Assembly (NCBI RefSeq): GCF_028737205.1
Contig: NZ_JAQZAL010000006.1
Location: 1-64,000, forward strand
DNA from: Actinomycetospora lutea
Lineage (GTDB): Bacteria > Actinomycetota > Actinomycetes > Mycobacteriales > Pseudonocardiaceae
DNA length: 64,000 nucleotides
Direction: 5' to 3'
The notes beneath the pieces were generated by a model. The model worked only from the letters and a program-made list of their open reading frames with translations. It was not told the DNA's origin and searched no databases. The position numbers and the translations under genes are program-made. Within the stretch, counting starts at the first letter, position 1. The number at the start of each line of letters is the position of its first letter. Shown here in pieces: positions 1 to 64,000 of the stretch.

Positions 1-461
1 ACCCCACCCGGGAGGGCAAGGTGTACTGCGCAGTCGTGCTCGATGTGTACTCGCGGCGGGTCGTGGGCTGGTCGATCGACGCGTCCCCGACCGCGGCGCT
101 GGTCACCAACGCGCTGGGGATGGCGATCGACTCCCGCACGCCGCCGGCGGGAGCGGTGATCCACTCCGACAGGGGGACGCAGTTCGGGTCCTGGGCGTTC
201 ACCGACCGGGCGAAGGCTTCGGGGCTGCTGCCGTCGATGGGCAGCATCGCGGATTGCTTCGATAACGCGGTGATCGAGTCGTTCTGGTCGCGGATGCAGG
301 TCGAGCTGCTGGACCGGCGGCGGTGGAAGACCCGCATCGAGCTGGCCAACGCGATCTTCGAGTACCTCGAGATCTGGCACAACCGGCGCCGCCGACATAG
401 CGCGCTGGGCTGGCGATCACCGATAGAGTTCGAGAACCAGAGCAAGATCGTCGTGGCCTGA
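1..461 (+). CDS. IS3 family transposase (OrfB), 5' end outside window
   Basis: This is the catalytic rve/DDE integrase part of an IS3-group transposase. The frame is already open at base 3 (reading PTREGKVYCAVVLD), so the gene begins upstream of the window. The DDE acidic residues are visible: Asp in VVLDVYSRRVVGWS, Asp in HSDRGTQF, and Glu in DNAVIESFWSRMQ. The terminal HNRRRRHSALG and SPIEFE motifs are typical of the family's end. The stop codon is at 459-461. It lies directly before an IS110 transposase on the opposite strand, so two insertion sequences abut here. The call is firm; whether the element is complete cannot be seen. Confidence 0.93.
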   Translation, partial: PTREGKVYCAVVLDVYSRRVVGWSIDASPTAALVTNALGMAIDSRTPPAGAVIHSDRGTQFGSWAFTDRAKASGLLPSMGSIADCFDNAVIESFWSRMQVELLDRRRWKTRIELANAIFEYLEIWHNRRRRHSALGWRSPIEFENQSKIVVA

Positions 462-470
462 AGCTTCCAG

Positions 471-1697
471 CTACCCGACTCCGCGGAACCCGGGACACCC
501 CAAGCTCTCCGGACACGCCGGGGTTCCTCTGTGTCTGTCAAGCGGCTGGATCTGAAGTCGTAGGCTCAGTGGCGGCGGGTCCGGGAAGTGACTGTCCGAA
601 GAGCTGGTGTTCGGGGTTGAGCCAGCCGCGCTTGACGACAGAGCCGCCCCCGAGTGTCCTCCCGGGCCCGCCCCTGCTCGCCATTCGTCGGCGATCATGG
701 TGCGCCAGACCCGGTCGGCGAGGCGCCGTTTGAGGCATCGCATGGCCTCGTTGTGGGTCTTGCCCTCGCCGATCTTGCGGTCGTAGTAGCCGCGTCCGGC
801 GCTGGCGCGCATCCGCACCTGGGTCAGCGCGACCACGTGCAGCGCGAGGTTGAGCTGGCGGTCCCCGCCGCGGGGCAGCCGGTGGCGAGCCTTCTGGGCG
901 CTGGCGACCTCGACCGGAGCGACCCCGGCGTAGTTCGCGAACGCCGAGGCGCTGGCGAAGCGGCGGGCATGACCGGTGCGCCCGAGCAGCCGGGCGGCGA
1001 CCACCGGCCCGACGCCGTCGAGCTCGGTGAGCCGGGTGCCGTGCTCGGCGAGCACGTGCAACATCTCTGCGGTGACCTTCTTGATCCGGGCGTGGAGGTC
1101 GCGGACCTCTGCGACGAGGTCACGGGCGATGGCCTTGCGAGTGGCCTCGACCGGGCCTGCCGGGCGCAGCCCGGCGAGCACCTTGGCCGCAGCGGCCGCG
1201 GTGAGGGCGTTGCGGGCCCCGCCGGGCACGAGGTCACGCAGCAGGGCGTGGAGCTGGTTGACCGAGCGAGTGCGCTGGGCGACCAGGTTCGCGCGACGCT
1301 CGTCGAGCAGGCCCAGCACCGTGGTGAGGTCCTCGCCGCGCACCGGGTTGGCGTCGCCGGCGAGCAGGGCGACGCTGGCCGCCGAGGCGGCATCGATGAC
1401 GTCGTTCTTGCGACGCCCACCCCGAGAGAGCTCACGGACCCGCGCCGTGGCGGTGCTCGGGACGTCGTGCACCAGCTCGCCCCGCGCGAGCAGCCACCCG
1501 GTCAGGTGCCGGCCGAACCCACGGGCGCCCTCGACGGCCCACCGCCGCTGGTCGAATCTCGACGCCCAGCGCAGCAGACGGCGATAACCGGCCAGGGTCG
1601 CCTCGATCTCGATGCTGTCGAGCACCCGGTGCGTGCCCGGCTCGAGTGCGCTGGCGGTGTGCGTGCGCTTGTGGGGATCGACCCCGATGACGACCAC
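471..1697 (-). CDS. IS110 family transposase with altered C-terminal tail
   Basis: This is a DEDD-type IS110 transposase. It opens with VVIGVDPHKRTHTAS, whose Asp is the first catalytic acid. A Transposase_20 (helix-hairpin) region follows, including LTELDGVGPVVAARLLG and FASASAFANYAGVAPVE, and it ends with the family tail RCLKRRLADRVWRTM. The GTG at 1697 is chosen because the family starts at this point; the frame stays open to 1778. The tail has lost one base near 590: the expected SSSDKSLPGP sequence continues in the neighbouring frame to a stop near 538, while this frame reads on to 471. The last about 35 residues are therefore read-through. IS110 enzymes are guided by a bridge RNA; see the leader upstream. 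Confidence 0.88.
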   Translation of the reverse strand: MVVIGVDPHKRTHTASALEPGTHRVLDSIEIEATLAGYRRLLRWASRFDQRRWAVEGARGFGRHLTGWLLARGELVHDVPSTATARVRELSRGGRRKNDVIDAASAASVALLAGDANPVRGEDLTTVLGLLDERRANLVAQRTRSVNQLHALLRDLVPGGARNALTAAAAAKVLAGLRPAGPVEATRKAIARDLVAEVRDLHARIKKVTAEMLHVLAEHGTRLTELDGVGPVVAARLLGRTGHARRFASASAFANYAGVAPVEVASAQKARHRLPRGGDRQLNLALHVVALTQVRMRASAGRGYYDRKIGEGKTHNEAMRCLKRRLADRVWRTMIADEWRAGAGPGGHSGAALSSSAAGSTPNTSSSDSHFPDPPPLSLRLQIQPLDRHRGTPACPESLGCPGFRGVG

Positions 1698-1955
1698 GTG
1701 GACCGACCTCTCGCTCGACGACCTGGGCGGGGACCGCGGACGACATGCCGACTTCCAGCGCCGAAGCTCCGGACACACCTCTGTTGAGTCAGACCACGGC
1801 CTGGAACGCCGGCCGGCGCGACCAACCCCGGGACAGCCAGCCCGAAGGCGGCAGGCGATTCACGAGTCAGACCGGCCAGCGCTCCAGCAGAGGACGCTAG
1901 ATCAACTACCTTCCGCGTCCCAGGAGACATACAAGTCGGCGGTTCAGTCAGAGGA
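1698..1955 (-). ncRNA. IS110 upstream leader, candidate bridge RNA region
   Basis: About 250 bases lie between the transposase start and the point where lsr2 sequence begins. No convincing gene is present, although a frame stays open on the minus strand. Known IS110-group elements encode their bridge RNA in the 5' non-coding end, so this is where it should lie. The outer boundary near 1950 is set by the beginning of recognisable Lsr2 codons at 1959-1965. The RNA itself and its loops are inferred; no fold was computed. Confidence 0.4.
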
Positions 1956-2054
1956 AGTCGATTTCGGGAGTGGGCCCGCAAGCAGGGCATGGCCGTGTCC
2001 CGCCGGGGCCGCATCCCCCGTGAGGTCACCGACGCCTACCACCGCGCCCACTGA
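1956..2054 (+). pseudogene. lsr2 C-terminal fragment
   Basis: From 1962 the plus strand reads FREWARKQGMAVSRRGRIP, then REVTDAYHRAH and a TGA at 2052-2054. This is the C-terminal AT-hook-like DNA-binding domain of the nucleoid protein Lsr2, including the key RGR core. Nothing resembling the Lsr2 N-terminal dimerisation domain lies upstream; that side is the IS110 leader. The fragment is therefore the 3' stump of an lsr2 gene cut at about 1955, most simply by insertion of or deletion next to the IS110 element. Without a start and dimerisation domain it should be inactive. Confidence 0.75.
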
Positions 2055-2264
2055 CCTGCTCGCAACGCCTCGATATCGGTGGCGATCTGTTGTAGACGGT
2101 GACGCCGCTGCTCGCGGCCAACGATCACCCCGCGATCGACACCGGCTTCGTGTACTTCCTGGTGACCCTCGTGGGCGGCACGCTCGACGTCGCCGCCGCA
2201 GCCCCCGACATCCGCACCGTCACCAGGACGATCCCGCTCCTGGTGCTCGCCCTTATCAGCGGGC

Positions 2265-3443
2265 TCAGGCTGCGCCGACCCCGAGCGGGGTGCATGCGTC
2301 GTCGGACGCGGGCACAGTCGGCGCCGGGTCTGCGGCGTCGCCTGCTTCGGCCGCGCCCCCGGGCAGGGCGAGGCGGGCGATGGTGGCCAGCACGTTGGCG
2401 TACTGCTTGTGCAGCGGGCCGCTGGTGTAGGGGAGGCCGTAGCGCTCGCAGAGCGCGCGGACCTTCGGGGCGACCTGGGCGTAGCGGTTGGAGGGCATGT
2501 CGGGGAACAGGTGGTGCTCGATCTGGTGGGACAGGTTGCCGGTCATCAGGTGCATCAGCGGGCTGCCGTCGAGGTTGGCCGAACCGAGCATCTGGCGCAG
2601 GTACCACTGGCCGCGGCTCTCGCCGTCGAGTTGCTCCTCGGTGAATGTCTCGGCCCCGGCCGGGAAGTGCCCGCAGAAGATCACCGCGTGCGACCACACG
2701 TTGCGGGTGATGTTCGCGGTCAGGTTGCCCAGCAGGGTGGTGGGGGCGGCCAGCCCGGAGAGCAGGGGGAAACCGATGTAGTCCTTGAGCAGTTGACCGC
2801 GGATCTTGCGCCACAGCCCGCCGAGATCGTCCTTGGCCTGCGCCCAGGGCTTGCGCCCGGCGATGACCTCCTCGAGTTCAAGGTCGTAGATCGCGATGCC
2901 GTACTCGAACCCGGCGGCCAGGCCGATGTTCATCAACGGTTGGAGCAGGTGCCACGGCTTCCAGGGCTGCTCGGGGTCCACCCGGAACACCGCGTAGCCC
3001 AGATCCCGGTCCTTGTCCAACACGTTGGTGTAGGTGTGGTGGACGTAGTTGTGGGAGTACTTCCAGCCTTCTGCCGATGAGGCGGAGTCCCACTCCCAGG
3101 TGGAGGAGTGGATTTCGGGGTCGTGCATCCAGTCCCACTGCCCGTGCAGGACGTTGTGGCCGATCTCCATGTTCTCCAGGATCTTGGCCAGCGACAGCGC
3201 GGCGGTGCCGCCCAGCCAGGCGGGCGGAAGCAGCGAGAACTGCAGCATCCCTCGGCCGGCGGCGTCCAGGCCGCGCTGCCAGGCGATCACCCGACGGATG
3301 TAGCGGGCGTCGTCGTCGCCGAGGTCGTCCATGACTCCCGCGCGGATCGCATCGAGCTCCGCACCCAACGCCTCGACATCAGCGTCGGACAGGTGCGCCG
3401 TGGTCCCGGTCGTTTCGGTCGTCGTGGTGATGGTTGTGCTCAT
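2265..3443 (-). CDS. Membrane fatty-acid desaturase (DesA3-like)
   Basis: A 392-residue di-iron acyl-lipid/acyl-CoA desaturase of the FA_desaturase family, acting at the membrane to insert a double bond in acyl chains. The three histidine boxes are present: GHNVLHGQWDW (about 95-105), HNYVHH (131-136) and HQIEHH (306-311). Hydrophobic segments separate the boxes. The N-terminus is a Thr-rich, probably cytosolic stretch and the C-terminus a short Ala/Pro-rich tail. The start is the ATG at 3443. It sits alone between IS110 remnants, so it may be cargo or a survivor in a rearranged region. An electron-donating oxidoreductase is not encoded next to it. Substrate and double-bond position cannot be told from the sequence. 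Confidence 0.9.
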   Translation of the reverse strand: MSTTITTTTETTGTTAHLSDADVEALGAELDAIRAGVMDDLGDDDARYIRRVIAWQRGLDAAGRGMLQFSLLPPAWLGGTAALSLAKILENMEIGHNVLHGQWDWMHDPEIHSSTWEWDSASSAEGWKYSHNYVHHTYTNVLDKDRDLGYAVFRVDPEQPWKPWHLLQPLMNIGLAAGFEYGIAIYDLELEEVIAGRKPWAQAKDDLGGLWRKIRGQLLKDYIGFPLLSGLAAPTTLLGNLTANITRNVWSHAVIFCGHFPAGAETFTEEQLDGESRGQWYLRQMLGSANLDGSPLMHLMTGNLSHQIEHHLFPDMPSNRYAQVAPKVRALCERYGLPYTSGPLHKQYANVLATIARLALPGGAAEAGDAADPAPTVPASDDACTPLGVGAA

Positions 3444-3719
3444 GGAGTGGTCTCCCAGCCCCCACGAGGGGCACGCATCGGGGGAGCCCGAGGGGCGCAG
3501 GGTCGGCTTGCCTCGGTAAACACGGTCGGGACGCTCAACTCCTGTCGGCAGGGCGCGTCACCGAGCACACAATGGGTTCTCGCCGTCGCCTTCGGTGAAA
3601 CCGTCACCGGCCCGGCGTGGCCGGCCGCACACCTAGAACGGTCGCCGCCCCGCTGCGGGGGCTGCCGGCCCGTTGGTGGGAGGGTCGGAGCTGGTAACGG
3701 CCGGCGGGTCAGCAACTCC
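3444..3719. other. Gene-poor stretch upstream of the desaturase
   Basis: This must hold the desaturase promoter. I see no gene with convincing family features; the frames open here lack recognisable domains or ribosome binding sites. Confidence 0.4.
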
Positions 3720-3960
3720 CGACGCGGCCAAAGCTCGAGCTCGCCGACCCCGACGCGCTCGAGCTACTCGAACGGGCCAGAGACCGGACCGGGCCGCGCG
3801 GCTGTTCAAGTCGAAGATCGCCGCCATCCTGACACGTGGGCGTCGCCGCGAGGTTGCACAGGGCCGAGGCGATCCAGACGGCGCCACCGCAGCGCCGACG
3901 ACGTCGGTGTGCGGTTCGTCTCGGCCGCGCGCAGTCAGTACAGCTGATATGGAGGGCGTC
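3720..3960 (+). pseudogene. Degenerate IS110-family transposase fragment
   Basis: Short stretches in different frames resemble the middle of an IS110 transposase: KLELADPDALELLERARDRT in one frame (about 3731-3790), then ARLFKSKIAAILTRGRRREV in the next (about 3797-3856), then an EAIQTA-like piece and DDVGVRF in others. At least two frame changes are needed to join them and neither end of the protein is present. It appears to be a scrap of a second IS110 copy, distinct in sequence from the one at 471-1697. Moderate confidence, since the matches are short. Confidence 0.45.
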
Positions 3961-4150
3961 CCTTTCAAGTAGGCAGGGATCAGCGCCCGCGATGTGAGGC
4001 ATCGTGGCTGGTCAGGACGTTGTGGGTCCGGCAGGGCCGGGTGGGTGGAGGCGTGTCGGCGCGACGCGCGGTCAGGCTGATATGCGCGGGTTGGTGGTCA
4101 AGCCCCGGGAGGTGGTGTAGCGCGGTTGTTCGCGTGATCCTCTGGTCGGG

Positions 4151-5173
4151 TCAGGCGCTGAGCGCCGGGACGATGTCGGTGCTGGCCTCCTCGGTGGTGT
4201 CGGGCGTGGTGGCGGTGCGGGCTCGGGCGAGGAGCTCGAGACCGAGGTAGCGGCGGGCTTCGGTCCATTCGTCGTGCTGCTCGGCGAGCATGGCGCCGAC
4301 CAGGCGGATCAGTGCGTCACGGTCGGGGAAGATGCCCACGAAGTCGGTGCGCCGGCGGATCTCGCGGTTGAGCCGTTCCTGGGTTGTTCGACCACACCTG
4401 CCGTTCGACCACACCCGCCGCCAGAGCTCTCGAGGGAACACGGTGAAGGCGAGCACGTCGGCGCGCGCTCGGTCGAGGTGTGCGGCGACCTGCGGGAGCT
4501 TGGTCTCGAGGGCGTCGAGGACGCGGTTGAACTGGGCGTGCACCGAGGCGGCGTCGGGCTGGTCGTAGACCGAGTGCAACAGCGCCTTCACCCACGGCCA
4601 GGACGACTTCGGGGTCACCGCCATTCAGGTTGGCCGCGTAGTGGGTGCGGCATCGTTGCCAGGCGGCGCCGGGCTGGCAGGCTCCGATGGCCTCGACGAG
4701 TCCGGCGTGGGCGTCGCTGGTCACCAGGGCCACGCCCGAGAGGCCGCGGGCGACCAGGTCAGGGAAAAACGCCAGCCAACCGGCGCCGTCCTCGGCGCTG
4801 GAGACCTGCAGGCCGAGCAGCTCGCGGTGCCCGTCGGCGTTCACGCCCACGGCGATCAGGGCGTCACGTTCACGACCCGGCCGGCCTCGCGGACCTTGAG
4901 CACCAGGGCGTCGGCGGCCAGGAACGTGTACGGGCCGCCGTCGAGCGGGCGGGTCCGGAACGCCGCGACCTGCTCGTCGAGATCGGCGGCCATCGCGGAG
5001 ACCTGCGACTTCGACAACCGTGTGATCCCGAGGCTGTCGACCAGCTTCTCCATGCGCCGAGTCGAGACGCCCAGCAGGTAGCAGGTGGCCACCACCGAGG
5101 TCAGGGCGGCTTCGGCGCGGCGGCGACGCTCAAGCAGCCAATCCGGGAAGTACGAGCGCTGCGGGGTGTCCAT
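4151..5173 (-). pseudogene. IS256 family transposase, 5'-truncated and frame-broken
   Basis: An IS256/mutator-type transposase in pieces. The first piece (5173 to about 4860) reads RSYFPDWLLERRRRAEAAL, STRRMEKLV and LSKSQVS, then breaks after GRVVNV where one base is missing. The second reads GVNADGHRELLGLQ, VTSDAHAGLVEAI and WQRCRTHYAANL, then meets one extra base near 4624. The third runs from TPKSSWPWVKALLHSVYDQ to the end. Within it, a 17-base unit is tandemly duplicated at 4386-4402 and 4403-4419; together with a 2-base loss this adds five residues in WSN..QERLN. About 85 N-terminal residues expected for the family are absent. Terminal repeats were not identified. It is inactive. Confidence 0.85.
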
Positions 5174-5242
5174 GGCAACAGCTTGGTCACCAACGGCGAC
5201 AAGGGGCGACGCGGGTCTGCTCGGCGCGCACCATGGCAGGCC

Positions 5243-5521
5243 ATGAACGCGCGAAGCGACAGCATCGCACCGGCCAGCCGAGCGGTCGAGGCGCTCGTGG
5301 AACTCGACGAGCACGGCCGCACGCTCTGCCCCTCTGACGTCGACCCCTACCGCTCGGCCGATGACGTCCTGCACGATCTCGCCAGAGCCGCTGAGCTTCT
5401 GGGCAGCGCGGCGCAACGAGTCATCGGCGAGAAGAGCGCCGCCATCGAGCGCCACGCCCACGCCCTCGCGGCCGCCCTCGCCGCCCGCGGCAACCTCCAG
5501 CACCTGCACCGGCACCCCTGA
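5243..5521 (+). CDS. Conserved hypothetical protein, paralogue of the gene at 31057
   Basis: A 92-residue, mostly helical soluble protein of unknown function, starting at ATG 5243. It aligns along most of its length with the product of 31057-31479. Shared features are an Ala-rich first helix with EAL, the LDxxGRTL.P turn, a SADDVLHDLARAAELLG-type helix and a final SHAQALA/HAHALAAA-type helix. A short basic, His-containing C-terminus follows. Two diverged copies about 26 kb apart, each under its own start, argue that both are real genes. No catalytic motif or membrane segment is visible. It adjoins the N-terminal break of the IS256 remnant, which sits on the other strand. Confidence 0.65.
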   Translation: MNARSDSIAPASRAVEALVELDEHGRTLCPSDVDPYRSADDVLHDLARAAELLGSAAQRVIGEKSAAIERHAHALAAALAARGNLQHLHRHP

Positions 5522-5948
5522 GCGCCTCGGCGTCCTTGGCCCCCGGCGACGGGTCTGTCCGACGAGAGGCGGAACTGGTCCTGAGGCTCCGGGGGTGTCC
5601 CCCGGGGGAGGCGGGAACCAGCCATGACCGAGAACCCCGAGAACGGCCACCGACCTCGTCGCGCCGGTCGGTGACGATCCCGCCCGGGAGGAGCGAAGCT
5701 CGGCACCATGGCCTCCTCCTTCGGGCCGCCGAGCTAAGCCGGACCGACACTCCCAGCTTTATGAACCACTCATGCGCATGGGAGAAGGCGGGCAACGAAC
5801 ACGCCGAGCTTGGCGGCCGAGGTGACGGCCGAGCCGCACGGGGGTTCCGGATGACCTGACGGTCCCGGGCCCTTGGACCCCTGCACGGGCAGGCGCAGTG
5901 GCGTTGCCTCGTAGATGTCGCCATAGGGCCTCTGAGAGGTGACTAACG
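5522..5948. other. 427-base stretch without a convincing gene
   Basis: A plus-strand frame is open from 5536 to 5859 but shows no recognisable domain, an implausible composition and no good ribosome binding site. The last about 30 bases contain the leader of the S4-domain gene, with CTGAGAGGTGAC ahead of its ATG. Confidence 0.4.
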
Positions 5949-6410
5949 ATGGGCTTGGAGACGCACGACTCGTCGGTCGAGAAGAAGCAGCGTCAAGCGG
6001 CTGAGCAGCGACTTAAAGCTGAGCAGCTACGACGTGCAAGATCTGCACGGACTGAGCGGCAACGACAGGAGGATTGGGAGAAGGCCCATCCGCGCCTGGG
6101 CAAAGAGCTCGTCCAGCGGAACCTCGCCTGGTCGGAGGACGACGCCGCCTGGCTCATCGCCCAGAGCCGGGTCAAGGTCGGCGGGAAGGTGGCGACGCAG
6201 CCCGGGATCCGCATCGAGGCCGGCGCCGTCCTGGCTGTTCGCAGCGCCCGCGGCGACTGGATCGAAAACCCCCACGAAACAGGGAGGCAAGGCCGCGAGA
6301 ATCGCGCCGCATCCCCGGACCCCCATCCAACCGGGCGCGACGACCATCGACAGCGGAGCCCGCAACCACGGCTCATTGGAGATGAGCGGCGCCCGCGTGA
6401 TCGTCGGTAA
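5949..6410 (+). CDS. Small S4-type RNA-binding domain protein
   Basis: A 153-residue protein starting at ATG 5949, preceded by GAGAGGTG. Residues about 10-50 are a highly charged, probably coiled-coil or basic helix rich in Lys, Arg, Glu and Gln. Residues about 50-95 resemble an S4 fold, the alpha-L RNA-binding module of RluA-like synthases and TlyA: GKELVQRNLAWSEDDAAWLI followed by RVKVGGKVATQPGIRIEAG. The C-terminal 55 residues are polar and carry no domain; a frame change there is possible. It lies 15 bases ahead of tspO and may share its transcript. RNA binding is inferred from the S4 resemblance; the target is unknown. Confidence 0.6.
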   Translation: MGLETHDSSVEKKQRQAAEQRLKAEQLRRARSARTERQRQEDWEKAHPRLGKELVQRNLAWSEDDAAWLIAQSRVKVGGKVATQPGIRIEAGAVLAVRSARGDWIENPHETGRQGRENRAASPDPHPTGRDDHRQRSPQPRLIGDERRPRDRR

Positions 6411-6425
6411 TTCGGAGGAGGGCAC

Positions 6426-6908
6426 GTGAAGGCACGAACACTCGTTCCCACCGCTTTGGCCGTGACGGCGACCGCTGTGATCGGCGGGCTGGCGAGCAGG
6501 CCGGCGCAATCGGTGTGGTACGAGGCGCTGAAGAAGCCCCCGTACCAACCCCCGCGGCAGACGTTCCCGATCGTGTGGCCGATCCTGTACGCGGATATCG
6601 CCGCAGTGTCCGCATCGACGCTCAGCGACATGGAGCGGCGCGGTCAGCGCCAGCAGCGCCGCGCGTACATCGTGGCGCTGGCGACCAATCTGGTGCTCAA
6701 CGCCGGCTGGTCCTGGCTGTTCTTCAACCGCCGCCGGCTCGGCACCGCAGCGGTCGCAGCCGGCGTGCTGGCGGCCAGCAGCGCCGACCTGGCCAGGCGC
6801 TCGGTGTGCGTGCGCGGCGCGAAGGCCGCGCCGATCGCGGCCTACGCCGCCTGGACCGCGTTCGCCACCGCCCTCTCCACCCATGTCTGGGTGCTCAACC
6901 GCAGCTGA
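6426..6908 (+). CDS. tspO: TspO/MBR family tryptophan-rich sensory protein
   Basis: A 160-residue membrane protein with about five hydrophobic helices, of the TspO/peripheral benzodiazepine receptor family, which binds porphyrins and cholesterol-like ligands. Family marks are WYEALKKPPYQPP near residue 30, FPIVWPILYADIA about 45-57, and NLVLNAGWSWLFF about 88-100. The GTG at 6426 is chosen because of the strong GGAGG eight bases upstream and because the family's first helix begins there. It follows the S4-domain gene closely. Its length matches the family. The ligand cannot be inferred from sequence. Confidence 0.88.
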   Translation: MKARTLVPTALAVTATAVIGGLASRPAQSVWYEALKKPPYQPPRQTFPIVWPILYADIAAVSASTLSDMERRGQRQQRRAYIVALATNLVLNAGWSWLFFNRRRLGTAAVAAGVLAASSADLARRSVCVRGAKAAPIAAYAAWTAFATALSTHVWVLNRS

Positions 6909-7353
6909 GGAGGTCGTGCGATGACCCGCGCGGTAGACGCTGCGCAGAGGAGGACGCGTGAAGAGCCCGGCCGACCACTACCGCGAGGCGTCGCGGCTAT
7001 TGGACGGACATCGCACCCTCGGCGGCCTCTGCGGGACACCGCCGCGAACCCGCAGTCGGCCCCGGTCAGCCGGAGCCAGGCCGAGGGCGGTGCCCCGAGC
7101 CCGTTGCTGATCACCAGCGGGACACCGTGGGCGCCGTTTCCCCACGTACGAAGACGTGGTCCCGTCCCGGCTCAGCACACCATCAGTCGGCGACTCGCGG
7201 GGCGCGCCGCGCGACGACAACATCAATGCTCTCCTCCCTCGACGCCGCTCGCTGGCGGGGTCGCGGCCGATGGAGATCATCGACTGCGCCGCGGTGGTCG
7301 ACCTCAACCGGCGAGCCAGGATGGGTGGCTTCCCGTGCGGGTATAGCCCGCCG
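6909..7353. other. Intergenic stretch with a possible truncated small gene
   Basis: A GTG at 6958 with GAGGAGGAC just upstream opens a short frame reading KSPADHYREASRLLDGHR, which looks like the N-terminus of a small conserved actinobacterial protein. The similarity then dissolves into Arg/Pro-rich sequence before a stop near 7108. It is either a remnant or a frame-broken gene. No other gene is convincing up to the BrkB start. Confidence 0.35.
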
Positions 7354-8343
7354 GTGAGCGAGCGAACCCGCGGTCGAACCCGACCTTCCCCGGCGCATGT
7401 CCCAGCCGCCGCGCCGGGGATCGACGCCGAGTCCCCGACCCAGATTCCCGCCGGCGGATGGCGCCAGATCGTGCGGCGAGCGGTCAAGGAGGGCAGCGCC
7501 GACAACATCAGCGTGCTGGCCGGGGCCGTGGCCTTCTTCGCGTTCCTCGCCCTGTTCCCCGCCATGATCGCGTTGTTGACCCTCTACGGGCTGGTGGCCG
7601 ACCCCGCCGAGGTCGCCGGCCAGCTCTCGGGGCTGACCACCGTGCTCCCGTCCACGGCCCAGCCGTTGATCGCCGATCAACTCATGTCGATCAGCCAGGG
7701 CGGCGGCAGCACGCTGAGTGTCGGGCTCGTCGTCGCGCTGCTGGCCGCGTTGTGGAGCGCCTCCAGCGGCACCCAGACCCTGATCAACACGATCACGCTG
7801 GCCTACGACGAGCAGGAGACCCGAGGTTTCCTCAAGCTGCGGGGCACCGCCCTGGCCCTGACCCTGGGCGGCATCGTCTTCGTCCTCGTCGCGGTGGCGC
7901 TGGTCGTGGTGGCCCCCATCGTCCTCGACGGGCTGCCCCTCGCCGGGCGGGTCCTCGCACAGATCGTGCGCTGGGTGCTGCTGCTGGCGATCCTGACCGT
8001 CATCTTGGCCGTGGTCTACCGGTTCGGCCCCGACCGCGACGCCCCCCGCTTCCGCTGGGTCAGCCTGGGCGCCACCGTGGCCACCGTGCTCTGGCTCCTC
8101 GGCAGCGTCGCGTTCAGCGTCTACATCGACAACTTCAGCAGCTACAACAAGACCTACGGCACCCTGGCCGGGGTGGTGGTCCTGATGCTGTGGCTCTACC
8201 TCAGCGCCTACATCGTGCTGCTCGGCGCCGAGATCAACGCCGAGGCCGAGAAGCAGACCGCCCGCGACACCACCCAGGGCCCACCCCAGCCCCTCGGCCA
8301 CCGCGACGCCGTCAAGGCCGACACCACACCCCTCCAGCCCTGA
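7354..8343 (+). CDS. YihY/BrkB family inner-membrane protein
   Basis: A multi-spanning membrane protein of about 329 residues. After a polar N-terminus, helices run from DNISVLAGAVAFFAFLALFP onward to LAGVVVLMLWLYLSAYIVLLG, six in all. The family signatures are the first-helix SVLAGAVAFFAFLALFPA, the SSGTQTLI loop, and the final YIVLLGAEINAEAE. The frame is open from 7156; GTG 7354 (VSERTRGR) is preferred because family members commonly begin with a short Arg-rich leader before the AGGW motif. ATG 7321 is an alternative. Function in this family is unsettled; the older 'ribonuclease BN' label is not supported. A small CCCCGG-CGT-CCGGGG hairpin lies 11 bases after the stop. Confidence 0.85.
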   Translation: MSERTRGRTRPSPAHVPAAAPGIDAESPTQIPAGGWRQIVRRAVKEGSADNISVLAGAVAFFAFLALFPAMIALLTLYGLVADPAEVAGQLSGLTTVLPSTAQPLIADQLMSISQGGGSTLSVGLVVALLAALWSASSGTQTLINTITLAYDEQETRGFLKLRGTALALTLGGIVFVLVAVALVVVAPIVLDGLPLAGRVLAQIVRWVLLLAILTVILAVVYRFGPDRDAPRFRWVSLGATVATVLWLLGSVAFSVYIDNFSSYNKTYGTLAGVVVLMLWLYLSAYIVLLGAEINAEAEKQTARDTTQGPPQPLGHRDAVKADTTPLQP

Positions 8344-8353
8344 CCGGCGCCGA

Positions 8354-8368
8354 CCCCGGCGTCCGGGG
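8354..8368 (+). terminator. Small GC hairpin after the BrkB gene
   Basis: CCCCGG (8354-8359) pairs with CCGGGG (8363-8368) across a 3-base loop just downstream of the stop. The stem is short and no T-run follows, so this is only a weak terminator candidate. Confidence 0.25.
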
Positions 8369-8789
8369 GCGGGGATGCCACCGGTGGGGTCACGTCGTGG
8401 GCCGGCCAGGGACGACGTACAACGCGGCCACGCCCCAGCCCGAGACCAGGTGGTCGTAGACAGCAGATTCACGCACGACCCCGAGGCGCGCCAGCAGTGG
8501 ACGACGGTCGCAGAGGCCTGTCGACAGGTCGGCCCGCCGGCCCTCGACACCTGATGCTCCGGACCGGCCGCCGCGTCGTCGCCGACCTCCTCGACCTCGT
8601 GGACGAGGGGGCGAGCGCCGTCACCCTCACGGTCCTCGACGTGCTCGCGCCTCCCGCCGGACACGGTCACGACGGGTGAGCGCGCGCCGGATCCCGTCAC
8701 GGGGACTGCGCCGGCGAGAGGGTGTTGCGGTCCGGGTCGAGGACCCCGCGTGCACCCACGGGCTCGGCATGCTCCGCCGGGCCGGCCCG
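8369..8789. other. 421-base stretch, no gene supported
   Basis: A plus-strand frame ending at 8679 contains a plausible 43-residue peptide (GRRVVADLLDLVDEGASAV...), but it lacks a ribosome binding site and any family match I recognise. I do not call it. Confidence 0.35.
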
Positions 8790-9422
8790 CTACAGGCGAG
8801 CGGCGAGGTCCGCGACGCCGTCGCCGTCGAGGGCGGCGAGGCCGGCGGGCCGGCCGGTGGCCACGAGGAGCAGGTCGCCCGCCGGGCCGCGGACCTCACG
8901 ACCGCCCGTGCCGTGCGACCACTCGGTGTCGGTGGCGACCAGGCGCAGTCCCGCCACCCGCTTCGGGGCCCCGTAGAACGAGGTCGACAGCACGAACTCG
9001 AGCGCGGGCACCGCGTGGTCCGGTGCCATCGGGAGCGGGCGCCGCAGCGGGCGCGTCAGGTCCTGGCCGTGGACCTGGATGTCGACGAACGGGTCCATCG
9101 GCTTCGCGCCCATCGGCCGCCGCGTCCACCCCGCCGACTGGCGGAACTGGGCGATCAGCTCGGGCACGGAGTACTGCGCGGCCCGGGCGCGGGCGGCGCG
9201 GTCGATGAAGGCGTTGATGTCGAACCGGGCGGCGACCACCCCGCGCAGCGCTGCGGGGCGCGAGAGCCGTGACGTCAACGTCAGGTGCGCGACCAGCGTC
9301 TTCACGTTCCACCCGGTGCACAGCGTCGCGTACGCCCACTCCTCGGGGGCGAGCTCGTCGAGGACGTCGGCCAGCCGGAGCCGCTCGGACTCGATGGCGG
9401 TGTGCAGGTCGGCGTCGTCCAC
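8790..9422 (-). CDS. Maleylpyruvate isomerase N-terminal (mycothiol-type DinB fold) protein
   Basis: A 210-residue protein of the TIGR03083 / MDMPI_N group, four-helix DinB-like metalloproteins of actinobacteria, many of them mycothiol-dependent. Visible marks are LADVLDELAPEEWAYATLCTGW near residue 20 (CTGW in place of the common PTRCPGW), VKTLVAHL with the first metal-type His near 46, and DIQVHGQDLTRPL near 115 with the second His/Asp cluster. It starts at GTG 9422 with AGGGGCC upstream. It lies 34 bases downstream of the MEDS-ATPase gene on the same strand and may be cotranscribed. The substrate is unknown; true maleylpyruvate isomerase activity should not be assumed. Confidence 0.8.
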   Translation of the reverse strand: MDDADLHTAIESERLRLADVLDELAPEEWAYATLCTGWNVKTLVAHLTLTSRLSRPAALRGVVAARFDINAFIDRAARARAAQYSVPELIAQFRQSAGWTRRPMGAKPMDPFVDIQVHGQDLTRPLRRPLPMAPDHAVPALEFVLSTSFYGAPKRVAGLRLVATDTEWSHGTGGREVRGPAGDLLLVATGRPAGLAALDGDGVADLAARL

Positions 9423-9456
9423 GGCGGGCCCCTCGGATGTCGCGAGGAGGCAGAAC

Positions 9457-10437
9457 CTAGCGGGGCAGCCCGTCCTGGTACATCGTCATGCGCACCGTCG
9501 TGCCACCGTCCTCGGCGCTGTGCAGCCGGACGAGATCGCACAGGCGGTGGGTGAGGAACAGACCGTACCCCCGGCCGTCGGCGGCGGCGGGCGGGTAGCG
9601 GCCGACGAGCGGGTCGGCGATGTACCCCGAGTCCTGGATCTCGGCGACCACGCGGTCCTCGGTGTGCCAGAGCGAGAGGATGCCGGGGCCCTCGGTGTGC
9701 ACCACCGTGTTCACGGCGACCTCGTGCACCGCCAGGCAGAGGTCGGCGACGCGCTCGGGCGAGAGGCCGGCGCCCGCGGCGTGGTCGGCGACGGCCCGGC
9801 GGACGGCGCGGGGGCCGTGCGGGGCGGTGAAGACCAGCGTCTCGCCGAGGTCCGGGGGCTCCGAGAGCGGCCCGAGCACGGCCTCGGCGAGCTTGGCGGG
9901 GTCGCCGTACGTGGCGTTGGGCACGGACAGGCCGCCCTCGGCGAGCAGGGGGTGCGCGGCGCGGACGTCGGCGACGGTGTCCGGGTCGAGCCAGCGGGTG
10001 TCGTACGGGCAGAGCATCGTGACGGGCCGCTCGGCGAACGCGATGTTGGTCAGCGCGTCGTGCTGCAGGTAGGCGACGCGCTCGTCGGCGGGCCGGTCCG
10101 GCCACAGCCCTCCGCCGACGGCGCGGATGCGCCGGCCGGGGTGCTCGTCGACGAACTGGTACAGCGCCGGGACGAGCCGGGCGGGGTTGGGCCCCAGCCG
10201 CCGCACGTCCTGGAGGACCACCGAGCGCGCCTCCCCGCCGAGCGCCTCGCGGATCGGGGCCAGCTGCTCGGCGGGCAGCGCGATGACGACGACGTCATGG
10301 GCCTCGAGGCCCTCGCGCACGTGGTGCACGATGCGCGCCACGAACTGCGCGTCGTCGTCGTAGAACAGCGCCGCGTGCTCGAATCCGAGGACGTCGGTGC
10401 CGCGGCGGTGCCGTCCGGTGTCGTCCGACGTCCTCAC
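9457..10437 (-). CDS. MEDS-domain anti-sigma/regulatory ATPase
   Basis: A 326-residue soluble regulator. Residues about 18-190 form a MEDS (DcmR-type sensory) domain, beginning GFEHAALFYDDDAQFVARIVHHVREGL and containing ALPAEQL and CPYDTRWL. Residues about 200-320 form a HATPase_c domain of the RsbW/anti-sigma kind. Its N-box is HEVAVNTVVH, the G1-like motif is IQDSGYIADP and the G2-like motif is GRGYGLFLTHRLCD. There is no HisKA dimerisation helix or membrane segment, so it is probably a serine kinase or anti-sigma-type switch rather than a two-component sensor. The start is GTG 10437. The MEDS ligand is unknown; the partner sigma or anti-anti-sigma factor is not adjacent, but a STAS gene lies near 29438. 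Confidence 0.85.
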   Translation of the reverse strand: MRTSDDTGRHRRGTDVLGFEHAALFYDDDAQFVARIVHHVREGLEAHDVVVIALPAEQLAPIREALGGEARSVVLQDVRRLGPNPARLVPALYQFVDEHPGRRIRAVGGGLWPDRPADERVAYLQHDALTNIAFAERPVTMLCPYDTRWLDPDTVADVRAAHPLLAEGGLSVPNATYGDPAKLAEAVLGPLSEPPDLGETLVFTAPHGPRAVRRAVADHAAGAGLSPERVADLCLAVHEVAVNTVVHTEGPGILSLWHTEDRVVAEIQDSGYIADPLVGRYPPAAADGRGYGLFLTHRLCDLVRLHSAEDGGTTVRMTMYQDGLPR

Positions 10438-10583
10438 CCCCCACCATCACCCGTCCGATGGCGCTCTCCCCCGAGCAGTGTCGATCCTCGCCGGATCATG
10501 CGCCACCGCGACAGCGGGTTCCGCCCAGCGGGTCGGGCGCTGCGGCAGACGGTCGGCACGACTGGGCGTCTCGGGTCACCCCG

Positions 10584-10907
10584 TCACACCGCGTCCTCGC
10601 CGCGCTCCCCGGTCCGGACCCGCAGCACCAGATCCAGCGGCGTGACCCAGAGCCGTCCCTCGGGGTGCACCGCCGCGGCGATCTCGTCGACGACGCGGTC
10701 GACCAGCTCGTCGTGCACGATCGTCTCGAGGCGCAGGCACGGCGCGAAGCTGTCCTGCACGACCTGGCCGCGCTGGATCGTCCGCTGGCCGTTCCCGGCG
10801 GGGCCGAGGACCTCCGCGACCGTCATCCCCAGCACCGCGTGCCGCTCGAGCGCCCGGCGCGCGGCGTCGAGCGCGTGGGGCGGGATCATCGCGTGCACCG
10901 TCTTCAC
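10584..10907 (-). CDS. PII-like (GlnB superfamily) protein
   Basis: A protein of about 107 residues starting at GTG 10907 behind GGGAGGACGCGC. Its layout follows the PII ferredoxin-like fold. KTVHAMIPPHALDAARRAL is strand 1 and helix 1, AVLGMTVAEVLG follows, then a T-loop-like GNGQRTIQRGQVVQDS, then the PCLRLETIVHDELVDRVVDEI strand-helix, ending in DLVLRVRTGER like the PII C-terminal strand. The T-loop lacks the tyrosine that GlnD/GlnB systems modify (Gln-Arg-Gly instead), so ordinary nitrogen control by uridylylation or adenylylation is unlikely. No ammonium channel or glutamine synthetase is nearby. It faces dprE2 divergently across 77 bases. Confidence 0.7.
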   Translation of the reverse strand: MKTVHAMIPPHALDAARRALERHAVLGMTVAEVLGPAGNGQRTIQRGQVVQDSFAPCLRLETIVHDELVDRVVDEIAAAVHPEGRLWVTPLDLVLRVRTGERGEDAV

Positions 10908-10984
10908 CGCGCGTCCTCCCGTCCGCCTCGCCGAGACGCTACGGGGCCGGACGGGATCGGGCGAGGACCTCCTACGCTGCGGGC

Positions 10985-11740
10985 GTGCCCGAGCCACCGG
11001 TCGTCCTGGTCCTCGGCGGCCGCAGCGAGATCGGGGTGGCGCTGGCCTGCCGCCTCGCCGCGACCGGGCGCGCGGGAACGGTCGTGCTGGCCGCCCGCCG
11101 CGCCGGGGAGCTCGGCGCGGAGACCGCGGCGGTCCGCGGCGCCGGCGCGCAGGTCGCGACCGTCGAGTTCGACGCCGACGACCTCGCCGGCCAGGCGGCG
11201 GTGCTCGACGAGGTCGAGGCCGCGCACGGCGTGCCCGACACGGTCGTCGTCGCGTTCGGGGTGCTCGGTGACCAGGCGCGGGCCGAGCGCGACGCCGCGC
11301 ACGCCGCCGCCGTCGTGCACACCGACTACGTCGCCCAGGTCGCCGTGCTCACCGAGGTCGCGGCCCGACTGCGGGCACGGGGCCGCGGCGAGATCGTCGT
11401 GTTCTCCTCGGTGGCCGGGGTCCGGGTCCGGCGGGCGAACTACGTCTACGGCAGCGCGAAGGCCGGGCTCGACGGGTTCGCCTCCGGCCTCGCCGACGCC
11501 CTGCACGGCAGCGGCGTGCACCTCACGCTCGTGCGCCCGGGCTTCGTCATCGGACGCATGACGGCCGACAGCGGGCTGGACCCGGCGCCGCTGTCGTCGA
11601 CGCCGGGTCAGGTCGCCGACGCCACCGCCGCCGCGCTGACGGCCGGACGCGACGTCGTCTGGGTGCCGGGCGCGCTGCGCGTGCTCTTCACCGTGATGCG
11701 CCTGCTGCCCCGGTGGGCCTGGCGGCGACTGCCGCGCTGA
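10985..11740 (+). CDS. dprE2: DprE2-like short-chain dehydrogenase
   Basis: A 251-residue SDR resembling decaprenylphosphoryl-2-keto-ribose reductase, the NADH-dependent partner of DprE1 that makes decaprenylphosphoryl-arabinose for cell-wall arabinan. Family-specific features are LVLGGRSEIGVALA (nucleotide site, residues about 7-20), VVAFGVLGDQA, the catalytic Ser in FSSVAGVRVRRANYVYGSAKAGLDGF with the YxxxK pair, and the C-terminal VWVPGALRVLFTVMRLLPR...RRLPR. That last feature is characteristic of DprE2 rather than generic SDRs. It starts at GTG 10985. DprE1 is not adjacent in this window, so the exact substrate assignment is inferred from resemblance. Confidence 0.78.
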   Translation: MPEPPVVLVLGGRSEIGVALACRLAATGRAGTVVLAARRAGELGAETAAVRGAGAQVATVEFDADDLAGQAAVLDEVEAAHGVPDTVVVAFGVLGDQARAERDAAHAAAVVHTDYVAQVAVLTEVAARLRARGRGEIVVFSSVAGVRVRRANYVYGSAKAGLDGFASGLADALHGSGVHLTLVRPGFVIGRMTADSGLDPAPLSSTPGQVADATAAALTAGRDVVWVPGALRVLFTVMRLLPRWAWRRLPR

Positions 11741-11760
11741 CCCTTCCGCTCACTCCGGGG

Positions 11761-12756
11761 TCAGCGGTGGGTGATCGTCGCCGAGGCGCCGGGACCGAGC
11801 TGCTGGCCGGTGACCGGCACGTCGCCGAGGGCCTCGTCGATCGCCGTGAGGGTGTCGGCCGAGAGCTCGATGCCCGCCGCGGCCGCGTTGGCGTGCACCT
11901 GCTCGGGGCGCGAGGCCCCGACGATCGCCGACGCGAGCTCCGGGCGGCGCAGCACCCACGCGAGCGCCATCTCGGCCATCGACAGCCCCGCGCCCTCGGC
12001 GATCGGCACCAGGCGCTGCACCGCCTCGAGCGTGCGGTCGGTGAGCTTCTGGCGGATGAAGCCGTTCATCTCGTCGCTCGCGGCCCGGGAGTCGACGGGC
12101 ACGGGCTCGCCGGGCCGGTACTTGCCCGTGAGCACACCCTCGGCCATCGGCGACCACACGATGTTGGAGATCCCGTGCTCGGCGGTGGTCGGGAAGACCT
12201 CCTCCTCGGGGGCGCGCCACAGCATCGAGTACTGCGGCTGCGACGACACGATCCGCACGTCGTCGGGGCAGGCCTCGACGCCCGCGCGGATCTGGTCGGG
12301 CGTCCACTCGCTGACGCCGAGGTAGCGGGCCTTGCCGGCGCGGACGACCTCGGCGAGCGCCTCCATCGTGTCCTCGATCGGCGTCTCGGGGTCGAAGCGG
12401 TGGCACTGGTAGAGGTCGACGTGGTCGGTGCGCAGCCGGCGCAGCGAGGCGTCGATCTGCTTGTGGATCTGCGCGGGCGACAGGCCGCGGTCGGTGTCCG
12501 ACATCGGGAAGTAGACCTTCGTGGCGAGCACGTAGTCCTCGCGCCGGTAGTCGGCGAGGATGCCGCCCCACGCCTCCTCCGCGGCCCCGCGGCCGTAGAC
12601 GTTGGCGGTGTCGAAGAACGTGATGCCGGCGTCGAACGCGGCGCGTGTGCACGCGGCCGTCGCGTCGGCCTCGACGCCGCCGGAGTAGGTCAGCCACGAG
12701 CCGAGGGAGATCTCGGACACCTGCAGGTCGCTCGTACCGAGCTGTCGATGGCGCAC
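11761..12756 (-). CDS. Aldo/keto reductase (YghZ/Kv-beta-like)
   Basis: An NADPH-dependent TIM-barrel oxidoreductase of about 331 residues. The AKR tetrad is present: Asp in FDTANVYG, Tyr in the same motif, Lys in LATKVYFP and His in YQCHRFD. The nucleotide-binding end shows AIVGASRPEQV. RHRQLGTSDLQVSEISLG is the usual family N-terminus, so GTG 12756 is preferred; the frame is open to an ATG at 12807. The physiological carbonyl substrate is unknown. It is convergent with dprE2, with only 20 bases between their stops. Confidence 0.85.
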   Translation of the reverse strand: MRHRQLGTSDLQVSEISLGSWLTYSGGVEADATAACTRAAFDAGITFFDTANVYGRGAAEEAWGGILADYRREDYVLATKVYFPMSDTDRGLSPAQIHKQIDASLRRLRTDHVDLYQCHRFDPETPIEDTMEALAEVVRAGKARYLGVSEWTPDQIRAGVEACPDDVRIVSSQPQYSMLWRAPEEEVFPTTAEHGISNIVWSPMAEGVLTGKYRPGEPVPVDSRAASDEMNGFIRQKLTDRTLEAVQRLVPIAEGAGLSMAEMALAWVLRRPELASAIVGASRPEQVHANAAAAGIELSADTLTAIDEALGDVPVTGQQLGPGASATITHR

Positions 12757-13036
12757 CTCCGTACCGTAGGAGCCGTCGCCGGACACGGCCTGCGCGGCGA
12801 TCGACACTGCCGATCACCGGAAGGACGGCGCCGATCGGCTCAGGGGATCGACCGGTCGACGCAGTCGCCTGTGGCCGACGTGTGAATTCCCGCGACGGCG
12901 GGTCTCGCCTCCGGGCGCGGCTGGCACGATGGAGGGCGCGAGCTCGCGAGCGGCCCCGACGTCCCGCGGCACCGATGCCGCGATGTCGTGAGGGTTCTCG
13001 CCCCGGTCCTGGACCGCCGAACGCCGTAGGGGATTC

Positions 13037-13213
13037 GTGAACGTGTTGCTGGCGCCGTTGCGCCCTCTGGCCGATGTCCTCGACCTGACCGCGGAGGCCG
13101 TGGCCGCCGTGGGCACCGTGTCGGTCGCCGCCCTCGGGCTGGTGCTCGCGCGGGTCGAGTCGCCCGAGGAGCGTCGTCACCTGCGGGTGGTCGGGCGGCC
13201 CCCGCAGACCTGA
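13037..13213 (+). CDS. Small hypothetical protein with a hydrophobic core
   Basis: A 58-residue frame from GTG 13037 with TAGGGG upstream. It reads NVLLAPLRPLADVLDLTAEAV, an Ala/Val/Leu-rich segment that could span a membrane (AVAAVGTVSVAALGLVLA), and a charged tail (RVESPEERRHLRVVG). Codon use is consistent with coding. No family is recognised. It is convergent with the XRE regulator and ends 13 bases before that gene's stop. Confidence is moderate because it is short. Confidence 0.45.
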   Translation: MNVLLAPLRPLADVLDLTAEAVAAVGTVSVAALGLVLARVESPEERRHLRVVGRPPQT

Positions 13214-13226
13214 GCGGGGCGGGCCG

Positions 13227-13556
13227 TCAGGCCCCGCCGCGCGCGCGCAGCAGGTCGTTCAGCGTGCGCAGCTCGTCGCGGATCTCGGTGAGCAGCCCCG
13301 GGATCTCGTGGCTGCGCTCCCAGTGCGGGGTGACGTCGATGCCCAGCTCGCCGAGCTCGCTCTCGTAGAGCTCGGCGAGCAGCGTGCGGTACGGCTCGTC
13401 CGGGACGGTGCCGTTCTCCCAGCGCGACAGCTGGGTCTTCAGGCTCGCGGCGCTGGCCACGTCGACCTGCCCGCGCTCGGCCAGCTCCCGCAATCTCGCC
13501 ACGGCCGTGGTCTGCGACCACCCTCGATCCCGGCGGGCATCGCGCAACGAAACCAC
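13227..13556 (-). CDS. XRE-type helix-turn-helix regulator
   Basis: A 109-residue DNA-binding protein. Residues about 4-75 form a Cro/C1-type helix-turn-helix: LRDARRDRGWSQTTAVARLRELA, then SLKTQLSRWENGTVPDEPYRTLLAELYE. The QLSRWENG recognition-helix signature is clear, and an insertion of about 10 residues separates helices 1 and 2, a form common in actinobacterial regulators. The C-terminal 35 residues (IPGLLTEIRDELRTLNDLL) are probably a short coiled coil for dimerisation. Its targets are unknown. Confidence 0.82.
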   Translation of the reverse strand: MVSLRDARRDRGWSQTTAVARLRELAERGQVDVASAASLKTQLSRWENGTVPDEPYRTLLAELYESELGELGIDVTPHWERSHEIPGLLTEIRDELRTLNDLLRARGGA

Positions 13557-13580
13557 GTCGTCACAGTAGACGACGCGGCG

Positions 13581-14954
13581 TCAGCTCCGGCGCGGCGACC
13601 GCGACGCCCGCTTGGGCGCCGGCAGCCGCGACGAGCGCCGCACCGGGGTCCGGGCCGGCGGCTCGCTGACCGCGGCCTCGGGCGGTGTGCGGTCCTCGAC
13701 CTCGGCCGGCGCGGAGGGGGGCGCGGGGGCCGCGGCGGGCGTCGGGCGCAGCGGCTCGACCGCCGCGCGCGGCCGGGACTGCGCGGGACGCAGGACCCGG
13801 CGTCCGGTCGGGCTGCCGCCCTCGACCGTGGTCGGGGCGTCGTGCCGGTCGAGGAACGCGCACAGCCGCGCCCAGGTCGTGCTCTTGGCGGTCCGGCCGG
13901 CGAGCACACCGAGGTGGCCGCCGGGAGCCGTGGTCAGCCGGGTGTCCGCGCCGGTGATGCGCCGGGACCCCGCGCGGACGGCACGGGGCGGCACCACCTG
14001 GTCGGTCTCGCCGGCCACGAGCAGCACCGGCCGACGCAGGTCGGCGAGGTCGACGACGCGGTGGCCGACGGGAACACGACCCGCCTCGAGGTCCTCGGGC
14101 GCCACCATCGCGCGGAAGTAGGTGCCGATGTAGCGGGCCTGGTCGCCGATCAGGGCCCGCAGGTCGTCCACGGCCTCGAGCTGGGCGAGGAACTCGCGGT
14201 CGTCGAGGCGGGCGACCATCGTCAGCGGCGCGGTGAGCAGCTCGTCGAGCGAGCCGAGCCCGAGCGCGCGGAGCAGCCGCGGCAGCGGCATGAGCGCGAG
14301 CAGGGTCTGCAGGGTGGCGAGCACGGGCCCGCCGGCGGCGATCGCCAGCGGGCGCGCGCCGACCACCGGCGGCACCTCGGCGAGCGTGAACGGCGTCGCG
14401 ATCGCGGTCACCGACGCGAGCGGCAGGTCGGGGTGGCCGGCGGCGGCGAGCACCGCGTGCAGGCCGCCGATCGACCAGCCGACGAGGTGCACCGGCGCGC
14501 CCTGGTGCGCGGCGCTGACCGTCCGCACGACGTGGGGGAGGATCTCGTCGACCCAGCGCTCGAGGTCGGCGAGCCCCGGGGTGATCGACCCGCCGTAGCC
14601 GATGAGGTCCTCGTCGTCGATCTGGTACACCGGCCGGCCCTCGCCGACGAGGTGCTCGACGAGGCTGTTGCCGCGTCGCAGGTCGAACGCCACCCCGCAG
14701 GCCCCGAGCGGCGACACCAGCACCACCGGCGAGCCCCGCAGCCGGGCGGTCGGGTGCACCGCGTACCGGTAGGTGCTCACCGACCCGGCGCGCGCCAGCC
14801 CGTGTGCCCGCCCGACCCCGTCGGGGCCCACGTCGCCCGGACCGGTGTCGAACGCGGCGCGGGGCATGCGGCGCAGGTCCGCCAGCGGCCCCTCGAGCAC
14901 CCGCGCGCGCATGTTGCCCACGGCGCGCCACGCCCCGGCCGGCGTCAGGATCAC
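13581..14954 (-). CDS. PhaC-like alpha/beta hydrolase with disordered C-terminal tail
   Basis: A 457-residue protein starting at GTG 14954 with GAGGAGG ahead. Residues about 75-370 are an alpha/beta-hydrolase of the polyhydroxyalkanoate-synthase-like group: VVLVSPLGA near 78, the nucleophile elbow GWSIGG near 160, Asp in VAGETDQVVPP and His in GGHLGVLAG. Serine replaces the cysteine of true PhaC (GxCxG), so acyl hydrolase or transferase activity is more likely than PHA polymerisation. Residues about 375-457 are Pro/Arg/Ala-rich and probably disordered, ending in a basic KRASRSPRRS tail. It lies 43 bases downstream of the CoA-racemase gene on the same strand. Confidence 0.78.
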   Translation of the reverse strand: MILTPAGAWRAVGNMRARVLEGPLADLRRMPRAAFDTGPGDVGPDGVGRAHGLARAGSVSTYRYAVHPTARLRGSPVVLVSPLGACGVAFDLRRGNSLVEHLVGEGRPVYQIDDEDLIGYGGSITPGLADLERWVDEILPHVVRTVSAAHQGAPVHLVGWSIGGLHAVLAAAGHPDLPLASVTAIATPFTLAEVPPVVGARPLAIAAGGPVLATLQTLLALMPLPRLLRALGLGSLDELLTAPLTMVARLDDREFLAQLEAVDDLRALIGDQARYIGTYFRAMVAPEDLEAGRVPVGHRVVDLADLRRPVLLVAGETDQVVPPRAVRAGSRRITGADTRLTTAPGGHLGVLAGRTAKSTTWARLCAFLDRHDAPTTVEGGSPTGRRVLRPAQSRPRAAVEPLRPTPAAAPAPPSAPAEVEDRTPPEAAVSEPPARTPVRRSSRLPAPKRASRSPRRS

Positions 14955-14997
14955 GGTGCCTCCTCGGGCGAGCGTTCGGACGGCCGAAGAGTCGAGC

Positions 14998-16149
14998 CTA
15001 GGTCTGGTGGACGACCCCCGCCTCCTGCAGCTTCGCGATCCGGTCGCGGTCGACGCCCCAGTCGGCGAGCGCCTCCGTCGAGTGCTGGCCCGGCGTGGCC
15101 GGGGGCGTCGGCGTGCCGCTGGGCGTGCGGCTGAAGCGTGGGGCCGGCGCCGGCTGGGTGACGCCGAACGCGTCGATGTGCAGGCCCCGGGCCTTGTTGT
15201 GCGGGTGCTCGACGGACTCCTCCATCTCGAGCACCGCGGCGACGCAGGCGTCGGTCGCCTCGAGGTCGGCGGCCCACTCGTCGCGGGTGCGGGTCGCGAA
15301 GACCTCGGCGATCCGCGCCCGGAACTCCGGCCAGCGGCCCATGTCCCACTGGTTGCCCGCGATCTCCTCGTCCTGCAGCCCGAGGCCCGTCATGAGCTCG
15401 GCGTAGAACTGCGGCTCGAGGGCGCCGACCGCGACGTACCCGCCGTCGCTGCAGCGGTAGTGGTCGTAGAACGGGGCGCCGCCGTCGAGGATGTTGCCGC
15501 CGCGGGGGTTCGGCCACAGCCCGCCCGCGCGCATCCCGTAGACCATCGCCATCTGCAGCGCGGCGCCGTCGACGATCGCGGCGTCCACCACCTGACCGCG
15601 CCCCGAGACGCCCCGCTCCACCAGCGCGCCGAGCACGCCGACCACCAGCAGCATCCCGCCGCCGCCGAAGTCGCCGACGAGGTTGATCGGGATCGCGGGC
15701 GCGCCGTCGCGGCCCTGCATGTGCGCGACGACGCCGGCCGTCGAGAGGTAGGTGAGGTCGTGCCCGGCGCGCGAGGCCTGCGGACCGTCCTGGCCCCAGC
15801 CGGTCATGCGGCCGTAGACCAGGCGCTCGTTGCGGCCGTGGCAGTCCTCGGGCCCGAACCCGAGCCGCTCGGCCACCCCGGGGCGGTAGCCCTCGAGCAG
15901 CACGTCGGCGGTCTCCACGAGGTCCATGAGCACCTCGAGGCCCTCGGGCGCCTTGAGGTCCAGGGCCACCGACCGCCGCCCGCGCGCGAGCACGTCCTTG
16001 TCGGTGTTGCCGAGCGAGAGCCCGCGCCCGCCGGCCGGCCGGTCGACGCGCAGCACGTCGGCGCCCATGTCCGCGAGCATCATCGCCGCGAACGGGCCCG
16101 GCCCGATCCCGGCGACCTCGATGACCTTGACGCCGTCCAGCACACCCAT
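14998..16149 (-). CDS. mcr: CaiB/BaiF family alpha-methylacyl-CoA racemase
   Basis: A 383-residue family III CoA-transferase fold enzyme, closest to alpha-methylacyl-CoA racemase, which epimerises 2-methyl-branched acyl-CoA so that it can enter beta-oxidation. Diagnostic residues are His130 in AGHDLTY and Asp160 in LVGDFGGGG, the two acid/base residues of the family. GDFGGG in place of a CoA-transferase aspartate loop also fits a racemase. It starts at ATG 16149 with CGAGGAGGACGAGG upstream. An operator-like palindrome sits 49 bases upstream (16198-16216). Its place beside fadB/thiolase fits branched-chain or sterol side-chain breakdown. Confidence 0.88.
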   Translation of the reverse strand: MGVLDGVKVIEVAGIGPGPFAAMMLADMGADVLRVDRPAGGRGLSLGNTDKDVLARGRRSVALDLKAPEGLEVLMDLVETADVLLEGYRPGVAERLGFGPEDCHGRNERLVYGRMTGWGQDGPQASRAGHDLTYLSTAGVVAHMQGRDGAPAIPINLVGDFGGGGMLLVVGVLGALVERGVSGRGQVVDAAIVDGAALQMAMVYGMRAGGLWPNPRGGNILDGGAPFYDHYRCSDGGYVAVGALEPQFYAELMTGLGLQDEEIAGNQWDMGRWPEFRARIAEVFATRTRDEWAADLEATDACVAAVLEMEESVEHPHNKARGLHIDAFGVTQPAPAPRFSRTPSGTPTPPATPGQHSTEALADWGVDRDRIAKLQEAGVVHQT

Positions 16150-16197
16150 GGGGCCCTCGTCCTCCTCGTGGTTCGCGGATCGACGCGAGCCTACGAG

Positions 16198-16216
16198 ACA
16201 GTCAGCGCTGACGGTA
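16198..16216. promoter_or_regulatory. Operator-like inverted repeat upstream of mcr
   Basis: The sequence is ACAGTCAGCGCTGACGGTA, with the perfect palindrome GTCAGCGCTGAC at its core (16201-16212). It matches three other sites, at 19940, 23108 and 26184, under the pattern ACAGTCA-N4-KGAC, each upstream of a fatty-acid gene or of a TetR gene. Binding by a TetR repressor is inferred. Confidence 0.6.
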
Positions 16217-16388
16217 TGGGTGCGCGGCCGTTCTGAGCGAAGGGCACCGTCGGTCGCAGAGACGGGCGAGAGGCACGTTCGGCGGGGCGGCGGCTCTCTC
16301 GATCATGCGCACGGTGCCGTTCGCGGGGGTGTGCCGCCGTCCCGCTGGTGCGCAGGGGCGCGCTCGCCGCCACCCCCAGGCCCGGAAC
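16217..16388. other. Intergenic region between mcr and fadB
   Basis: No gene is seen. It contains scattered GCCGTTC/GAACGGC words resembling the arms of the neighbouring hairpin element. Confidence 0.4.
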
Positions 16389-16434
16389 ACGAACGCGCCC
16401 TCGCTGCTTCGGGAGCAGCGAGGGCGCCGTTCGT
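16389..16434. terminator. Long hairpin downstream of fadB, intergenic repeat element
   Basis: ACGAACG-CGCCCTCGCTGCT pairs with AGCAGCGAGGGCG-C-CGTTCGT over about 19 base pairs with one bulge and a five-base loop. It lies 46 bases past the fadB stop on the minus strand and would act as a terminator there. Its left arm is nearly identical to that of the element at 51735-51785. Confidence 0.6.
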
Positions 16435-16479
16435 TCGGGAACACCGCGCGCAGCCGGACCTGCCGGCTACGCCGAGGGC

Positions 16480-18648
16480 TCACTCCCCGCGCAGGGTCTG
16501 GCCCTTCTCCGCCTTCTCGACCAGCGAGGCCGGCGGCTGGAACCGGTCGCCGTAGGCCTTGGCGAGGATGCGGGCGCGCTCGACGAACCCGGGCAGGCCG
16601 CCGGGGTAGCCGTCGATGTACTGCGCCACGCCGCCGGTCCAGGCCGGGAAGCCGATGCCCATGATCGAGCCGATGTTGGCGTCGGCGATGGTGTGCAGGA
16701 CACCCTCGTCGAAGCACTTCACGGTCTCGAGGGCCTCGGCGAAGAGCATGCGCTCCTGCATGTCCTCGAACGGCAGGTCACCCTGCGCGGCCCCGAACTC
16801 CTCGGTCAGGCCGGGCCAGAGCCGCGTGCGCTTGCCCGACTCGTCGTACTCGTAGAACCCGGCGCCCGACGAGCGGCCCTTGCGGCCGAGCTCGACCATC
16901 CGGTCGATGATCGCCTCGGAGGGGTGCTCCACCCAGGTGCCGCCGGATTCCTCGACGCCGCGGCGGGTCTCCTGGCGGATCTTCTGCGGCAGCGTCAGGG
17001 TGAGCTCGTCCATGAGCTGCAGCGGCGGGGCCGGGTACCCGGCCTGCGAGCCCGCCTGCTCGATCGACGACGGCGCCGCGCCCTCGCCCAGCATCGCGAC
17101 GGCCTCGTTGATGAACGTGCCGATGACGCGGCTGGTGAAGAACCCGCGGCTGTCGGAGACGACGATCGGCGTCTTCTTGATCTGCAGGGCGATGTCGATC
17201 GCCTTGGCCAGCGTGGCGTCGCTGGTCCTCTCGCCCTTGATGATCTCCAGGAGCGGCATCTTGTCGACCGGCGAGAAGAAGTGCAGGCCGACGAAGTCCT
17301 CGGGGCGGTCGACGCCCTCGGCGAGCCCGGTGATGGGCAGCGTCGAGGTGTTCGAGCCCAGCACGGCGTCGGGCGCCAGGTGCGGGAGGATCTCGGCGAA
17401 GACCTGCTTCTTGAGGTCCGGGCTCTCGAAGACGGCCTCGATGACGAGGTCGGCGCCCGCGGCGGCCGACGCGTCGGCGGTCGGCGTGATGCGCGCGAGC
17501 ACCTCGTCGGCCTTCTCCTGGGTCTGCTTGCCGCGCGAGACGGCCTTGTCCAGGATCTTCTGCGAGTACGCCTTGCCCTTCTCGGCGTTCTCCTGGCTGA
17601 CGTCCTTGAGGACGACCTCCAGGCCCGACATCGCGCACGAGTACGCGATGCCCGCGCCCATCATCCCGGCGCCGAGCACGACCACCTTGCGGGCGGTGTG
17701 CTTCTCGTAGCCGTCGGGCCGCGAGGCGCCCTTGTTGATGGCCTGCAGGTCGAAGAAGAACGCGCGGGTCATGTTCGTCGACACCTGGCCGCAGGCGAGC
17801 TCGGCGAAGTAGCGCGACTCGATCGTGCCGGCGTTGTCGATGTCGACCTGCGAGCCCTCGACGGCCGCGTCCATGATCAGGTACGGCGCGGGCATCGGGG
17901 CGTTCTTGAGCTGCTTGCGCAGGTTGGCCGGGAACGCCGGGAGGTTCGCGGCGAACTTCGGCGTCGACGGCGTGCCGCCGGGGATCTTGTAGCCCTTCTG
18001 GTCCCAGGGCTGCACGGCCTCCGGGTTGGCCTTGATCCACTCCTTGGCCTTCGACAGCAGCTCCTCGGGGCTGTCGACGACCTCGTGCACGAGGCCCGCC
18101 TCGAGCGCGGCCCGCGGGGCGCGCTGCTGGCCCTGCAGCAGCACGTTCATGAGGCCGTCGGCCAGGCCGAGCAGGCGCACGACGCGCACGACGCCGCCGC
18201 CGCCGGGCAGCAGGCCGAGCGTGACCTCGGGCAGCCCGATCTTCGAGCCCCTGGCGTCGAGGGCGATGCGGTGGTGGCAGGCCAGCGCGATCTCGAGGCC
18301 GCCGCCCAGCGCCGCGCCGCTGATGGCGGCGACGACCGGCTTGCCCAGGGTCTCCAGGCGCCGCATCAGCTTCTTGATCTGCTGGGACTGGTCGAAGACC
18401 TTCTGCGCGTCGGCCTTCGTGTACTTCACGAGGTCGTCGAGGTTGCCGCCCGCGAAGAAGGTCTTCTTCGCCGAGGTCAGCACGACGCCGGTGATCGAGT
18501 CCTTCTCGGACTCGAGACGCTGCAGCGTCTCGGCGAAGTCCTCGCCGAACTTGGCGTTCATCGTGTTGGCCGAGGCGGTCGGGTCGTCCATCGTCAGCGT
18601 GACGATGCCGTCCCCGTCGGCCTCCCACCGGAACATGTTCTCGGACAC
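16480..18648 (-). CDS. fadB: Multifunctional enoyl-CoA hydratase / 3-hydroxyacyl-CoA dehydrogenase
   Basis: A 722-residue beta-oxidation enzyme. The N-terminal crotonase domain (1-200) has the oxyanion segment [11 protein letters not shown] with Glu119 and a second catalytic Glu141 in [16 protein letters not shown] linker leads to the NAD-binding Rossmann domain beginning [12 protein letters not shown] (326-333). The dehydrogenase His456 is in [18 protein letters not shown], and the C-terminal 3HCDH domains follow ([27 protein letters not shown]). It starts at ATG 18648 and lies 44 bases downstream of the thiolase on the same strand, so the two make a classic fadA-fadB operon. The operator at 19940 would control both. 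The hairpin at 16389 ends the unit. Confidence 0.93.
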
Positions 18649-18692
18649 TGCGGTGATCGCTCCTGTCGTCGGTCGGTCGGTTCCGGGGTGGC

Positions 18693-19901
18693 TCAGACGC
18701 GCTCGATGATGGTGGCGACACCCATGCCGCCGCCGATGCAGAGCGTGACGATGGCGCGGCGCAGGTCGCGGCGCTCGAGCTCGTCGACGATCGTGCCGAC
18801 GAGCATCGCGCCGGTGGCGCCCAGCGGGTGGCCGAGCGCGATGGCGCCGCCGGCGACGTTGGTGCGCTCGTGCGGGAAGCCGAGGTCGCGCATCAGCTTC
18901 ATCGGCACGGCGGCGAACGCCTCGTTGATCTCGAGGAGGTCGATGTCGTCGACGGTCATGCCGGCCTTGGCCAGGACCTTCTCGCAGGCCGGCGTCGGGC
19001 CGGTCAGCATGATCGTCGGGTCGGCGCCGGAGACGGCGGTGGCGACGATGCGGGCGCGCGGGGTGAGGCCGTTCTGCTTGCCGGCCTCCTCGGTGCCCAG
19101 CAGCACGAGCGCGGCGCCGTCGACGATGCCCGAGCTGTTGCCCGGGTGGTGGACGTGGTTGATCGCCTCGACCCAGTGGTACTTCTGCAGGGCCACCGCG
19201 TCGAAGCCGCCCATGTCACCGATGCCGGCGAACGACGGCTTGAGGCTCGAGAGCCCCTCCATCGTCGTCTCGCGGACGTGCTCGTCGTGGTCGAGCACGG
19301 TCAGGCCGTTGCGGTCGAGGACGGGCACGATCGAGCGCTCGAAGGCGCCGTCGGCCCACGACTTCGCGGCGCGGGTCTGCGACTCGAGCGCGTAGGCGTC
19401 GACGTCCTCGCGGCTGAAGCCCTCGAGGGTGGCGATGAGGTCGGCGCCGATGCCCTGGGGCACGAAGGAGGTCTTGAAGTTGGTCTCCGGGTCCATCGCC
19501 CAGGCGCCGCCGTCGGAGGCCATCGGGACGCGGGACATGGACTCGACGCCGCCCGCGACGATGAGGTCCTCGTACCCGGAGCGGACGCGCTGGCCGGCCT
19601 GGTTGACGGCCTCGAGGCCCGAGGCGCAGAAGCGGTTGAGCTGGACGCCGCCGACGTGGTCGGGCAGGCCCGCGGCGATGGCGGCGGTCTTGGCGATGTC
19701 GCCGCCCTGGTCGCCGATCGGGGACACGCAGCCGAGAACGACGTCCTCGATCTTGTCGGGGTCGAGCTCCGGGTTGCGCTTGCGCAGCTCGTCGATCAGG
19801 CCGACGACCAGCGACACCGGCTTGGTCGCGTGCAGCGAACCGGTGGCCTTGCCCCGGCCCCGCGGGGTGCGGAGGGCGTCGTAGATGAATGCCTCGGTCA
19901 C
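18693..19901 (-). CDS. fadA: Acetyl-CoA acetyltransferase (thiolase)
   Basis: A 402-residue thiolase performing the last beta-oxidation step. Cys92 in [11 protein letters not shown] is the acyl-enzyme nucleophile; GHPLGATGA carries the activating His and CIGGGMG the second Cys. NEAFA is also present. GTG 19901 is chosen for AAGGGATCC upstream and for the family start [14 protein letters not shown]; the frame is open 13 codons further. It is the first gene of a two-gene operon with fadB. A strong inverted repeat at 19940-19958, 39 bases upstream of the start, is placed to act as an operator. Confidence 0.94.
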
Positions 19902-19938
19902 GGGTGGATCCCTTCGCAGATGCGAGCCGACTGCTCTC

Positions 19939-19958
19939 AACAGTCATGATGGACTGTT
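19939..19958. promoter_or_regulatory. Operator-like inverted repeat upstream of fadA-fadB
   Basis: AACAGTC (19939-19945) and GACTGTT (19952-19958) form a perfect 7-base inverted repeat around ATGATG. The 19-mer from 19940 matches the sites at 16198, 23108 and 26184. It lies in the divergent region between fadA and the ChoD-like oxidase and could affect either. Confidence 0.65.
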
Positions 19959-20045
19959 TTGCGCAGGTGTCAACGCCGCCTACTGGCGAGTAGGGTCGTG
20001 CGGCTCTCGTTGACACGTTGCCAACGACTGGCGAGGCTGGATCGC

Positions 20046-21809
20046 GTGCCCGGCCCGCGCCCCGAGACCGACCCCGAGCCCGACTACGACGTCATCGTGG
20101 TGGGCTCGGGCTTCGGCGGCTCGGTCACCGCACTGCGCCTGACCGAGAAGGGGTACCGCGTCGGGGTGCTCGAGGCCGGGCGCCGCTTCGCCGACCACGA
20201 GTTCCCCGCCACGTCCTGGCACCTGCGCGACTACCTGTGGGCGCCGTGGGCCCGCTGCTTCGGCATCTTCCGGGCGACCCCGTTGCGCGACGTCCTCGTG
20301 CTCTCCGGTGCCGGCGTCGGCGGGGGCTCGCTCGTGTACGCCAACACGCTCTACCGCCCTCCGCGCGCCTTCTACGACGACCCGCAGTGGGCCGGTGTCA
20401 CCGACTGGGCCGACGAGCTCGACCCGGCCTACGACCAGGCCGCCCGCATGCTCGGCGTGACCACCTACCCGCGCGTCTCGCCCTCGGACGCGGTCATGCG
20501 CGACGTCGCCGAGGAGATGGGCGTCGGCCACACCTACCGGGCCGCCGACGTCGGCGTCTTCTTCGGCGCGCCGCCCGGCGAGCAGGTGCCCGACCCCTAC
20601 TTCGGCGGCGCGGGACCGTCGCGGCACGGCTGCCGGCACTGCGGCGAGTGCATGACCGGCTGCCGGCACGACGCCAAGAACACGCTGGTCAAGAACTACC
20701 TCTACCTCGCGGAGGCCGCCGGCGCCGAGGTGCACCCGATGACGACGGCGACCGCGATCCGCCCGCGCGGCGGCGACCTGTCCGGGGCGTCGGGCTACGA
20801 GGTCGACGTGCGCGCCACCGGTCGCCCGGGCCGTCGGCGCACCCTGCGGGCCGACCAGGTCGTCGTCGCCGCCTCCGCGCTCGGCACCCAGCGGCTGCTG
20901 CACCGGCTGCGCCGCCGCGGCGACCTGCCCCGCATCTCCCCGCGGCTCGGGGAGCTCTCGCGCACCAACTCCGAGGCGATCCTCGCCGCCCGCACCGCCA
21001 GCGAGGCCGCCGACTTCACCCGCGGCGTCTCGATCACCTCGTCGATCCACCCCGACGAGCACACCCACGTCGAGCCGGTGCGCTACGGGCGCGGCTCCAA
21101 CCTGCTGGCGCTGCTCTCGGCCGTGCTGGTCGACGGGACCTCGGCGGCGGACGACGCGTCACGGGGCGAGCGCGGTCCCTCGTGGCGGCGCATCGCGGGC
21201 GAGCTCGTGCGGTCGCGGGGGACGCTGCGCGCGCTGCACCGCCCGCGGCGCTGGGCCGAGCAGTCGATCGTGCTGCTGGTGATGCAGACGCTGGACAACT
21301 CGCTGACCCTGCGGCCGCGCCGGTTCCTCGGCGGGTTGCGCTCCCGCCCGGGCGCCGGGACGCCGAACCCGGCGTGGATCCCCGCCGGCCACGAGGTGGC
21401 CCGGCGCGTGGCCCGGCGCATGGGCGGCTTCCCCGTGGGCGCGAGCTCGACGCTGGTGAACCTCCCGGTGACCGGCCACTTCCTCGGCGGCGCGGTGATC
21501 TCCGAGTCGCCGGCGTCCGGTGTCGTCGACCCGTACCACCGGCTGCACGGGCACCCCGGCGTCCACGTCGTCGACGGGTCGACGGTGCCGGCGAACCTCG
21601 GCGTGAACCCGTCGCTGCCGATCACCGCGCTGGCCGAGCGGGCGATGTCGCTGTGGCCCCGCCGCGGCGAGCCCGACCCCCGCCCGGCGCCCGGCGCGCC
21701 CTACGAGCGCGTCACCCCCGTGGCGCCGCAGCACCCCGCCGTGCCCGCGGAGGCGCCCGGCGCCCTGCGCATCGACCTCCCCACCCCGACCCTGGGAGCC
21801 CGACCGTGA
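20046..21809 (+). CDS. choD: GMC-type FAD oxidoreductase (ChoD-like cholesterol oxidase)
   Basis: A 587-residue flavoprotein resembling mycobacterial ChoD. The dinucleotide-binding motif is DYDVIVVGSGFGGSVTALRL with EAGRRF downstream; the second FAD contact is SGAGVGGGSLVYANTLY. Further family marks are GCRHCGECMTGCRHDAKNTLVKNYLYLAE (Cys-rich), SITSSIHPDEHTHVEPVRYG and the C-terminal GVHVVDGSTVPANLGVNPSLPITALAERA. GTG 20046 starts the protein just before the acidic lead into the FAD fold. Its stop overlaps the next start (GTGA). Oxidation of a 3-hydroxysteroid is suggested by the family but unproven; many ChoD-like proteins have other or unknown substrates. Confidence 0.82.
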   Translation: MPGPRPETDPEPDYDVIVVGSGFGGSVTALRLTEKGYRVGVLEAGRRFADHEFPATSWHLRDYLWAPWARCFGIFRATPLRDVLVLSGAGVGGGSLVYANTLYRPPRAFYDDPQWAGVTDWADELDPAYDQAARMLGVTTYPRVSPSDAVMRDVAEEMGVGHTYRAADVGVFFGAPPGEQVPDPYFGGAGPSRHGCRHCGECMTGCRHDAKNTLVKNYLYLAEAAGAEVHPMTTATAIRPRGGDLSGASGYEVDVRATGRPGRRRTLRADQVVVAASALGTQRLLHRLRRRGDLPRISPRLGELSRTNSEAILAARTASEAADFTRGVSITSSIHPDEHTHVEPVRYGRGSNLLALLSAVLVDGTSAADDASRGERGPSWRRIAGELVRSRGTLRALHRPRRWAEQSIVLLVMQTLDNSLTLRPRRFLGGLRSRPGAGTPNPAWIPAGHEVARRVARRMGGFPVGASSTLVNLPVTGHFLGGAVISESPASGVVDPYHRLHGHPGVHVVDGSTVPANLGVNPSLPITALAERAMSLWPRRGEPDPRPAPGAPYERVTPVAPQHPAVPAEAPGALRIDLPTPTLGARP

Positions 21810-22525
21810 CGACCTACCCGCCCGAGCCCTGGACGCTCGTCGGCCGCATGGACGTGTCGACCTTCCTGGTGCCGACCGACACGCTGCCCACCGCGACCTG
21901 GCCCGACGGCTGGACCCCGCTCGTCCTCGGCGGGCACACGCCCGTCGGCGCGGCGTGGGTGCGCTACGACCCCGGCGGGGTCCTGAGCTACCGCGAGCTG
22001 CTGGTGGCCGTCGCCGGGCGCGTGGGCGCGCGCATCCGCCCGCACATCGTCGCGATCTGGGTCGACAGCCCCGCCTCGCGCGACGGCGGGCGTGAGCTCT
22101 GGGGCATCCCCAAGGGCCTCGCGAGCTTCAGCGGGTTCGACGAAGGCACGCCCACGATGACCCTCGAGGGGGCCGCGCGCCCCGCCGCGCGGGCGGTCCT
22201 GCGCCACGGCCCGCGCCTGCCCGGGCGCCCGCCCCTCGGCTTCACCCTCGCCCAGGACCTCCACGGGCGGCGGTGGGAGAGCCCGGTGGCGAGCCGGGCC
22301 ACGCTCGGCATGCTGCGCGCCGACTGGCGCTTCGACGTCGAGGGCCCGCTGCGGTTCCTCGCCGGCAAGCGCCCGATCGTCTCGGCGACCCTCCATGACT
22401 TCGCGATGCTCTTCGGGATGACGCCGACCGATCGCGCGAAGGACGAGCAGGACAACGAGCGATGCGGCATCGCTGGCGTCACACGCCAGGATCGCCACAC
22501 GCTCGGTTCCGCGACACGCCGATGA
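21806..22525 (+). CDS. Acetoacetate decarboxylase-like protein
   Basis: A 239-residue protein starting at GTG 21806, which overlaps the choD stop, so translation is probably coupled. The ADC-superfamily core is visible: YRELLVAVAGRVGARIRPHIVAIWVDSPASRDGGRELWGIPK, where ELWGIPK corresponds to the E-GFPK motif carrying the Schiff-base lysine. The C-terminus after FGMTPTDRAKDEQ is atypical and overlaps the next gene's start by four bases. The family includes decarboxylases and enzymes acting on beta-keto acids and lactones. Coupling to a sterol-oxidase-like gene suggests a role on its product, but that is inference. Confidence 0.72.
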   Translation: MTTYPPEPWTLVGRMDVSTFLVPTDTLPTATWPDGWTPLVLGGHTPVGAAWVRYDPGGVLSYRELLVAVAGRVGARIRPHIVAIWVDSPASRDGGRELWGIPKGLASFSGFDEGTPTMTLEGAARPAARAVLRHGPRLPGRPPLGFTLAQDLHGRRWESPVASRATLGMLRADWRFDVEGPLRFLAGKRPIVSATLHDFAMLFGMTPTDRAKDEQDNERCGIAGVTRQDRHTLGSATRR

Positions 22526-23121
22526 GTGCCCCGGTCCGCGGCCGGCGCCTCGACCCCGACGCGCGTCGCGAGGAGATCGTCGCCGGGGCGCTGCGCCTGT
22601 TCGCCGCGCACCCCTACGCCGCGGTCTCGACCACCGACCTCGCCCGCGAGGCCGGCGTCGCCCGCGGGCTGATCAACCACTACTTCGGCACCAAGCGCGG
22701 GCTCTACCTCGAGGTCGTGCGGCGCCTGACGACGATCCCCGAGGTGGCCGTCGCCGAGCTGCCGCCGGGCACGGTCGAGGTGCGCGCCGGCGCGGCCGTG
22801 GACTGGTTCCTCGACGCGGTCGAACGCCACCGCGGCCTGTGGCTCTCGGTCGGCACGGGTGCGGCGGGCGACATCGACGTCGACGCGATCCTGGCCGAGG
22901 CCGACGAGATCGCCGCCGACCGCGTCCTCGCCGCGCTCGCGCCCGGCGCACCCGACGACCCGTACCGCGCCCGCGTGCGCTCGTTCTTCGGCCTGGTCCG
23001 CTCGGCGTCCCGCGAGTGGCTGGTGCGCGGCACGCTCGACCGCGCCGGCACCCGGGCGCTCCTCGTCGACGTCCTGCTCGCGGTGCTGCGTGGTCCGGGC
23101 CCCGGTGACAGTCAGGTTTGA
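22522..23121 (+). CDS. TetR family transcriptional regulator
   Basis: A 199-residue regulator. The helix-turn-helix is at residues about 14-60: RREEIVAGALRLFAAHPYAAVSTTDLAREAGVARGLINHYFGTKRGLYLEV in family terms, with the Y-F-K end typical of TetR_N. The C-terminal ligand domain is Ala/Asp-rich. It starts at ATG 22522, overlapping the stop of the decarboxylase-like gene, so it belongs to the choD unit and probably reports on that pathway. The tail ends in the operator-like repeat that precedes the next TetR gene. Confidence 0.85.
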   Translation: MSAPVRGRRLDPDARREEIVAGALRLFAAHPYAAVSTTDLAREAGVARGLINHYFGTKRGLYLEVVRRLTTIPEVAVAELPPGTVEVRAGAAVDWFLDAVERHRGLWLSVGTGAAGDIDVDAILAEADEIAADRVLAALAPGAPDDPYRARVRSFFGLVRSASREWLVRGTLDRAGTRALLVDVLLAVLRGPGPGDSQV

Positions 23122-23126
23122 CCGTT
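23108..23126. promoter_or_regulatory. Operator-like repeat upstream of the second TetR gene
   Basis: The sequence is ACAGTCAGGTTTGACCGTT, with GTCA-GGTT-TGAC at its core (23111-23122). It overlaps the last codons of the preceding TetR gene and ends 62 bases before the next start, which fits autoregulation. It matches the sites at 16198, 19940 and 26184. Confidence 0.6.
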
Positions 23127-23188
23127 CGCGGTCGCGGCGGCACGATCGTCCGCGACACGTGACCGGCGAGCAGACGGGGGGAGTCGAG

Positions 23189-23854
23189 ATGGTGAGCAGC
23201 CGCGCCGCGGCCGAGCCCGAGCGACGGTCCCGCGAGCAGCGGACGTCCGACAGTCGCACGCGCATCCTCGACGCGGCCGTGGCCTGTCTCGTGGAGTCGG
23301 GCTACGCCGGCACCACCACGCTGACCATCCAGAACCGCGCCGGGGTGTCCCGCGGGCGCCTGCTGCACCACTTCCCGTCGAAGGAGAACCTGCTCGTCGC
23401 CGCCGCGCAGCACCTGGCGACCAGCCGCTTCGCCGAGGACGGGCTCGCGCGCGCCGACCTGCCCGCCGCCGACGTCGACGCCGACGCGCGGCTCGACCGC
23501 GCGGTCGAGGTCATGTGGTGGACCTATCAGCAGGCCTACTTCTGGGCCTCGGTCGAGCTGTGGACCGCGGCGCGCACCGACCCGTCGCTGGCCGCGGCGC
23601 TCCTGCCCGCCGAGCGGCGCCTCGGGGCGGCCATCCGCCAGACCGTCGACGCGTTCTTCGAGGACTACGCCGAGCCGGCCCGCGCCGCGCTGCTGCGCGA
23701 GACCCTGCTGACGAGCATGCGCGGGGTGGCGCTGACCTACGGCTTCGACCCCCGCGACCCGCAGACCGACCCGCACCTCGAGCAGTGGAAGCAGCTCGCC
23801 AGGATGCTGCTGCTGCTGCCCGAGGGCGGGCCCGGTCCGGTCGAGGTCAGTTAG
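23189..23854 (+). CDS. TetR family regulator, candidate fatty-acid repressor
   Basis: A 221-residue TetR protein starting at ATG 23189 behind GGGGGGAG. Residues about 15-65 form the DNA-binding domain: SRTRILDAAVACLVESGYAGTTTL, then RAGVSRGRLLHHFPSKENLLVAAAQHL. The ligand domain contains the Trp-rich VMWWTYQQAYFWASVELWTAARTD, a pocket composition seen in acyl-CoA-responsive TetR proteins. Four copies of one inverted repeat lie before this gene and before the mcr, fadA and acyl-CoA dehydrogenase/fadD genes. It is therefore the best candidate for a local repressor of beta-oxidation, although the TetR at 22522 cannot be excluded. It overlaps the end of the downstream opposing gene by four bases. 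Confidence 0.85.
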   Translation: MVSSRAAAEPERRSREQRTSDSRTRILDAAVACLVESGYAGTTTLTIQNRAGVSRGRLLHHFPSKENLLVAAAQHLATSRFAEDGLARADLPAADVDADARLDRAVEVMWWTYQQAYFWASVELWTAARTDPSLAAALLPAERRLGAAIRQTVDAFFEDYAEPARAALLRETLLTSMRGVALTYGFDPRDPQTDPHLEQWKQLARMLLLLPEGGPGPVEVS

Positions 23855-24946
23855 AGCAGCGACTTCAGCGTCTCGAGCGACGACTTCACGGTGTCGTGGT
23901 CGGGCTCGAGGGGCTGGATGTTGAGCTGCGTGACGCCCGCGGCGGCGAACTCGCGGACCTGCTCGGCGACCTCGTCCTCGCTGCCGATCAGCGACACCGC
24001 GTGCACGAGCTCCTCGGGCACCTTCTCCGCCGCCTCGTCCTTGCGACCGGACAGGTAGAGGTCCTGGATCTCGGCCGCCTCGTCGGCGAAGCCGTAGCGC
24101 GCGGCGAGGTCGTTGTAGAAGTTCTTGCCCTTCGCGCCCATCCCGCCCACGTAGAGGGCGAGCTGGGGACGCACGTGCTCGCGCAGCTTCCCGGCGCCCG
24201 GACCGACGGCGAACGGCACGTTGACCGAGGTCTGCAGCTCGCCCAGCGACGGGTCGCGGCGGGCCTTGCCGGCCTCCAGCGCGGAGCCCCACACCTCGTG
24301 CGCGCGGCCCGGGTGGAACCAGATCGGCTCCCACACCTCGGCGAGCTCGGCGGCCAGCTCGACGTTCTTCGGCCCGAGCGCGGCCAGCATGACCGGGATC
24401 CGCTCCCGCACCGGGTGGTTGATCAGCTTGAGGGGCTTGCCGAGCCCGGTGCCCTGCTCCGGGGGCAGCGGGACGGTGTAGTGCTTGCCGGAGTACTGCA
24501 CCTTCTCGCGGCGCCACACCTGCCGGCAGATCTCGACGATCTCGCGCGTGCGCCCGACCGGGGCGTCGTACCTGATCCCGTGGAAGCCCTCGATGACCTG
24601 CGGCCCCGAGGCGCCCATGCCGAGCACGAAGCGTCCGTCGGACACGTAGTCGAGCCCCGCCGCGGTCATCGCCGTCAGCGACGGCGTGCGCGTGTAGATC
24701 TGGACGATCCCGGACTCGCTGGCTCGCCACCCGAGGGTCACGTTGCACTTCACCCCGACCTCGGGTGTGCACCCGCGAGGTGCGCGCCGCGATGTAGCCG
24801 AGCTGGCTGACCGCGTCGAAGCTGTACAGCTCCGCGACGCTCACCGCGTCGAGCCCGATCTCCTCGAGCTCGACGAGCTTCTCGACGGTCTCGCGGAACC
24901 CGCCGTGGGCGTAGGCGATGCCCATCCCGACCTTCATCGCGCTCAT
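23851..24946 (-). pseudogene. F420-dependent LLM-class oxidoreductase, frame-disrupted
   Basis: A luciferase-like, F420-dependent oxidoreductase in two frames. The N-terminal piece starts at ATG 24946, overlapping the dehydrogenase stop (ATGA), and reads MKVGMGIAYAHGGF, EEIGLDAVSVAELYSFDAVSQLGYIAARTSRV. The C-terminal piece resumes in another frame at SGIVQIYTRTPSLTAMTAAGLDY and continues through GRFVLGMGASGPQVIEGFHG to the stop at 23851. The expected join of a few residues is replaced by about 55 bases (roughly 24722-24776). These contain the inverted repeat CACCCGAGG...CCTCGGGTG and shift the frame. Unless the assembly is wrong, the enzyme is broken. A shorter product from an internal start (GTG near 24753) would lack the N-terminal strand-helix units. 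Confidence 0.75.
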
Positions 24947-26085
24947 CCGAGCACCACCCGTCCGATGATCTCCTTCATGATCTCGGTGGTGCCGCCGTAG
25001 ATCGTCTGGACGCGGGTGTCGAGGTACGCCTTGGCGACCGGGTACTCCTTCATGTAGCCGTAGCCGCCGTGCAGCTGGAGGCATCCGTCGATGACCTCCT
25101 TGGCCGACTCGCTGGCCCAGTACTTGGCCATCGAGGCGTCGGCCGGGCCGAGCTTGCCCTCGTTCAGCTCGGTGATGCAGCGGTCCACGAAGGTCCGGGT
25201 CACGGCGAGCTTGGTGGCCAGCTCGGCGGTGGTGAACCGCACCGTCTGGAGCTTCGCGAGCGGCTTGCCGAACGCGGTGCGCTCCTTGACGTAGGTGATC
25301 GTGTCGTCGAGCACCCGCTCCGCGCCCGCCGTGGCGCCGACGGCGATCGAGAGCCGCTCGCGGGGCAGGTTCTGCATCAGGTAGATGAAGCCCTTGCCCT
25401 CCTCGCCGAGCAGGTTCGACGCGGGCACGCGGACGTCGGTGAAGGACAGCTCGGCGGTGTCCTGGGCGGACATGCCGATCTTCTCGAGGTTGCGGCCGCG
25501 CTCGAAGCCGGGGGTGTCGCGCTCGACGACGATGAGGCTGAAGCCGTGCGCGCCGGCGTCGGGGTCGGTCTTGCAGACGACGATCACGAGGTCGGACATG
25601 ATGCCGTTCGTGATGAACGTCTTCTGACCGTTGATCACCCACTCGTCGCCGTCGCGGACGGCGCGGGTCTGGATGCCCTGCAGATCGGAGCCGGTGCCCG
25701 GCTCGGTCATCGCGATCGCCGTGATCATCTCGCCGGTGCAGAAGCGCGGCAGCCAGCGCTGCTTCTGCTCGTCGGTGGTCAGCTCCGTGAGGTACGGCGC
25801 GATGACGTCGTTGTGCAGCGTGAAGCCCAACCCGCTCGTGCCGGCCCGGGCGACCTCCTCGGTGACGACCCACTGGAAGCGCAGGTCGGGCGAGCCGCCG
25901 CCGCCGTACTGCTCGGGGACGTCCATGCCCAGCAGGCCTGTCTTCCCGGCGGCGTGCCAGATCTCGCGGCTGACGTGGCCCTGCTTCTCCCACTCCGGGT
26001 GGTGCGGGACGGCCTCCTTCTCCAGGAAGTCCCGGACCATCTGCCGGAAGTCGTTGTGCTCGTCGGAGAAGATCGTGCGCTCCAC
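24943..26085 (-). CDS. fadE: Acyl-CoA dehydrogenase (long-chain/isovaleryl-type active site)
   Basis: A 380-residue FAD enzyme catalysing the first beta-oxidation step. Signature segments are TEPGTGSDLQGIQT (about 127-140, flavin and substrate binding), WVINGQKTFITNG and the C-terminal QLHGGYGYMKEYPV, followed by TIYGGTTEIMKEIIGR. The usual YEGT glutamate is Gly here, so the catalytic base is probably Glu243 in LPRERL, as in long-chain and isovaleryl-CoA dehydrogenases. It starts at ATG 26085. It is followed by the F420 oxidoreductase with ATGA coupling and diverges from fadD across a region holding the shared operator. Confidence 0.92.
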   Translation of the reverse strand: MERTIFSDEHNDFRQMVRDFLEKEAVPHHPEWEKQGHVSREIWHAAGKTGLLGMDVPEQYGGGGSPDLRFQWVVTEEVARAGTSGLGFTLHNDVIAPYLTELTTDEQKQRWLPRFCTGEMITAIAMTEPGTGSDLQGIQTRAVRDGDEWVINGQKTFITNGIMSDLVIVVCKTDPDAGAHGFSLIVVERDTPGFERGRNLEKIGMSAQDTAELSFTDVRVPASNLLGEEGKGFIYLMQNLPRERLSIAVGATAGAERVLDDTITYVKERTAFGKPLAKLQTVRFTTAELATKLAVTRTFVDRCITELNEGKLGPADASMAKYWASESAKEVIDGCLQLHGGYGYMKEYPVAKAYLDTRVQTIYGGTTEIMKEIIGRVVLG

Positions 26086-26183
26086 CGGGTGGCCTCCACT
26101 GTGGGTGGTTCGGACGCCGTCGCGGTCCCGAGGCGTCCCGGGAACCGTGCCGGTCCGGCTCAGCGTGACCGCACCGGCGGGTA

Positions 26184-26202
26184 ACAGTCAAGCCTGACTC
26201 TT
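26184..26202. promoter_or_regulatory. Operator-like repeat in the fadE/fadD divergent promoter
   Basis: The sequence is ACAGTCAAGCCTGACTCTT; AGTCA (26186-26190) and TGACT (26195-26199) are a perfect inverted repeat. It lies between the divergent acyl-CoA dehydrogenase (start 26085) and acyl-CoA ligase (start 26294) and could control both. It is the fourth member of the ACAGTCA-N4-KGAC set. Confidence 0.65.
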
Positions 26203-26293
26203 CCGCCGTTCCGTATGAGCAGTTACGGTCGCGCCTGCCCTGTGGTCGGCGTCACCACGGCCCCGTTTCGTCCCGTTCCGTGTGGAGGTCCCC

Positions 26294-27832
26294 GTGCCGT
26301 TCCGCCTGACCGACGTCGTGCGCCAGCACGCGAGCACCACCGACCTGGTGGCGATGACGTTCGACGGCCAGGACACCACCTACGCCGAGATGGACCGCCG
26401 CGCCGGCCTCGCCGCCCGCGCGATGGCCGCCGACGGGGTCGGCGCGGGCCACCGGGTGGTGTGGCTCGGCAAGAACCGCCCCGAGTTCTTCGACCTGCTC
26501 TTCGGCGCCCCGCGCGTGCGGGCGGGCACCGCGCCGCTGAACAACCGGCTCACCCACGACGAGCTGATCGCGATCATCGAGGACTCGGCCGCGCCGTTGG
26601 TGGTGCTCGGGCCGGACTTCGCCGACCTCCGCGGCCGGGTCGAGGCGCTGGACGCCGTGCGCCGCGTGCTCGTGGTGGGGGAGGACTACGACGGCTGGCT
26701 GACCGCGTCGGACGAGGTGCTCGACCCGCCGGAGGACGCGCAGGACGACGACTGCGTGCTGCAGCTCTACACCTCGGGCACCACCGGGCTGCCCAAGGGC
26801 GTCGTGCTCACCCACACCCAGTTCGCCGCGTTGCTCTCGGTCGGCGACCACTGGGGCTTCGACACCGAGTCGGTCGGCCTCGTCGCCATGCCGCTGTTCC
26901 ACATCGGCGGCTCGGGGTTCGCGCTGGTCTGCCTGTCGTTCGGGGCGCGCTGCGTCCTGATCGCCGACATCGTCCCCGACCAGCTGCTCGCGACGATGGC
27001 CGACGAGGGCGTCACCAACGCCTTCCTCGTGCCGGCGGTGCTGCAGTTCCTCACCGGCGTGCCGGGTGCCGCCGACAAGGACTGGTCGAAGCTGCGCGCG
27101 ATCGCCTACGGCGCCTCGCCGATCACGAGCACCGTGCTTAACCGCGTGCTCACGACGTTCCGCGCCCCGTTGTTCCAGGTCTACGGCTCGACCGAGACCA
27201 CGGGCGCGATCAGCCAGCTCGACCCCGAGGACCACGACCCGGACGGCCCCCGCGCGCACCTCATGCGCTCGGCGGGCAAGGCCTACCCGTGGGTGGAGCT
27301 CAAGGCCGTCGACCCGGCGACCGGCGAGGACGTCCCCCCGAACACGGTCGGCGAGATCTGGGTCCGCTCCTCCCAGGTGACACCGGGCTACTGGGCGCGT
27401 CCCGAGGAGACCGCGACGGCGCTCTCCGACGGCTGGTTCCACACCGGCGACGCGGGTTACCTCGACGAGGAGGGCTATCTCTTCCTCACCGACCGGATCA
27501 AGGACATGATCGTCACCGGGGCCGAGAACGTGTACCCCATCGAGGTCGAGAACGTCCTGTCCGGCCACCCGGACATCGCCGACGTCGCCGTCATCGGCGT
27601 GCCGGACGAGCGGTGGGGCGAGGCGGTGAAGGCGGTGGTCGTCGCGAACGAGGGCAGCGAGATCGACACCGACGCGCTGCTCGAGTGGTGCAAGGAGCGG
27701 ATCGCGGGCTTCAAGCGCCCGCGGTCGGTCGACGTCATCGACGCCCTCCCGCGCAACCCCTCCGGGAAGATCCTCAAGAAGGACCTCCGCAAGCCCTACT
27801 GGGAGAACGCCGAAGGCCGGCACATCGGCTGA
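26294..27832 (+). CDS. fadD: Fatty-acid-CoA ligase
   Basis: A 512-residue adenylate-forming enzyme that activates a carboxylic acid to its CoA thioester. The P-loop-like motif is LYTSGTTGLPKGVVLTH (about 160-176), followed by YGSTETTGAI and GWFHTGDAGYLDEEGYLFLTDR with the conserved Asp/Arg. The hinge leads to MIVTGAENVYPIEVENVL, and the catalytic lysine is in RNPSGKILKKDLR near the end. GTG 26294 is chosen because GGAGG lies six bases upstream; an in-frame GTG at 26282 would place that sequence inside the gene. It is divergent from fadE, with the shared operator between. Confidence 0.92.
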   Translation: MPFRLTDVVRQHASTTDLVAMTFDGQDTTYAEMDRRAGLAARAMAADGVGAGHRVVWLGKNRPEFFDLLFGAPRVRAGTAPLNNRLTHDELIAIIEDSAAPLVVLGPDFADLRGRVEALDAVRRVLVVGEDYDGWLTASDEVLDPPEDAQDDDCVLQLYTSGTTGLPKGVVLTHTQFAALLSVGDHWGFDTESVGLVAMPLFHIGGSGFALVCLSFGARCVLIADIVPDQLLATMADEGVTNAFLVPAVLQFLTGVPGAADKDWSKLRAIAYGASPITSTVLNRVLTTFRAPLFQVYGSTETTGAISQLDPEDHDPDGPRAHLMRSAGKAYPWVELKAVDPATGEDVPPNTVGEIWVRSSQVTPGYWARPEETATALSDGWFHTGDAGYLDEEGYLFLTDRIKDMIVTGAENVYPIEVENVLSGHPDIADVAVIGVPDERWGEAVKAVVVANEGSEIDTDALLEWCKERIAGFKRPRSVDVIDALPRNPSGKILKKDLRKPYWENAEGRHIG

Positions 27833-28087
27833 GACTGGCGCTGACCGGCGCGGACGCTCCGCGGAACAGTCCGGAACGGAACGCCGCGCAGTCGTACGGG
27901 CGCGCCGGCAGCCGCACGAGCGGCCGGGCAGGGCCGAGCCCGCGCCGTCGGGGGAGAGATCCCGACGGTGCCGAGACAGGCCGTGCATCGACCTGCGGTG
28001 ATGTGCGAAGGTCACGGACGCGGTCAACCGGATGGCCTGAGTCCCGGTGGTGCCTGTTCGAGCACCGGTCAACCCGAGGAGACCGCG
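27833..28087. other. Intergenic region before the first ANTAR/AraC-like gene
   Basis: 255 bases with no gene seen. It must hold the promoter of the gene at 28088, whose ribosome binding site is GAGGAG. Confidence 0.4.
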
Positions 28088-28591
28088 ATGCCTGTTCCTC
28101 GCGATCCGGTCGACCTCGCGACGGGCGTGCTCGTGGAGCGCCACCACCAGGAGGTCGAGCAGGCCTCGAGGATGTTGGCCGAGCTGGCCGGAGCCGCCGG
28201 TCGTGACGTCCACGACTACGCCGCGTGGCTCGTGGTGGACTCTGAGCACCTGGCGGGACCGGGCGAGCCGGCGGTCGTCCGCCGAGCCGTCGAGTTCATC
28301 CACAGCAGCGCGCATCGCGACGTCGGGCTCGAGGACATCGCGAACGTGGCAGGGCTCGGACCCCGGGGGCTGCAAGCTGCCTTCCGCAAGCACCGCGGTC
28401 AGACGCCCCTGGGCTACCTGCGTGCGGTCCGGCTGGAGAACGCGCACCACGAGCTCGTGGCTGCCGACCCGACCCAGGGGCACACGGTCGCCGTCATCGC
28501 GGCGCGATGGTGGTTCAGTAACCCGGGCCGCTTCGCCGTGGAGTACCGCAAGGTCTTCGGCTGCTCCCCGAGCGCGACGCTCCGTCGCTGA
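28088..28591 (+). CDS. Fusion of ANTAR-like segment and AraC-type helix-turn-helix
   Basis: A 167-residue regulator starting at ATG 28088 behind CGAGGAGACC. Residues about 6-50 (PVDLATGVLVERHHQEVEQASRMLAELA...) have the pattern of the last two helices of an ANTAR RNA-binding domain, in which A-G-[IV]-L-x-E-R is conserved. Residues about 62-167 are an AraC/XylS DNA-binding domain: RAVEFIHSSAHRDVGLEDIANVAGLGPRGLQAAFRKHRGQTPLGYLRAVRLE and a second helix-turn-helix ending YRKVFGCSPSATLRR. It is about half identical, by eye, to the product of 29879. RNA binding is a hypothesis; DNA binding is well supported. Confidence 0.78.
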   Translation: MPVPRDPVDLATGVLVERHHQEVEQASRMLAELAGAAGRDVHDYAAWLVVDSEHLAGPGEPAVVRRAVEFIHSSAHRDVGLEDIANVAGLGPRGLQAAFRKHRGQTPLGYLRAVRLENAHHELVAADPTQGHTVAVIAARWWFSNPGRFAVEYRKVFGCSPSATLRR

Positions 28592-28977
28592 TCACCCCGG
28601 GCGCCACGCAGGTGGATCACCCGGTGCCGCCGCCGTCGTCCACGGCCAGCCCACCTCGAGCTGATCCGCCATCCTCCCGCCCGTTCTCGACATCCCGACA
28701 TCCGTGATCGAGCGGGCGCACGAAGACGACGACTCTCCCGGCGACGCCGCGTGCGAGCGGGTGCACGAGATACAGCTCCACCAGGAGCTTGGACCGCCCA
28801 CGCCCGCACCGAAGCCACCCTGCGGCGACGACTGACCTGATCGACCTCGCCGGACTCGCGCGTGACGCGCGCCGGTCCGGGTACTCCCGGCTGCACCAGT
28901 TCCGCCGCGGCCCCCGAGGCTCCGGTCCCCGATCAGGCTCGCGGGCAGCCGCTCGACGGCCGCGAAGAGGACTCCCC
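28592..28977. other. 386-base stretch between regulator genes
   Basis: No independent gene is supported. The frame of the next gene is open here from a TTG at 28789 with GGAG upstream, giving a long Arg-rich leader that I consider less likely than a later start. Confidence 0.35.
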
Positions 28978-29256
28978 CTGACCAGCTCCCTCGACAGCGA
29001 GCTGTTGCGCGTCCTGGCCCACGCCGTGCTCAGCAACCTCACCCCGCTGGTCAGCGAGGGGCTCGACGCCGACGCCGTCGAGCAGGCCACCGCCCACGCG
29101 CTCGCCCTCACATCCGAGATCATCAGCCTCGACGACCAGCCCGAACGCCAACGTCTGCACGGCCGCGGACTCTGGGAGCTCCTCGACGTCCTGAGCGGAC
29201 CGGTCTCGTCCGAGCTGCTCAACCGGCTCGACGACGCCCTCGGCGAGACACCGTGA
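28978..29256 (+). CDS. Hypothetical helical protein, start uncertain
   Basis: About 92 residues reading LTSSLDSELLRVLAHAVLSN, then LVSEGLDADAVEQATAHALALTSEIISLDDQPERQ and ending WELLDVLSGPVSSELLNRLDDAL. It looks like a soluble, all-helical protein with coding-type codon use. No ATG or GTG sits at the natural beginning: CTG 28978 has GAAGAGG seven bases upstream, while TTG 28789 would add 63 mostly Arg/Pro/Ser residues. I do not recognise the family. It lies between two ANTAR/AraC-type regulators and a STAS gene, so a role in the same stress-signalling patch is possible. Confidence 0.5.
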   Translation: MTSSLDSELLRVLAHAVLSNLTPLVSEGLDADAVEQATAHALALTSEIISLDDQPERQRLHGRGLWELLDVLSGPVSSELLNRLDDALGETP

Positions 29257-29437
29257 CGCGAGTCCCTCACACCGCCGCGTCGGCCGACGCCACCCGCCGA
29301 CCGCCCCCGCCGGGCCGCTCCTGACCGAGTGGCCCCGGTGACGGCCCCGCCGGCTACCCACCGACGCCGCCGATCACTTGCGGATGACCCCGGCGAGGAA
29401 CACGCTGGCCTGCAGCCAACCCGAGCGGGGGCCGCCG

Positions 29438-29766
29438 GTGGACACCCACACGCCGCGGACGATCATCCTGGCCGGTCAGATCGACGCACCCGAGATGACC
29501 AGCCTCGCCAACTACTGCGAGCACCTCCAGCGCGGCGGCCAGCTCGAGCTGCGCCTCGACATGACCGGTGTGACCGACTGCCATCGCGCCGGCCTCGATG
29601 GGCTCCTGGCGCTGGCCGCCAGCCCCGGCACCATGGTCGTCAGCGTCGACGGAGCACGGTGGGGCACTTCATCCACCTGCTGAGCGCCGCACCCATCAGC
29701 GAGATCCAAGGCCTGTGCGACGCGGTCCGCACCCTCCTCCCGTGCCCCACACCGGCCGGCACCTGA
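29438..29766 (+). pseudogene. STAS-domain (anti-sigma antagonist-like) gene with a frameshift
   Basis: From GTG 29438 the frame reads a STAS-like domain: PRTIILAGQIDAPEMTSLANYC, then LELRLDMTGVTDCHRAGLDGLLALAASPGTMVVSVDGA. TDCHRAGL takes the place of the usual DSSGL/DCAGL phosphorylation loop. Near 29655-29662, in a G-rich run, the frame breaks and stops at 29683. The next frame continues naturally as GHFIHLLSAAPISEIQGLCDAV to a stop at 29766. One missing base would restore a protein of about 109 residues. It may be a decayed gene or a sequencing indel. If intact it could pair with an RsbW-like ATPase such as that at 9457. Confidence 0.6.
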
Positions 29767-29878
29767 CGCGCGGGCACGACGACGCCTGCGTCGAGAGGCC
29801 ATCGGGTGCGCCGGGAGCACGGGCCGTGGCAAGGTCAGCGTCGCGGTGACCGCGCCCCGTGGTCCCCGGGAGGTGTCC

Positions 29879-30511
29879 ATGCGGGACCACGACCTCGTCG
29901 ACGTCGCCACGGGTGTGCTCGTGGAGCGCTACCGGCTCGACGTCGAACAAGCCTCCGTGATGTTGGCGGCGATGGCCGCCGGCGACGGGCGCGCCGTCGG
30001 TGAGTACGCCGTCACGTTGCTCGAGCCGCGGGACCCCGCCGTCACCGGCACCGACGGGGACGAACCGGCGAGTGTGCGACGCGCGGTCGAGTTCATCGAC
30101 GCCAACGCCCACCGTGTCGTCAGTACCGGCGAGATCGCACGGGCGGCGCACATCGGACCCCGTGGGCTGCAGGCCTCGTTCAAACGGCATCGCGGTCAGA
30201 CGCCCTTCGAGTACCTGCGCGAGGTCCGGTTCGGGGGCGCCCACCGCGACCTCGTGGCCGGCGACCCGGGTCGGGGCAGCACCGTCGGCGAGATCGCTGC
30301 GCGATGGCAGTTCACCAACGCCGGGCGGTTCTCCGTCGAGTACCGGCAGCGGCACGGTTGCTCGCCCAGCTCCACCCTGCGGCGTGCTCCCCAGGACGAC
30401 GGCGCCATGCCGCGGACGGCGACAGAGGTGCGCGCCCGGGCGCGCCTCGCGCGACAGCAGGCCAAGCTGAGGCCGCGGAGAAGGCCTTCGAGGCCCAGCT
30501 CAGGGCGTTGA
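29879..30511 (+). CDS. Second ANTAR-like/AraC-type regulator, altered C-terminus
   Basis: A 210-residue paralogue of the protein at 28088, starting at ATG 29879 behind GGGAGG. Residues about 5-45 (VDVATGVLVERYRLDVEQASVMLAAMA) match the ANTAR-like part. Residues about 62-175 match the AraC domain (RAVEFIDANAHRVVSTGEIARAAHIGPRGLQASFKRHRGQTPFEYLREV...). A tail follows, from ATG-containing GAMPRTATEVRARARLARQQA. The last residues look wrong: from about 30465 the neighbouring frame continues as a regular helix, EAAEKAFEAQLRALIIQVRAEG, to a stop at 30606. One lost base near there probably changed the C-terminus. Confidence 0.76.
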   Translation: MRDHDLVDVATGVLVERYRLDVEQASVMLAAMAAGDGRAVGEYAVTLLEPRDPAVTGTDGDEPASVRRAVEFIDANAHRVVSTGEIARAAHIGPRGLQASFKRHRGQTPFEYLREVRFGGAHRDLVAGDPGRGSTVGEIAARWQFTNAGRFSVEYRQRHGCSPSSTLRRAPQDDGAMPRTATEVRARARLARQQAKLRPRRRPSRPSSGR

Positions 30512-31056
30512 TCATCCAGGTCCGAGCCGAGGGGGTCGCGCCGTCCCCGGTCCTGGAGGCCGTGTTGCTGCTGACCCGGCACACGGAGCCCCATGCCGAC
30601 AGGTGACGCTCGGCTCTCGGGGGACACCTCCCGACACTGCGGGCAGCAGCGTGACCCGGCATGAGGACCGTGCGCCCGTCGCCGAGGCTGCGTCGCGAGC
30701 AGCGGCCGTGACGGTTAACCACCTCCGCCGAGCCCGAACCGTCCGGCCGGCGGATTCCTCGTCCTGAACCGATCCAAGTGCGCGAGCCCTGTTTTCCCTG
30801 CTCAGCGCTGGGGCACGCTGGTCGCAACAGGCCACGTCGGGCTTCGGGGGCTCGACGGTGGGCCGTTCGGAGGTCGGCCCCGCCCCTGGCGCTGGGGAGC
30901 AGCCAGGAGCGGGGCCGGCCCACTCTCCCGCTCATCCGCGAGGGTCGAGTTGTCGAGCCGAGGCGGGGCGCGTGCTCGCGGGCCTGATCGGCGCAGCGCA
31001 CTTGATCGTGTGCGACCGATGGCGTCGCCCATCGGGCGCGCGGGTACAGCCCTTCC
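30512..31056. other. 545-base stretch before the hypothetical gene at 31057
   Basis: The first 95 bases encode, in the +1 frame relative to the upstream gene, the helix-like peptide described there. The rest shows no gene I can support. Confidence 0.4.
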
Positions 31057-31479
31057 GTGACGGTTGGGAACACAGGCGTCGCGCTGGCCCGGCAGGCGAT
31101 GGAAGCCCTACAGCGTCTCGACGCCGAAGGGCGAACACTGCGGCCGGACGGCGTCGACCACTTCACCTGGTCCGCGGACGTGATGGACGAGCTCGCACGG
31201 TTGGCCGAGCTCCTCGGCCGCACGATCGAGCGCGTCTCCGGCGAGGAGGCCTTCGGCGCCGAGTCGCACGCCCAGGCACTGGCGACCGCGATCGTGGCGC
31301 ACCGCAACTCGCTGCTGCGCCACGGGCGGGGGGAGCGCCCTTTTCCCGATGGCGGTGACCCGCAGCTCCCCCGGGCCATCGTCGAAGGAATTCACGGGGG
31401 TATCACACCTCTGGCGGTTGTGGGAGATAAGGCGCGTTATGGCGTGAATCGCAACGCGGGCACCACAACTCGCCCGTAA
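31057..31479 (+). CDS. Conserved hypothetical protein, paralogue of the gene at 5243
   Basis: A 140-residue protein from GTG 31057. Its first about 95 residues parallel the 92-residue product of 5243: ARQAMEALQRLDAEGRTLRPDGVD, a WSADVMDELARLAELLG helix, then ESHAQALATAIVAHRNSLL. The C-terminal 45 residues (GDPQLPRAIVEGIHGGITPLAV...) are unique to this copy and may be read-through. No catalytic motif, signal peptide or membrane helix is visible. The duplication in two accessory patches suggests a small actinobacterial family of unknown role. Confidence 0.62.
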   Translation: MTVGNTGVALARQAMEALQRLDAEGRTLRPDGVDHFTWSADVMDELARLAELLGRTIERVSGEEAFGAESHAQALATAIVAHRNSLLRHGRGERPFPDGGDPQLPRAIVEGIHGGITPLAVVGDKARYGVNRNAGTTTRP

Positions 31480-31563
31480 CATGACTTGTGTCGGCCGCGC
31501 CCCCCTCGGCCGACCATGGTTCCGGGAGCGCATCCCCCCGCGCTCCCGGAACCCCCAAACTTC

Positions 31564-32409
31564 CTATGCGGCCGTCGTGGCCAGCTGCTCCAGCACGAGG
31601 TCGGCGAGCCGGTCCGGCGTCTCGTCGGGGATCCAGTGGCTCACCCCGCTCAGCACCTCCAGGCGGTAGGGCCCCGTCACCCAGCGCGGCGTGCCGTCCA
31701 CGGCCGTGCGGGAGATGGCGACGTCACCGTCGCTCCACACCAGCAGCGTCGGCACGCCGACGCTCAGCTGCAGGCCCTTGTGCTCCCAGAACGGGATCGC
31801 CCGGTACCAGTTGATCGCCCCGGTGAGGGCGGGCCGCAGCCCGCCCTTCGCCGCCAGGGCCGCCTCGTCCCGATGCGCCCGCTCGCGGCTCTGCCCGGCG
31901 CGGCGCGCGGCGGCGGCGAGCCCGCCGGGACGGCCGAGGAGCCGCTCGGCGGCCCCCGGGAGCTGGAAGAAGTACATGTACCAGGACAGCGCGACCTGCC
32001 GGCTCGTCGCCATCGCCCTGACGAACGCGGCCGGGTGCGGCACGGAGACCGCGGTCAGCATGCGGACCCGCTCGGGGTGCAGCGCGGCGAGGGCCCACGC
32101 CACCACCGCGCCCCAGTCGTGGCCGACCAGGTGCACGGTGTCGGCGCCCGCGACGTCCGCGAGGGCGACGACGTCGTCGACGAGCTCCTCGACGCGGTAC
32201 GCGCGCCGTCCCTGGGGCCGCGCGCCGGGGGAGTAGCCGCGCTGGTCGGGGGCGAGCACCCGATACCCCGCGTCGGCGAGGCGGCGGGCGACGGGCTCCC
32301 AGCTCGCGGCGGTCTGGGGGAAGCCGTGCAGGAGCAGCACGGGCTCGCCGTCTGCGTCGCCGTACTCGGTGACGTCGAAGCGCAGCGCGCCACGGGTGTA
32401 GGAGTCCAC
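31564..32409 (-). CDS. Epoxide-hydrolase-like alpha/beta hydrolase
   Basis: A 281-residue alpha/beta hydrolase. HGFPQTAASW carries the oxyanion motif (about 28-37), and GHDWGAVVAWALAALHPERV has the Asp nucleophile of the epoxide hydrolase/haloalkane dehalogenase branch. VWSDGDVA and SGVSHWIPDE supply the acid and His. Lid-region Tyr residues (YMYFFQLPG) resemble the proton donors of epoxide hydrolases. GTG 32409 is used since it starts just before the first strand; the frame is open to 32484. Its substrate is unknown, and esterase activity is unlikely given Asp in place of Ser. Confidence 0.82.
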   Translation of the reverse strand: MDSYTRGALRFDVTEYGDADGEPVLLLHGFPQTAASWEPVARRLADAGYRVLAPDQRGYSPGARPQGRRAYRVEELVDDVVALADVAGADTVHLVGHDWGAVVAWALAALHPERVRMLTAVSVPHPAAFVRAMATSRQVALSWYMYFFQLPGAAERLLGRPGGLAAAARRAGQSRERAHRDEAALAAKGGLRPALTGAINWYRAIPFWEHKGLQLSVGVPTLLVWSDGDVAISRTAVDGTPRWVTGPYRLEVLSGVSHWIPDETPDRLADLVLEQLATTAA

Positions 32410-32592
32410 GGCCCGATCGTGCCGCGCCCGCGCCCGATCCGTCGATCTTGTGTGCGCATCGTTCACTTCGCCGGAGCGCGACACTCCGTCGAAGTGGCCA
32501 CCCTGCGAGGGAGCGTCGCGTTACGGTCGGTGCACACCGCGCCCACCCCCGGACGCGGGGCGGGGGCCGGGACGAGGGAGCGGCGCGAGCGC

Positions 32593-32757
32593 ATGTCCAA
32601 AGGGTTGAGGCGGTTCCTGATCCTGGTCGTGGTGGCCGTCCTGCTGTTCTTCGTGATCTCGCAGCCGGAGGGCGCCGCCGACGTCGTCCGGTCGATCCTC
32701 GCGATCATCGGGGACGCGCTGTCCTCGATCGCCACGTTCTTCCGCTCCCTCTTCTAG
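32593..32757 (+). CDS. Small membrane protein
   Basis: A 54-residue protein from ATG 32593: MSKGLRRF, a strong hydrophobic helix LILVVVAVLLFFVISQ (residues 9-24), then an amphipathic C-terminal segment ADVVRSILAIIGDALSSIATFFRSLF. Short proteins of this design (basic start, one helix, Phe-rich end) recur in actinobacteria and are usually of unknown function. It is convergent with the acyl-CoA synthetase gene and overlaps its end by four bases. Confidence 0.7.
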   Translation: MSKGLRRFLILVVVAVLLFFVISQPEGAADVVRSILAIIGDALSSIATFFRSLF

Positions 32758-34304
32758 GGCGCCGCGAACTCCCCGGCCGCGTAGCGCTCGCGGAGCCGGT
32801 GCTTGACGAGCTTGCCGGTGGGCGTGCGGGGCATGTCGTCGGTGAACACCAGCCGCCGGGGTGTCTTGTACCGCGCGATGCGCCCGCGCACGTGCTCGAG
32901 CAGCTCCTCGGCCAGCGCGTCGGAGGGCTCGTGGCCCGGCGCGGGTGCGACGACGGCGAACACCGACTCGCCCATCTCGTCGTCGGGCACGCCGATCACG
33001 GCGACGTCGTACACCGCGTCGTGCAGGGTGAGGACGTCCTCGATCTCCTGCGGGTAGATGTTCACCCCGCCTGAGATGATCATGAAGCTCTTGCGGTCGG
33101 TGAGGTAGAGGAAGCCGCCGGCGTCGACGTAGCCGAGGTCGCCGGTGGTCGTCCACGTCTCGTGGTCGGGGTGCTGGCTGCCCCGGGTCTTCTCGGGGTC
33201 GTTGTGGTACCGGAACGGCACGGTGTCGCGCTCGAAGTAGACGGTGCCGACCTCGCCCGCGGCCAGCTCGCGCCCCTCGTCGTCGCAGATGTGGATCGTT
33301 CCCAGCCCCGCGCGGCCCACCGAGCCGGGGCGCTCGAGCCACTGGGCGGAGTCGATGAACGTGATCCCGTTGGCCTCGCTCGAGCTGTAGTACTCGTGGA
33401 GCACCGGACCCCACCACTCGATCATCGCCCGCTTGACCTCGACCGGGCACGGCGCGGCGGCGTGGATCGCGACGCGCAGGCTGGAGACGTCGTAGCGCTC
33501 CCGCGTCTGCGCGGGGAGCTTGAGCATGCGCACGAACATCGTCGGCACCCACTGGCTGTGGGTCACGCGGTAGCGCTCGATCGCGGCCAGGGCCTGCTCG
33601 GGGTCGAACCGGTGCATCATCACGACCGTGCCGCCGGTCGACTGGATCGTGGCGCCGAAGCGCAGCGGCGCGGCGTGGTACGCCGGCGCCGGCGAGAGGT
33701 AGACGGTGTCCTCGCCGAAGCCGTACATCGGCTTGAACACGGCGATGTAGAGGTCGCCCGGCTCGTCGATCTGACGGTTGGGCAGGTTCGGTTTGATGCC
33801 CTTGGGGCGCCCCGTGGTGCCGGAGCTGTAGAGCATGTCGCCGCCGCGGGGCTGGTCGGCCATCGGCTCGGCGCTCTGCGCACCGACCACCTCATCGTAG
33901 TCCCGGTGGCCGGCGACCGGGCCCCCGAACGCGAGGCGCAGCGTGACGTCGGGGGTCGCATCGACGATCGCCGTGGCCAGCTCGTCCGTGGCGGCCGAGA
34001 CGACCAGGGCGCGCGCGCCGCAGTCGGCGACGATGTAGGCGGCCTCGTCGGGGGAGAGGTGGTGGTTGACCGCGGTGACCAGCAGGCCGGCGCGCTGCGC
34101 GGCCCAGTAGACCTCGAAGACCCGCGGGTGGTTGTCCGAGAGCAGGGCGACGACGTCACCGCGGCGCAGGCCGTGCTCGTGCAGCGTGCGCGCCAGGCGC
34201 ACCGAGCCGTCCTCGAGCTGGCGGTAGGTCAGGCCCTCACCGGTCTCGGCCATGATCACCGCGGGGCGGTCGGGATGGGTGGCGGCGAACGTCCCGGGAT
34301 ACAT
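32754..34304 (-). CDS. Acyl-CoA synthetase (FadD4-like)
   Basis: A 516-residue AMP-binding enzyme. LYSSGTTGRPKGI (about 173-185) is the ATP motif; EYYSSSEANGITFI takes the place of YGxTE; TTGDLGYVDAGGFLYLTDR holds the conserved Asp and Arg; the lysine is in RTPTGKLVKHRLRERY. The unusual YSSSEA motif is typical of the subgroup containing mycobacterial FadD4. It starts at ATG 34304 and diverges from a TetR gene across 92 bases, a common arrangement for a substrate-sensing repressor. The acid activated is unknown; steroid or branched-chain acids are plausible from the neighbourhood. Confidence 0.88.
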   Translation of the reverse strand: MYPGTFAATHPDRPAVIMAETGEGLTYRQLEDGSVRLARTLHEHGLRRGDVVALLSDNHPRVFEVYWAAQRAGLLVTAVNHHLSPDEAAYIVADCGARALVVSAATDELATAIVDATPDVTLRLAFGGPVAGHRDYDEVVGAQSAEPMADQPRGGDMLYSSGTTGRPKGIKPNLPNRQIDEPGDLYIAVFKPMYGFGEDTVYLSPAPAYHAAPLRFGATIQSTGGTVVMMHRFDPEQALAAIERYRVTHSQWVPTMFVRMLKLPAQTRERYDVSSLRVAIHAAAPCPVEVKRAMIEWWGPVLHEYYSSSEANGITFIDSAQWLERPGSVGRAGLGTIHICDDEGRELAAGEVGTVYFERDTVPFRYHNDPEKTRGSQHPDHETWTTTGDLGYVDAGGFLYLTDRKSFMIISGGVNIYPQEIEDVLTLHDAVYDVAVIGVPDDEMGESVFAVVAPAPGHEPSDALAEELLEHVRGRIARYKTPRRLVFTDDMPRTPTGKLVKHRLRERYAAGEFAAP

Positions 34305-34396
34305 CGTCGTCTCCTCGGAGATCGCGTCGGATCGGCCGCCGTAGAGTAGATTATGTTGTGTTCGGGGGGAACCGACCGCCGCGGGAGGACGACCCG

Positions 34397-35020
34397 ATGC
34401 CGACGGCGACCCGGCAGGCCTACTTCGACCAGGCGCTGCGCGTGCTCGCGCGCGAGGGCCGCAACGGCCTGCGCATCGGCAAGCTCTGCGCGGCGGTGGG
34501 CGTCACCAGCGGCTCCTTCTACCACCACTTCGGCAGCTGGGAGGGCTTCGTCGCCGCGCTGCTCGAGCACTGGGAGCGTGAGGAGGTCGGCCGGATCGTC
34601 GAGCTGGTCCACGCCAGCGACGACCCCGTGGAGCGCGTGACGCTGATGAAGCACCTGGCGCTGACGATCCCGCACGAGGCCGAGACCGCGATCCGCGCCT
34701 GGGCTACGGTCGACCCGACGGTCGAGGCGGCCCAGCGCGCGGTCGACCGGGGCCGCGTGCAGGCCCTCGCCGACGTGCTCGCCCCCGTCGTCGGCGACGC
34801 CCGGGCCCGCGCCCGCCTCGCCGCGCTCGGGATCGCGGTGCTCGCCGGGCACCAGCAGATCGCGGGCGTCGTCGACGTCGAGCTCTCGGCGCTGCTCGAC
34901 GAGTTCGAGGCGGCGGTGCGCAACCACGCCGACGCCGGCTGGGAGTCCCCGGAGCGGGTGGCGGACCCGTGGCGGACCGGCGCGCCGACCCGCGGGCTCC
35001 CGGCGCACGAGGATCGGTGA
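34397..35020 (+). CDS. TetR family regulator divergent from the acyl-CoA synthetase
   Basis: A 207-residue TetR protein from ATG 34397 with GGGAGGAC upstream. The DNA-binding domain is at about 5-52: YFDQALRVLAREGRNGLRIGKLC, then GVTSGSFYHHFGSWEGFVAALLEHW, with FYHHF as the recognition-helix end. The intergenic region of 92 bases contains an AT-rich patch (GTAGAGTAGATTATGTTG) that probably includes a -10 element. No copy of the ACAGTCA-N4-KGAC operator is present here, so this repressor most likely has its own site and acts on the adjacent synthetase. Confidence 0.85.
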   Translation: MPTATRQAYFDQALRVLAREGRNGLRIGKLCAAVGVTSGSFYHHFGSWEGFVAALLEHWEREEVGRIVELVHASDDPVERVTLMKHLALTIPHEAETAIRAWATVDPTVEAAQRAVDRGRVQALADVLAPVVGDARARARLAALGIAVLAGHQQIAGVVDVELSALLDEFEAAVRNHADAGWESPERVADPWRTGAPTRGLPAHEDR

Positions 35021-35038
35021 CCGCTGGCCTCCGACGCC

Positions 35039-35614
35039 CTACCCCGGCTGACCGCCGCTCGGACCCGGCGTCCTGCCGGTGCGCTCCGCCAGGCCACGCG
35101 GGATCACCAGGACGGGGCACGCGGCTTCGCGGACACAGCGGCTGCTCACCGAGCCCAGGAGCGCAGAGGTCGTGCGGCCGCGCCCACGGGACCCCACCAC
35201 GAGCACGTCGGCGTCGGTGGCGGCGTGGAGGACGAGGCCGGCGGCGTCGGGCCCCTGGTCGACGTGGACCTCGACGTCGGGGACCTCGTCGCCGATCAGC
35301 GCGGCGATGCTCTCTTTCAGGCGCTGACGGGCGACGACCTCCATCTCGGCCAGCGAGGGCGTCCCCGACTCCCGCGCGGCAACCGTGGTGTCCCAGACGT
35401 CCCGGATCTTCCAGGCCCAGACCACGCGCAGCGTGCTGTTCGTCAGCCGGGTGAGCGAGGCCGCCCAGCGGACGGCCTCGGCGGCGTCCTCCGAGCCGTC
35501 GAAACCGACCACGACCCGGACGATGCCCTGGGCGCGAACGCCGTCCATCGCGCGACTCGACGGTTGCCCGCCGTCGTCGGGGTCGGCAGACCTCGGTGCT
35601 CCGTCCACGAGCAC
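35039..35614 (-). CDS. Universal stress protein (single domain)
   Basis: A UspA-family protein of about 191 residues. After a polar leader, the fold begins IVRVVVGFDGSEDAAEAVRWAASLT and ends VLVVGSRGRGRTTSALLGSVSSRCVREAACPVLVIP. The ATP-binding G-2x-G-9x-G(S/T) motif is present in GSRGRG...GSVS. GTG 35614 is chosen for GAGAGGGGC just upstream; ATG 35548 would give a shorter leader but has no ribosome binding site. It diverges from a tandem-domain Usp across 84 bases, and the two may be coregulated. Its role in stress or dormancy is a family-level inference. Confidence 0.82.
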   Translation of the reverse strand: MLVDGAPRSADPDDGGQPSSRAMDGVRAQGIVRVVVGFDGSEDAAEAVRWAASLTRLTNSTLRVVWAWKIRDVWDTTVAARESGTPSLAEMEVVARQRLKESIAALIGDEVPDVEVHVDQGPDAAGLVLHAATDADVLVVGSRGRGRTTSALLGSVSSRCVREAACPVLVIPRGLAERTGRTPGPSGGQPG

Positions 35615-35698
35615 GCCCCTCTCGCGATCGTCGGGAACCGGTGTCGCATTCGTCCGATCCCGTCGCCGCCCGGGTGCGGGTGACGGCATACTCGCGGT

Positions 35699-36556
35699 GT
35701 GACGGAGGGACGAAGCGGACAGGCAGCGGGTGCGGTCATCCTCGTCGGCTTCGACGGCTCGCGGGAAGCGTCCGGGGCGATCGCCGTTGGTGCGCGGGTG
35801 CTGCCCGAGGTGGCGGCCCGCGTGGTCACGGTGTGGGCGCCGCCCGGTACGGACCCGGTGCTGCGACGCCGGATCACGCGTCGGGCCCGCACCCTCGACG
35901 AGCTCGGCACATGGATCGAGCACGAGTGTGCCGCCGCCGCCGAGGACGTCGCCGCCGACGGGGCGGCGTTGGCGCGGGCCGCCGGGTGGCGCGCCGAGCC
36001 GCTCGCCCACCGCGGACACGGCGATCCGGGGGCCGTGCTCGCGCGCCTGGCCGGGGAGCTGCCCGCGGCGGCTGTCGTGGTCGGCTCGCGGGGGCTGGGC
36101 GGCGCGGCCGCGCTCTTGGGCAGCGTCTCCGATCTCGCGGTGCACCACAGCCCGGTGCCCGTGCTCGTCGTGCCCCCGCTGCTCCACGCCGAGCGCGCGG
36201 CCGCGGCGACCGGTCCGGTCCTCGTCGGGCACGACGGTTCCGCGGGCGCCGAGCACGCCCGGGTCACGGCGGGCGCGCTGCTACCCGGGCGCGCACAGGT
36301 CGTGGTCCACGTCGGGGCGGGCTCGGGGGTCGCGGAGGCCGGGCCTCCGGACGCCGTCGCCGTGACCGGGCACGGGCGGGGTGCCCGCGCGATCGCCGCG
36401 GCCCTGGACGCGGAGGCGGTGGCGCGCGACGCCGGGGTCGTCGTGGTCGGGACGCGCGGGCGGACGGCACTGCGCGAGGTCGTGCTCGGGAGCGCGGCGA
36501 TGGCGGTGCTCCACCACGTGCACCGTCCCGTCCTGGTCGTGCCTCAGTCGGCGTAG
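35699..36556 (+). CDS. Universal stress protein with two Usp domains
   Basis: A 285-residue protein with two tandem Usp domains. Domain 1 (about 12-160) runs from AVILVGFDGSREASGAIAVGARVL to VVVGSRGLGGAAALLGSVSDLAVHHSPVPVLVVP. Domain 2 (about 170-283) runs from GPVLVGHDGSAGAEHARVTAGALL to VVVGTRGRTALREVVLGSAAMAVLHHVHRPVLVVP. Both have the nucleotide motif, so ATP binding is likely. Domain 2 is shortened in its middle. It starts at GTG 35699, and a CATACT element 12 bases upstream could serve as a -10 box. It overlaps the end of the opposing isomerase gene by 13 bases. Confidence 0.85.
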   Translation: MTEGRSGQAAGAVILVGFDGSREASGAIAVGARVLPEVAARVVTVWAPPGTDPVLRRRITRRARTLDELGTWIEHECAAAAEDVAADGAALARAAGWRAEPLAHRGHGDPGAVLARLAGELPAAAVVVGSRGLGGAAALLGSVSDLAVHHSPVPVLVVPPLLHAERAAAATGPVLVGHDGSAGAEHARVTAGALLPGRAQVVVHVGAGSGVAEAGPPDAVAVTGHGRGARAIAAALDAEAVARDAGVVVVGTRGRTALREVVLGSAAMAVLHHVHRPVLVVPQSA

Positions 36557-37383
36557 TCCGGGGCGCGGCCCTGGGTGAACGCGGTGACGGCCTCGGTGAG
36601 GTCGTCGGAGATCAGCGCCGAGGCGTTCCACGTGGCGATCTGGTCGAGGCCGTCGGCGATCGTGTGGTCGCGGGCGTAGGTGATGGCATGCTTGGTGCCG
36701 CGCAGGGCCAGTGGCGACTTGGCGGCGAGCCCGCGCGCGACCTCCGTGACGTGGGCGAGGAGGACCTCGGGGTCCTCGGTGTCGACGCACGCGTTGACCA
36801 GGCCCATGGCCTCGGCCTCGCCGCCGCGCACGTCGCGGCAGGTGTAGGCCATCTCGCGCACCCGGCCCTCGCCGACGAGGCGCGGCAGGCGCTGGAGCAC
36901 GCCGACGTCGGCGGCGAGGCCCATGTCGACCTCCTTGAGCGAGAACCTCGTGCGCGGGGTCGCGTAGCGCAGGTCGCACACCACGGCGAGGTCGAGCCCG
37001 GCGCCGACGCACGCGCCCTGGATCGCCGCGAGCACGGGCACGCGGCAGCGCTCGACGGTGGTCAGCACGTCCTGCAGGTCGAGGATCAGGCGGCGCAGCG
37101 CCTCGCGCGCCCGGCCCGGGTCGGCGCCGGCCGGCGCCATGCCCTGGATCTCGGCGAGCATCGAGAGGTCGATGCCGGCGCAGAAGTGCCTGCCCGCGCC
37201 GGTGAGCACCACCGCGCGCACCCCGGGCTCCTCGTCGAGCGCGCGGAAGGTCGTGCGCAGCTCGTGCCACAGCGTCCGGTCCAGGGCGTTCGCCGCCTGC
37301 GGGCGCTCGAGGCGCACCGTCGCGACGCCGCCGTCGCGGGTGACCGAGAGTGCCGTCGTCGCGTCCACGTCCAGCGTGCTCAC
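36544..37383 (-). CDS. Enoyl-CoA hydratase/isomerase family, ECH1-like dienoyl-CoA isomerase
   Basis: A 279-residue crotonase starting at GTG 37383, with AAGGGAGC upstream. The oxyanion region is AIQGACVGAGLDLAVVCDLRYAT. GAGRHFCAGIDLSML and KEVDMGLAADVGVLQRLPRLVGEG closely follow delta-3,5-delta-2,4-dienoyl-CoA isomerase (ECH1), with Asp in CAGIDL and Glu/Asp in KEVDMGLAADVG, rather than simple hydratases. That enzyme moves double bonds so unsaturated chains can be degraded. It faces the ferredoxin-reductase-P450 unit across 216 bases that hold a palindrome. Confidence 0.82.
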   Translation of the reverse strand: MSTLDVDATTALSVTRDGGVATVRLERPQAANALDRTLWHELRTTFRALDEEPGVRAVVLTGAGRHFCAGIDLSMLAEIQGMAPAGADPGRAREALRRLILDLQDVLTTVERCRVPVLAAIQGACVGAGLDLAVVCDLRYATPRTRFSLKEVDMGLAADVGVLQRLPRLVGEGRVREMAYTCRDVRGGEAEAMGLVNACVDTEDPEVLLAHVTEVARGLAAKSPLALRGTKHAITYARDHTIADGLDQIATWNASALISDDLTEAVTAFTQGRAPDYAD

Positions 37384-37521
37384 GTGCCGTGCTCCCTTCG
37401 CCGTCCACCCGGAGTTCGCCGAGCACGTTCTCATGCCCGGAACGCCGGGGCGCGCCACGAGGTTGAGCGGCGGGGCGTGACCGTGGGTGGTGGGATGGTG
37501 ACACAGGTCTCGCATCCGTAG

Positions 37522-37537
37522 CACAACGTACGTTATG
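37522..37537. promoter_or_regulatory. Palindrome in the divergent promoter of the P450 unit
   Basis: CAcAACGTACGTTaTG contains the perfect 10-base palindrome AACGTACGTT (37525-37534) with CA/TG outer arms. It lies 63 bases upstream of the ferredoxin start, between two divergent units, where a TetR-type operator would be expected. The binding protein is unknown. Confidence 0.45.
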
Positions 37538-37599
37538 GTCGCCGGCGCGGCCCCGGGCGAGAGCTGCCACGGAGGACACCACCCGCGAGGAGGCACCTG

Positions 37600-37794
37600 A
37601 TGAAGATCAACGTGGACTGGGACCGGTGCACGGGGATGGGCATGTGCGAGTCGCTCGCCCCCGACGTGTTCGAGGTCGACGACGACGGCTCGCTGATCGT
37701 GCACGCCGAGGAGGTCCCGGAGGGGATGGAGAGCGACGTCCGCGAGGCCGTCGCCGCCTGCCCGACCGAGGCCCTGTCGCTCGAGGGCGAGTGA
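37600..37794 (+). CDS. 3Fe-4S ferredoxin for cytochrome P450
   Basis: A 64-residue ferredoxin starting at ATG 37600 with GAGGAGGCAC upstream. Three cysteines are placed for a [3Fe-4S] cluster: Cys10 and Cys16 in DRCTGMGMCESLAPDVF and Cys54 in VAACPTEAL. The residue where a fourth cluster ligand would sit is methionine. Such proteins carry electrons to P450s. It is the first gene of a unit with an FAD reductase five bases downstream and a P450 after that, giving a complete electron chain. Confidence 0.92.
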   Translation: MKINVDWDRCTGMGMCESLAPDVFEVDDDGSLIVHAEEVPEGMESDVREAVAACPTEALSLEGE

Positions 37795-37798
37795 GCGC

Positions 37799-39064
37799 GT
37801 GACGCACCTAGTGGTGGTCGGGGCGTCGCTGGCCGGGCTGCGGGCCGTGGAGGCCGTCCGGCGCGACGGGTTCGACGGGGACGTGACGCTGGTCGGGGCC
37901 GAGGAGCACCTGCCCTACGACCGGCCCCCGCTGTCGAAGGAGTACCTCTCCGCCGACGAGATCGCCGACCCGCGCTACCGCGAGGAGGAGACCTTCGCCG
38001 GCGACCTCGACGTCGAGCTGGTGCTCGGCACCCCGGCCACCGCCCTGGACAGCGCGGCCCGCACGGTCGCCGTCGGGGAGCGCACGCTGTCCTACGACGG
38101 GCTGGTCATCGCCACCGGCGCGCACGCCCGGGTGCTGCCGGGCACCGAGGACATCGCCGGGGTGCACACGGTGCGCACCCTCGACGACGCGATCGCCCTG
38201 CGCGCCGCGCTGCGCGCCGAGCACGCGCGGCGGCTGACCGTGGTCGGGGCCGGGTTCATCGGCTCGGAGGTAGCCGCGGTCGGGCGCAAGCTGGGCCTGG
38301 AGGTGACGATCCTCGAGGCGCTGGAGACCCCGCTGGCCCGGGCGGTGGGGGAGCGGATGGGCCGCGCGCTGACCCACCTGCACCGCCGGCACGGCACCGA
38401 GGTGCGCACCGGGGTCGCCGTGGAGGAGGTGCTGGCGGAGAACGGGCACGTGCGCGGCGTGCGCCTGGGCGACGGCACCGAGATGGCGACCGACGTCCTG
38501 GTCGTGGGGATCGGGGCCCGGCCGGCCACCGAGTGGCTGGAGGGCTCGGGGCTGACGATCGACGACGGGGTCGTGGCCGACGAGACCCTCGCCGCGGCGC
38601 CCGGGGTGTACGTGGCGGGGGACGTGGCGCGGTGGCCGAACGCGCTGTTCACCGACGTCGCCGAGGGGACCATGCGCCTCGAGCACTGGACCTCGGCGGC
38701 CGACCAGGGCGGGCGCGCGGCGCGCCACGCCGTCGACCCCGCGGCCGCGACGCCCTACGAGACCGTCCCCTACTTCTGGTCGGACTGGTACGACGGCCGC
38801 GTCCAGTTCGTCGGGATCGCCGCGGGCGAGGACATCGAGGTCGTGGCCGGCGACGACGCGCAGGGCGGCCCGTTCACCGCGATCTACCGCGCCGGCGACC
38901 GGATCGTGGGCGCGCTGGCGGTGGACATGCCCGCCGAGGTCATGAAGTACCGCCGGCTCATCGGCGGGCGCAAGACGTGGGACGACGCGCTGGAGCTCGC
39001 CGAGCAGCGACGCCGGCAGCGCGAGGAGAAGGCCCGACAGCGAGCCGAGGGAGCCTGCACGTGA
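37799..39064 (+). CDS. FAD-dependent ferredoxin reductase
   Basis: A 421-residue flavoprotein of the BphA4/putidaredoxin-reductase family. VVVGASLAGLRAVEAVRRDGFDG is the FAD motif, PYDRPPLSKEYL the conserved FAD loop, and RLTVVGAGFIGSEVAAVGRKLGLEVTILEA the NAD(P)H motif. GVYVAGDVARWPN is the second FAD contact, and a C-terminal reductase domain includes YFWSDWYDGRVQFVG. It starts at GTG 37799 and ends with GTGA overlapping the P450 start. It should pass electrons from NAD(P)H to the adjacent ferredoxin. Confidence 0.93.
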   Translation: MTHLVVVGASLAGLRAVEAVRRDGFDGDVTLVGAEEHLPYDRPPLSKEYLSADEIADPRYREEETFAGDLDVELVLGTPATALDSAARTVAVGERTLSYDGLVIATGAHARVLPGTEDIAGVHTVRTLDDAIALRAALRAEHARRLTVVGAGFIGSEVAAVGRKLGLEVTILEALETPLARAVGERMGRALTHLHRRHGTEVRTGVAVEEVLAENGHVRGVRLGDGTEMATDVLVVGIGARPATEWLEGSGLTIDDGVVADETLAAAPGVYVAGDVARWPNALFTDVAEGTMRLEHWTSAADQGGRAARHAVDPAAATPYETVPYFWSDWYDGRVQFVGIAAGEDIEVVAGDDAQGGPFTAIYRAGDRIVGALAVDMPAEVMKYRRLIGGRKTWDDALELAEQRRRQREEKARQRAEGACT

Positions 39065-40341
39065 CCACCACGGCGGACGAGCCCGACATCGACCCGCTCG
39101 ACCTGTCCTCCCTGGACTTCTGGGGCCGGCCGATGACCGAGCGGGACGCGACGTTCGCCGAGCTGCGCCGGGAGCGGCCGATCTCGTGGCACCGCCCGCC
39201 GGAGGGCATGCTCATGCCCAGCGCGGACGACCCGGGGTTCTGGGCCGTGGTGCGCCACGAGGACATCGGCTACGTCAGCAAGAACGCGAAGCTCTTCTGC
39301 TCGGGGCAGGGCGTGCAGTTCCAGGACGCGCCGCCGGAGATCCTCGAGGCGACCCAGTCGTTCCTCGCGATGGACGCGCCCCGGCACACGAAGCTGCGCA
39401 AGATCGTCAGCGCGGCGTTCACGCCGAAGCAGGTCGCCCGCGTCGAGGACCGCATCGCGCAGCGCGCCCGCACGATCGTCGACCAGCTGCTCGACCGGCT
39501 CTCCGACGGCGCCGACGGCGACTTCGTGCAGCTCGTGGCCAAGCAGCTGCCGAGGGGCACGATCTACGACCTCATGGGCGCGCCCGAGGAGCACCAGGAC
39601 TCGCTCGCCGAGGCCGCCGACCTGCTGGTCGCGACCAACGACCCCGACGTGCTGGAGAACCTCGGCCTCGAGGACCCGATCGCGGCCGCCGGGCAGGCGC
39701 TGATGAACCTCCTGGGCCCGGCGATGGAGCTGGTCGAGGCCCGCCGCAAGGACCCCCGCGACGACCTCATGACCAACCTCGTGTCGGCCGAGGTCGACGG
39801 CGAGAGCCTCACCGACCAGGAGATCGGCGCGTTCTTCGTGCTCCTGTCGGTGGCCGGCAATGACACCACCCGCAACACCATCGCCCACTCGGTGCTTCGG
39901 CTCCAGGAGAACCCCGACCAGCGGGCGTGGCTCCTCGAGGACCTCGACGGCCGGATGCATCCCGCCGTCGAGGAGTTCGTGCGGCACGCGTCGCCGGTGC
40001 TGACGTTCCGCCGCACGGCGGTCGAGGACACCGAGCTGCGCGGGCACCGGATCGCCGCGGGCGACAAGGTCGTCATGTTCTACGAGTCGGGCAACCGGGA
40101 CGACGAGGTCTTCACCGACCCGCAGCGTTTCGACCTGTCCCGTGACCCGAACCCGCACGTCGGCTTCGGGGGTGGCGGACCGCACTTCTGCATGGGCAAC
40201 ATGCTCGCGCGCACCCAGTTGCGGCAGATCTTCGCGCAGCTCCTGACGCGGGCCCCGGGCCTGACGGTGGGACGACCGGAGATGCTGCGCAGCAACTTCG
40301 TGCACGCGGTCAAGACCATGCCCTGCTCGCTCGGGGGCTGA
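39061..40341 (+). CDS. Cytochrome P450 (CYP124/CYP125-like)
   Basis: A 426-residue P450. The I-helix motif is VAGNDTTRNTI; the ExxR helix is in VEEFVRHASPVLTFRRTA; the heme loop is FGGGGPHFCMGNMLAR, with Cys377 as the thiolate. ANRD-type NRDDEVFTDPQRFDL and NPHVGFGGGGPHFC resemble the actinobacterial CYP124/125/142 group that omega-hydroxylates methyl-branched lipids and sterol side chains. GTG 39061 overlaps the reductase stop, giving translational coupling. With its own ferredoxin and reductase, and an ECH1-like isomerase opposite, a role at the start of branched-lipid or sterol catabolism is reasonable but inferred. Confidence 0.93.
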   Translation: MTTTADEPDIDPLDLSSLDFWGRPMTERDATFAELRRERPISWHRPPEGMLMPSADDPGFWAVVRHEDIGYVSKNAKLFCSGQGVQFQDAPPEILEATQSFLAMDAPRHTKLRKIVSAAFTPKQVARVEDRIAQRARTIVDQLLDRLSDGADGDFVQLVAKQLPRGTIYDLMGAPEEHQDSLAEAADLLVATNDPDVLENLGLEDPIAAAGQALMNLLGPAMELVEARRKDPRDDLMTNLVSAEVDGESLTDQEIGAFFVLLSVAGNDTTRNTIAHSVLRLQENPDQRAWLLEDLDGRMHPAVEEFVRHASPVLTFRRTAVEDTELRGHRIAAGDKVVMFYESGNRDDEVFTDPQRFDLSRDPNPHVGFGGGGPHFCMGNMLARTQLRQIFAQLLTRAPGLTVGRPEMLRSNFVHAVKTMPCSLGG

Positions 40342-40374
40342 GCACGTCCCCGACGGGACGGTGAGGGGGCGCAG

Positions 40375-42663
40375 GTGTCGACGCTGGTCCTGTCGGGCGC
40401 ACGGTCGCGGGTCGAGCGGGAGCTCGTGCGCGAGTGGACCGCGACGACCTACGGCGACGACGGGGTGCGGGTCGTCCCCGACGACGGCCGCGATCTCGCC
40501 GGCGCGCTCGACGGCGCGGGCCCGGACACCACCGTCGTGCCGGTCCGCGTGGTGTGGCCGCCGGCCGAGCGGGCCTCCTCGGACCCGCCCGCGCTCTCCG
40601 ACCTGCTCTCGCTGAGCGCCCGGCGCCGCGGGCTGCGCCACGCGCACGCCCGCGTGCGGGGCTGGTCGGCGTCGCGGGGTCGGGTGGTCGCGGGCGATGC
40701 GGCGACGCTGGCGCAGCTGCGCCGCGAGGGCGACCGCGAGCTCGGCGCCCCCGACGGCGCCGGCTTCGTGGCGTTCGTGCGCCGCCGGGCCACGCTGGCC
40801 TGCGACCGCGCCGAGCGCCGGCTCACCGGCGACCGCTACAAGGTCCCGCGGCTCATGGCCGAGCAGATCGTCGCGTCGGCCGCGGTCCGCGAGCGCGCCG
40901 CCGCCCTCGCCGGCGAGCTCGGCCTGGGCGTGGACGAGGTGCTCGGCCGCACCGCATCGTGCCTGGAGGAGATGGCCGCGGTGCAGAGCCCGCCCGCCAT
41001 CGAGGCGTTCCGCTCGGTGATGAGCCCGCTGCACCGCCGGGCCTGGGAGCTCGACGTCGACACCTCGAGCCTGGGCGACCTGCGCGAACAGGGCCGCGCC
41101 CGGCCGCTGGTGTTCCTGCCGTCGCACCGCAGCTACGCCGACCCGCTGGTGCTCGCCGAGGTGCTGCACGCCCACGACTTCCCCCGCAACCACGTCCTCG
41201 GCGGCAACAACCTCGCGTTCTGGCCGCTCGGCACGCTCGGGCGCCGCGCCGGGATCGTGTTCATCCGGCGCAGTTTCGGCGACGACGCGGTCTACAAGTT
41301 CGCGGTCCGCGAGTACTTCGGTCACCTGCTCGACAAGCGCTTCAACCTCGAGTGGTACATCGAGGGCGGCCGCACCCGCACCGGCAAGCTGCGCCCGCCG
41401 AAGTACGGGCTGCTGCGCTACCTCGTCGACGCCGCCGACCAGCTCCCCGAGGACTCGCCCGGCCGCGACCCGCTGCTCGTGCCGGTGTCGCTGCACTACG
41501 ACCAGCTCCACGAGGTCGGGGCGCTCGCGGCCGAGCAGGGCGGCGCGGGCAAGAAGGCCGAGGGGCTCGGGTGGCTCGCCGGCTACATGCGCGACCAGCA
41601 GCGCCGCATCGGCTCCGCCCGCATCCGCTTCGGCGAGCCGATCCCGCTGCGCGGCGCCCTGCGCGACGCCGGCGAGGGCACCGCCCAGCTGGAGAAGGTC
41701 GCCTTCCGGGTCTGCCTGGGGATCAACCGCGCGACGCCGGTGACGCCGACCTCGGTGGTCACGTTCGCGCTGCTCGGCGCGGGCGGGCGGGCGCTGACCC
41801 ATCAGCAGGTCCGCGACGTGGTCGCCCCGGTGCGGCGGCTGCTCGCCGACGAGCCGGCCATCGGCGACCTGGACACCGACGACGGGGTCGCCGAGACCCT
41901 CGAGCGCCTCGTGTCGGTCGGCGTCGTCGAGCGCTTCGACGGCGGCCCGCAGACGGTGTGGTCGATCGGGCCCGACCGCCACCACGTCGCCGCCTTCTAC
42001 CGCAACGGCGTGCTGCACCACCTGCTCGACCGCGCGGTGCTGGAGATGGCGCTGTTCGCCGTCGTCGACTCCGGGCGCGAGCTCGCGCACGACGAGGTGC
42101 TGGAGGCCTGCTGGGAGGAGGCGCTGGCCCTGCGCGACATGCTGAAGTTCGAGTTCTTCTTCCCGCGCAAGCGTGAGTTCCGCGACGAGCTGCTCGCCGA
42201 GCTCGAACGCCTCGCTCCCGGCTGGGCGACCACGCCGGCCTCGGCGGGCGGGGCCGCGGCGCTCCTCGGCCGCGCCGACCTGCTCGTCGCGCCCCGGACG
42301 TTGCTGCCGTTCGTCGAGTCGCAGTGGGTGGTCGCGACCGTGCTCGCCGACCACGGTGACGCTTCCGGGGGCGCCCTCGACGACCGCGGCGCGTTCCTCG
42401 ACGCGTGCACCGGACTCGGGCAGCAGTGGTGGCGCCAGCAGCTGCTCCAGGGCGCCGACGCCGTGTCCCGCGAGCTGTTCACCACGGCGCTGCGGGCCGC
42501 CGACAACCGCGGGCTGCTCGGCGCGGACGCCACGCAGGAGGCCCGCGCCGCCTGGCGCGACGAGGTCGCCGCCGTCCGCGACCGGCTGCGTCGCGCCGGC
42601 GAGCGCGAGGGCGAGCTGCGCGCCGACGTGTTCGGAGGGGTGCCCGGTGCCGCGCAGCAGTGA
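40375..42663 (+). CDS. plsB: Glycerol-3-phosphate 1-O-acyltransferase (PlsB)
   Basis: A 762-residue acyltransferase for the first step of glycerolipid synthesis. The HX4D motif is LPSHRSYADPLV at about 251. It is followed by NNLAFWPLGTLGRRAGIVFIRRSF (block II) and the YIEGGRTRTGKL motif with the glycerol-3-phosphate contacts. LLVPVSLHYDQL is block IV. A long C-terminal helical region follows, as in mycobacterial PlsB2. It starts at GTG 40375. It is the first gene of an overlapping operon: plsB, HAD-plsC, WS/DGAT and two hydrolases, the same order at its start as Rv2482c-Rv2484c of Mycobacterium tuberculosis. Confidence 0.92.
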   Translation: MSTLVLSGARSRVERELVREWTATTYGDDGVRVVPDDGRDLAGALDGAGPDTTVVPVRVVWPPAERASSDPPALSDLLSLSARRRGLRHAHARVRGWSASRGRVVAGDAATLAQLRREGDRELGAPDGAGFVAFVRRRATLACDRAERRLTGDRYKVPRLMAEQIVASAAVRERAAALAGELGLGVDEVLGRTASCLEEMAAVQSPPAIEAFRSVMSPLHRRAWELDVDTSSLGDLREQGRARPLVFLPSHRSYADPLVLAEVLHAHDFPRNHVLGGNNLAFWPLGTLGRRAGIVFIRRSFGDDAVYKFAVREYFGHLLDKRFNLEWYIEGGRTRTGKLRPPKYGLLRYLVDAADQLPEDSPGRDPLLVPVSLHYDQLHEVGALAAEQGGAGKKAEGLGWLAGYMRDQQRRIGSARIRFGEPIPLRGALRDAGEGTAQLEKVAFRVCLGINRATPVTPTSVVTFALLGAGGRALTHQQVRDVVAPVRRLLADEPAIGDLDTDDGVAETLERLVSVGVVERFDGGPQTVWSIGPDRHHVAAFYRNGVLHHLLDRAVLEMALFAVVDSGRELAHDEVLEACWEEALALRDMLKFEFFFPRKREFRDELLAELERLAPGWATTPASAGGAAALLGRADLLVAPRTLLPFVESQWVVATVLADHGDASGGALDDRGAFLDACTGLGQQWWRQQLLQGADAVSRELFTTALRAADNRGLLGADATQEARAAWRDEVAAVRDRLRRAGEREGELRADVFGGVPGAAQQ

Positions 42664-44047
42664 GCTGGACACCCGCCGCGCCGCGATCCGCGCCGCGCCC
42701 TCGGGCAGCGTCGCGGTGGTCGACGAGACCGCCCTGCTGGCGAGCTCCGCGGTGGCGGCGCACGCGGGCGAGGCGCTGCGGTCGGGGCGCACCGCGTGGC
42801 GCGCGGTGCCCGGCGACGTCGCGCTGCTCGCCGGGGCACGCGACGACGAGGACGCGGTCCGCCGGCTCGTCGCGGGCTGGGCGGGCGAGGACGAGGCCAC
42901 GCTCGCGCACCGCGCCCGCGCGCTCCTGCGCGACGAGCTCGGCGCCTCGCTGCGCCCGGAGATGTGGTCGCTGGTCCTCGAGCACCGCCGCGCGGGCCAC
43001 CACGTGGTGCTCACCGGGCACGCGCCGCGCCCGGTGCTCGCGCCCATCGCCGAGGACCTCGGCGCCGACGAGCTCCTCGCCACCGAGGCGGAGGTCGGCG
43101 AGGGCACGTTCACCGGCGAGGTCGCGGGGCCGGTCCTGTTCGACGGCCGCGGCGAGCGCAAGGCCGCGGCGCTGGGCGACCGGACGGTGGCCTTCGCCTA
43201 CGCCGGCCCGTGCTCCGAGGCCCTGCTGGCCACGGCCGCGCACCCGCTGGTGGTGTCGGCGGGGACGTCGGTGGGCTCGCGCGAGGGCGCCCACCCGGTG
43301 CTGCCCGTCGAGCCCCGCGGCGGCACGCTCGCGACCCCCGGCGACGTCCTGCGCACCGCCGGCTTCTACGGCGCGCTGGTCGGCGCCGCGGGCACGGCCG
43401 CCGCGGTCGGGCTCGCCCGCCGCTCCCGCCGGCAGATGGTCGACCTGACGTGCTCGGTCACCGGCGACCTCGGCCTGGCGCTCGCCGGGATCGACGTCGA
43501 GGTCACCGGCGCCGAGCACCTGTGGTCGGCGCGTCCGTGCGTGTTCGTGTTCAACCACCAGTCCAAGATCGACGTCGCCCTGCTCATGAAGTTGCTGCGC
43601 GGCGGGTTCACCGGGGTCGCGAAGGCGGAGGCCGCGTCGATCCCGCTGTGGGGCGCCATGTTCAAGCTCGCCGGCGTCGCGTTCGTCGACCGCGGCAACA
43701 CCCGCCAGGCCAAGGAGGCACTCGAACCCGCGGTGCGCAAGCTGCGCGACGAGGGCTGGTCGCTGGCGATCGCGCCGGAGGGCACGCGCTCGCCCACCCC
43801 GCGGCTCGGGCGGTTCAAGAAGGGCGCGTTCCACATCGCGATGCAGGCCGGCGTGCCGATGGTCCCGATCGTCATCCACGACGCCGGCGAGGTGATGTGG
43901 CGCGGGCACCAGACGCTGCGCGGCGGCACCGTGCACGTCGACGTGCTGCCGCCCGTCGACACCTCGGACTGGACCGTCGCGACGATGACCGAGCACGTCG
44001 AGGACGTCCGGAACCGGTTCGTCGCCGTCCTGGAGGGAGCCCGGTGA
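42647..44047 (+). CDS. plsC: HAD-fold plus 1-acylglycerol-3-phosphate acyltransferase (PlsC)
   Basis: A 466-residue two-domain protein starting at GTG 42647 inside the end of plsB, with GGAGGGG upstream. Residues about 15-250 are a HAD-type phosphatase fold that is degenerate: VAVVDETALLASS replaces the DxDxT nucleophile motif, so phosphatase activity is doubtful. Residues about 265-466 are the acyltransferase. VFNHQSKIDV (HX4D, about 303) is followed by FTGVAKAEAASIPLWG, then FVDRGN, and IAPEGTRSPTPRLGRFKKGAFHIA. It makes phosphatidic acid from the plsB product. The actinobacterial homologue (Rv2483c type) has the same layout. Confidence 0.9.
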   Translation: MPRSSELDTRRAAIRAAPSGSVAVVDETALLASSAVAAHAGEALRSGRTAWRAVPGDVALLAGARDDEDAVRRLVAGWAGEDEATLAHRARALLRDELGASLRPEMWSLVLEHRRAGHHVVLTGHAPRPVLAPIAEDLGADELLATEAEVGEGTFTGEVAGPVLFDGRGERKAAALGDRTVAFAYAGPCSEALLATAAHPLVVSAGTSVGSREGAHPVLPVEPRGGTLATPGDVLRTAGFYGALVGAAGTAAAVGLARRSRRQMVDLTCSVTGDLGLALAGIDVEVTGAEHLWSARPCVFVFNHQSKIDVALLMKLLRGGFTGVAKAEAASIPLWGAMFKLAGVAFVDRGNTRQAKEALEPAVRKLRDEGWSLAIAPEGTRSPTPRLGRFKKGAFHIAMQAGVPMVPIVIHDAGEVMWRGHQTLRGGTVHVDVLPPVDTSDWTVATMTEHVEDVRNRFVAVLEGAR

Positions 44048-45486
44048 GCTCGTCGGTCACGGGGGACCCGACCCCGCCCCGCAGCGACGACGGCCGCCTG
44101 CTCTGGTCGCGCTCGGAGGAGCTGACCGGCTTCGAGGCCCTGATGTGGCGGGTCGAGGCCGACCCGCGGATGCGCTCGACGGTCGTGCTCGTCGAGACCC
44201 TCGACCGCGAGCCCGACTGGGACCGGCTCGTCGCCGCCACCGACTGGGCGTCGCGGGTGGTGCCGCGGTTCCGGGAACGGATCGTCACCCCGTTCCTCGG
44301 GGCGGGCACGCCGCACTGGGCGCTCGACCCCGACTTCGACCTGCACTACCACCTGCGGCACCTCGCGCTCCCCGACGGCGCCGGGATGCCGGGGCTGTTC
44401 ACCCTCGCCGAGCAGATCGCGATGACGCCGCTCGACTCGTCGCGGCCCCTGTGGGAGGCGACGCTCGTCGGCGGGCTGCCCGACGGCGGCGCGGCGCTGC
44501 TGTTCAAGCTCAGCCACGTCCTCTCCGACGGCATGGGGCTCGCGCAGCTGCTGGCCGGGCTGCACTCGCGCTCGCGGGAGCCGATGACCGACAAGCCCCA
44601 GCCCCCGCCGCCCGAGGCCGAGCCCGGCGGGCTGTCGCGCGAGGTGGTGCGCCAGGTCCGCAGCGATCTCGGGCTGGTCGGCGGCGCCGCGCGCGGCCTG
44701 CTGGGCGTGGCGGCGACCCTGGTGCGGCCCGACCACGCGGTCCGCGACGCCGCCGCCTACCTGGTCTCGGCGGCCCGGGTGCTCTCGCCGCCGCCCGCGC
44801 CGCCGCTGCCGGTGCTCGCCGACCGCAGCCCGTCGTGGCGCTTCCGCACGCTCGACGTGCCCTTCGCCCGCCTGCGCGCAGCGGGGAAGTCGGTCGGCGG
44901 CTCGGTCAACGACGCCTACGTCGCCGGCCTGCTGGGGGCGTTCCGCCGGTACTCCGAGCGCCGCGGGGAGCCGCTGCCCCCGGACCGGCTCATGCCCGTG
45001 ACGCTGCCGGTGTCGATCCGCCGCGAAGAGCACGAGCCCGGCGGCAACCACTTCGCGCCGGCCCGGCTCTCGGCGCCGGTGGGGATCGTCGACCCGGCCG
45101 CGCGGGTGGTCGACGTCCGCCGGCGGATGAAGGTGGCGCTGGGCGAACCGGCCCTGGAGAGCGTCGAGATCGTCAGCGCGTGGCTCGCCCGCCTGCCCGG
45201 CGCGCTCGTCGCGAACTTCGGGGGCGGTGCGACGAAGAGCAACGACCTGCAGGCCAGCAACATCCCCGGGCTGCGGGAGGACGCGTTCCTGGCCGGCGCG
45301 CAGATCCTGCGCAGCTACCCGTTCGCGCCGCTGCCCGGCTGCGCGGCGATGATCGCCATGGTGACCCACGGCGACACGTGCTGCGTCGCCGCGAACCTCG
45401 ACGCCGCGTCGTTCACCGACCTCGCGGGCTTCGAGCAGGACCTCGCCGACGGGTTCGCCGAGGTGCTGGCGCTGGCGGGGACATGA
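44044..45486 (+). CDS. Wax ester synthase/diacylglycerol acyltransferase (WS/DGAT)
   Basis: A 480-residue acyltransferase that would make triacylglycerol or wax esters from diacylglycerol or alcohol and acyl-CoA. WSRSEELTGFEALMWR replaces the family's LSPxDxxFL start. The active motif reads KLSHVLSDGMG at about 156, Ser-His-x3-Asp-Gly rather than His-His-x3-Asp-Gly; the catalytic second His is kept. GSVNDAYVAGLLGAFRRY corresponds to the NDVVL motif. It starts at GTG 44044, overlapping the plsC stop, and sits exactly where Rv2484c sits in the mycobacterial cluster. Storage-lipid synthesis is the most probable role. Confidence 0.88.
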   Translation: MSSSVTGDPTPPRSDDGRLLWSRSEELTGFEALMWRVEADPRMRSTVVLVETLDREPDWDRLVAATDWASRVVPRFRERIVTPFLGAGTPHWALDPDFDLHYHLRHLALPDGAGMPGLFTLAEQIAMTPLDSSRPLWEATLVGGLPDGGAALLFKLSHVLSDGMGLAQLLAGLHSRSREPMTDKPQPPPPEAEPGGLSREVVRQVRSDLGLVGGAARGLLGVAATLVRPDHAVRDAAAYLVSAARVLSPPPAPPLPVLADRSPSWRFRTLDVPFARLRAAGKSVGGSVNDAYVAGLLGAFRRYSERRGEPLPPDRLMPVTLPVSIRREEHEPGGNHFAPARLSAPVGIVDPAARVVDVRRRMKVALGEPALESVEIVSAWLARLPGALVANFGGGATKSNDLQASNIPGLREDAFLAGAQILRSYPFAPLPGCAAMIAMVTHGDTCCVAANLDAASFTDLAGFEQDLADGFAEVLALAGT

Positions 45487-46271
45487 GCGAGCCCCTGGTC
45501 CTCCTGCACGGCGCGAGCATGTCCGCCCGCGCGTGGGACCCCGTGCGGGCGGCGCTCGAGGCGCACCACGAGGTGCTCGTGCCGACCATGGCCGGGCACC
45601 GCGGCGGGGCGAGCTGGCCCGACGGCGAGCCGGTGGGCGTCGCCGGGATCGTCGACGACGTCGAGCGGGTCATGGACGCCGCGGGCACGCCCACCGCGCA
45701 CCTCGTCGGCAACTCCCTCGGCGGGTGGGTGGCCCTCGAGCTCGCCCGCCGCGGGCGCGCCCGCTCGGTGGTGGCGCTCTCGCCGGCCGGCGGGTGGGGC
45801 ACGCGGTGGGACCTGCGCCGGCTCGTGTGGTCGTTCCGCCTGGGGGCCGCCCTCGCCGGGTCGCGCCGGTTGCGCGCGGCGGCCCGCCGGCCGTGGCTGC
45901 GCCGCGTGCTGCTGGCGCGGGTGCTCGAGCGCGGTGACCGGGTGCCGACCGCCGAGGTCGGCGAGCTCTTCGACGACCTCGCCGGCTGCGTGATCCTGCA
46001 CGAGCTGCTCGACGGGGCCGCCGAGCACGGCGGCGTCGCCGCGTTCACCGACCTGCCCTGCCCCGTGCGCGTCGCCTGGTCCGGCCGCGACCGCCTCGTC
46101 CCCTGGCGGCGCCACGGCGTCGCACTGCGCCGTCGCCTGCCCGGCGCGGAGTTCGTGCGCCTGCCCCGCGTCGGTCACGTGCCGATGTGGGACGACCCCG
46201 ACCTGGTGGTCGACACCGTCCTCGGCGTCACCGCTGCCCACCGACCCGTCGTCGAGGAGACACCCGCATGA
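45483..46271 (+). CDS. Alpha/beta hydrolase
   Basis: A 262-residue serine hydrolase from ATG 45483, overlapping the previous stop. VLLHGASMSARAWDPVRAAL starts the fold; the nucleophile elbow is VGNSLGGWVAL (Ser about 80); the acid is in WSGRDRLVPW and the His in VGHVPMWDDP. The cap is Arg-rich and short. It is translationally coupled between WS/DGAT and a monoacylglycerol-lipase-type gene, which suggests turnover of the operon's lipids. The specific substrate is unknown. Confidence 0.84.
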   Translation: MSEPLVLLHGASMSARAWDPVRAALEAHHEVLVPTMAGHRGGASWPDGEPVGVAGIVDDVERVMDAAGTPTAHLVGNSLGGWVALELARRGRARSVVALSPAGGWGTRWDLRRLVWSFRLGAALAGSRRLRAAARRPWLRRVLLARVLERGDRVPTAEVGELFDDLAGCVILHELLDGAAEHGGVAAFTDLPCPVRVAWSGRDRLVPWRRHGVALRRRLPGAEFVRLPRVGHVPMWDDPDLVVDTVLGVTAAHRPVVEETPA

Positions 46272-47080
46272 TCGGCACCGAGACCGACCTCGAGATCGAC
46301 GGCACCCGCGGGCGCGTCGTCGTGCGCCGCCGCGACCCCGACGGCCCGCCACGCCGGGTCGTGCTCGTCGCGCACGGCTACGGCGAGCACTCCGGGCGCT
46401 ACGGCCACGTCCTCGACCGCCTCGCCGGCGACGGCGCCGTCGTCTACGCGCCCGACCACCAGGGCCACGGGCGCTCGGAGGGCGAGAAGGTGCTCGTGCA
46501 CGACTTCGAGGAGGTCGTCGAGGACCTCGACCAGGTCCGGCGCGTCGCACGCAACGAGCACCCCGACCTGCCGATCGTGCTGCTCGGGCACTCGATGGGC
46601 GGGCTCGTCGCCGCGCGCTACGCCCAGCGCTACCCCGACGTGCTCGCGGGCCTCGTGCTCACCGGCCCGGTCGTCGGCGGGAGCCCGGGCATCTTCGGGC
46701 TGCTCGAGTACGACCCCATCCCCGAGGTCCCGATCGATCCCGCGGTGCTCTCCCGCGACCCCGCCGTCGGCGAGGCCTACGCGGCCGACCCCCTCGTGTG
46801 GCACGGGGCGTTCAAGCGCCCGACGCTCGAGGCGTTCGTGGCCTCGGTCGAGGCGATCGCCGCGGGGCCGGGGTTCGGCGAGCTGCCCGTGCTGTGGGTG
46901 CACGGCGAGGACGACCAGCTCGTCCCGCTGGACTCCACCCGCCCGGTGATGGAGAAGCTCGGCGGCACCGACCGGACGACCCGCATCGACCCGGGGGCCC
47001 GCCACGAGGTCCTCAACGAGACCCACCGCGACGAGGTCCTCGACGACGTCGCCGCCTTCATCGGCCGCGTCGCCGGTTAG
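46268..47080 (+). CDS. Monoacylglycerol lipase-type alpha/beta hydrolase
   Basis: A 270-residue hydrolase from ATG 46268, overlapping the previous stop. The layout is that of monoglyceride lipases: VVLVAHGYGEHSGRYGHVLDRLAGDG (HG oxyanion), APDHQGHGRSEGEKV, the elbow LLGHSMGGLVAARYA, WVHGEDDQLVPLDS with the acid and GARHEVLNE with the His. The HGYGEHSGRY and DHQGHGRS motifs are specific for this group (Rv0183-like). It is the last gene of the plsB operon, so synthesis and breakdown of glycerolipids are encoded together. It converges with cinA and overlaps it by four bases. Confidence 0.88.
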   Translation: MIGTETDLEIDGTRGRVVVRRRDPDGPPRRVVLVAHGYGEHSGRYGHVLDRLAGDGAVVYAPDHQGHGRSEGEKVLVHDFEEVVEDLDQVRRVARNEHPDLPIVLLGHSMGGLVAARYAQRYPDVLAGLVLTGPVVGGSPGIFGLLEYDPIPEVPIDPAVLSRDPAVGEAYAADPLVWHGAFKRPTLEAFVASVEAIAAGPGFGELPVLWVHGEDDQLVPLDSTRPVMEKLGGTDRTTRIDPGARHEVLNETHRDEVLDDVAAFIGRVAG

Positions 47081-48414
47081 GCCGGCGCGGGCTCGCCCTC
47101 GCCGGTGAGCGCGCGGCGCATCAGGTGCATCGCGAGCACGACCGAGCGCTCGCGGACGTCGCCGCGCTCGCCGGGCAGCACCGGGTCGCGGGCCAGCGTG
47201 CGCCCGTCGGCGGTGCGCACGCAGAAGCAGACGTAGCCGACCGGCTTGGCCTCGGTGCCCCCGCCCGGCCCGGCGACGCCCGTGATCGCCACCGCGATCG
47301 TCGCGCCGAACCGGGCCAGCGCGCCGTCGGCCATGGCCTCGGCGACCTGCGGCGACACCGCGCCGTGGGTCTCGATGAGCTCGCGGGGCACGCCGAGCAG
47401 GTCGGCCTTGGCGTCGTTCGAGTACGAGACGACGCCGCCGGCGACGTGCGCGGACGCCCCGGCCGGGGCGGTGAGCCGCCCGGCGAGCAGGCCCCCGGTG
47501 CACGACTCGGCGGTCGCGACGACCTGGCCGTCGAGCAGCTCGAACAGCAGCTCGTCGATGGTCTGCCCGGTGCGCGAGAAGATCGTCTTCCCGTGTCGGC
47601 GGTCGATCTCGGCGACGACGGCGTCGCGCGCGATGGCCGCGTCCGCCGACGCCGGCGCGTGGCGCAGGTCGACCTCGAGGGTGAAGTCGCGCAGGCACGT
47701 CGTGATCTCGAGCGGCGTGAGGTCGGTGCCGGCGCCGACGTCGCGCAGGGTCGCCGCGATCTCGGACTCGGGCACCCCGAACAGGCGCAGGTGGGTCTCG
47801 GTCCAGGGCGCGGTGCGCGCGAGGACCTCCTGCACCGGCCCGGACGCGAGCGCCTCGTCCCACATCGCGCGGACCTCGCGCGGCGGTCCGGGCAGCACCA
47901 GGACCGTCGGCCCGCCACGCCAGGGGTGCGGCGGCACCGCGAGCCCGGGCGCGGTGCCGGCCGGGCGGATCGGCGTCGCGCCGCGCGGCACCATGGCCTG
48001 CTTGCGGTTGGCGGCGGCGAGGGCGTCGGCGTCCCAGCGCAGCCGGTCGGCGAACCTGCTGATGATGTCGCCGACCACCTTCTCCATGTGCTCGTGGAGC
48101 TCGAGCGGCCGGTCGGTCTCGTCGGCCACGACCTCCGCGGTGAGGTCGTCCGCCGTGGGACCGAGCCCGCCGGTGGTGACGACGAGGTCGATGCCGTCGC
48201 CCGCGAGGAACCGCAGTGCCGCCGCCATGTCCTCGCCGCGGTCGCCGACGAGCACGAGGTGGGACACCTCGACGCCGAGCTCGCCGAGACGCTCGGCCAC
48301 CCAGGGGCCGTTGCGGTCGGTGATGCGGCCGGTCAGCAGCTCGCTGCCGGTCGCGACGATGCCCGCCCGCACCCCGCCGGCCCCGCCGTCGCTCCCGTGC
48401 CCCTCGTCGGCCAC
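47077..48414 (-). CDS. cinA: CinA family protein (NMN amidohydrolase / competence-damage protein)
   Basis: A protein of about 445 residues. The N-terminal MoaB/MogA-like COG1058 domain shows AGIVATGSELLTGRITDRNGPWVAERL and TTGGLGPTADDLTAEV, then ANRKQAMVPRGATPI and LVLPGPPREV. The C-terminal PncC domain (about 280-440) has VATAESCTGGLLAGRLT, with the catalytic Ser-x-Thr region, and AIAVAITGVAGPGGGTEAKPVGYVCF in family terms. It deamidates NMN for NAD salvage and may act on ADP-ribose. GTG 48414 is preferred since the conserved fold begins 17 residues later; ATG 48468 and a frame open to 48567 are alternatives. Confidence 0.9.
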   Translation of the reverse strand: MADEGHGSDGGAGGVRAGIVATGSELLTGRITDRNGPWVAERLGELGVEVSHLVLVGDRGEDMAAALRFLAGDGIDLVVTTGGLGPTADDLTAEVVADETDRPLELHEHMEKVVGDIISRFADRLRWDADALAAANRKQAMVPRGATPIRPAGTAPGLAVPPHPWRGGPTVLVLPGPPREVRAMWDEALASGPVQEVLARTAPWTETHLRLFGVPESEIAATLRDVGAGTDLTPLEITTCLRDFTLEVDLRHAPASADAAIARDAVVAEIDRRHGKTIFSRTGQTIDELLFELLDGQVVATAESCTGGLLAGRLTAPAGASAHVAGGVVSYSNDAKADLLGVPRELIETHGAVSPQVAEAMADGALARFGATIAVAITGVAGPGGGTEAKPVGYVCFCVRTADGRTLARDPVLPGERGDVRERSVVLAMHLMRRALTGEGEPAPA

Positions 48415-48766
48415 GCCGCACCCCGTCTCCCGGTCCGATCCTGCCCGTCCCTGCTCCCGCCATCCCATCAGAGAGGGCGGTTCCCGGCCGTCCGGCGGGG
48501 GACGGGGATGGGCCGGTCGGGTGGTTCTCGTCCGAACGACACCGACGGGATGCGTGATCGTGCACATCTGTACCGGTGGGTCATCGTTGGAGCGGGTACA
48601 AGGTGCATAGTGGTCCGGGCGAGTGAACTACTCGGCAGTCAAGTGATCACGATGCGTTGCCGACCGTGAACGCGGCGGGGGAGCGGTCGGCAGCAGGGCG
48701 GAGCGCGCCCGCGCGCGGTCCGTGTCCGGCGCACGTCGGGGGACGACCGGGAAGGGGTGTGGTGCC
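48415..48766. other. 352-base divergent region between cinA and the EAL gene
   Basis: No gene is seen. It must hold promoters for both flanking genes. GAAGGGG at 48751-48757 is the ribosome binding site of the EAL protein. Confidence 0.4.
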
Positions 48767-50293
48767 GTGAGCCACGCTCCGGTGGCGTCCCCCGTGCTCG
48801 CCGCGCCCGACGGGATGTCGTCCACCACCGTGCTCGTCCTGACCGCCCTGCTCGTCCTGGTCGTCGCGGGCTCCGCGATCGGCCTGCTGGTCCAGCGGGT
48901 CCGCCGCCGCCGGCACGACCTCGCGGCCGCCGAGCTCGCCGACCGGCTGCGTCGCGACGCCCACCGCGACCCGCTGACCGGCCTGCTCAACCGCGAGGGC
49001 TTCCTGCACGCGGACCCGGCGGCGGGCGGTGCCGTCGCCGTCGTCGACCTGCGCCTGCTCGGCCAGGTCAACGACACCCTCGGGCACGCGCGCGGCGAGG
49101 TCTTCGTCCGTCTCGCGAGCGACCGGATCGTCGGCGTCCGTCTCCCCGTCCTCACCGGCGACGCGCCCGTCGCCGCGCGGCTCGAGGGCGACACCTTCGC
49201 CGTGCTCCTGCCCGGTGTCGACGGGCACGAGGCCCACACCGCCGCCGAGGACCTGCGCGAGCGACTCCTCGCCGCGTACCTCGTGGAGGGCGTGCGCTTC
49301 GAGCCCCCGGTCGTCGTCGGGGTGGCCGCCGACGGGCCGTGGCTCGCCGACGTCCCCGCAGGCCCCGAGCGCACGGCCGCCCTGCTGCGCCGCGCCGACG
49401 TCGCCCTCGCCGCCACGCGCGACGGCGGCGATCCGGTCCGCTGCTACGAGCCGAGCATGGGGGAGCGGGCGGCCCGCCGCCTGCGCCTCATCCGCGGCTT
49501 CTCGGCCGCCGTCGCCCGCCGCGACGTCCGCGTCGACTTCCAGCCCGTCGTCTCGCTCGGCGAGCGCACCGTCGTCGGGGTCGAGGCGCTGGCGCGCTGG
49601 GACCACCCCGAGCTCGGCCTGCTGCTGCCCGACGAGTTCGTCCCCGTCCTCGAGGCCACCGGCCAGATCGCCGAGCTCACCTCGTTCGTCCTCGACGAGT
49701 CGCTCGCGGCCGCACGCCGCTGGCTCGACCGCGGGATGCGGCTGTCGGTGGCCGTCAACGTCTCCGTCGGCAACCTCGCGGCGACCGACTTCCCCGACGA
49801 GGTGGCGTCACTGCTCGCCGCCCACCGGGTCCCCGCCGAGCTGCTCACGCTCGAGCTCACCGAGTCCGGGGTGTCCTCGGAGCGGGAGGTCGCGCTGCCC
49901 GTCCTGCGCCGGCTGCACGCGCTGGGCTGCCACCTCGCCGTCGACGACTTCGGCACCGGCCAGTCGTCGCTGGCGCACCTGCGGCGCCTCCCCGTCGACC
50001 AGGTCAAGATCGACAAGAGCTTCGTGCTCGGGATGGGCACCGAGTACGGGGACGTCGCCGTCGTCCGCGCGATCGTCGAGATGGGACACACGCTGGGCCT
50101 CACGGTGGTCGCCGAGGGCGTCGAGCAGGTCGCCGTGCGCGCCGCGCTCGCCGAGATGGGCTGCGACGTCGCCCAGGGCTACCTGGTGTCCCGCCCGCTG
50201 CCCGCGCGGTGCTTCGACACCTGGCTCGACTCGCTCGACGTGCACCCGGGCGTGCCCGGCGCGACCGCCGGACCCCGGACGCTCATCGCGTGA
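48767..50293 (+). CDS. Membrane EAL-domain protein with degenerate GGDEF
   Basis: A 508-residue cyclic-di-GMP-type protein from GTG 48767. One membrane helix (VLVLTALLVLVVAGSAIGLLV, about 22-42) anchors it. The GGDEF domain (about 65-240) keeps DPLTGLLNREGF but its active loop reads RLEGDTF instead of GGDEF, so cyclase activity is unlikely. The EAL domain (about 255-490) is intact: VGVEALARWDHPELG, the metal ligands in NVSVGNL and ELTESG, DDFGTGQSSLAHLRRLPVDQVKIDKSFV and VVAEGVE. It is therefore probably a c-di-GMP phosphodiesterase. It stands just before a tRNA-Thr gene. Confidence 0.88.
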   Translation: MSHAPVASPVLAAPDGMSSTTVLVLTALLVLVVAGSAIGLLVQRVRRRRHDLAAAELADRLRRDAHRDPLTGLLNREGFLHADPAAGGAVAVVDLRLLGQVNDTLGHARGEVFVRLASDRIVGVRLPVLTGDAPVAARLEGDTFAVLLPGVDGHEAHTAAEDLRERLLAAYLVEGVRFEPPVVVGVAADGPWLADVPAGPERTAALLRRADVALAATRDGGDPVRCYEPSMGERAARRLRLIRGFSAAVARRDVRVDFQPVVSLGERTVVGVEALARWDHPELGLLLPDEFVPVLEATGQIAELTSFVLDESLAAARRWLDRGMRLSVAVNVSVGNLAATDFPDEVASLLAAHRVPAELLTLELTESGVSSEREVALPVLRRLHALGCHLAVDDFGTGQSSLAHLRRLPVDQVKIDKSFVLGMGTEYGDVAVVRAIVEMGHTLGLTVVAEGVEQVAVRAALAEMGCDVAQGYLVSRPLPARCFDTWLDSLDVHPGVPGATAGPRTLIA

Positions 50294-50330
50294 CGCGCCC
50301 TGTAGTCTGGTTCCCAGCCCTCCGGGGCAG

Positions 50331-50403
50331 GCCCCTTTAGCTCAGTCGGCAGAGCGTCTCCATGGTAAGGAGAAGGTCTACGGTTCGATTCCGTAAAGGG
50401 GCT
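50331..50403 (+). tRNA. tRNA-Thr (GGT)
   Basis: A 73-base cloverleaf. The acceptor stem GCCCCTT pairs with AAGGGGC, the D arm is AGCTCAGTCGGCAGAGC, and the anticodon stem TCTCC/GGAGA encloses ATGGTAA with anticodon GGT. The T arm contains GGTTCGATTCC. T is the discriminator. No CCA is encoded. A TAGTCT element about 13-18 bases upstream is a plausible -10 box. Confidence 0.96.
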
Positions 50404-50480
50404 CTCGGTGAGCAGGCCGGCGAACGAGGGTTCGCCCCGCCACAAGATCGTTGCAGTGTCGTGTGACGGGTGCTCACCGC

Positions 50481-50556
50481 GGCGGTGTAGCTCAGTCGGT
50501 AGAGCAAACGGCTCATAATCGTTGTGTCGCCGGTTCAAGTCCGGCCACCGCTACCA
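50481..50556 (+). tRNA. tRNA-Met (CAT), CCA encoded
   Basis: The acceptor GGCGGTG pairs with CACCGCT (terminal G-U), the D arm is AGCTCAGTCGGTAGAGC, and the anticodon stem AACGG/TCGTT holds CTCATAA with anticodon CAT. The T arm is GCCGG TTCAAGT CCGGC. Discriminator A is followed by an encoded CCA (50554-50556). The AGCTCAG D arm and acceptor fit elongator methionine tRNA. It lies 56 bases before rpmG. Confidence 0.95.
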
Positions 50557-50611
50557 CCCAGGTCGTGGGTTCGTCCCGCGCTGCTGCCACACCGTGACGA
50601 GAGGAACCTCC

Positions 50612-50776
50612 GTGGCCACCACCGACATCCGTCCGAAGATCACGCTGGCCTGCGAGGAGTGCAAGAACCGCAACTACATCACGCGGAAGAACCGGCGGAA
50701 CGACCCCGACCGCCTCACGATCAAGAAGTTCTGCCCGCACTGCGGCACCCACCGCGGCCACCGCGAGACCCGCTGA
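50612..50776 (+). CDS. rpmG: 50S ribosomal protein L33
   Basis: A 54-residue L33 with zinc-ribbon cysteines: CEECKNRNY and [15 protein letters not shown]. It starts at GTG 50612 with GAGAGGAA upstream. [20 protein letters not shown] is diagnostic. The four cysteines mark it as the zinc-binding (C+) form. In mycobacteria rpmG2 has the same position ahead of the had genes. Confidence 0.96.
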
Positions 50777-50785
50777 CGCTCGCCC

Positions 50786-51241
50786 GTGCCGCTCGACGCG
50801 TCCTTCGTGGGTCGCACCTGGCCCGCGGAGACCTACGAGGTCTCGCTGGAGAAGATCCGGGAGTTCGCCGCCGCCATCGGTGCCGACGACCCCGTGCACC
50901 ACGACCGTGACGCCGCCCGGCAGGCGGGCCACCGCGACGTCGTCGCCCCGACGACGTTCCCGGTGGTCTTCACCTGGCCCGCGACGCGCCGCGTGGTCGA
51001 CGACCCGGCGCTCGGCCTCGACTTCACCCGCGTCGTGCACCGCGACCAGTCCGTCGAGGTCAGCCGCCCGCTCTGCGCCGGCGACGTCGTGACCTCGGTG
51101 GTGGCCGTCGACGACATCCGCGATCTGGCCGGCAACGACGTCATCACCTTCCGCGTCGACGTGACCGACGCCGACGGCGCCGCGGTGCTGACCACCCGCG
51201 CGACCCTCGTCGGGCGCGCCGAGCCGGCGGGGTCGTCGTGA
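50786..51241 (+). CDS. hadA: HadA-like (3R)-hydroxyacyl-ACP dehydratase subunit
   Basis: A 151-residue MaoC/FAS1-like dehydratase subunit from GTG 50786, nine bases after rpmG. FVGRTWPAETYEVSLEKIREFAAAIGADDPVHHD starts the hot-dog fold, and VVAPTTFPVVFTWPATRRVV, then RVVHRDQSVEVSRPLCAGDVVTS, follow HadA. Catalytic hydratase-2 residues are expected in HadB, not here. It overlaps hadB by four bases (GTGA), and the two should form a heterodimer dehydrating 3-hydroxyacyl-ACP in type II fatty-acid synthesis. Confidence 0.9.
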   Translation: MPLDASFVGRTWPAETYEVSLEKIREFAAAIGADDPVHHDRDAARQAGHRDVVAPTTFPVVFTWPATRRVVDDPALGLDFTRVVHRDQSVEVSRPLCAGDVVTSVVAVDDIRDLAGNDVITFRVDVTDADGAAVLTTRATLVGRAEPAGSS

Positions 51242-51657
51242 GCGCCCTGACCGACGCGAGCGCCGGCGACCAGCTCGAGCCGCGCACGGTGACGATCACC
51301 CGTGCCGACCTCGTCGCGTACGCCGGCGCCTCGGGCGACCTCAACCCGATCCACTGGAACGAGCGCGTCGCGGTCGAGGTCGGCCTGCCCGGCGTCATCG
51401 CCCACGGCATGTTCACGATGTCGCTCGCCGCGCGCTACGTCGGCGACCTGGCCGGTGACCCCGCCGCCGTCGTCGCCTTCTCCACCCGCTTCACGCGCCC
51501 CGTCGTGGTCCCCGACGACGACGCCGGCGCCACCGTCGAGCTCGGCGCCAAGGTCACCGACGTCGCCGACGACGGCACGCGCACCGTGAGCGTCACGGCC
51601 ACCCACGAAGGCAAGGGCGTCCTCGGCAAGGCCGTCGCGACCGTCCGCCCGCGCTAG
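51238..51657 (+). CDS. hadB: HadB-like (3R)-hydroxyacyl-ACP dehydratase catalytic subunit
   Basis: A 139-residue MaoC-type hydratase from GTG 51238. The hydratase-2 motif is YAGASGDLNPIHWNE, with the catalytic Asp/His, followed by GLPGVIAHGMFTMSLAARYVGD. It is the catalytic partner of HadA. In mycolate-making genera hadC follows directly; here the next gene is an unrelated hydrolase on the other strand, so only a HadAB dimer is encoded at this locus. Tandem CCTGC repeats and a hairpin lie beyond the stop. Confidence 0.92.
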   Translation: MSALTDASAGDQLEPRTVTITRADLVAYAGASGDLNPIHWNERVAVEVGLPGVIAHGMFTMSLAARYVGDLAGDPAAVVAFSTRFTRPVVVPDDDAGATVELGAKVTDVADDGTRTVSVTATHEGKGVLGKAVATVRPR

Positions 51658-51663
51658 TCCTCG

Positions 51664-51685
51664 CCTGCCCTGCCCTGCCCTGCCC
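51664..51685. repeat. Pentanucleotide tandem repeat
   Basis: Four copies of CCTGC plus CC, just after hadB and outside any gene. It could vary in copy number by slippage; no function is evident. Confidence 0.7.
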
Positions 51686-51734
51686 GACCGAGGCCGACAG
51701 GTCCGACAGGGCCGGTCGCCGAGCTTCCCGACGA

Positions 51735-51785
51735 ACGAACGGCGCTCTCGCTGCCCACGCAGGCAACGCGACAGTAGCCGTTCGT
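51735..51785. terminator. Inverted-repeat element between convergent hadB and SGNH genes
   Basis: ACGAACGGC (51735-51743) and GCCGTTCGT (51777-51785) form a perfect 9-base inverted repeat around a GC-rich core that can fold further (GCTGCC...GGCA). It lies between two convergent genes and could stop transcription from both sides. The left arm plus core, ACGAACGGCGCTCTCGCTGC, nearly matches the hairpin at 16389. Confidence 0.55.
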
Positions 51786-51802
51786 GCGTCAGGGGCGTGC
51801 GG

Positions 51803-52687
51803 TCAGGCGGCGGCGGGGACGCCGAGGGTCGCGAGGACGGCGCGGGAGAGCGCCGCCGACCCGAGGGCGTTGGGGTGCACCGGCGCCGCGGGGGCCGTCG
51901 GGACCAGGCCCTCGATCCACCGCTCGCCGGGCAGGGCGCACACGTCGTGGCCGACGGTCGGCGTCGCGGCGTCGACGTAGGTCGCGTCGCCGTCGGCCGC
52001 GGCGTCGGCGATCTCGGCGTTGAGGTGCGTCAGCACGCCGCGCAGGTACTCGACGTCGCCCGGGGTGTACGGCACGACCGGGTAGCAGCCCGGGCCCTGC
52101 GCCGGCAGCACCGAGGGGTACCCGACGAGCAGCACGCGGGCGTCCGGCGCGCGGCGGTGGACCTCGTCGAGGACGTCGTCGAGGCGGTCGCCGAGGTCGT
52201 CGATCCGCGCCGAGAGCTCGTCGTGGGGACCCTGGGTGTAGCGGTCGCGGCAGGGCGTGCCGAACGGCGTCGGGCTCACGCAGGCCTGGACGATCTCCGA
52301 GAACCCGATGTCGTTGCCGCCGATGCCGACGGTCACGAGCTGGGTGCCGGGGCCGAGCGCGTCGTACTGCGGCGGGTTCGCGCCGCCCTGCACCGGCTGC
52401 GGCGCCGCAAAGTCGCGGGTCCGCGCGCCGCTGCAGCTGACGTCGGTCAGCACGGCGCCGGTGCGCTCGGCGACCAGGTGCGGGTAGTTGTTCGCCGAGC
52501 GCAGGCACCCCGGGGGCGGACCCGCGGGGGCGCCGGTCAGCGGCGAGGCCGTGTAGGAGTCGCCGAGCGCGACGTAGGCCTGCCCGGCGGCCGTCGGGGC
52601 GCCCATCGCCACGGGCGCGACGGCGATCCCGAGGAGCCCGACGGCGACGGCGATGAACAGGCGCAGGACGATCGGCCGACGGCCCAC
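51803..52687 (-). CDS. Secreted SGNH/GDSL hydrolase
   Basis: A 294-residue exported esterase/lipase from GTG 52687. An N-terminal signal peptide (RRPIVLRLFIAVAVGLLGIAVAPVAMGAPTAA) probably ends near APVAMGA. Block I is YVALGDSYTASP with the catalytic Ser, block III is TVGIGGNDIGFS, and block V is PVHPNALG with the catalytic His, preceded by the usual Asp two residues earlier replaced by Ala-Pro (DxxH is not evident). Cysteine pairs suit a secreted fold. Its substrate is unknown; secreted relatives hydrolyse short-chain esters or lipids. It lies 59 bases downstream of the aminotransferase gene on the same strand. Confidence 0.85.
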   Translation of the reverse strand: MGRRPIVLRLFIAVAVGLLGIAVAPVAMGAPTAAGQAYVALGDSYTASPLTGAPAGPPPGCLRSANNYPHLVAERTGAVLTDVSCSGARTRDFAAPQPVQGGANPPQYDALGPGTQLVTVGIGGNDIGFSEIVQACVSPTPFGTPCRDRYTQGPHDELSARIDDLGDRLDDVLDEVHRRAPDARVLLVGYPSVLPAQGPGCYPVVPYTPGDVEYLRGVLTHLNAEIADAAADGDATYVDAATPTVGHDVCALPGERWIEGLVPTAPAAPVHPNALGSAALSRAVLATLGVPAAA

Positions 52688-52745
52688 CGGCTCTCCTCGG
52701 AAGTCGGGGTCCCGGCGGGACCGTCGGCGCGGATGATCGCGGGTC

Positions 52746-53987
52746 TCAGCGTGCCTCCGCCAGCAGGTCGGCCATGCGGGTGACGCCGGTGCGCAGGTCG
52801 TCGTCGCCGAGGGCGTAGGAGAGCCGGAAGTACCCCGGGGTCCCGAACGCCTCGCCGGGCACGACGGCCACCTCGGCGTGCTCGAGCACGAGCGCGGCGA
52901 GGTCGACGCTGGTCTGCGGGCGCTCGCCGCGGATCTCCTTGCCGAGCAGCTCCGTCACCGACGGGTAGGCGTAGAACGCGCCGCGCGGCACGGGGCAGGT
53001 GACGCCGTCGATGCCCGAGAGGAGCTCGACGATCAGCCGCCGGCGACGGTCGAACGCCTCGCGCATCTCGGCCACCGCGTCCAGCGGGCCCGTCACGGCG
53101 GCGAGCGCGGCGCGCTGCGCGACGTTGCAGACGTTCGAGGTCAGGTGCGACTGCATGTTGATGCCGGCCGCGACGACGTCGGCGGGCCCGATCATCCAGC
53201 CGACCCGCCAGCCGGTCATCGCGAAGGTCTTCGCGACGCCGTTGAGCACCACGCAGCGGTCGGCGATCTCGGGCACCGCCACCGGCATCGACACGTGCTC
53301 GGCGCCGTCGTAGACGAGGTGCTCGTAGATCTCGTCGGCGATCACCCAGATGCCGTGCTCGGCGGCCCAGCGCCCGACGGCCTCGACGAGCTCGCGCGGC
53401 GCGACGGCCCCGGTGGGGTTGGACGGCGAGCACCACAGCAGCGCCTTGGTGCGCGGCGTGCGCGCCGCCTCGAGGGCCTCGACGGTCGGCAGGAAGTCGG
53501 TCGACTCGTCGGTGTCGATCTGGACCGGGTCCCCGCCCGCCATGCGCACGGCCTCGGGGTAGGTCGTCCAGTACGGGGCGGGCAGCAGGACCTCGTCGCC
53601 CGGGTCGATCAGCGTCGCGAACGCCTCGAACACGGCCTGCTTGCCGCCGTTGGTGACGAGCACCTGGCGCGCCTCGACCTGCCACCCCGAGTCGCGGGCG
53701 GTCTTGGCCGCGACGGCGTCGCGCAGCTCGGGCAGCCCGGCCGCGGGGGAGTAGCGGTGGTTCTTGGGGTCCGAGCACGCGGCGATCGCGGCGTCGACCA
53801 CCGGCTGCGGCGTGGGGAAGTCCGGCTCGCCGGCGCCGAAGCCGATCACCGGGCGGCCGGCGGCCTTGAGCGCCTTGGCCTTCGCGTCGACCGCCAGCGT
53901 CGCCGACTCCGCGATCCCGCCGACACGCGCCGAGATGCGGCGGTCGGTCGCGGAGGGGTGCAGGGAAGTCGAGGACGACGACGTCAT
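52746..53987 (-). CDS. PLP-dependent aminotransferase (aspartate transaminase type)
   Basis: A 413-residue class I aminotransferase. [23 protein letters not shown] is the family N-terminal motif; the PLP phosphate region includes [18 protein letters not shown] and [12 protein letters not shown] are conserved contacts. The Schiff-base Lys lies in [16 protein letters not shown], and [11 protein letters not shown] holds the substrate-carboxylate Arg (FRLSYA). ATG 53987 is the start; a TAGGAT box eight bases upstream suggests a leaderless transcript. Mycobacteria have an aspC-type gene elsewhere; here it lies between hadB and secE. Aspartate or a related amino acid is the likely substrate. Confidence 0.9.
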
Positions 53988-53995
53988 GTCCCGGT

Positions 53996-54001
53996 ATCCT
54001 A
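53996..54001 (-). promoter_or_regulatory. Candidate -10 box for a leaderless aminotransferase mRNA
   Basis: TAGGAT on the minus strand is followed by eight bases and then the ATG at 53987. There is no ribosome binding site in between. The spacing suits transcription starting at the A of the start codon, as is common in actinobacteria. Confidence 0.45.
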
Positions 54002-54175
54002 GGAGAAGGCCCCGGCCGCCTTCGCTGCCCGGGCGTCGCTCCTGCCCCGGCGCCGTCGGGGTGCGGGCCTTGACGTAGCATGGCTCACCGGGACGGATCG
54101 TCCGTCGCTCCCACGCGCTCGTCGCCGTGTGGATCGACCTCGGCCCGGCCCACGGCGTCCTCCCGGGGACGCCAC

Positions 54176-54248
<73 letters not shown>

Positions 54249-54312
54249 CACCGCGACGGTGAAGCCCGCCGGTCAGGCGGGGTCGGTGGACGAGGACGGT
54301 GAGGACGGCGCA

Positions 54313-54708
54313 GTGAGCGAGGACAGCAGCCGGCGTCGGCGCGCGAGCGACGACGACGACGCGCGTCCGGTCACCGCCGCCGGCCGTCGACGGCGCGCCG
54401 ACGCGGCCGGGAACGGCAGCGGCGGGGACGCGACGGACACCGCGAGCGGTCGCTCGTCGGGCAGCTCGGGCAAGGGCACGGCCACCCCGACGCGGGACCG
54501 CACCCAGGAGTCGCAGGGGTCGGTGTTCGCTCGCCTGCGGCGGTTCCTCCGCGAGGTGGTGGCCGAGCTCCGCAAGGTGCACTGGCCCACCCGCCGGCAG
54601 ATCGTGGTCTACACGTTCGTCGTCCTCGTGTTCGTGTCGTTCATGGTGGCGCTGGTGGCAGGCCTCGACTGGGTGTTCGCCAAGGCCGTGTTCGCCCTCT
54701 TCGGCTGA
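54313..54708 (+). CDS. secE: Preprotein translocase subunit SecE
   Basis: A 131-residue protein from GTG 54313. The first about 70 residues are a charged, low-complexity extension rich in Arg, Asp, Ser and Gly, as is usual for actinobacterial SecE. The conserved core follows: VFARLRRFLREVVAELRKVHWPTRRQIVVYT (amphipathic helix and VxWPxR motif) and one membrane helix, FVVLVFVSFMVALVAGLDWVF. It forms the SecYE channel. It is followed by nusG, 68 bases later. Confidence 0.94.
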   Translation: MSEDSSRRRRASDDDDARPVTAAGRRRRADAAGNGSGGDATDTASGRSSGSSGKGTATPTRDRTQESQGSVFARLRRFLREVVAELRKVHWPTRRQIVVYTFVVLVFVSFMVALVAGLDWVFAKAVFALFG

Positions 54709-54776
54709 CCGTTCCGCCGAGCGGCCGGCCGGGCACCGCGCCGCGGTGCCCGCCGTGCAAAGGAAGTGAGTGAGAA

Positions 54777-55823
54777 GTGACCTCCGCAGGATCCGGCGCA
54801 GAGCCCGAGAACGGCACCCCCGACGGCGGCGAGCCCGAGCTCGTGGCCGAGGCCCGCACGCGCGGCGTCATGGTGCGTGAGGGCAGTGGCACGTACGGGG
54901 ACCTCAGCACCGAGGAGAACCCGGCCACGCTCGACGACGCCCAGGTGGCCCGCGCCGCCCGGGAGGCGCGCGAGGCGGAGGACGCGGACGACACCGCCGA
55001 CACCGCCGACGCCGACGCCGTCGACCCGGAGGCCGACCTGCAGGCGGCGCGCGCCGCCCTGGGCGCCCCGGCCGACGAGGACGACTCCGACCTGCCCGAG
55101 GAGTCGGCGGGCGCGGGCGACATCGCGGCCCGCGGCGACACCGAGGACGACCTCCAGGTCGACGAGGCGCCGGTCTCCGCGGAGGCCGCCGAGGTCGAGG
55201 AGGAGGAGGTCGACCCCGCGCAGGCCCTCAAGGACTCGCTGCGCCTGGCCCCCGGCGACTGGTACGTCGTGCACTCCTACGCGGGCTACGAGAACAAGGT
55301 GAAGGCCAACCTCGAGACCCGCGTGCAGACGCTGGACGTCGAGGAGTTCATCTTCCAGGTCGAGGTGCCCACCGAGGAGGTCACCGAGATCAAGAACGGG
55401 CAGCGCAAGCAGGTCCAGCGCAAGGTGCTGCCCGGCTACATCCTCGTGCGGATGGACCTCAACGACGCCTCGTGGAGCGCGGTGCGCAACACCCCGGGTG
55501 TCACCGGCTTCGTCGGCGCCACCTCGCGCCCGTCGCCGCTGACCCTCGACGAGGTCGTCAAGTTCCTCCTGCCCCGCCAGGAGACGCCGAAGAAGGCCAA
55601 GGGCGCGGAGAAGGCCGGCACCGAGGACACCGCCGGCAAGCCCGCCGTCGAGGTCGACTTCGAGGTCGGCGAGTCGGTCACCGTCATGGACGGCCCGTTC
55701 GCGACGCTCCCGGCGAGCATCTCCGAGGTCAACGTCGACGCCCAGAAGCTCAAGGTGCTCGTCTCCATCTTCGGCCGGGAGACCCCGGTCGAGCTCGGGT
55801 TCAACCAGGTCTCGAAGATCTGA
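54777..55823 (+). CDS. nusG: Transcription termination/antitermination factor NusG with long acidic N-terminus
   Basis: A 348-residue NusG from GTG 54777 with AAAGGAAG upstream. Residues about 1-155 are an acidic, Ala/Asp/Glu-rich extension ([22 protein letters not shown]). The NGN domain starts at [23 protein letters not shown] (about 160), with [11 protein letters not shown] and [11 protein letters not shown] Lys/Ala-rich insert ([19 protein letters not shown]) precedes the KOW domain, [24 protein letters not shown], which ends [11 protein letters not shown]. It couples RNA polymerase to ribosomes and Rho. The extension is far longer than in most bacteria and is probably disordered. Confidence 0.95.
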
Positions 55824-55901
55824 TCCGATCCCGAGGCCACCCGGCATCGGCGCCGGCTCCGCTGCGCTCCGTGTCGCTCCACCCGCAACAACGAGGAAGT
55901 C

Positions 55902-56336
55902 ATGCCCCCGAAGAAGCGACGGCTCTCCGCGGTCGTCAAGCTGCAGATCAGCGCCGGTGCGGCGACGCCGGCCCCGCCCGTCGGCCCGGCCCTGGGTCAG
56001 CACGGCGTCAACATCATGGAGTTCTGCAAGGCCTACAACGCGGCGACCGAGTCGCAGCGTGGTCAGGTCGTGCCGGTGGAGATCTCGGTCTACGAGGACC
56101 GCTCCTTCTCCTTCGAGCTCAAGACCCCGCCGGCGGCCAAGCTGCTGCTCGCCGCGGCCGGCGTGAAGTCCGGCAGCCCGACGCCGCACACCAAGAAGGT
56201 CGGCTCGGTCACGCAGGAGCAGGTCCGCGAGATCGCGCAGACCAAGATGCAGGACCTCAACGCCAACGACCTCGACCAGGCGTCGAAGATCATCGCCGGC
56301 ACCGCCCGGTCGATGGGTCTGACCGTCTCCGAGTGA
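55902..56336 (+). CDS. rplK: 50S ribosomal protein L11
   Basis: A 144-residue L11 from ATG 55902 with CGAGGAAG upstream. [35 protein letters not shown] is the family start and the thiostrepton-site loop; the C-terminal rRNA-binding domain includes [21 protein letters not shown]. It forms the GTPase-associated centre with L10/L12. rplA follows 89 bases later. Confidence 0.97.
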
Positions 56337-56425
56337 CCGCGTCGGCCGGCGACCGCCGGTCGACCCCCGTGGGAGGGCCGCGCAGCCCTGACCACACCTG
56401 ATCCGTTCGAGAAGGACAGAGAGAA

Positions 56426-57136
56426 ATGAAGCGCAGCAAGGCCTACCAGAAGGCCGCCGAGAAGGTGGACTTCGACAAGCTCTACAGCCCCCTCGAGGGC
56501 ATCGGGCTGGCCAAGGACACGACGACCACGTCGATGGACGCGACCGTCGAGGTCGCCATGCGGCTGGGCGTCGACCCCCGCAAGGCCGACCAGATGGTCC
56601 GCGGCACCGTCAACCTGCCGCACGGCACCGGCAAGACCGCCCGCGTCATCGTGTTCGCCACCGGCGACAAGGCGCGCGAGGCCGAGTCGGCCGGAGCCGA
56701 CGTCGTGGGGTCCGACGACCTCATCGAGCGCATCCAGGGCGGCTGGCTCGAGTTCGACGCCGCCGTCGCGGCGCCCGACCAGATGGCCAAGGTCGGCCGC
56801 GTGGCCCGCATCCTCGGCCCCCGCGGGCTCATGCCCAACCCCAAGACCGGCACCGTCACCCCGGACGTCGCCCGCGCCGTCGGCGACATCAAGGGCGGCA
56901 AGGTGAACTTCCGCGTCGACAAGCAGGCCAACCTGCACCTGATCATCGGCAAGGCCAGCTTCGACACCGAGAAGCTCGTCGAGAACTACGGTGCCGCGCT
57001 GGACGAGATCCTGCGGGCGAAGCCGGCCGCCGCGAAGGGCCGCTACGTCAAGAAGATCACCGTCACCACGACGATGGGCCCGGGCATCCCGGTCGACCCG
57101 AACCGCACGCGGAACCTCCTCGCCGCCGAGGGGTAG
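56426..57136 (+). CDS. rplA: 50S ribosomal protein L1
   Basis: A 236-residue L1 from ATG 56426 with GAAGGACAGAGAG upstream. Signatures are [23 protein letters not shown] and the segment [42 protein letters not shown] also fits. It binds 23S rRNA in the L1 stalk. No terminator is obvious directly after it; a new promoter for rplJ begins 45 bases on. Confidence 0.97.
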
Positions 57137-57180
57137 TCGCGACGGTCCCCCTGGTGCGCAGGCGCTCCGGGGGGACCGCG

Positions 57181-57186
57181 TAGACT
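57181..57186 (+). promoter_or_regulatory. -10 box of the rplJ-rplL promoter
   Basis: TAGACT preceded by GGGGACCGCG is a good actinobacterial -10 element. It lies about 235 bases before the rplJ start, leaving a long leader, as expected for L10 operons. Confidence 0.5.
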
Positions 57187-57189
57187 GAT

Positions 57190-57415
57190 CCGCAGATCGA
57201 ACCCCGATCCACCCGAGACCGCTGGTCGCCGCCCGAGCCCCGCTCGGTCGGTCGAAGGCCCCGACGAGGGGCGCCCGCGCAGGAGGACGAGGGTCGTGAC
57301 CCGCCGGGCCACCGTGCCCCGCGCCGTCCGACGCCCCGTGCACCTGTGCACGGGGCGTTTCGTCGTTCCGGGCCCCGAGCACCACGGTCGCCCGAGTACG
57401 AGAGAGGAGGCGCGC
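57190..57415 (+). promoter_or_regulatory. L10-type leader with hairpin
   Basis: This is the untranslated leader of rplJ-rplL. Such leaders bind L10(L12)4 and repress translation in many bacteria. The leader contains an 11-12-base-pair hairpin at 57332-57357 (CGCCCCGTGCAC / GTGCACGGGGCG) followed by TTTCGT, which looks like an intrinsic terminator or attenuator. A strong GAGAGGAGG precedes the rplJ ATG. Leader function is inferred from position and structure. Confidence 0.55.
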
Positions 57416-58024
57416 ATGGCTGCAGATGAGACGAGAGCTCCGGCTGCCGACAAGGTGGCCGCGGTCGCCGAGATCGCCGCGGAGTTCCGCGACGCCTCGG
57501 CGATGGTCGTCACCGAGTACCGCGGCCTGTCGATGAAGCAGATCTCCCAGCTGCGTCGTTCGCTGGGCTCGGACGTGACCTACACGGTCGCCAAGAACAC
57601 CCTGGTCAAGCGGGCCGCCGCCGACGCCGGGGTCGAGGGACTCGACGACCTGCTCGTCGGCCCGACGGCCATCGCCTTCGTCAGCGGGGAGCCCGTGGAC
57701 GCCGCCAAGGCGCTCCGCGACTTCCAGCGCGACAACAAGGCCCTGGTCGTCAAGGGCGGGTACATGGAGGGCCGCGCGCTCTCCGCCACCGAGGTCACGC
57801 AGCTCGCGGACCTCGAGTCCCGCGAGGTGCTGCTGGGCAAGCTGGCCGGCGCCATGAAGGGCAACCTGGCCAAGGCCGCCGGGCTGTTCAACGCCCCGGC
57901 CTCGCAGATCGCCCGCCTCGCGGCCGCCCTGCAGGACAAGCGTGCGTCCGAGGGCAGCGCGAGCACCGAGGACGCCGTCGCCGCCGTCGAGTCCGCCGAC
58001 GCCGAGGCCGCGTCCGAGGCCTGA
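57416..58024 (+). CDS. rplJ: 50S ribosomal protein L10
   Basis: A 202-residue L10 from ATG 57416, chosen for the ideal GAGAGGAGG six bases upstream. Conserved parts are [44 protein letters not shown] and GPTAIAF; a helical, Ala-rich C-terminus binds L7/L12 dimers. It starts the stalk operon with rplL, 47 bases downstream. Confidence 0.96.
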
Positions 58025-58071
58025 CCGGGCCCCACCAACCCCCACCCCCGTTACTGAGTAGGAGCGCCACC

Positions 58072-58464
58072 ATGGCGAAGCTGTCCACCGACGAGCTGCT
58101 CGACGCCTTCAAGGACATGACCCTCATCGAGCTCTCCGAGTTCGTGAAGAAGTTCGAGGAGACCTTCGAGGTCACCGCCGCGGCGCCGGTCGCCGCGGCC
58201 GCCCCGGCCGCCGGCGGCGGTGCCGCTGCCGCCCCCGTCGAGGAGGAGAAGGACGAGTTCAACGTCGTCCTCGAGGGCGCCGGCGAGAAGAAGATCCAGG
58301 TCATCAAGGTCGTCCGCGAGGTCGTCTCGGGACTGGGCCTCAAGGAGGCCAAGGAGCTCGTCGAGAGCGCCCCGAAGCCGATCCTCGAGGGCGTCAACAA
58401 GGAGGCCGCCGAGGCCGCCAAGGCGAAGCTCGAGGAGGCCGGCGCGAAGATCAGCCTGACCTGA
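58072..58464 (+). CDS. rplL: 50S ribosomal protein L7/L12
   Basis: A 130-residue L7/L12 from ATG 58072. The N-terminal dimerisation domain is [29 protein letters not shown]; an Ala/Gly-rich hinge ([19 protein letters not shown]) follows; the C-terminal domain has [30 protein letters not shown]. It recruits translation GTPases. A strong terminator follows 31 bases after the stop. Confidence 0.97.
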
Positions 58465-58495
58465 TCCCGCGCACGAGCGCAGCAGGACCGCACGC

Positions 58496-58527
58496 ACGGG
58501 GCGGGGACCTTCGGGTCCCCGCCCCGT
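58496..58527 (+). terminator. Strong intrinsic terminator after rplL
   Basis: A 14-base-pair stem, ACGGGGCGGGGACC with GGTCCCCGCCCCGT, closed by a TTCG tetraloop. The following bases (CGTCGTC) are not a T-run, as is usual in high-GC actinobacteria. It ends the ribosomal operon. Confidence 0.85.
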
Positions 58528-58879
58528 CGTCGTCCCCGGGGCCGTGGCCGATCGTCCGGAAGGTGACGGGGGCCACATCGGCTCTCGCGCAGAAGGGTGT
58601 CCCCCGGCGGAGCGGCGAACCGCCGTTCGGGGCCGTGAGCGGTCGCCGAGGTTCCACCGAACGCGTGGCAACGGCCGTTCAGCGCCACCCGAGAGATGCA
58701 ACGTAGCGGCGTGACCGGCGGAGAGGGACCCGGCGGCTGCGCTGGTTTCCGGGTCAGTAACCTCCGCGGCCAGCCGTCGTTGAGGACGTGATGCTCCCGA
58801 CGGGGAGCGCCGCCCCTATGACGTCGGTAACTGGCGTCGTCCCACGACGCGTCGACATCGCGGCGAGCGGAGGAACTGC
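58528..58879. other. 352-base region upstream of the MCE operon
   Basis: No gene is seen. It should carry the MCE operon promoter. GCCGTTCG and GAACGCG words at 58614-58680 loosely resemble the arms of the intergenic hairpins at 16389 and 51735. AGCGGAGGAACTGC precedes the Mkl start. Confidence 0.4.
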
Positions 58880-60850
58880 ATGGCCGGCGTCGAGGTCGGG
58901 ATCAAGAACCTGTCGAAGTCCTTCGGCAGCTCCAACATCTGGTCCGACGTCACGCTCACCCTCCCGGCCGGCGAGGTCAGCGTCCTCCTCGGCCCGTCGG
59001 GCACGGGTAAGTCGGTGCTCCTCAAGTCGATCATCGGTCTCCTGAAGCCCGAGAAGGGCTCGATCTTCATCCACGACACCGACCTCGTGCGGTGCTCGGA
59101 GTCGAAGCTCTACGAGATCCGCAAGCTGTTCGGCGTGCTGTTCCAGGACGGCGCCCTGTTCGGGTCGATGAACCTGTTCGACAACATCGCGTTCCCGCTG
59201 CGCGAGCACACCCGCAAGGGCGAGTCCGAGATCAAGGACATCGTCATGGAGAAGCTCGACCTGGTCGGGCTCGGCGGCGCGGAGGACAAGCTCCCCGGCG
59301 AGATCTCCGGCGGGATGAAGAAGCGCGCCGGCCTGGCCCGCGCGCTCGTGCTCGACCCCGAGATCATCCTGGTCGACGAGCCCGACTCGGGCCTGGACCC
59401 GGTGCGCACGGCGTACCTGAACCAGCTCATCGTCGACCTGAACGCCCAGCTCGACGCGACGATCCTCATCGTCACCCACCACCTCGGCACCGCCCGGTCG
59501 CTGCCCGACAACATCGGGATGCTGTTCCGCAAGAACCTGGTGATGTTCGGCCCGCGCGAGGTCCTGCTGACCTCCGAGGAGCCCGTCGTCCAGCAGTTCC
59601 TCCAGGGCCGGCGCATCGGCCCGATCGGCATGTCCGAGGAGAAGGACTCGGCCCAGATGGAGGCCGAGATGGAGGAGCTGAAGAAGAAGGGCGGCACGGC
59701 GGAGTCCGAGGAGTCCTTCATCGACCCGCAGCTCGAGGTCAGCGAGGGCGTCCCCGAGCGCAAGGCGGTGCAGCGGCGCAAGGACCGCGTCATGCAGGTC
59801 CTGCACACCCTGCCACCCAAGGCGCAGACGGCGATCCTCGAGCAGCTCACCGAGGCCGACCAGGAGCGCTACGGCATCTCCCGGGACCAGGACCGCACCG
59901 AGCTCATCGAGGTCACCCGCAACCAGCCGCCGGAGGACGCCGACCCGTTCGGCTACCAGGCGATGGCCGAGGCCGAGGACAACTCGCTCGTCGAGGGCGG
60001 GTCCCGCGAGGGCGAGGGCGAGGGCGACCAGGCCGGCAGCGGCGACCCGGACGCCGACGCGGAGGCGCGCAAGGCCCCGCCCGCCGACCCCGAGTCCGAC
60101 GAGCCGCTGGTCGGTGTGCCCGTGGACGAGGACGCCGGCGGCACGGTGGTGCTCCCGCAGGCCGGTGAGCACACCAAGGAGGAGGGCGAGCAGTCCGACG
60201 AGGCCGGCAACGCCCCCACCGAGCAGCAGGACCAGCAGGGCGGCAGCGACCAGGATGACCCGCCGACCGAGCAGTTCGCGGCGGTCGACGAGTCGGGCGG
60301 CCAGCAGCAGGGCCAGGACCAGCAGCAGGGCCAGGACCAGCAGCAGGACCAGGGCCAGCAGCAGGACCAGCAGGGCACCGGCCAGGCCGCCGCGGCGGGT
60401 GCCGCGGGCGCGGCCGGTGCCGCGGCGGCCGGGCGTCACCGCTGGCGCGACGACCCGCCCCAGCAGCCCGAGCAGACCGGCGAGCAGGGCGTCGCCGGGC
60501 TCGTGCCGATGGCGGCACGTCCGGCGCGCGAGGGCGACGAGCAGCAGCAGGGCCAGCAGGGGAGCCAGCAGCAGGGCGGCCAGCAGCAGTCCAGCCCCCG
60601 CCAGGCCGAGCGTTCCGGTTGGAGCGCGCCGAACCCGGGGCAGGACGCCGCTCCCGACCCGAAGGGCGACGCCGCCGCCGACCCGCCCGCCGAGGGCGGT
60701 CCGGGCTCGCAGCAGCAGGCGCCGCCGGCCGGTGACGGCACGGGTCGCGGACCTTCCGAGGGGCAGCAGGGCGTGCCCCGCGGGCGTGAGGACAACGACG
60801 AGGGCGTCCTCGGCGGCCTGCGGCGCATGTTCCGGCGGGGCGACTCGTGA
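58880..60850 (+). CDS. mkl: MCE-system ABC ATPase (Mkl/MlaF-like) with long low-complexity tail
   Basis: A 656-residue ATPase of the MlaF/Mkl group, which powers YrbE/MCE lipid import. Residues 1-255 are the ABC domain: Walker A GPSGTGKS, Q-loop LFQDGALFGSMNLFDNIAFPL, signature EISGGMKKRAGLARAL, Walker B IILVDEPDSGLDP, and H-loop VTHHLGTA. Residues about 255-360 are the usual Mkl helical extension, with VLHTLPPKAQTAILEQLTEADQERYG. From about 370 to 640 the chain is low complexity: acidic, then Gln-rich (QQQGQDQQQGQDQQQDQG near 475-495), then Ala/Gly and Pro-rich. The conserved-looking end GVLGGLRRMFRR closes it. Typical homologues stop near 330-360 residues. Confidence 0.93.
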   Translation: MAGVEVGIKNLSKSFGSSNIWSDVTLTLPAGEVSVLLGPSGTGKSVLLKSIIGLLKPEKGSIFIHDTDLVRCSESKLYEIRKLFGVLFQDGALFGSMNLFDNIAFPLREHTRKGESEIKDIVMEKLDLVGLGGAEDKLPGEISGGMKKRAGLARALVLDPEIILVDEPDSGLDPVRTAYLNQLIVDLNAQLDATILIVTHHLGTARSLPDNIGMLFRKNLVMFGPREVLLTSEEPVVQQFLQGRRIGPIGMSEEKDSAQMEAEMEELKKKGGTAESEESFIDPQLEVSEGVPERKAVQRRKDRVMQVLHTLPPKAQTAILEQLTEADQERYGISRDQDRTELIEVTRNQPPEDADPFGYQAMAEAEDNSLVEGGSREGEGEGDQAGSGDPDADAEARKAPPADPESDEPLVGVPVDEDAGGTVVLPQAGEHTKEEGEQSDEAGNAPTEQQDQQGGSDQDDPPTEQFAAVDESGGQQQGQDQQQGQDQQQDQGQQQDQQGTGQAAAAGAAGAAGAAAAGRHRWRDDPPQQPEQTGEQGVAGLVPMAARPAREGDEQQQGQQGSQQQGGQQQSSPRQAERSGWSAPNPGQDAAPDPKGDAAADPPAEGGPGSQQQAPPAGDGTGRGPSEGQQGVPRGREDNDEGVLGGLRRMFRRGDS

Positions 60851-61641
60851 GCTCTCGCATCGCGGCCGGCAACTTCCCCGGAGCGGGGGCGCTGTCGTCG
60901 ACGGGCAAGCTGTTCGCCCTGGGCCTCGACGTCGTCGTCGGGATCTTCCAGCGGCCGTTCCAGACCCGCGAGTTCATCGACCAGTGCTGGTTCATCTCGC
61001 GCGTCTGCATCCTCCCCGCGGCGCTCGTGTCGATCTCGTTCGGCTCGGTCATCTCGCTGCAGCTCGGGTCGCTGATCCGGCAGTTCGGTGCCCAGTCGTT
61101 CTCCGGCGCGGCGAGCACCCTGGCGGTGATCCAGCAGGCGGCCCCGGTCATCTGCGCGCTCCTCGTCGCCGGGGCCGGCGGCTCGGCGATCTGCGCCGAC
61201 CTCGGCGCCCGCACCATCCGCGAGGAGATCGACGCGATGGAGGTGCTGGGCATCAACCCGATCCAGCGCCTCGTGGTGCCCCGGGTGCTCGCGTCGATCC
61301 TCGTGTCGGCGCTGCTGTTCGGCCTCGTCTCGATCGTCGGTGTCGCCGGCGGCTACTACTTCAACGTCGTTCTCCAGGGCGTCACCCCGGGCGCCTACGT
61401 GCAGGGCTTCTCGGCCCTGTCCAAGCCGACCGACCTGCTCGTCGGCTTCATCAAGGCGGCCCTCTTCGGGTTGGCCGCCGGGATCGTCGCGGCCTACCGC
61501 GGGCTCAACCCCGCCGGCGGTCCCAAGGGCGTGGGCGACGCGGTCAACCAGGCCGTCGTCATCACGTTCATCCTGCTGTTCGCGATCAACGTGATCGTGA
61601 CGGCCGTGTACCTCAACCTCGTTCCCCCGACCAAGTTCTGA
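60847..61641 (+). CDS. YrbE/MlaE-type permease (A)
   Basis: A 264-residue membrane permease from GTG 60847, which overlaps the mkl stop. Five to six helices are apparent; the MlaE family core is SVISLQLGSLIRQFGAQSFSGAAS, and the coupling segment is GARTIREEIDAMEVLGINPIQRLVVPRVLA, where EEIDAMEVLGI contacts the ATPase. The end GGPKGVGDAVNQAVVITFILLFAINVIVTAVYL fits YrbEA. It forms the transmembrane part of an MCE lipid importer with the next gene. Confidence 0.93.
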   Translation: MSSRIAAGNFPGAGALSSTGKLFALGLDVVVGIFQRPFQTREFIDQCWFISRVCILPAALVSISFGSVISLQLGSLIRQFGAQSFSGAASTLAVIQQAAPVICALLVAGAGGSAICADLGARTIREEIDAMEVLGINPIQRLVVPRVLASILVSALLFGLVSIVGVAGGYYFNVVLQGVTPGAYVQGFSALSKPTDLLVGFIKAALFGLAAGIVAAYRGLNPAGGPKGVGDAVNQAVVITFILLFAINVIVTAVYLNLVPPTKF

Positions 61642-61708
61642 GCCCGTCCCCGTTCTTCTGACCAAGGTCTGAACCAGTTCTGACCGCCGCTCCCCAGGCC
61701 AGGATTCG

Positions 61709-62545
61709 ATGACGATCACTTCTCGCGCACGTCGTGCCGTCGACGCGCCGCTGGGTGTCCTCGACACCCTCGGCGACCAGGCGTCCTTCTACGCGCGCAC
61801 CATCGGCTGGATCCCGAAGTCGGTGACCCGGTACCGGCGCGAGGTCCTCCGCCTGCTCACCGAGGTGGCGTTCGGGTCGGGTGCGCTCGCGCTCATCGGC
61901 GGCACGGTCGTCATCGTCGCGACGCTGACGTTCTTCACGGGCTCCGTCGTCGGCCTGCAGAGCTACTCGGCGCTGAACCAGATCGGCACGTCGGCGTTCT
62001 CGGGCTTCGTCACCGCGTACTTCAACACCCGCGAGGTCGCGCCGCTGGTCTCGGCGCTGGCGCTGTCCGCGACGGTCGGCGCCGGCTTCACCGCCCAGCT
62101 CGGCGCCCAGCGGGTCTCGGAGGAGATCGACGCCCTCGAGGTCATGGCGGTGCCGTCGCTGCCGTTCCTCGTGACCACCCGCGTGGTCGCCGGCTTCATC
62201 GCGGTCATCCCGCTCTACGTCATCGGTCTGGTGGCGTCGTACCTCGCGGCGCGGCTGCTGGTCACGAACTTCTACACGCAGTCGCCGGGCACCTACGACC
62301 ACTACTTCAACCTGTTCCTGCCGCCGCAGGACGTCCTGTACTCGTTCGGCAAGGTGCTGGTGTTCGCCCTGGCGATCATCCTCATCCACTGCTTCTACGG
62401 CTACAACGCCAGCGGCGGCCCGGCCGGGGTGGGCGTCGCGGTCGGCAACGCGGTGCGGAACTCGATCGTCATCTTCACCGTCCTGGACAACCTGCTGACC
62501 CTGGCCATCTGGGGCACCACCACCTCGATCCGGATCGCCGGATGA
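61709..62545 (+). CDS. YrbE/MlaE-type permease (B)
   Basis: A 278-residue permease from ATG 61709, 67 bases after the first. The core shows GTVVIVATLTFFTGSVVGLQSYSALNQIG, with ATVGAGFTAQLGAQRVSEEIDALEVMAVPSLPFLVTTR as the coupling segment; HCFYGYNASGGPAGVGVAVGNAVRNSIVIFTVLDNLL ends it. The A and B permeases differ enough to be the paired YrbEA/YrbEB subunits. The stop overlaps the MCE protein start (ATGA). Confidence 0.93.
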   Translation: MTITSRARRAVDAPLGVLDTLGDQASFYARTIGWIPKSVTRYRREVLRLLTEVAFGSGALALIGGTVVIVATLTFFTGSVVGLQSYSALNQIGTSAFSGFVTAYFNTREVAPLVSALALSATVGAGFTAQLGAQRVSEEIDALEVMAVPSLPFLVTTRVVAGFIAVIPLYVIGLVASYLAARLLVTNFYTQSPGTYDHYFNLFLPPQDVLYSFGKVLVFALAIILIHCFYGYNASGGPAGVGVAVGNAVRNSIVIFTVLDNLLTLAIWGTTTSIRIAG

Positions 62546-64000
62546 GCGCCCCGACGCAGGTCCAGGAGCGGCCCGAGCCCCCGCAGATCAAGGACAAGCG
62601 ACCGCCGCTGAGCCCGACGCGCCGCCGCCTGATGGGCGTGGCGATGCTGCTCGTGATCGCGCTGGTCGTGGGGCTGTGCCTGGCCAACTTCAACAAGGTC
62701 TTCAAGTCGACCGAGACCGTCTACCTGCGCACGGCCACGGTCGGCAACCAGCTCTCCAAGCAGGGCGACGTGAAGGTCCGCGGCGTCATCGTCGGCGAGA
62801 TCACCTCGGTCGACTCCGACGGGTCGGGCGCCGTCATCGAGATGGCGATGGACCCCGACTTCCTGCCCACGATCCCGAGCAACACGACGGCGACCCTCAT
62901 CCCGAAGACGCTCTTCGGTGAGCGCTACGTGTCGCTGGGAATCCCGCCGAACGCGAGCTCGCGGCCGCTGCAGGAGGGCGACACGATCGCCCAGGACCGC
63001 TCGGAGAACGCCACCGAGACCGAGGAGGTCCTCAACAACCTGCTCCCGGTGCTCACCGCGGTGCAGCCGGAGAAGCTCTCCGACACCCTCGGTGCGATCT
63101 CGCAGTCCCTGTCCGGCCGGGGCGAGCAGCTGGGCGACACGCTGGTGCTGCTGAACCAGTACGTCGAGGGTCTCCAGCCGGCGCTGCCGGACCTGCAGGC
63201 CAACCTGCGGGCCCTGGCGCCGACGGCCGACATCTACAACCAGGCCGCACCCGACCTGATCCTCGCGCTGGACAACCTGGTGACCACGAGCCGCACGCTC
63301 GTCGAGCAGCGCGCGGCGTTCGAGGCGACGTTCCGGTCGGTCACCTCGGCGTCGAACGTGACGACCGACTTCCTCCGCGCGAACCGCGAGAACATCATCG
63401 CCCTTGCGGCCTCGGCGCGGCCGACGCTGGAACTGCTCGCGCGGTACAGCTCGGAGTTCCCGTGCCTGTTCCGGCAGCTGACCGACGTCACGCCGGACAT
63501 CAACAACGTCCTCAGCCCGACGACCGGCGTCCTCATCGAGGCCGAGATCACGATCGACAACGGCAAGTACGTGCCCGGCGAGGAGCCGCAGTACCTCGAC
63601 GACCGCGGGCCGCGCTGCTACCAGATCGAGGGCCAGGCGCCGCAGTTCCCGCCCGGGGGCCCGATCCGTGACGGGTCGATCCCGCCCGACCCGAGCGCGG
63701 CCACCGAGGACGCCTACGCGGGCGGCCAGGCCGGAGAGATCGACGAGGACTCGCAGACCGGGGACGACTCGCCGGCGTCGGCGCGTCAGCCCTCCGGCGG
63801 CGGGCAGACCACCGGCCAGGCCGCGTCCGGGCGCGTCGACGGCGCCAACATCGGCCTGCCCAACATGCCCAACTCACCCGAGGAGCGGCAGCTGGTGACC
63901 GAGGTGACGGCCATGCAGATGGGGCTCCGCCCGGCCGAGGTGCCGTCCTTCGCGCCGTACCTGGCCGCGGCGACGCTGCGCGGTGCCCAGGCGGTGGTCC
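62542..64000 (+). CDS. MCE family lipid-binding protein, runs past the window
   Basis: Open from ATG 62542 to the last base, at least 486 residues. A cytosolic Pro/Arg-rich start is followed by one membrane helix (LMGVAMLLVIALVVGLCLANF, about 30-50). The MCE/MlaD domain covers about 58-140: TVYLRTATVGNQLSKQGDVKVRG, IVGEITSV and LIPKTLFGERYVSLG. A long helical region follows (TETEEVLNNLLPVLTAVQPEKLSDTLGAISQSL), as in mycobacterial MceA, and then a Gly/Pro/Asp-rich stretch near 370-440. It is anchored outside the membrane and should bind and deliver lipid or sterol to the YrbE permeases. The C-terminus is outside the window. Confidence 0.92.
   Translation, partial: MSAPTQVQERPEPPQIKDKRPPLSPTRRRLMGVAMLLVIALVVGLCLANFNKVFKSTETVYLRTATVGNQLSKQGDVKVRGVIVGEITSVDSDGSGAVIEMAMDPDFLPTIPSNTTATLIPKTLFGERYVSLGIPPNASSRPLQEGDTIAQDRSENATETEEVLNNLLPVLTAVQPEKLSDTLGAISQSLSGRGEQLGDTLVLLNQYVEGLQPALPDLQANLRALAPTADIYNQAAPDLILALDNLVTTSRTLVEQRAAFEATFRSVTSASNVTTDFLRANRENIIALAASARPTLELLARYSSEFPCLFRQLTDVTPDINNVLSPTTGVLIEAEITIDNGKYVPGEEPQYLDDRGPRCYQIEGQAPQFPPGGPIRDGSIPPDPSAATEDAYAGGQAGEIDEDSQTGDDSPASARQPSGGGQTTGQAASGRVDGANIGLPNMPNSPEERQLVTEVTAMQMGLRPAEVPSFAPYLAAATLRGAQAVV

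Follow-up and report, generated by a model that had tools for sequence, protein, structure and literature searches.

Which protein decides when Actinomycetospora lutea breaks down fatty acids? A 64-kb stretch of its genome (the window) raises this question because one short inverted repeat recurs there before beta-oxidation genes. The first-pass annotation had noticed ACAGTCA-N4-[TG]GAC before mcr, before fadA-fadB, before a TetR gene, and between the divergent genes fadE and fadD, and it proposed that these copies define a local fatty-acid regulon whose likely repressor is the TetR protein encoded at 23189. Here we ask if the repeats look like operators, how far they extend, and which regulator would use them. 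We find that the four window sites belong to a genome-wide circuit, which is probably run by the adjoining 23189 TetR.

The operator and the genes that it precedes

Searching the window for ACAGTCANNNNKGAC gave exactly four copies (16198, 19940, 23108, and 26184), all on the plus strand, while 100 shuffles gave a mean of 0.10 and a maximum of 2. It had also been thought that other promoters in the window lack the motif, and this holds: if up to two mismatches to ACAGTCANNNNTGAC are allowed, then just two places match besides these four sites (53140 and 56852), and the total of 10 rows is at chance level for such a loose search (mean of 8.62).

The four sites are palindromic, as proposed, but the 12-bp core that was put forward is too short. 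The operator unit is an 18-bp palindrome, ACNGTCA-N4-TGACNGT, which two of the window copies match exactly and two with one mismatch (the copy at 19940 is ACAGTC-N6-GACTGT). Similarly, ACAGTCA-N4-[TG]GAC matches all four window sites but misses most of the sites elsewhere in the genome, because position 3 is not always A.

Table 1. Operator sites, genes, and a predicted promoter in the window, and gene-upstream sites in the rest of the genome
Feature	Position	Strand	Remarks
CoA-transferase family III (alpha-methylacyl-CoA racemase / CaiB type; mcr), 383 aa	14998..16149	-	Pfam PF02515, E 1.5e-84
Operator before mcr	16198..16215		48 bp from ATG; exact 18-bp palindrome
fadB, enoyl-CoA hydratase / 3-hydroxyacyl-CoA dehydrogenase, 722 aa	16480..18648	-	Pfam PF02737, PF00378
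fadA, acetyl-CoA C-acyltransferase, 402 aa	18693..19901	-	NCBIfam NF006090, 689 bits (cut-off 514)
Operator in fadA-fadB promoter	19940..19957		38 bp from fadA GTG; overlies predicted -10 box
Predicted fadA promoter, TTGACA-16-CATCAT	19946..19973	-	Consensus match only, 10/12 bases
Operator before TetR gene	23108..23125		63 bp from ATG at 23189; overlaps 3' end of upstream TetR gene
TetR-family regulator, 221 aa, candidate regulon repressor	23189..23854	+	PF00440; alternative start GTG at 23159
F420-dependent LLM oxidoreductase	23851..24753	-	TIGR03559, 425 bits (cut-off 335), match begins at profile position 58
fadE, acyl-CoA dehydrogenase, 380 aa	24943..26085	-	Pfam PF00441, PF02770, PF02771
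Operator in fadE/fadD divergent promoter	26184..26201		98 bp from fadE; 92 bp from fadD if its start is GTG 26294
fadD, long-chain acyl-CoA ligase, 512 aa	26294..27832	+	NCBIfam NF004837, 485.9 bits (cut-off 476); start may be 26282
Site	C18:161963		24 bp before PIG3-like quinone oxidoreductase; TIGR02824, 235 bits, under cut-off of 297
Site	C18:407099		51 bp before enoyl-CoA hydratase
Site	C18:421146		42 bp before short-chain dehydrogenase, then enoyl-CoA hydratase
Site	C22:70208		75 bp before second short-chain dehydrogenase
Site	C36:771		20 bp before F420-dependent NADP oxidoreductase
Site	C40:25682		29 bp before AtuA gene

Family searches confirmed the gene identities that had been read from the letters, i.e., the CoA-transferase, FadB, FadA, the acyl-CoA dehydrogenase, the acyl-CoA ligase, and two TetR proteins. 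Downstream of fadE there is also a gene for an LLM oxidoreductase, possibly in one transcription unit with fadE; its N-terminal part seems to lie upstream of the open reading frame in another frame.

The predicted fadA promoter is the better of two promoter-like matches between 16100 and 26400, where 0.1 matches are expected. Its CATCAT (19951-19946, minus strand) is inside the operator and its TTGACA is outside. Given that the operator overlies the predicted -10 box, repression is likely. At targets other than fadA, 20-98 bp separate the site from the called start codon.

Sites across the genome and in related bacteria

Contrary to what had been supposed, the regulon is not local: in other parts of the genome, five or more additional acyl-CoA or redox genes have the same operator before them, and the system occurs in many genera. 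Across the 6.53 Mb of the draft (106 contigs), ACAGTCA-N4-[TG]GAC occurs exactly five times, once at C22:70211 and otherwise within the 10 kb that contain the window sites. The 18-bp ACAGTCANNNNTGACNGT with up to two mismatches gave 47 rows versus 14 for the reversed pattern (near-palindromes are counted on both strands), and ACNGTCANNNNTGACNGT with at most one mismatch gave 14 sites versus 1 match for the backward control. Ten of the 14 sites have a called gene start no more than 100 bp downstream, namely the four in the window and six others, of which five precede dehydrogenase, enoyl-CoA hydratase, quinone-oxidoreductase-like, or AtuA genes (Table 1). The claim that the sites mark beta-oxidation promoters is supported, and their counts are far above chance.

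The two short-chain dehydrogenases are presumably HSD10-like; family searches identify them as short-chain dehydrogenases only. The AtuA gene is split in this draft, so we took its identity from the intact copy in a sister genome (L168 in G011). The remaining 4 of the 14 sites overlap called coding sequence (C17, C23 at the 3' end of an open reading frame, C40:204583, and C95) and may be chance matches.

The sites are well conserved within the genus. All 18 Actinomycetospora genomes that we searched (including A. lutea itself) encode an orthologue of the 23189 TetR with an exact palindrome upstream, its start being 79-187 bp away from where the match to the protein begins. Each of the 18 has at least two copies of the exact pattern, and there were no control matches. 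The closest match to the TetR protein is from Actinomycetospora succinea (98%; records from its own genome were possibly excluded). In all 16 named genus contigs, there are sites upstream of tetR, fadA, and fadE/fadD, and in all 11 of these contigs that reach mcr, there is a site with zero to two mismatches upstream of it. In alignments, the operator stands out from its surroundings: between fadE and fadD, its conservation is 0.97, and that of the remaining intergenic region is 0.61 (17 sequences); the corresponding values are 0.98 versus 0.61 upstream of fadA (17 sequences; third of 283 windows) and 0.88 versus 0.46 upstream of mcr (12 sequences; tenth of 283 windows).

We also inspected 29 further loci, a subset of the sites found; the labels were assigned by eye and checked against Pfam for L155, L168, and L170. 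Acyl-CoA or redox targets include short-chain dehydrogenases (10 loci), quinone-oxidoreductase-like genes (6), AtuA (2), an enoyl-CoA hydratase (1), and mcr (1). The others are an ECF sigma factor paired with an unannotated gene (7 loci, including L162, where no sigma gene was called), a site inside a chaperonin gene, and a site with no clear target. In sister loci, gene starts and calls come from a simple codon-bias score that was trained on nine open reading frames from the window (the one at 20018-22525 is partly out of frame), and gene names were assigned by eye except where we cite a family search.

To look beyond the genus, we used 80 named contigs that carry relatives of the 23189 TetR, the best of 211 (16 from the genus and 64 from outside it). 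With at most one mismatch, these best 80 of 211 contain 131 sites versus 0 for the control; excluding the genus, 71 versus 0. Every genus contig and 48 of the 64 non-genus contigs have at least one site; the other 16 have none anywhere in the available stretch. Nearly all (70 of 71) of the non-genus sites are intergenic or have a gene start just downstream. By eye, their targets are thiolase, acyl-CoA ligase, acyl-CoA dehydrogenase, short-chain dehydrogenase, enoyl-CoA hydratase, CoA-transferase, and LLM oxidoreductase genes, the TetR itself, and a few unrelated genes.

A site lies within 300 bp before the TetR gene in 25 of these 64 non-genus contigs (again among the best 80 of 211) if one mismatch is allowed and in 33 if two are, and several have a site about 3.3 kb upstream of the TetR, before a thiolase-like gene. 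Across 12 non-genus TetR loci, we saw one exact upstream site, three sites with two mismatches, and eight loci with neither.

Finally, 200 genomes of the order contain 85 exact sites versus 7 for the backward control. Of the 33 genomes that have a strong orthologue of the TetR, 22 contain the exact motif, versus 35 of the 167 that have none (46 versus 39 sites), so 11 genomes have a strong orthologue and no exact motif. The association is significant if relatedness is ignored and given that the threshold for a strong orthologue (E of 1.1e-70 or better) was set post hoc (P = 5.7e-7, Fisher's exact test).

Which regulator would bind the sites

The 23189 product is a TetR-family protein by its helix-turn-helix (PF00440, 53.4 bits versus a cut-off of 24, E 2.2e-14). 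Its AlphaFold2 model (mean pLDDT of 84.9) has nine helices, with an all-helical domain after the helix-turn-helix, and the Foldseek matches shown for the model are TetR-type structures, so the predicted structure is a normal TetR fold. W110, W119, and W125 are each conserved in 90% or more of 66 relatives. Among the 18 readable of 19 listed helix-turn-helix matches in its own genome, only the 23189 protein has the recognition stretch IQ..AGVSRG.LLHHF.

Four more distant TetRs (from G053, G086, G077, and G095) have a similar recognition stretch. Each is preceded by an exact site, 14-86 bp from its called start, and has enoyl-CoA-hydratase-like genes in its vicinity. These four are from a set of ten motif sites, some of which we picked because of an adjoining TetR, so the set is not unbiased. 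Besides the four at TetRs, three of the ten sites are in coding sequence, one has no clear context, one has a thiolase-like gene 433 bp downstream, and one has an unrelated gene 33 bp downstream. With a site upstream in 18 of 18 genomes, co-occurrence across the order, and a recognition stretch that is unique among the readable listed matches, the 23189 TetR is the best candidate for the repressor, as was first suggested.

The other TetR of the window (22522-23121) also adjoins the operator and the beta-oxidation genes, and the 23108 site that precedes the 23189 gene covers the last codons and the stop of the 22522 gene. In seven genomes from a second clade of the genus, though, the closest homologue of the 22522 TetR (64-69% identical) is at another locus beside other enzymes, and a search of about 1.5 kb on each side, allowing two mismatches, found no motif at any of those seven loci. 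We did not find this homologue in G013, the eighth genome of that clade, which is 59% complete. In none of the 18 genomes is the 23189 orthologue separated from the operator sites, and at 10 loci from the first clade, a site lies in the 1.5 kb upstream of the 22522 TetR just once, where it is the fadA site. These comparisons disfavour the 22522 TetR, which we think is very improbable as the regulator. It also seems unlikely that the palindrome is bound by a third, unlinked regulator, with the 23189 TetR as just one of its targets. Such a regulator could account for the exact motif in genomes without a strong orthologue and for the lack, in most non-genus contigs (from the best 80 of 211), of a close site immediately upstream of the TetR. 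But a site before this type of TetR recurs in Actinomycetospora, Blastococcus, Geodermatophilus, Protofrankia, Frankia, and Prauserella, and the four TetRs with a like recognition stretch have the same site.

Could the motif be a mere promoter element? Its half-site TTGAC resembles a -35 box and is present in some of the sites (at 23108, for example, and on the opposite strand at 26184). On the other hand, fadA has a separate TTGACA outside of the operator, and the motif is rare, with 14 sites in 6.53 Mb that are concentrated at acyl-CoA genes. Both arms of the palindrome are kept as well: positions 4-7 and 13-15 are identical in 71 of 71 non-genus sites, which were selected with a pattern that includes these positions. 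We give this explanation hardly any credence. A different reading, which overlaps with our preferred one, keeps the 23189 protein and its sites and makes the protein an activator or a sensor of a non-fatty acyl-CoA, e.g., a branched or terpenoid-derived one. The presence of AtuA and CoA-transferase III among the targets would suit it, and in the 23189 product a Pfam search recognized no C-terminal ligand-domain family. Set against this, the predicted -10 box of fadA under the operator fits repression, and fadD, fadE, fadA, and fadB are general beta-oxidation genes. We are doubtful of this reading, though less so than of the others.

We consider it quite likely that the 23189 TetR represses via these predicted operators. 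That an acyl-CoA is the inducer is somewhat more probable than not, judging from the targets and from known TetR regulators of lipid metabolism. Our computations show the sites, how well they are conserved, their placement before genes, and their association with the 23189 TetR; we infer the binding, the repression, and the acyl-CoA ligand. In the circuit that we propose, a dimer of the 23189-23854 product would bind the 18-bp palindrome at its own promoter and at the mcr, fadA-fadB, fadE, and fadD promoters. Elsewhere it would bind before the two short-chain dehydrogenases, the enoyl-CoA hydratases, the quinone-oxidoreductase-like enzyme, and the AtuA gene. Bound TetR would mask promoter elements and block RNA polymerase. 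As acyl-CoA made by FadD accumulates, it would bind the C-terminal domain of the TetR, which would release the DNA and turn the pathway on. Such a circuit would probably keep the genes for fatty-acid breakdown off until they are needed.

Relation to known regulators

For fatty-acid breakdown in actinobacteria outside of Mycobacterium, these results provide a sharply defined operator together with a list of targets and a candidate for the regulator gene. The four distant TetRs with a like stretch and the same operator also suggest that operators could be predicted for related uncharacterized TetR proteins. More tentatively, there might be an acyl-CoA catabolism regulon that is common to Pseudonocardiaceae, Geodermatophilaceae, and Frankia-like actinobacteria. 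In that case, TetR paralogues with differing ligand domains would share one stretch ([IV]Q..A.[VLA]SRG.[LM]LHHF) and one operator, and several sensors would possibly compete for the same beta-oxidation promoters. The idea of a paralogue set comes from four loci, and we found no description of such a regulon in the literature that we searched. Among the papers listed in our searches of openly available journal articles, none concerned a regulator of the 23189 type by its title or the start of its abstract, and an earlier description may exist; a literal search for the motif gave only unrelated papers.

Repression of beta-oxidation by TetR proteins is already familiar, and FdmR, for example, responds to long-chain acyl-CoA. 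By NCBIfam scores (with cut-offs), the 23189 TetR is not an equivalog of KstR (31.2 bits versus 280), the TetR-type FadR of Bacillus (22.4 versus 200), FasR (30.9 versus 330), PsrA (20.2 versus 300), MftR (20.5 versus 224.9), BetI (43.1 versus 201.3), or ScbR (41 versus 150).

Several mycobacterial systems are similar in design. KstR (Rv3574), a regulator of sterol and lipid catabolism, is an autoregulated TetR repressor that binds as a dimer to TnnAACnnGTTnnA (PMC1995591). Like the proposed circuit, it places one palindrome over many lipid-catabolism promoters, and KstR is among the Foldseek matches of the 23189 model; by inspection, though, its operator differs from the four window sites. 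BkaR / Fad35R (Rv2506) is an autoregulated TetR beside acyl-CoA genes with the operator GTTA(N)T(N4)A(N)TAAC (PMC3920632), and MftR is a TetR that binds long-chain acyl-CoA and has the operator T-N2-GGCA-N5-TGCC-N2-A (PMC8728441). Both of these operators differ from ACNGTCA-N4-TGACNGT, and so does the TAC-N6-GTA palindrome at mycobacterial fatty-acid genes (PMC3388012). FdmR of Mycobacterium marinum is a TetR regulator of fadE5 and other fatty-acid catabolism genes (PMC9262360), which would be the same job as that of the 23189 TetR, a likeness in described function. By analogy, the 23189 TetR would work like KstR, FdmR, and the FadR of Bacillus while lying outside the equivalog families that we tested, and we view its circuit as a well-supported new example of a familiar type.

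Operator copies away from lipid genes

In sister genomes of clade 2, one of the two clades of Actinomycetospora, the exact palindrome ACGGTCATCCGTGACGGT sits, on either strand, in the gap that separates an ECF sigma-factor gene from an unannotated one, which is followed by a purK-like gene. We count seven such loci (L061, L064, L155, L158, L162, L165, and L171), including L162 even though its sigma gene is uncalled. These copies of ACGGTCATCCGTGACGGT, at the pair of sigma-factor gene and unannotated gene, are no lipid target.

Variable and apparently interrupted genes

The genes between fadA and the main TetR, including the second TetR, occupy this interval in one clade of the genus. The cholesterol-oxidase-like GMC enzyme among them scores 545 bits, whereas NCBIfam sets its cut-off at 850. 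In the other clade, the homologue of the second TetR lies elsewhere and adjoins an apparent GMC-type enzyme and a P450 (both labeled by eye).

The F420-dependent oxidoreductase gene has an apparent frame shift near 24755, as its match starts at position 58 of the profile and a different frame offers a readable N-terminal part. This would be either a draft error or gene decay. Also, one of the operators lies at an AtuA gene that is split among several ORFs here, although sister genome G011 has it as a single ORF of 579 residues. The two ORFs at the window's left end look transposase-like by eye.

Features discussed in this section (window positions unless a locus is named)
Feature	Position	Strand	Location
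Two ORFs	3-461, 471-1697		left end of window
GMC enzyme (cholesterol-oxidase-like), acetoacetate-decarboxylase-like protein, second TetR	20046-23121		between fadA and main TetR
F420-dependent oxidoreductase gene	23851-24949	minus	behind fadE
AtuA gene	L187:3730-5470		A. lutea contig C40

Distant TetRs with a similar recognition stretch

The exact operator also occurs at distant TetRs whose recognition stretch is like that of the main TetR (loci L216-L219), and enoyl-CoA-hydratase-like genes are close by; the Pfam check in L216 covered one hydratase and one TetR.
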